Assembly: GCF_010093815.1 (NCBI RefSeq) | Contig: NW_022985601.1 | Span: 1 to 20,355, forward strand | Length of the DNA stretch: 20,355 bases | Origin: Pseudovirgaria hyperparasitica | Lineage: Eukaryota > Ascomycota > Dothideomycetes > Acrospermales > Acrospermaceae | Reading direction: 5' to 3' | Shown here: positions 1 through 20,355 of the stretch, one piece after another | Position numbering within the stretch: the first letter of the stretch is position 1 | Layout of the letters: every line of letters begins with the position of its first letter | The notes under the pieces: generated by a model | Seen by the model: the letters and a program-made list of their open reading frames with translations, nothing else | The model's database searches: none | Told to the model about the DNA's origin: nothing | Made by a program: the position numbers and the translations under genes

Positions 1-1560
1 ACTACTCGCCTTACCAAGTTAGAACGCTTAGTTTCTAGAATAATAAATATTATATTACTAATTACTTACTTAGACAAGCTAATAACCTCGCTCTATATAA
101 TAAATAATATTAATATACTACTCATAGAGACCGTTCAATAAATATTTAGAATCCACAGCTATTAACACATTATATATACTAATATTAATAGAGATTACGC
201 GTACATAGTAAATAACTTAATATATAATATAGACTTATTATGTTTTACTTAGTAGATTGTTACTAAGCTCTTCTATTATAGCATTATACTTAATCACGTA
301 CTCTATATTTCTATATATACTACCTAACGTAATCTATTTAAAGAGATAGTTAGGAACTCGCTTCTAACTATACTTACCATAGCAGATAAAGCTCAATTTA
401 ATACTCTATCTAAGCCGGTATAGAAGCTTATCTAATAGCGTTTATAGAACGGTTCTTAGAGTTATAATAATAATATAGTCCTAATTAACCCAGTCTAAAC
501 TAATTACTTCAGCTTTCTCTTAGAAGGAAACCATAATATTATTACTATTATACACGCTAAATAGATAATAGTTATTATTACTAACTTCGTATCTCTTAAG
601 AGATAGAAAGTCCTAGACAGTATACTTAGCAAGATATAGAATAAGTACTCTAAGATTTATACAATATACACGTGTATAACCCCCAACCTAGATAACCTCC
701 CTCTACTCTCTAATATATCTAATCTCTAATATAGTTACTCTATACTTAGTATTAGAGAGAGGGAAGAACGAAGTAATTAATAAACTACTAATAGTACTAA
801 GCCCCGTAAGCCGCTAGTCTACCGTAAATATAATATTAAAGAATATAAGTCTATTAAGTATCTAAGAGGGTTAACGCTTATATATAATAACTATTAGAAT
901 ATTAGCTATAAAGCTAATATTTACCCTAAACCTAAGACGCTTACAGGTACATTTTACTATAATTATAAAACTACTAGTTATACCCAGTATTATTATCCTA
1001 GCCATACTAAATTACTAGTATATATAAATAGTAATAATCTAGTTAATACTACTAGAGCTAATACTACTAGAGCTAATACTACTAGAACTAATACTACTAG
1101 AACTAATACTACTAGAACTAATACTACTAGAGCTAATACTACTAATAAAGTAACTACTAGCGGCTAGGATAATAGAGACTACGAGGATACTAACCGAGAT
1201 AGCGGTATTATAATATATAAAGATATAGAAGTTAATTAGTAATAGTATACGATTAGACTTACGTATTAGGGCTACTTAGTTACGGCTTCTTAGTAAGTAT
1301 ATCTCTATATCTATTTTAGATATAGTTATGATATTCTACTAGATAGATAGTTTAGCTCTATTAAAGACCTATTAAGGGTATTTCTATTACGTCTACTCTA
1401 GTATAGACGCGCTATTAGATAATACGGCGCTACTAGGTACGTTAACTAGTATCTACCGATTAAGAAATAAACACGATTCTATATCTACTATAAGCCCCGG
1501 CCTAATAACGTAGGCTTCCTTTAGTTATCCCCTTTATACTTTTAAAACTACTTCTAGCCT
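1..1560 (+). pseudogene. RIP-degraded Gag-like frame with two zinc knuckles, 5' end outside window
   Basis: Frame 1 reads from the left edge with scattered TAG/TAA stops. Two CX2CX4HX4C knuckles are visible in the same frame, but every metal ligand is now Tyr. The first has ligand codons at 883, 892, 907 and 922; the second at 955, 964, 979 and 994. This is what RIP does to TGY and CAY codons. The stop at 895 sits where a Trp or Gln would be expected inside knuckle 1. The knuckles are followed directly by an in-frame pentapeptide repeat (1045-1146). Two CCHC knuckles fit the nucleocapsid part of a retroelement Gag, or a cellular CCHC protein. The frame continues with more stops to about 1560, and weakly to about 2110, without a motif I recognise. 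No protease or reverse transcriptase motif is seen next to it, so the element type is not settled. The knuckles are well supported, the family is not. Confidence 0.55.
1045..1146 (+). repeat. 15-bp in-frame tandem repeat (six units plus a partial)
   Basis: Units of AATACTACTAGAGCT start at 1045, 1060, 1075, 1090, 1105 and 1120, with a partial unit from 1135. Units differ only at one position, GCT versus ACT (a G-to-A change). The period is five codons and the phase matches the knuckle frame, giving Asn-Thr-Thr-Arg-Ala/Thr repeats. It reads as a low-complexity basic tail after the knuckles. Confidence 0.9.
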
Positions 1561-2205
1561 TTATATTAGAAGATATTACTATCTAAAGAGAAAATATAAA
1601 AAAATATACGCTCTAATTAAAGCCTCTACCTTTAGACTTTAACTATAATATATATAGGATATAGTAAACCTAAATATTACGTACTTTAAAAGTATAGAAG
1701 GATATAATACTTAAATATAATAAAATATAGACTTATAATACTCGGAGAGTATCTAGGGATAAGTATATAAATATAAAATGGGATAAGACTAACGCGGTAC
1801 CTTATATATACGTGGCTATATACCGTCCTAGACGTAGTCGCCTACGATATAATATTATAAGATAAGAATTATAGCTATCTAATTCTATTAAGGGTATTAG
1901 ATAATATAAAGTAAATAACTATACGTCTAACCACACTACACTAAGTTACATACATATTATAAACGCGTATTTAAGGAATAATAAGAATATAAATAAGGTT
2001 CACCTAGTAGATACCTTATTATTCTAGCTTCTACCTCTATTATCTAATCTATACCTCTATCTTCCTCACGCCTATAATATACTATATATATACTATATAA
2101 TTAGTCTATAAATTATAAACACTATATTAACTACATACATTAACTACATATAATTAATATATTAAATCCAATTCTATAATAAAGTAACCATCTAAATATA
2201 GTAAT
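1561..2205. other. AT-rich stretch without a recognisable gene
   Basis: The stretch is very TpA-rich and has many stops in all frames. Frame 1 of the preceding relic can be followed with frequent TAA/TAG to about 2110, but I see no domain motif, repeat or RNA gene. It is probably the decayed continuation of the upstream element. Confidence 0.4.
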
Positions 2206-3270
2206 TACTATAGTACTACTTCGTATCTTAAGCCTAGATATATAAGTAAAGCATAAAGCTATAGAGGCGCATATAAGGTAGCTATATATAGAAGTATATA
2301 TAGCTACTCTACTCATAGACTATAGGCATTAAACTAAGAATAAGCTTAGTATAAAAAGAGTACATAAGATTATTAATAAGGTAGTAGATAAATTTCTAGT
2401 AGTATAGAAAAGAGTAGTAGAGTATATAGAGATAAAGACACTATACTATATCTATAACTAGGTACGTACTATAGTATAGAAAACCATATATTATAGAAAA
2501 ACTATCTCTAAGTATAAGAAGAGACGCGTAATTATAGCTCTATATTCTATAACCTTATAATCCCCACCTATTATAACCTTATAACCTCCGCCTATTACAA
2601 CCTTATAACCCCTATCTATTATAACCTTATAGCTCTTATATACTATAACCTTATAGTCTATACTTATAGCGGTCCTATAGCCTACTAATATATATACTAC
2701 AAGAAAAATTAAATTTATAATTAGATTTAATAATAACATATTCCTTAAAATACTAGTACCTATATCTAACTAGTAGAAAGACTATAGCAACGCTTCGTGT
2801 ATTAATTTAGTAGTATTTATATAGCAAATTAGAATCTAATACATAATAAAGACTAGGAGAGCACTAAACTAGAGCCATACTACTATATATTCTATCATAC
2901 TAGTAGTCAAGTATATAATAAGTAAAACAGAACTAGAGGTAGATATTAGATAGCTCCTATAGTTAGTAATCAAATATATTCTAGAATATAGTAATAGTAT
3001 AATACTCCTCAGCCTTAGATAGAATATAGATAGTATACCTAAAGTAAAATAAAATATAAACTAGTAACTAATATATAATAGTATAGACAGCTATATATAG
3101 GTTACACTTAAATAAATCCACCTCTCCATCCCTAATACTATACTCACTATAATTAGTATAATAATAGTAATAGAAAGCTACCGTCTATAACGGTAGAGAT
3201 ATCTACGGAGATAGTATTATAGGTAGTAGATAGTATTATCAAAATAACTTAACCCTTCCTCTAGCAATAC
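2206..3270 (+). pseudogene. RIP-degraded coding-like frame with a Pro-rich repeat, family unknown
   Basis: Frame 2 (for example the AAG at 2378) is comparatively open, and the stops I read are TAG/TAA. It contains a lysine/arginine-rich stretch (about 2480-2530), then an 8-residue repeat ITL-stop-PPP-type (2549-2668), then a hydrophobic region. The same repeat read on the minus strand gives Gly-Tyr-Lys-Val units in an 82-codon open frame (2739-2491), so the coding strand is not certain. I favour plus because the surrounding plus frame is continuous on both sides. I recognise no catalytic motif. It could be a distal part of the element seen at 1-1560 or a separate insertion. Confidence 0.3.
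2549..2668. repeat. 24-bp tandem repeat, five units
   Basis: Five units of exactly 24 bp start at 2549, 2573, 2597, 2621 and 2645. All begin with AYAACCTTATA; the second half varies mainly by transitions (CTCCGCC versus CCCCACC versus CCCTATC). The 8-codon period shows it arose within a reading frame. Confidence 0.9.
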
Positions 3271-3467
3271 TATATATACTACTATTAGTACCCAGAAAGT
3301 TATAAGACTAATCTATAAGCTCTAAAGATAGTAACTTCAAAAGCCTTAAAAGTACCTTAGATATAGAGAATATAGATATCGCTTTTAAAGACTAATAGAA
3401 TAATAAAAAGGGTGCTAGAGATAGTAAGAGTAGCGTACATACTTAGCTAAGGTAATACAATCCGACA
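3271..3467. other. AT-rich stretch, no gene recognised
   Basis: I see no convincing frame, RNA gene or repeat here. A small hairpin with 7-bp arms (CTACCGT/ACGGTAG, 3178-3196) lies just upstream. The stretch is probably RIP-altered transposon sequence. Confidence 0.35.
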
Positions 3468-3630
3468 TAAGACGGCTTCTACCTACTATATATTAGTATA
3501 TACCCAATTCTACTAGCTATATAACTATAGTATATATATTCAGTTAAGATATTACAACACCAGTATAAGCCGGCATCTACCTAGTTTATATTAGAATACA
3601 CCCGGTCCTACTAGCTATATTATTACTATA
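3468..3630. repeat. Diverged direct repeat, two ~63-bp copies 98 bp apart
   Basis: Copy 1 (3468-3530) and copy 2 (3566-3630) share the order TAAG-CGGC-TCTACCTA, TATTAG-ATA-ACCC, then CTACTAGCTATAT. Many differences are transitions (TT versus CC, A versus G). They look like two units of an old tandem array mutated independently. Confidence 0.65.
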
Positions 3631-3719
3631 ACTATAATCATATAAGATCTACTCTAATAATTAAATATTTACTTATATACTTTACTTCCTCTATACTTAT
3701 TAAAATTATATTATAATTA

Positions 3720-6700
3720 CTAAACACAGTAACTTAACTCCTACCGCCTAAATCTAGTTTTTATATCTTATTACTATTAACGCTATCTTACTACCTATAG
3801 CCTAAGTTATATATAGAAATAGATAGATATAACAAGAGTCACAACTATCCTAGTTTAACTACCAGCTATAGAATAGCTAACTATAATACGCATATACAAC
3901 GTACAGAGGCCTTAAGCATTAGCACCCTCCTACCTTATATCTAGTACCTCCAAGACCTATATCTAATATCTAAAATAAGTTATAATATATATAGAGCTAC
4001 TATTATTAAGATAGTAAGTAAAGAAGTAGTAATAGAGCTTAAAACTAGTAGTATAGATACTACTATACTCTATAGAATAGTTAAGGAAACCGTTACTAGA
4101 GAATTTAATTAGTATATCGCGGCTATAAATAGTAAGTTAGTACTAATAGTTATAACCATAGATATAATAGAGGCTAAACTAGATATAGATACTATAGATA
4201 TAGATATATAGATATAGTTACCGCTAGAATATAAGGAGAAAGATAATATAGAAGATACTAAAATAGAAGACGACGTAGCTAGTATACTTAGATATATATA
4301 TATATACATGGTTCTAGATACTAATATTAGAGTAGTATTAAATATAGGCGTGGTTATAACTACTAATATAGATAATCTATCTATAAATATTATTATATCT
4401 AACGAAGCTTATTTACGCGTAAATACACTAGCTATAGAGATATAGTTATAGTTACTACCGGAATATAAGAAGAAAGAGAATATAGAAGATACTAAAATAG
4501 AAGATAACGTAGCTAGTATACTTATATATATATATAGTTCTAGATACTAATATTAGAGTAGTATTAAAGATAGATACGGCTATAACTACTAATATAGATA
4601 ATCTATCTATAAATATTATTATATCTAGTAAAGCTTATCTATACGTAAATATACTAGCTATAGAGATATAGTTATAGTTACTATTAGAATATATAGAGAA
4701 AGAGAATATAGAAGATACTAAAATAGAAGACGACGTAGCTAGTATACTTAGATATATATATATATATATATATAGTTCTAGATACTAACATTAGAGTAGT
4801 ATCGAAGATAGATACGGCTATAACTACTAATATAGATAATCTATCTATAAATATTATTATGTCTAGCGAAGCTTATCTACGCGTAAATATACTAGCTATA
4901 GAGATATAGTTATAGTTACCGTTAGAATATATAGAGAAAGAGAATATAGAAGATACTAAAATAGAAGATAACGTAGCTAGTATACTTAGATATATATATA
5001 TAGTCCTAGATACTAATATTAGAGTAGTATTAAAGATAGATATAGCTATAATTACTAATATAGATAATTCCCCTACGAATACCATTATGCCTCTAGATAC
5101 CGGTAAGACTTATCTATAGCTACTAGAAATAAAGAGGATACTCTTAGATAATATAGTAAACCTAGTTAATTCTCCGAAACGCCTAAAACTAGAATATATT
5201 ATACTACTAGATATCGACTAGTAGACACGTAAAAACTAGAAACTATTTAGATTAGTAGATAATTTATATAGTAGATATATATTAGATAGTATATTAGCGA
5301 ACGGCCTTAACTTTAAAATCCTTTCTATAGATAATAACTCTAATAGAGATAAAGTAAAGCTAGATATAGAGGACTTAATTCTAGTAGATAATAATATTAG
5401 TATAAAACTATAGGAAGCGTAAGTTATACTAAGAAGTAAGTAGGAATATATACTACTATACTAATATACCTATAGAATATTTACCGTTAATAACTCTAAT
5501 AAAGTAGTCTAAGCTATCTCTTATTATACGGAAGAGATATAGTTACTTACTATAAGTATATTTAGGCTTATACTAGATAACCTAATAAAGGAGTTTAGCT
5601 ATATACCTACTCTATATCTAGCCTTTAGTATAAGTAGATTATATAGGCTATAGGCCGGCTAGTTACTCGCGGTAGTTACTATATTTAAGTAGCGGGCGGG
5701 TCTATAGAAGTACTAGATCTTAGTAGATAGCCTAGGGCTAGAGAAGATAATCGTACTTATAACGTTTATCTACCTTACGTTTTATTAGGACTTTCTATAT
5801 AATAATATAGAACTTAATCTAGAAAATTATCTATAACTAACTTAAGACTCGGGTATAGATAGAAAGTATCTAATATAATCTCTATATCCGATTAAATGTC
5901 CGTGTAGCTAGACTAATAATTTTATCTATATACCCCGCCTTTAAGGACTATTTATACTATACTATCTAAGGTCCCTTCTAATAGTATATTAGCCGTAGCG
6001 CTTTAAATAGATATATAATAATATAGATAGTATATTTACTAATTAAATTAATAAATAGAACCCGATAAAGATAATAGTACGGCTAGTATACTTAAAAACC
6101 CTTACTAACGCCTCTAGTATCTAATAATTCTTATATATAGACTAATAATACTTAGCTAAGAGATACCTATACCCCGAATAGAAATATAGCGTTAATATTA
6201 GTAATACTACTAAATTAAAGACTAATAAGAAGTATATTATTAGGGCATGGTTAATTCCTATTAATAGAACCGCTACTACTAAATTTCCATTACGATATAT
6301 AAAGAACTATATAATCTATAGTACCGTCTAGAGTATAGAACTCTAATATCTTAAATCTTTTATAGAACGCGTGGTTATAAGAATAAAGAGAGTAAAAAAA
6401 TTTAGTACTAAAAATACTTAAACTCGCAAAGTAGTATTCCTTAGTATATTAATAGTAGATAAGTTCTATTCCGTAAAGAACCCCGATATAAAATAGTATA
6501 AATATATAATATATAATACCTTTATATTTAGTATATAGATTAGTATAACGCCCCTCTTAAATAGTCTAGTAGATATTCTAGTAGCTATTAAGGTAGGTAC
6601 TCTAGATAAGTTATCTAACTATATTAATAATAATACTACTAAAAGAGTATTTAAGAGTCTATAGAATAAAACTATAAGGAAGATTATTATAACGTGGTTA

Positions 6701-7360
6701 AATAAACTCCTTAGTTTAATAAAAAATAAGCTAGTAGATATAATAGCCGCGATAGTCTATAGAGTATTAGAAACTATAGAAGGTAAGTATATACTATATA
6801 TAGTAGCTAATTAATATTTACTATTTATTCTATAATAGAGACTACTAACTAAATAGTTTAATAGAGAGGTATATCTATCTATAATATTAAAGCTAGTAGT
6901 AGAGTTTATATCTATTCTAGCTATAGAACTAGAGAAGATAATTATATAGTTATACGAGAATAGAGGTAAATAGTTTAATAATCTATAGTCTAATAGAACG
7001 CCGTAGGACTTATAGATATAATCTACCGCCTAGAGTAAATTAAATAGGGGTACCGGGTCCGGGCTTAACATATACTACTACTAGACTAGGCTAGCTACTA
7101 TATATATACTACTTATATACCTTACTAATAAAAAGATAGAAGATAAGTAAATTAATATTATACTTACGCGTTAGAGGGATAGTAATAATAGTATACTAAG
7201 TAAGATAATTACTAATCCCGTACGCGAAGCGCTTCTATAGCTAGATAAGACTATATAAAAGAAGATAGTATTACTAGCTAATAAATATACTTTAAAGGTA
7301 AACTAGATCCGTAACTTTATTAATAATAATATTTATAATAAAAGTACTAGACACGCGTGA
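3720..7360 (+). pseudogene. Large repeat-bearing gene relic of unknown family, ending at a TGA
   Basis: A coding-like frame runs about 3.6 kb. It starts in frame 0 (from about 3723, through the GAG at 4035), passes through four copies of a ~78-codon repeat, and from unit 4 stays in frame 2 without a shift to a TGA at 7358-7360. Anchors for frame 2 are codons at 4949, 5888, 6242 and 7262. Internal stops are TAG/TAA, which RIP makes from Gln and Trp codons; the terminal TGA is not of that kind and may be the true end. The non-repeat part (about 5090-7360, some 750 codons) has no motif I can name. One pair of surviving Cys codons (Cys-Pro-Cys near 5897) hints at a metal site. It could be a transposase, a retroelement protein or cargo of a larger mobile element. 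That it was coding is fairly sure; its function is unknown. The 5' end is not determined. Confidence 0.5.
4190..5130 (+). repeat. Tandem ~226-238-bp coding repeat, four units plus a decayed fifth, each with a TA microsatellite
   Basis: The landmark GTTA(C/T) upstream of the acidic segment recurs at 4217, 4451, 4677 and 4915, giving spacings of 234, 226 and 238 bp. Each unit encodes Leu-Asp-Thr-Asn-Ile-Arg, an ITTNIDN segment, then an acidic ENIEDTKIED-like segment. Each has a (TA)n tract near 4291-4306, 4522-4537, 4751-4775 and 4990-5001. Length variation is concentrated in these tracts. A weaker fifth copy begins after 5006 and merges into the downstream domain around 5130. Confidence 0.88.
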
Positions 7361-7429
7361 TAAACATCCGCCGACCACCTAGAGAAAATTATACTTATAT
7401 ATATTATACTAGTAAGCTTAATATTTCTA

Positions 7430-7980
7430 TACTTAGTAAGTGTTTATACTATCTACTAGTAACGTAATTTACTAATATATATAGATACTACGTCTATATA
7501 TATAAGCGAAAATATTAGTATATTTACTAGCCGGCCTAAGTATATCCGAATTAAATAAGATATATAGATTATTTAGATTAACTAAGTCGGATTCTCTATA
7601 TATTCTACTAGTATTAGCTTCATAGGTCTACGAAGGATAAGATCTAATAGTTATTAGTTTTATAGTATTAGTAGACTAATACTTACGTAAGAAGACGTGG
7701 CCGTAGATAAGTATAAGATATTATTACTATAGATAATATTAGCCTATAGTATATATATATACTTTAATTTTAGACTATTTAGAGATTAAGGCTAGACTTA
7801 CCGCGTTAGATAAGGTAATCGAAAGTACGAGAATATAAGTCTTAGACCTAGAAAAAGAAGATATAGCTATAGTAGAGATAGCTATACCTAATATACTAGT
7901 AATAGGCGTATACTTTAATCCTATAGAGATATAGTAGTATAGAAGTAAGTAAGGTAGTTGGTTAATTAGCTTCTAAGAGA
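7430..7980 (+). pseudogene. Downstream coding-like relic in another frame, family unknown
   Basis: After the TGA at 7358 the most open plus frame is frame 0 (for example the GAT at 7809), with TAG/TAA stops only. Its last ~60 codons read as a charged, probably helical segment (EIKARLTALDKVIES, then LDLEKEDIA). It may be a second gene of the same element or a frameshifted tail of the upstream relic. No domain is recognised. Confidence 0.3.
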
Positions 7981-8094
7981 CTATATAGTATAGTAGTATA
8001 AATATAAACCACTATTTACTTATAATTATATATCTATATATATCTATACGTGAAGAGAAATAAGATATTTATTCTATACTATTAACCTTATAAA

Positions 8095-8328
8095 AAAACT
8101 TCTCACACCCTAACGGACCAAACTAGTCAATTCGGGGTAAAACAGCGATTTATATACATTAAACGATAGAGCATACCGAGTATAACAACCTCCGACACAC
8201 GTGCGTACGTGCAGCGTATAATACACGACGATACCGACATATAGAGATACTATATACATACGCTCGAAGACTCTTCGATAACACGAGCATAGACTACATC
8301 TAATAAATGCCGATACGCCGACCCCCTT
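8095..8328. other. Patch that escaped RIP, between two damaged elements
   Basis: No gene is visible. Unlike both flanks, this stretch keeps CpA and TpG (for example CTCACACCC, CACACGTGCGTACGTGCAG near 8197-8215) and has balanced base composition. It could be unique host DNA, or the 5' leader of the LINE that had too few copies to be mutated. It ends in CCCCC before the left palindrome. Confidence 0.5.
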
Positions 8329-8359
8329 TTATTAGTTAAGGGCTACCCTTAACTAATAA
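8329..8359. repeat. 31-nt palindrome, left of the LINE
   Basis: Arms TTATTAGTTAAGGG and CCCTTAACTAATAA are perfect 14-mers around a CTA centre. The whole is the exact reverse complement of the copy at 13139-13169. It lies 155 bp upstream of the ORF1 ATG. The arms contain no CpA or TpG, so no RIP target remains. Confidence 0.95.
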
Positions 8360-8514
8360 TCATAGCGGCCTTAGGCACCGACGTACCCCGGCTTCTACCG
8401 GGTATACCCCTAATACTAGTACGGTAGAAACGGCTATATAGCGGCATATTCTAGGACGATTAAACCCCCGTCTAATAAACGACGAATAACTAAGGGTGTA
8501 TAATACTATAGATA
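8360..8514 (+). other. Presumed 5' leader of the LINE
   Basis: The stretch is non-coding and moderately GC-rich. It holds a possible hairpin of CCCCGG and CCGGG around CTTCTA (about 8385-8405). LINEs of this group carry an internal promoter in the leader, but I see no motif that proves one here. Confidence 0.4.
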
Positions 8515-9723
8515 ATGGAGACGGAGGGGACCCTGCCCGGGGAGACCCTCCCGGATAAGATTAACTACTAGGTAGCACGTGTAGAGAGGGAAGTCGAGAA
8601 GGGAGAAACGGCCCTCCTTAGTATCTTCCGGAACCTCGTCTAGAATATTAGGGAGCTTACTATAGGAGTAAAACAGGCGCCGGAATTAGACCTAGAATCT
8701 AGACTAGATCGTATAGAGGCCAGCCTATAGAGGATCTAGGAGGGCCTCGCCTAGGGAAAACGCCCTAGCACGTGGGTATAGGTCGCCGTACCTATAAGCG
8801 GAATAGCCATGTTAGCTAAAATACCAAGGGCACCCACGGACGGGGCATATAGTATATAAGTCGCTATCTAGGATAAAGAAGTACTTATATAAGTCTAGTA
8901 AGCGTCTCTAAAGGATATTATAAATAAGATTAATAAATAGAAAGGGATATAGTTAAATATAGTGGCTGCCAAACTCACCCTAGAAGGTATAGTACTAACT
9001 ACTACTACTAACACGGCCTAGTAGACTATCTCACGCGACCCGAACGCGATTAATAATATCTTCCCTAGCGCGTCCGTCCGCGTAACCACGTACCCGATAT
9101 AGGTATATACTATCCCCGTCTAAGGACACGTTATCGGAGAAGATAATATTAAGCGAATAGAGTAATCTAACGAACCGAAGTACCCTAGGATTAAGATCGT
9201 AAAGGCGTGGTAGAAGAACGTCTAAGGGATTAAGATAAAATCGAAAAAGTACTCTACTATAATAGTAGAGCTTAGGGACCCCGCTCTCGCCTATAGAATA
9301 ATATAGGAGGGCTTCCTAGCCGAAGGAGAGCTACTCACGGCGGAACCATAGAATAGGGTATAGATAATAACGTAATACTTTAACTATTAGGGATATAGGT
9401 ATACTAGGTAGAGGTACTCTTAGAAGACCGCCTATGGGTAGTATAAATAGGGCCATAATACTAAGGAATGCCCTTATAAGACGTAGAGTGACGAGACGCG
9501 AGATAGGAACACCGCTAAGTACTCTAACTACGATAGAAAACACCTATCCTAGTCGGTAACGTGTACGAAATGTAAGTAGGTCGTAGAATATATTAACGCG
9601 ATAAAGATAAGAGGAGCGAGGTGGATATACTAAGCCATAAGGCCCTCGCTACCCTCGCCGCTATCTCTAACTTTACTTATAAATCTAGTAACCACCCCCC
9701 GAAGGGGAGAGGATAACGTGTAA
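8515..9723 (+). pseudogene. LINE ORF1 (Gag-like, triple CCHC), with nonsense codons
   Basis: ORF1 protein binds the element RNA and accompanies it to the nucleus or target. The ATG at 8515 opens frame 1, which can be followed 402 codons to a TAA at 9721-9723. An earlier in-frame TAA at 9631 is probably a mutated Gln codon. About 30 internal stops are all TAA/TAG. The C-terminal third shows the standard trio of knuckles: CX2CX4HX4C (ligand codons 9376, 9385, 9400, 9415, all now Tyr), CX2CX3HX4C (9433 and 9442 Tyr; His 9454 and Cys 9469 intact), and CX2CX3HX6C (9520 and 9529 Tyr; His 9541 and Cys 9562 intact). That spacing series is characteristic of I/Jockey/Tad Gag proteins. The N-terminus is charged and may form a coiled coil (residues about 20-75). 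The last base of the TAA is also the first base of ORF2. Confidence 0.85.
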
Positions 9724-12700
9724 TAGTATACTATATAGAGAAAGATAGGCCGACCCCGGGGTATACTTAAAGCCGCTACCGCGCGAGGATAATCACGCCT
9801 TAGCGCCACTAATATATAGACTCGAACTTTCCCTAGCACCTAATAAGGGCATAAGATATACTTATTATTATATAGGCGAACGTATAACATAAATAAGAAA
9901 ACTAAGCGACGCTCCTAGAAGAGATAGGAGCCGTAATAATAGCCATCTAGGAACCATATAAACACTACTAAACTAATAAGCTAATAATACACCTAGGATA
10001 CTATACCATCTATTCTATAGGCCCGGATAGGAGAGTTATATTTTATATATATAAGTCGATCCCGCTCTTAGAATAGTCTTATACCGAACGTAATAACCTC
10101 CGGATAACGCTATATCTCTAGATAAGTATAGGGCCTGTCCACATCTATAATATCTATAATTAATAGCGATCGCTTACGCTAGATGATATACTAGAGGGCA
10201 CCACGACGCCGGGATAATATATCCTCCTAGGCGACTTTAATCTCTACCATAGGTGGTAGGGAGGCCTAGCCGTCGCGAGAGAAGAACTTAGAGTAAGGGA
10301 ACTATATATATGGTACTACGACTTCCTATACCTCCTTATACCTATAGGGTAGATTACCTAGAGGAAATATAAATAGGATGAGGACGGGTCTACGCTCGAC
10401 CTCACCCTCGCTACTAAGTATATTAGCTATAGAGTATAGTACTACCGCCCGAGCCGGATATAGACGGACTCCGACCACGAATGTATAGAAACCATAATAG
10501 ACGTCTCCACTCTTAATAAATAATATAGAAAATAGCTATAGAAGGACACCGATTAGAATAAATACCTAGAGGACCTAGAATCGGCGATTCTAGACCCCTC
10601 TATAGTCGACGTATCTAACGGCCTAGCCATAGATAAGGCCGTGTAAGTCCTCCTTTAAGCATACTAAGTTATAAGAGATAAACACGTGCTATACCGAACG
10701 TATAGACCCCTAGAAGCGAGGGGTATACCTTAAATACGAGAGTGTAGAAGAGACGCCCGTAGACTATATATATATATATACTATATCCGGACGACCGAGG
10801 CGTGGGAAGAGTAGAAGGAAGTAGTGCGATATCGTGATAGGGCCCTCCGTAATAAACGACGAAAGTAATAGTATATAATTACTAATAAACACACACGGTA
10901 AGCCGTAGGGCTATAGCGTATGGTAAAGTAGGCTAAGGGTGTAGACGCGCCGACACCGCCGCTACTAATACCTCCCCTAATATACTAAGAGAGGATATAC
11001 TCTATAAGCCCGGAGAAGACGGAGATCTTATATAAAGTTATATTCCCCCTCCCGGAGCTAGTAGACCTATTAGATATTAATAATACTAAATATCTAGACG
11101 TAATTAATATTCCCTAAGAGGTTACTAAGGAGGATATACTCGACGCTATTAAAGTACTCCCGAATAATAAGGCACCCGGACCGGATAGAATACTAAATAG
11201 GTGCCTTAAACGCACTATACTAGCTACCCTACCGCTTATTAGTTATATATTTTAAGTATATATTAAGAACGGATACCACCCCTAAAGCTTCCGGGCCGTC
11301 TATACCGTTATACTCCCGAAACTAGAGAAGAACTCTAACTCCCTAAAAGGATAGAGGCTAATTACCCTTCTCTCCTATCTCGGGAAGATACTAGAGGCTA
11401 TAATCGCGAAGAAGATAAGCGCCGTAGTATAGGAATATAACCTCCTCCTAGTAAACCAGAAGGCGAAGGCTAGAAGCTCCCTAATTACCGCTATCTAATA
11501 TATCCTCGAAGTCGTCTAGGCCGTATAGAAGTAGGGACGTATAGTAACGCTACTCTCCCTCGATATAGCCGGCGTATTTAATAAAGTAAACCATACGAGA
11601 CTCATCTATAACTTACGGAAGAGGTATATACCCGCGTAGATTACGCGGTTTATATAGTCCTTCCTCGCCGAAAGAGTTACCTAGATATATATCCCCGGAT
11701 ATCGAAGTAAGTATAAGAAGATGGCTTACGGCATCCTATAAGGAAGTACTATCTCCCCGATTCTATTCCTCTTCTTTACTATAGACCTCCTCTAGAGAAT
11801 ATAACGTATAGAGGTAGTAGGGTACGTAGACGATATATACCTTCTAGCTATTAATAATAATACTAGCTAAATATATAGACGACTCGAATAAGACCACGGG
11901 AGATACGTCTAATAGGTAAAGCGCTATAGAGTAAAGTTCGCCCCCGAAAAGTACTAACTTATATACTTTATTAACCGCTATAGGAAATGGGCTACTAGGG
12001 AAGGCAAGCGATACTCTAGAATAGACGCCTTTAACGAACCGCTAATATAAAGCATGTACGCACTCGGCGTTATGATCGATAATAAGCTTAAATGGGGACT
12101 ATAGATAGTATACGCCGTTTCTAGGGCCCTCTAGGTAGAAGCCGCTATATAACGGATTATAGCCTCCACGTAGGGAACCGCCCGGGATAAGGCACGCTAA
12201 CTATATATATCTATAGTACGACCCGCCTTTATATACGGACACGAGTGCTAGTATACGGCCCTTATATAGACTAGGCAAATAAAGCTCGAATCCATATAGA
12301 ACCGTATACTCCATCTTATATTAGGCGTATATAAAGCTACTAACACGGTGCTACTACGACGCGAGATAGATATTATAAGTATATATAACTTCTACTAGAT
12401 ATAGAGGGTAGTATACTTTACTAAATAATAAGCATAGGAACGTGTAGAAAAAGTAGAATATACCTTCGCCGCGCTACGCGCGTGAGTTAGTATATACTAC
12501 TAAGCACTCTTATATATAGGCTAGACTCGACTACGGTATAAGTACCTAATAGAAATAGACTTAAACCGAGTAGTATAAGAGATTAAGGATAACCTAGATA
12601 CCCTTCTAGACTAATAGAGTCTTCGAGAGCTCGGACGAAGTATACGGTCGTGGATCTAAGATAAGTAGAAAGAGATACTCTAGGCCTAGTAGGCCTCCTA

Positions 12701-13145
12701 GTAGAATAGGTACCTAGAGTAGATCTAAGGACCATAGAAGGAGCCGAGTAAATAAATATATAAAGGGCTTATAAAGGCCTAGGTATCTATACTCCTCTAA
12801 GCCCGAACGGGCGCTATAAAACTCCTATACTACCTCTATAAGAGAGGCGTCCCCGACGTGTCTCTATAGTATAAGGCGTGTAGCCGGAGAGGTATAATAC
12901 GCTACTATCTCGTAATATACCCTAATCTTTATACGTAAAGGTAGAAGCTTATCTATATAATAAGAACCTCCGATATCGTATAATGGCTTAATAAGTACCC
13001 TAAGGATGTCGCCCGATGGATAATTATATACCTACCACTCCTCTAATTCTAGTAGACCCGGAAATATATACCGGAAGAGACCCGGCACATGCCGGTAGTA
13101 ACCCGATATATACCGGAAGAACCCCGGGAGAACCCCGATTATTAG
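9723..13145 (+). pseudogene. LINE ORF2 (endonuclease, reverse transcriptase, CCHC), with nonsense codons
   Basis: ORF2 would nick the target and reverse-transcribe the element RNA. Frame 0 stays in register for 1,140 codons. The proposed start is ATA at 9723, read as a mutated ATG in TAATG. The endonuclease domain shows QANV-type entry near 9876, the catalytic Glu in EPYK (9951), GDFN (10230), LDLTLAT near 10395 and SDHE (10470). The reverse transcriptase shows APGPDRI (11172), GSTISP near 11745 and GYVDDIYLL (11820), so the two catalytic Asp survive. A thumb-like LGVYKATNT segment lies near 12325. The C-terminal CX2CX7HX4C knuckle has codons 12870 (Tyr), 12879 (Cys), 12903 (Tyr) and 12918 (Tyr). 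I find no TDGS-type RNase H motif between thumb and knuckle, although many Tad-type elements have one. The stop TAG (13143-13145) lies inside the right palindrome. All internal stops read were TAA/TAG. Confidence 0.88.
13064..13120 (+). repeat. Short in-frame direct repeat at the ORF2 C-terminus
   Basis: ATATATACCGGAAGA occurs at 13064-13078 and 13106-13120, 42 bp (14 codons) apart, encoding two Tyr-Ile-Pro-Glu-Glu copies. A 6-bp-arm hairpin CCGGCA/TGCCGG lies between them. Confidence 0.75.
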
Positions 13146-13169
13146 TTAAGGGTAGCCCTTAACTAATAA
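13139..13169. repeat. 31-nt palindrome, right of the LINE
   Basis: It has the same 14-nt perfect arms as the copy at 8329-8359 but a TAG centre, so it is that copy's exact reverse complement. It contains the last codons and stop of ORF2 (TAT TAG at 13140-13145). Confidence 0.95.
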
Positions 13170-13386
13170 CCTCCGCACCTATACGTGCTATCTAAGGGTA
13201 AAATAACGGTAATATAGGCTATAGGCTAATAGGCGTACCCTATAGCTATATACTTAAGACGAAATAGAGGCTTAACGAGATGTAGTTATAGATATAAGGA
13301 AGTTTTTCCCTATGGGGTTTCTTCTTATATAGTGGCTTAGACTAGAGAAGGCATAGGCCTGTAGAGTACTACTCTACCTAGTTATA
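13170..13386. other. Non-coding flank, partly spared by RIP
   Basis: No gene is seen. CpA/TpG are present again (for example GATGTAG, CTATGGGG, GCATAGG). A short GGGTAAAATAACGG (13197) resembles GGGGTAAAACAGCG at 8135 on the other side of the LINE. A hairpin GTAGAGT/ACTCTAC sits at 13361-13377. Confidence 0.4.
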
Positions 13387-13387
13387 T

Positions 13388-13411
13388 AATATTATTATTA
13401 TTATTATTATT
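13388..13411. repeat. (ATT)n microsatellite
   Basis: About eight consecutive ATT trinucleotides separate the LINE flank from the larger satellite repeats. Confidence 0.9.
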
Positions 13412-13420
13412 CTATACTAT

Positions 13421-13735
13421 TATATAGTAGAACGTTACTATATATAGTAGTATATAATAGAATATTCTAATATATACTAGTATATTATAGAATATTTCTA
13501 GATACTTAAAGTATAGTTATAGTATAAAGTAGTATTATAATTATATACTAGTATATAGTAGGACGTTACTATATATGCCGGTATATAACGGGATATTCTA
13601 ATATACTATACGCCGGTATATTATAGAATATTCCTAGATACTTAAAGTATAGTCGTAATATAAAGTAGTATCGCTATACTACGCCGGTATATAGTAGAAT
13701 ATTACTATATATACTAGTATATAATAGAATTAAAT
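13421..13735. repeat. 131-136-bp tandem repeat, two units and a partial third
   Basis: TATATAGTAG begins units at 13421, 13552 and 13688. Internal landmarks recur in order: ACGTTACTATATAT, GGATATTC or GAATATTC, and CTAGATACTTAAAGTATAG. Unit 2 keeps GCCGGTATA where unit 1 has ACTAGTATA, i.e. C-to-T and G-to-A changes, so copies carry different amounts of RIP. Confidence 0.88.
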
Positions 13736-13761
13736 ATTTTCTTAACGTTCTCTTAATATTC

Positions 13762-13955
13762 GATAGAATAATTCTAAAAGAACTAGAATAACTCTAGAAG
13801 AACTAGAATAACTCTAGGAGGACTAGGATAACTCTAGAAGGACTAGAATAACTCTAGAAGGACCGGGACGACTCCGGGAGGATTGGGATAACTCTAGAAG
13901 TACCGGGATCTATTTAGAATAACTTTAGAAGTACTAGGATATCTAGAAGCATTGG
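13762..13955. repeat. 20-bp minisatellite, about seven units
   Basis: Exact 20-bp units run from 13781 to 13900, with decayed copies on both sides. The usual unit is GACTAGAATAACTCTAGAAG. The unit at 13861 reads GACCGGGACGACTCCGGGAG, which gives the usual unit by C-to-T and G-to-A changes alone and so looks near-ancestral. Confidence 0.92.
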
Positions 13956-13989
13956 GAGCGCCGTATCTTTTCTAATATAGTAATAACTA

Positions 13990-14340
13990 ATCTATATTTA
14001 TATAGACCTATACTAACTAAAATAGTCTATTCTAGTCTACTACTATCTTAATTACTCTAATCTAAGAAACTACCTTACTTTAATAGTAAAAGTAGAAAGA
14101 GTTTCTATATATAGACTTATTAATATAGCTAATTCTTCTATCTATTCACGAATAATAGTAATAAAATTAGATTTATCTAGAACTACCTTAATCTAATACC
14201 TTTAGAATATTAGATAGTATACTATATTAAATATTCTAAGAATACCTATAACTAGAACATGTTTACTAAATTTCTTCTCTAATATTTTAGTAAAAGGGCT
14301 AAATAATATAACTAGACCTAGAGCTATATCTTTAAGACTT
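13990..14340 (-). pseudogene. Possible minus-strand coding relic, family unknown
   Basis: On the minus strand a frame with few TAG/TAA stops reads hydrophobic and charged segments (LGLVILFSPFTKILEKK, IEELAILISLYIET). No known domain is recognised. It sits downstream of the copia LTR on the same strand and may be an older element into which the copia inserted. Confidence 0.25.
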
Positions 14341-14766
14341 AATAATAAGATAATTATAAAAAAGGTAGGTATAAATAGATATATAATATTTCTTAGATAA
14401 GGAATATATATCTAAATAGAGTTATATAATAGAATCTAGCTATAATAGACTATTATATAATAAATAGATCGGTAGAGTATAGCTTAAAGATAATAAGAAT
14501 ATAGTATAATTCTTAAAGTAAAGACTAGATAGAGAGAGAACTAAATATATAGAGAGACCGTTCCTTATATATTTCTCCTTATATATTCTAGATCCTTCTC
14601 TCTATTAATAATAGGAATTTTCTAGACCTCTAGATATATATATATATTCTATAGCTCTAGTAGTTTCCTTAGAATAGAATAGAGTAGAGTAGAACTCTAT
14701 AGAACTTATAGACTCTATAGTAGAATCTTATAGAACTCTATAGAAGTTCATGTTTCTAAAGACCTC

Positions 14767-14798
14767 TAGAAGTTTCTAGAACCTTCTAGAAACTTCTA
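14767..14798. repeat. Perfect hairpin with 15-bp arms in the copia-A LTR
   Basis: Arm TAGAAGTTTCTAGAA (14767-14781) pairs exactly with 14784-14798 across a two-base CC spacer. Confidence 0.95.
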
Positions 14799-14830
14799 TA
14801 AGAGTATAGAGTATTTATATATATAAGTAG

Positions 14831-14862
14831 TTAGTATTAGTAATATCGATTACTAATACTAA
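14831..14862. repeat. Perfect hairpin with 14-bp arms in the copia-A LTR
   Basis: Arm TTAGTATTAGTAAT (14831-14844) pairs exactly with ATTACTAATACTAA (14849-14862) across ATCG. It lies just upstream of the TATA-like sequence on the minus strand. Confidence 0.95.
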
Positions 14863-14927
14863 GCTATTCCTAATAAGGAAATACCTTATAGAAACTTATT
14901 AGATATAATAGAGGTTAAGTTTATACA

Positions 14928-14936
14928 CCCCCTTAA
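14928..14936 (-). promoter_or_regulatory. Polypurine tract of copia-A
   Basis: The minus strand reads TTAAGGGGG immediately before the LTR TG. This is the primer site for plus-strand DNA synthesis. The same tract precedes the copia-B LTR. Confidence 0.75.
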
Positions 14937-14978
14937 GTTTTATAAGGTATCTATATATATAGATATATATAAATAGTC

Positions 14979-15355
14979 TTAGAAGATGTTTATAAGTCTA
15001 ATCTTACTAATAAAGTCTTAAAATTTCTCTTTATTAGTTTATTTAGTTAGATTATTACTTAATATAGTACTAGTATTTTTATAAACTAGTTTTATTTTAT
15101 TAGAGCTTAGATTCTCTCTAATAAAGTAATAAGTAATATCTATATACTTAGTTCTAGTATAGTATATAGGGTTTTTAGCTAGTTCTATAGTACTTAACGA
15201 GTCTATTTTAATAGTATTTATTTTATTAAAGATCTTATAATACTCTTTAATATTAGAGTTACTATTAAAGAGTTCTTTAATAAAATTATTTAAGAATAGA
15301 CTCTCTTTAGTAGCTTCTTTTAAGGCTATATATTTTATAAGAGTTTTAAAAGGGT
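14979..15355 (-). pseudogene. Copia-A pol, C-terminal RNase H remnant
   Basis: The minus-strand frame reads YIALKEATKES, then a DSLSTIELAKNP segment and ARTKYIDI-like TRTKYIDITYYFIREN, ending TAA at 14979-14981. This is the end of Ty1/copia RNase H: the EAEY(M/I)AL block, the D-N-Q-S-A-I block and the H-T-K-H-I-D block. Here Asn-Gln of the second block and several His are lost. It matches the order in copia-B (SSCEAEYMAL, DNQSAIEITKNP, ARTKYIDI) but is clearly a different subfamily. Everything upstream of this point is absent: sequence beyond about 15355 is not pol. The piece therefore looks like a truncated element, cut where copia-B or other DNA inserted. It is 5'-truncated and carries TAA/TAG stops. 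Confidence 0.8.
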
Positions 15356-15628
15356 ATATATAAAATAGATATATATAATACCCTTAGAAGAATAGGTAGT
15401 ATAGAAGGTATCGTAAATGAATAAGACTAAGGGATATAATATATAGTATATAAAGTATATTTAATTAAAAGTCTTAAGGAGACGACTATCTACGGCTATA
15501 GAAAGGTCTATATATATATGATTTACGTGCGTTATTATCAAGAATCGATAATATATATTAAATGGTATACTAAATACTAATAGTATTCTATAATTATCCG
15601 ATTTAGTCTTTTTTGGTATACTAAGAGT

Positions 15629-15650
15629 TAATATATTAATTAATATATTA
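15629..15650. repeat. 22-bp perfect AT palindrome
   Basis: TAATATATTAA is followed directly by its reverse complement. It is A/T only, so it could arise by chance more easily than the neighbouring palindromes. Confidence 0.8.
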
Positions 15651-15684
15651 TCTCTATCTATGTACTTCCGATTCCTACTTAATC

Positions 15685-15712
15685 TAATATAAGCTAGTAC
15701 TAGCTTATATTA
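15685..15712. repeat. 28-bp perfect palindrome
   Basis: TAATATAAGCTAGT is followed directly by ACTAGCTTATATTA with no spacer and no mismatch. Confidence 0.95.
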
Positions 15713-16025
15713 ATATAAGTCTCCTAGTCTATAGTCTCTAAGGAAGTTATAGAGTCTAGTCTAGTCTCTAGAGTAGAATAGAGCTAGTTACCTCTAGAGT
15801 AGAGTAGAGGTAGAATAGCTCTAGAGTAGAGTAGAGGTAGAATAGCTCTAGAGTAGAGTAGAGCTAGAATAGCTCTAGAGTAGAGTAGAACTAGAACTCT
15901 TCTATAGAATACTAGAGAATATACTTCTATAGAATAGAATAGAGTAGAGCTAGACTCTTATTCTATATAACTTATATATTATATATAATAGATTATAAGG
16001 TTATTATATATATAAAACTTATACA
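15713..16025 (-). mobile_element. Copia-B 3' LTR, proximal part (far boundary uncertain)
   Basis: Reading the minus strand, TGTATAAG starts at 16025 directly after the polypurine tract. The same TGTATAA start is seen in copia-A. The LTR contains the 27-bp minisatellite. The visible end of the 5' LTR (20236-20355) could not be matched to any part of this side by eye, so the LTR length is unknown. Confidence 0.5.
15766..15899. repeat. 27-bp minisatellite within the copia-B LTR, five units
   Basis: CTCTAGAGTAGA begins units at 15766 (26 bp), 15792, 15819, 15846 and 15873 (27 bp each). Units differ mainly at one base (GAGGTAG, GAGCTAG, GAACTAG). Confidence 0.92.
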
Positions 16026-16034
16026 CCCCCTTAA
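16026..16034 (-). promoter_or_regulatory. Polypurine tract of copia-B
   Basis: The minus strand reads TTAAGGGGG directly before the LTR TG at 16025-16024, and 44 bp after the gag-pol stop. Confidence 0.8.
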
Positions 16035-16077
16035 TCTATATATATATATATATACCTTATATACTATTTTTTTATTT

Positions 16078-19000
16078 TTATAGGTTATTAGCTCTATTAA
16101 TTAAATTAATAGAGTCTATAAAATACTTCTATATAGAGTAGTTAACTGCCTTAGTTAGACTATCTACTATTTGGTTCTTAGTATTTATATATATTAGATT
16201 AATTACCTTCCTTAGGTAATTATCTCTAATAAAATGGTATTAAATGTCTATATACTTAGTTCTAGCATGATAGGCTGGATTCTTTGTAATTTCTATAGCT
16301 GATTGATTATCTATATATAAATCCTTAATCTCTATATTATTTAATATAGGAATTTGAGTAATAAGAGACTTAATATATAATCATTCCTTAGTTACTTTCT
16401 TAAGGGCCATATATTCAGCCTCACAGGAACTAAGTGCTATAGTTTTTTATAATTTTGAATCCCAGGAGATAGGGTTATTCCCTATTAGGAATATATATCC
16501 AGTAGTACTTTTTCTAGATATATCCCCCCCCCAATCTGAGTCTACATAACCTTTAGCTACTATATTATTAGATTTAGAGTCTTTAATAGAGTCTCTATTA
16601 ATATAGAGCTCTATTTCTAAATCCTTAGAAAATAATATATATTGCCATAGCTTATTTAAGGCTTTAAAGTGTTCTAGACTTGGATTAGATATAAATCTAG
16701 CTAGATAGCCTACGGGATATTTTAGGTCACATCTAGTTAGACTAGTTAAATAGATAAGAGAACTAATTTCCCTTTGAAATTATCTAATATCTTTTAATTT
16801 AGCTTGTAAGGGGTTTTTATCTAATTTAATACCTAGAGATAAAGGTATTTTGGATGGCTTTATATTCTCTTTATTAAACTTAATTAATAAGTTCTTAATA
16901 AAAGAAGATTGAGATAATATAATAGAACCTTTAGTTCTATCTCTCTTTATTTCCATTCCTAGGTAATATTTAGCTTACCCTAGATTAGATATATCTAATT
17001 TAGAGTACTTAGTTATCTCTAAATAGAAGTTATCTATATCTTTAGTATTAGGTGCAAAAACTAATATATCGTCTACATAGGCTAAAATAATTAGATTATC
17101 TCTAATATAGACTGCATTTTCAGCTATAATTTAAGTAAACTTTAAGGATATTAATATATCCTTAAGTAGGTCTTGCCACTCTCTAGCTAATTGCTTAAGT
17201 CTATATAAAGCTCTATTTAATTTATAGACTCTATTAGGGTAATTAGAGTCTATAAACCCCTCTAGCTAGTATATATATATGGTTTCTTTTAATCTAGCAT
17301 TAGGAAAAGCTGATTTAAAGTCCCATTGATGTATTTTAAGGTTATATAACCTGCCTATAAGTAGTAATAATCGAATTACTATAGGTCTTGTAGTATAAGT
17401 AAAGGTTTCTAGGTAATCTATTCCATATTTTTATAGAAAACCTCTAGCTACCTATCTAGCTTTATACTTATTAATGGTATTATCTAGGTTTAATTTAATT
17501 TTAAATACCTATCTACCAGAGATTATATTAGTAGAACCATTCTTAGGTTTATCTACTAAATCCCATGTATTTTGACTTAATAAGTCATTATACTCCTTAA
17601 TAGTAGTATTTTTCTATTCTATAGCATATGTACTTTTCATAGCTTATTTATATAATTTAGGCTCTATAATATCTAAGGATATATTATAAGCACTAAATTT
17701 AAATAGACTATTATAAGTATAATAACACATAGCATTAGAACTAATATTACTATTATTAGCATAAGCTAATTCGTCTTCTAAATCTGAATTAATAGAGTCT
17801 ATAGACTGTCTAGGTTGTCTAGAGTCTCTAGACCCTCTAGAGAGTCTAGGTTGATTTTCTCTATTATTCATAAATTGATTCTGACTATAATTATCACCCG
17901 ATTCAGCTGTAATTTTAGGAGTATTTAAATCATATATAGACTCATTATCTGTGTAATTTTCGTCTTCTTCTGATTCATTTTCACTTAGTTCTCTATATAT
18001 AGACTCTTACTCTAGAGAGTCTAAGTAGAGTTTTTAACTTTTATTATAAAAAGTACTCTCTAGTATAGTAATATCTTTAGCCTATGTAGTAGTATTATTA
18101 CTAATATTAAGTAATTTATACTAATTATTATCATTATAGTTTATAAGATAATATAAGCTACTTCTTGGCTCTAATTTGTTCTTAGGTATATGTTCCTTTT
18201 TATATACTCTAGAACCCTATACTTTTATATGTGTAATAATTAGTTTTTTACTATATTTAAGTTCATAGGGAGTTTTATATTCTATACTAGAATATGGTAT
18301 TCTATTATATAGATAACACGTAGCTAATAGAGCTTTAGCCTAGTAATAATAAGGTAAATTAGCTTAATAAAGTAATAATCTAACTTTATTAAGTAATGTC
18401 CTATTAATTCTCTCTACTTTAGAGTTCTATTCTGGACTATAAGGACATGTATAGGTATATTCTATGCCTTTTTCATTAAAATAAGACTTATATAATGATG
18501 ATTTATACTCTCTAGCATTATTAGAGTGGAATCTCTTTACTTTATTATTATTATTAGACTAGTTTTCTTGTCTAGTAATATAATTCTTAGTAATTAAGAA
18601 GTTCTCATCTCTATTTTTCATAATATCTACCTCTAGATATTTAGAATAGCCATCTAAATAAGTTATAAAGTATATATAATCATTTATAGTAGATGGTAAA
18701 GGACCATAAATGTCACTATATATAACCTCTAGATATTCCTTAGGTTTAGGAATATAATTAGACTTATATATTTTAGTATAACTAGCCTTTAGACATATTT
18801 CATACTCTTTATATAATAGATTATTATCTAGGAATTCTATAATCTTATCATTTTTAAGTTGATTTAATGCCTTTTGATTTATATAGCCTAATCTATTATG
18901 CCATAAATCTATAGTAGAATTAATAGAACTACTTTGAGTGTCTATAATCTTATTTTCTATAGAGGTATATAAAGAATCAGGTTCTTTATATATAGGAGTT

Positions 19001-20208
19001 GTCTCAAGAATACTAATATTATTTATTATACTAGCCTTAGCTAATAGCCTCTTATTCTTTAAATAGATGTAGGCATAGTTATCTTTAAATAATATAGACT
19101 TTCTATCTCTAATTATCTTTCCTATAGATAATAGATTTACTCTAAAATTAGGTATATAAAGGTAGTTCTTAATTAATATCTTTATATTAGTAGATGTAAT
19201 TAGAACTCTATAATCGCCTATACTACTAGCATTTATAACTCTATTTGAATCTCCCTATTTAATAGTATTATTACATTCTTTAATACTAATAAAGAGGCTC
19301 TTATTAGAGTAAATATTAATGCTAGCCCCTGAATCTATAATCCAAGAGGTTTTATGGAAAGAGCTATTAATAGACTCTATTTTTTAAATAGTAGAGTCAT
19401 TAATTAAAGTAGTAAATACCTCTTCTTCTTGTTTAGAAGAAGCATTTATCTCTTTATTCTTCTCTTTCTCTTTCTTTTACTTTTGCTTTCCTTTCCCCTT
19501 ATTATAGGGTTTTAAATGAGGATATTTTTTAAAACACTTATCTTCTATATGATTTGGTTTCTTACAGTAAGAGCATTTATTAGAACTGGTATTATTGGCC
19601 ATTTCTATATCAATTATCTCATTTTTTGGTAAAGACTTTGATTTTATCCTTCTAGACTCATCTAGTAGATAATTAAATATTTCATCTATATCTAAATCCT
19701 TATCCTTTCTAATAGACTGGGTAATAATAGTTACTAGGTTTTCATATTCCTTAGTAAGGTTATTTAATACCCATGCTATTATGAATTTATCAGGTAATTC
19801 AAGTAATTTAGACTTTAGATCATCTCTAATTCTTATAATCTTATTTAAATACTCCTCTATATTCTTAGAGGCTCTAAGAGTAGTATTAAATAATTCTTTA
19901 TATAATAAGAATTCAGAGCTAAACCCCTTTGCCTAGTATAGATTCTTTAACCTTATCCATAAATTAAAGGGATTTAATATATTCCTTGTTTGGAGCAAAG
20001 GGCTATTAGCAAGTGCTAGTCTAATAATAGACATAGTCTTTCTTACCATTAGTATATAGTTCTTAATTTCAAGACTATTCATGCTCTTAGGATGTGCTTC
20101 TATAGTAGTAGTATAACCTTTTTCTATTAGAATAGACTCCATTCTAATAGCCTAGATATTATAATTACTAGCTCCTAAGAGTCTAGGAATTTTAGATAAA
20201 TCGCTCAT
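16078..20208 (-). pseudogene. Copia-B gag-pol polyprotein, one uninterrupted frame with nonsense codons
   Basis: The ATG at 20208-20206 and the stop TAA at 16080-16078 are in the same frame 1,377 codons apart, normal for a Ty1/copia polyprotein. Domains in order: Gag (residues about 1-200); CX2CX4HX4C knuckle intact (Cys 19575, Cys 19566, His 19551, Cys 19536); protease DSGAS (Asp 19335); integrase zinc site with His 18900 and one Cys 18795 kept but the second His (18885) and first Cys (18804) now Tyr; integrase core with Asp 18714, second Asp changed to Asn in HSNNAREY (18522), and Glu kept in VERINRTL; a Ser/Asn/Arg-rich linker (about 17870-17640); reverse transcriptase with AYVDDILVF (Tyr 17079); RNase H with VDSDWGGD near 16540, SSCEAEYMAL (Cys 16425) and DNQSAIE. 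More than a dozen in-frame stops were read, for example at 20154, about 19934 and 19480; all were TAA/TAG. No frameshift was found at eight checked anchors. It cannot make protein, but it is close to its progenitor. Confidence 0.93.
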
Positions 20209-20223
20209 TTTTTAGGTTCTATA

Positions 20224-20235
20224 CTCTGATAAATA
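20224..20235 (-). other. Candidate primer-binding site of copia-B
   Basis: The minus strand reads ATTTATCAGAGT, matching 8 of 12 bases of the initiator-Met-type site TGGTATCAGAGC used by many copia elements. It lies 16 bases upstream of the gag ATG. The match is partial and the LTR edge is not proven. Confidence 0.35.
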
Positions 20236-20355
20236 CAAGTAGAGCTAATCTAGCTCTACTATTTTCTAGAGAGAATTTAGATAAATTCTAGAGACCTTAA
20301 TTTAAGAGCTATGATTATAAGACTTATAATATAAGCTTATAGTAATACTATAATA
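20236..20355 (-). mobile_element. End of the copia-B 5' LTR, truncated by the window edge
   Basis: This is non-coding AT-rich sequence between the likely primer-binding site and the edge. It begins with a hairpin (20238-20260). By position it should be the U5 end of the LTR, but it does not visibly match the 3' LTR side. Confidence 0.4.
20238..20260. repeat. Perfect hairpin with 10-bp arms next to the primer-binding site
   Basis: AGTAGAGCTA (20238-20247) pairs exactly with TAGCTCTACT (20251-20260) across ATC. Confidence 0.95.

Follow-up and report, generated by a model that had tools for sequence, protein, structure and literature searches.

A palindrome common to LINEs and a Ty3/Gypsy element in Pseudovirgaria hyperparasitica, a candidate hairpin signal at ORF edges

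The window, a 20,355-nt stretch of Pseudovirgaria hyperparasitica DNA, contains a LINE with two 31-nt palindromes that are exact reverse complements of each other, and this raises the question of what such a pair is doing in a retrotransposon. An earlier note had described the LINE as bracketed by the palindromes and considered them as terminal structures, as a palindromic target preference or as inverted ends around LINE ORFs. The window has four occurrences of the 14-nt arm (8329-8342(+), 8346-8359(-), 13139-13152(+) and 13156-13169(-)), as against no match in any of 100 dinucleotide shuffles (0/100). The perfect arms, the CTA and TAG centres and the exact inverted pair that had been reported are confirmed. 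The features of the locus are as follows.

8069..8084, + strand: left target-site duplication TTATTCTATACTATTA, an exact 16-nt direct repeat outside the homology block
8085..13406, + strand: LINE (non-LTR retrotransposon) of about 5.3 kb, defined by copy homology and domains, with an (ATT)n tail at its end
8329..8359, + strand: left palindrome, 31 nt, centre CTA (read as CTG altered by RIP), within the LINE 5' UTR
9801..13145, + strand: ORF2 region (endonuclease and reverse transcriptase), start provisional, defined by domain matches and interrupted by RIP-type stops
13139..13169, + strand: right palindrome, 31 nt, centre TAG (taken as RIPped CAG), with the ORF2 stop TAG at 13143-13145 inside it
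13407..13422, + strand: right target-site duplication TTATTCTATACTATTA, the second copy of the exact 16-nt direct repeat

The element is an ordinary endonuclease-RT LINE of the APE-endonuclease type, an assignment that follows from the presence of Exo_endo_phos_2 (PF14529, E=3.6e-9) and RVT_1 (PF00078, E=7.9e-22) in one ORF2 frame with stops read through, from the target-site duplications and from the simple-repeat tail; a profile search of the RIPped sequence gave no match to an RNase H domain. Alignment of copies places the start of the homology block at about 8066-8112 and its end at about 13407-13429 in most copies, the boundary between tail and duplication in the window being ambiguous by a few bases. 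About 240 nt of shared LINE sequence thus lie outward of each palindrome, and both 16-nt duplications lie outside both palindromes. Direct target-site duplications of 14-18 nt and of variable sequence, with a 3' (ATT)n tail, were found in all 12 LINE copies checked. The palindromes are therefore internal to the LINE, and copy homology together with the real duplications rules them out as LINE termini or target-site duplications. The description of the LINE as bracketed fails on the same grounds, and the palindromic target preference and the arrangement of ORFs between inverted ends are not supported. The suggestion that the palindromes belong to the element stands, since they take up homologous places in the alignments, among LINE copies and among diverged families alike (47 rows at the 5' side and 49 at the 3' side).

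The inverted relationship of the two palindromes probably has a simple source. The observed/expected ratios of CpA and TpG are 0.25 and 0.20 in the window LINE, where L114 and L115 give 1.00-1.11, which bears out the RIP-type depletion suspected earlier, and in LINE copies spared this type of mutation the palindrome reads TTATTAGTCAAGGGC-W-GCCCTTGACTAATAA. The CTA and TAG centres are accordingly taken as RIPped CTG and CAG and are most simply explained by a single central base, either A or T, with one transition of RIP type added, which illustrates how RIP can make symmetric palindromes look like inverted pairs. The right palindrome holds the ORF2 stop in frame (GAT TAT TAG), as had been claimed: differences between the window and L115 fall 40, 35 and 63 on the three codon positions of the ORF2 frame, favouring the third, and in un-RIPped L114 (...ENPDY*) and L115 (...ENSDY*) the stop within the palindrome can be read directly.

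The palindrome appears highly conserved among LINE copies when all variation is counted, only 5 of 201 31-nt windows at the 5' side and 2 of 201 at the 3' side being as low as or below it, counts which include the palindrome's own window and its neighbours. When transversions alone are counted, 94/201 (5') and 40/201 (3') windows are equal or lower, and the palindrome is not outstanding within LINEs. As the earlier note had recognised, the RIPped arms contain no CpA or TpG and are therefore blind to RIP, and some of what looks like conservation comes from this. The left palindrome carries two stem mismatches in 8 of 47 rows, and the LINEs showed no compensatory change. Of the 22 closest LINE copies 19 have a known 3' end, and in 10 of these the right palindrome has lost its left arm; in the other three, other sequence (L133, L136) or the 5' site of another LINE (L137) stands where the 3' end was expected. 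The two half-deleted cases checked, L026/L059 and L027/L064, have normal target-site duplications, so that transposition does not require the right palindrome. Among copies with a known 3' end, the right palindrome is half-deleted in 7/7 with a mismatched left palindrome and in 3/12 with an intact one; coupled loss was considered and rejected, as these copies are related by descent and not independent. A search with the ORF2 C-terminal peptide, from which the palindrome was excluded, gave 150 scored hits from 236 candidates, and of the 14 hits that fall where palindrome positions are listed, 11 have a full palindrome, two have half of it and one is broken off before the site. The match in L114, L115, L116, L118, L120 and L127 is biased, these loci having been picked by the palindrome pattern; L140, a distant LINE whose choice was free of this bias, retains only 23 of the 31 positions and lacks the TAG stop.

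A second carrier of the palindrome is an unrelated 11-kb element with three such sites. It has Pfam matches to PF17917 (3.9e-14) and PF17919 (2.3e-13), a match to the integrase zinc domain PF17921 (8.6e-5) which at 23 bits lies under the cut-off of 25.5, and an LTR-like direct copy of 374 nt; its ends gave no Pfam match. With RNase H followed by the integrase zinc domain, plus LTRs, it is a Ty3/Gypsy LTR retrotransposon. One palindrome, which is imperfect, follows the 5' LTR at a distance of about 500 nt, another precedes the RNase H domain by about 1.5-1.6 kb, and the third is at the stop codon that ends the last ORF, some 150 nt short of the 3' LTR. The palindrome provides the stop codon of both LINE ORF2 and the last Gypsy ORF, in the same phase, these being the sites at which the frame was established; such agreement in phase would be expected by chance in one case out of three. 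In L060, a Gypsy relative with 69% identity across 1,184 nt which was chosen for an adjoining LINE and not for the palindrome, the site B palindrome is present with one RIP-type change; L129, taken as the site-A region of the Gypsy relative, had no homology.

The genome holds about 454 full copies of the palindrome. A first clustering of 54 distinct sites (two in the window and 52 on contigs 1-4) placed 17 at the LINE 3' site, 15 at the LINE 5' site, and 8, 7 and 7 at Gypsy sites A, B and C, and no clustered site fell outside these five places; sites with less than 100 nt of flank were left out except the lone L069 site, which was put in Gypsy C, and the duplicate entries L005/L006 and L007/L008 were each counted once. 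The flanks of the sites are unrelated while the 31-mer is identical, so that one palindrome is common to a LINE and a Ty3/Gypsy element within one genome. The bond with LINEs that the earlier note had envisaged therefore holds in part: the right palindrome is broken in ten of the close copies described above, and the palindrome also occurs outside LINEs, in the Gypsy element and at one host site. Spacings of 0-30 nt were permitted in the search for half-sites, yet among the 524 sites each of the 50 that were listed has them 5 nt apart; a longer transposon with the arms as its TIRs was rejected, as no other spacing appeared in these sites with arms up to 30 nt apart. Prokaryote genomes and viral contigs gave no exact match to the palindrome, and Rfam gave 0 matches at gathering score for the window and six loci.

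LINEs and LTR retrotransposons replicate differently, and an exact common 31-nt element at their ORF boundaries is unexpected. The reading preferred here, to which a probability of roughly 40% is given, is that the palindrome is a candidate hairpin signal at ORF edges common to the two retrotransposon classes. An RNA hairpin of -18.1 kcal/mol (z = -6.3) is predicted, and in a single host copy of the palindrome, described below, an A-T pair replaces C-G beside the centre with symmetry preserved. The palindrome sites, judged by their position, are presumably transcribed. The palindrome would then act in cis within the transcript as a hairpin of 13-14 bp by the ORF edges, which a common component of the host, a factor or a process concerned with RNA stability, export, translation or packaging, would read alike in both classes, and this common reading may keep its sequence nearly fixed. 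The two classes could have acquired it when a short palindromic unit was captured or inserted. A functional signal of this kind would point to one host step on which both classes depend. On a broader and tentative view, the 31-47 bp palindrome may be a control unit in the nuclear genome, selfish or shared, which rides on LINEs and LTR retrotransposons, either a parasite's parasite or a password for one host factor, and which has stayed near letter-perfect while its carriers came to differ by between a quarter and a third.

The palindrome might also be a tiny self-inserting nuclear palindromic element, similar to GC clusters, that is tolerated at ORF edges and amplified by the retrotransposons that carry it; this is rather unlikely, and if true would provide a nuclear counterpart to mitochondrial palindromic clusters. 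It would account for a crisp 31-nt unit at five transposon positions and one host site with unrelated flanks, and for LINEs that do without the palindrome. The host copy at C19:255598, which would be a solo insertion, is an un-RIPped 47-bp near-palindrome with 23-nt arms in single-copy DNA; Pfam gave no match around it, and a nearby reading frame is presumably Zim17/Hep1-like, by interpretation and not by database match. A stray palindrome at C47 adjoins a fragment of a second LTR element, whose homology begins at or just inside the palindrome edge. However, single-copy host DNA accounts for only one of the 26 sites whose arms have no more than one mismatch. No direct repeat of at least 10 nt was found around this host site and none was seen by eye in the flanks of the five transposon sites, which leaves room for a duplication of a few bases. 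A search of one genome found no empty homologous site, only a half-deleted form, and the palindrome is old in both the LINE and Gypsy lineages rather than sporadic.

It is improbable that the palindrome is a DNA operator whose dyad is bound by a dimeric protein of the host, which thereby regulates the two classes of element. The perfect dyad, the A/T centre and the 5-nt spacer constant in the 50 listed sites would suit such a protein, as would the TTAGTCA inside each un-RIPped arm, which we liken to a Yap1/AP-1 type site. Yet none of the transposon sites examined is located within an LTR or ahead of an element and two fall on stop codons, the 31 bp exceed a bZIP site, which is shorter, and only one host site was found, at which no controlled gene came to light. 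Distinctly improbable is neutral hitch-hiking, whereby template switching or recombination transferred the palindrome from one element type to another on one or a few occasions and it merely looks conserved through RIP-blind arms and sequence exchange among copies. The lack of CpA and TpG in RIPped arms, the weak transversion-only test in LINEs and the amplification of half-palindrome copies are in its favour, and the C47 chimera shows that such joins happen, but the unit must have arrived at five separate positions and is retained in the 69%-identical Gypsy relative.

The window LINE is taken here to resemble fungal EN-RT LINEs of the Tad1 kind, with which it shares endonuclease, RT and target-site duplications, the palindromes being the sole difference shown. 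Rickettsia palindromic elements can lie within ORFs or at ORF ends, a placement like that seen here, but they are bacterial, longer and not borne by retrotransposons. Palindromes were reportedly described earlier as the mitochondrial PstI palindromes of Neurospora. In the titles and abstract openings that were searched, nothing names the present palindrome. The palindromic microsatellite repeats of Fusarium mitochondria are likewise palindromes of a filamentous fungus for which mobility has been proposed, but they have (A)n/(T)n arms of variable length in mtDNA (PMC7218506), whereas the palindrome here has fixed arms of mixed sequence in nuclear retrotransposons. The palindromic GC clusters of yeast mitochondria, such as GC42, are described as short hairpins in many copies and suspected of mobility, and like the present palindrome have a stem more conserved than the loop; they differ in being mitochondrial, GC-rich and strain-sporadic, with putative AG target duplications (PMC4478555). 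The palindrome described here, at which no target duplication was seen, is nuclear and occupies fixed sites in two retrotransposon classes.

The two 31-nt palindromes of the window lie where the earlier note placed them, and a check of the sequence confirmed their perfect 14-nt arms and their centres, CTA on the left and TAG on the right. The arm has no match in any of 100 shuffles of the window. In the whole assembly (35.03 Mb in 59 contigs, of which the window is contig 52) it has 505 occurrences on one strand and 502 on the other, against 0 and 1 for a control made of the same letters in backward order. Full 31-mers number 454 when RIP-type degeneracy (C-to-T or G-to-A) is allowed, and dyads with a spacer of 0-30 nt number 524, the spacer being 5 nt in all 50 of those listed.

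The palindromes were thought to bracket the LINE, a reading that is contradicted by homology and by direct repeats lying outside both of them. When the window flanks are aligned to other LINE copies by BLAST, homology continues beyond both palindromes; in most copies it begins at about 8066-8112 and ends at about 13407-13429. This places the palindromes about 244 nt inside the 5' end and 237 nt inside the 3' end. A direct repeat of 14-18 nt is found outside the element in 11 further copies, making 12 of 12 copies with both ends when the window is included, a count made without a shuffle control. ORF2 contains endonuclease and reverse transcriptase domains, and the element is a normal LINE.

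Features of the window
8069-8084 and 13407-13422: LINE target-site duplication, exact 16-nt direct repeat TTATTCTATACTATTA, the right copy following the (ATT)n tail
8329-8359: left palindrome, in the 5' UTR
13139-13169: right palindrome, holding the ORF2 stop codon
13402-13909: satellite-like arrays with periods of 136, 30 and 20, located at the 3' target-site duplication and past it
4195-5068: tandem array, 238-bp unit, 3.8 copies, 87%
15400-20210, minus strand: Copia LTR retrotransposon (gag, integrase, RVT_2), less RIPped (CpA and TpG observed/expected 0.40 versus 0.06-0.25 in its neighbours)

Clustering by flanking sequence of 54 distinct sites (2 in the window, 52 on contigs 1-4) assigned 17 to the LINE 3' position, 15 to the LINE 5' position, and 8, 7 and 7 to three sites of a second element; two additional sites on contig 4 are Gypsy A and Gypsy B. 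The RNase H domain, integrase zinc domain and LTR-like direct copy of 374 nt of this second carrier identify it as Ty3/Gypsy; the element is about 11.4 kb long. The palindrome belongs to LINE copies and is also repeated in the Ty3/Gypsy element. What has to be explained is one short palindrome at five positions in two unrelated retrotransposon classes, always inside the element.

Palindromes of the Gypsy element
C: some 500 nt after the 5' LTR; imperfect, un-RIPped form TTAGTCAAGG-GATTG-CCTTGACTAA in copy L117
A: some 1.5-1.6 kb before the RNase H domain
B: about 150 nt upstream of the 3' LTR

In the 11.4-kb Gypsy copy (L069/L113/L070, G000:C1:2709000-2720500) the stretch from the integrase zinc domain to the last stop codon measures about 4.7 kb, and at least its final 1.1 kb is coding as judged by substitution pattern.

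With modest confidence, and for the one genome studied, we favour a transcribed signal, in which the palindrome would act as a hairpin in the transcript. The predicted hairpin has a folding energy of -18.1 kcal/mol (z -6.3), and the palindrome lies at the edge of an ORF wherever the frame is established. Differences between the Gypsy element and its relative L060 (69%) favour one codon position as far as site B, and the frame so defined ends TAT TAG within the palindrome. LINE ORF2 ends in the same phase, directly readable in the un-RIPped families L114 and L115; the agreement is only suggestive because one phase in three gives TAG by chance. L140, a distant un-RIPped LINE, has TAT TGG in place of TAT TAG and a stop nine residues past the tyrosine.

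CpA and TpG are strongly depleted in the window. They are abundant around the palindrome in L114, L115 and the chimera L116, where it reads TTATTAGTCAAGGGC-A or T-GCCCTTGACTAATAA. Centres in the aligned LINE copies are mostly CTA, CTG, TAG or CAG, with further changes in a few rows. The simplest account is an original 15-nt arm with a one-base centre (A or T), one neighbour of which would then have undergone a RIP-type change. On this account the exact inversion of the window's two 31-mers would be no feature of the element but a chance combination of the centre base with RIP.

The main rival is a mobile palindrome. When at most one arm mismatch was allowed, a pattern search found 26 little-RIPped sites (25 with a slightly longer pattern), and all were inspected. 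By best flank match 10 are LINE 3', 2 LINE 5', 10 Gypsy C and 1 Gypsy B, leaving three. L116 (G000:C47:11016) is an un-RIPped chimera of an open reading frame start, about 22 nt of LINE 5' UTR, the palindrome and a fragment of a second LTR retrotransposon (RVT_1 2.1e-36, aspartyl protease weak). Homology to the latter starts at or just inside the palindrome edge, and the palindrome is absent from the equivalent place in four other copies of the fragment. L118, a host site on contig 19, is a 47-bp near-palindrome in single-copy DNA, its 23-nt arms matching at 91% around a 1-nt centre; both of its arm mismatches are, by eye, RIP-type. L127 (G000:C36:16729) matches none of the five window and Gypsy references and by eye resembles the LINE 3' copy L120. 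Its 5' truncation falls within the palindrome, which is what stalling of reverse transcription at a hairpin would be expected to produce. A DNA operator ranks behind the mobile palindrome.

Neutral copying helped by RIP blindness comes third. Only 5 of 201 31-nt windows at the 5' site (47 rows) and 2 of 201 at the 3' site (49 rows) are as invariant as the palindrome, its own window and neighbours included. When transversions alone are counted, 94 and 40 of 201 are as low, so much of the contrast is due to arms without RIP targets. The palindrome is not always complete at both LINE positions: among the 22 closest copies from a 5' query, 19 with a known 3' end, the right palindrome is full in 9 (one with a single G-to-A) and has lost its left arm in 10. 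Both of the two checked among these ten have normal target-site duplications, so half-palindrome copies have amplified and the right palindrome is dispensable for spread in this subfamily. The left palindrome has two stem mismatches in 8 of the 22. At Gypsy B, L060 retains the palindrome with one RIP-type change, although its flanks differ at about a third of positions. An ORF2 peptide search independent of the palindrome gave scores for 150 of 236 candidates, every one of them a match; in the 14 for which palindrome positions were listed (contigs 1-3 and contig 4 to 383 kb) it is full in 11, half in 2 and broken off before the site in 1. Together with L140, which keeps 23 of 31 positions, these matches indicate that this LINE lineage has carried the palindrome for a long time. 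In the LINE 3' UTR, the roughly 55 nt that immediately follow the palindrome are nearly identical in L114 and L115, un-RIPped families of about 75% overall identity.

In the literature searched (titles and abstract openings, with few subscription papers) a palindrome common to LINE and Gypsy elements is not named, and the nearest parallels to be found there are the palindromic clusters of mitochondria (PMC4478555; PMC7218506).
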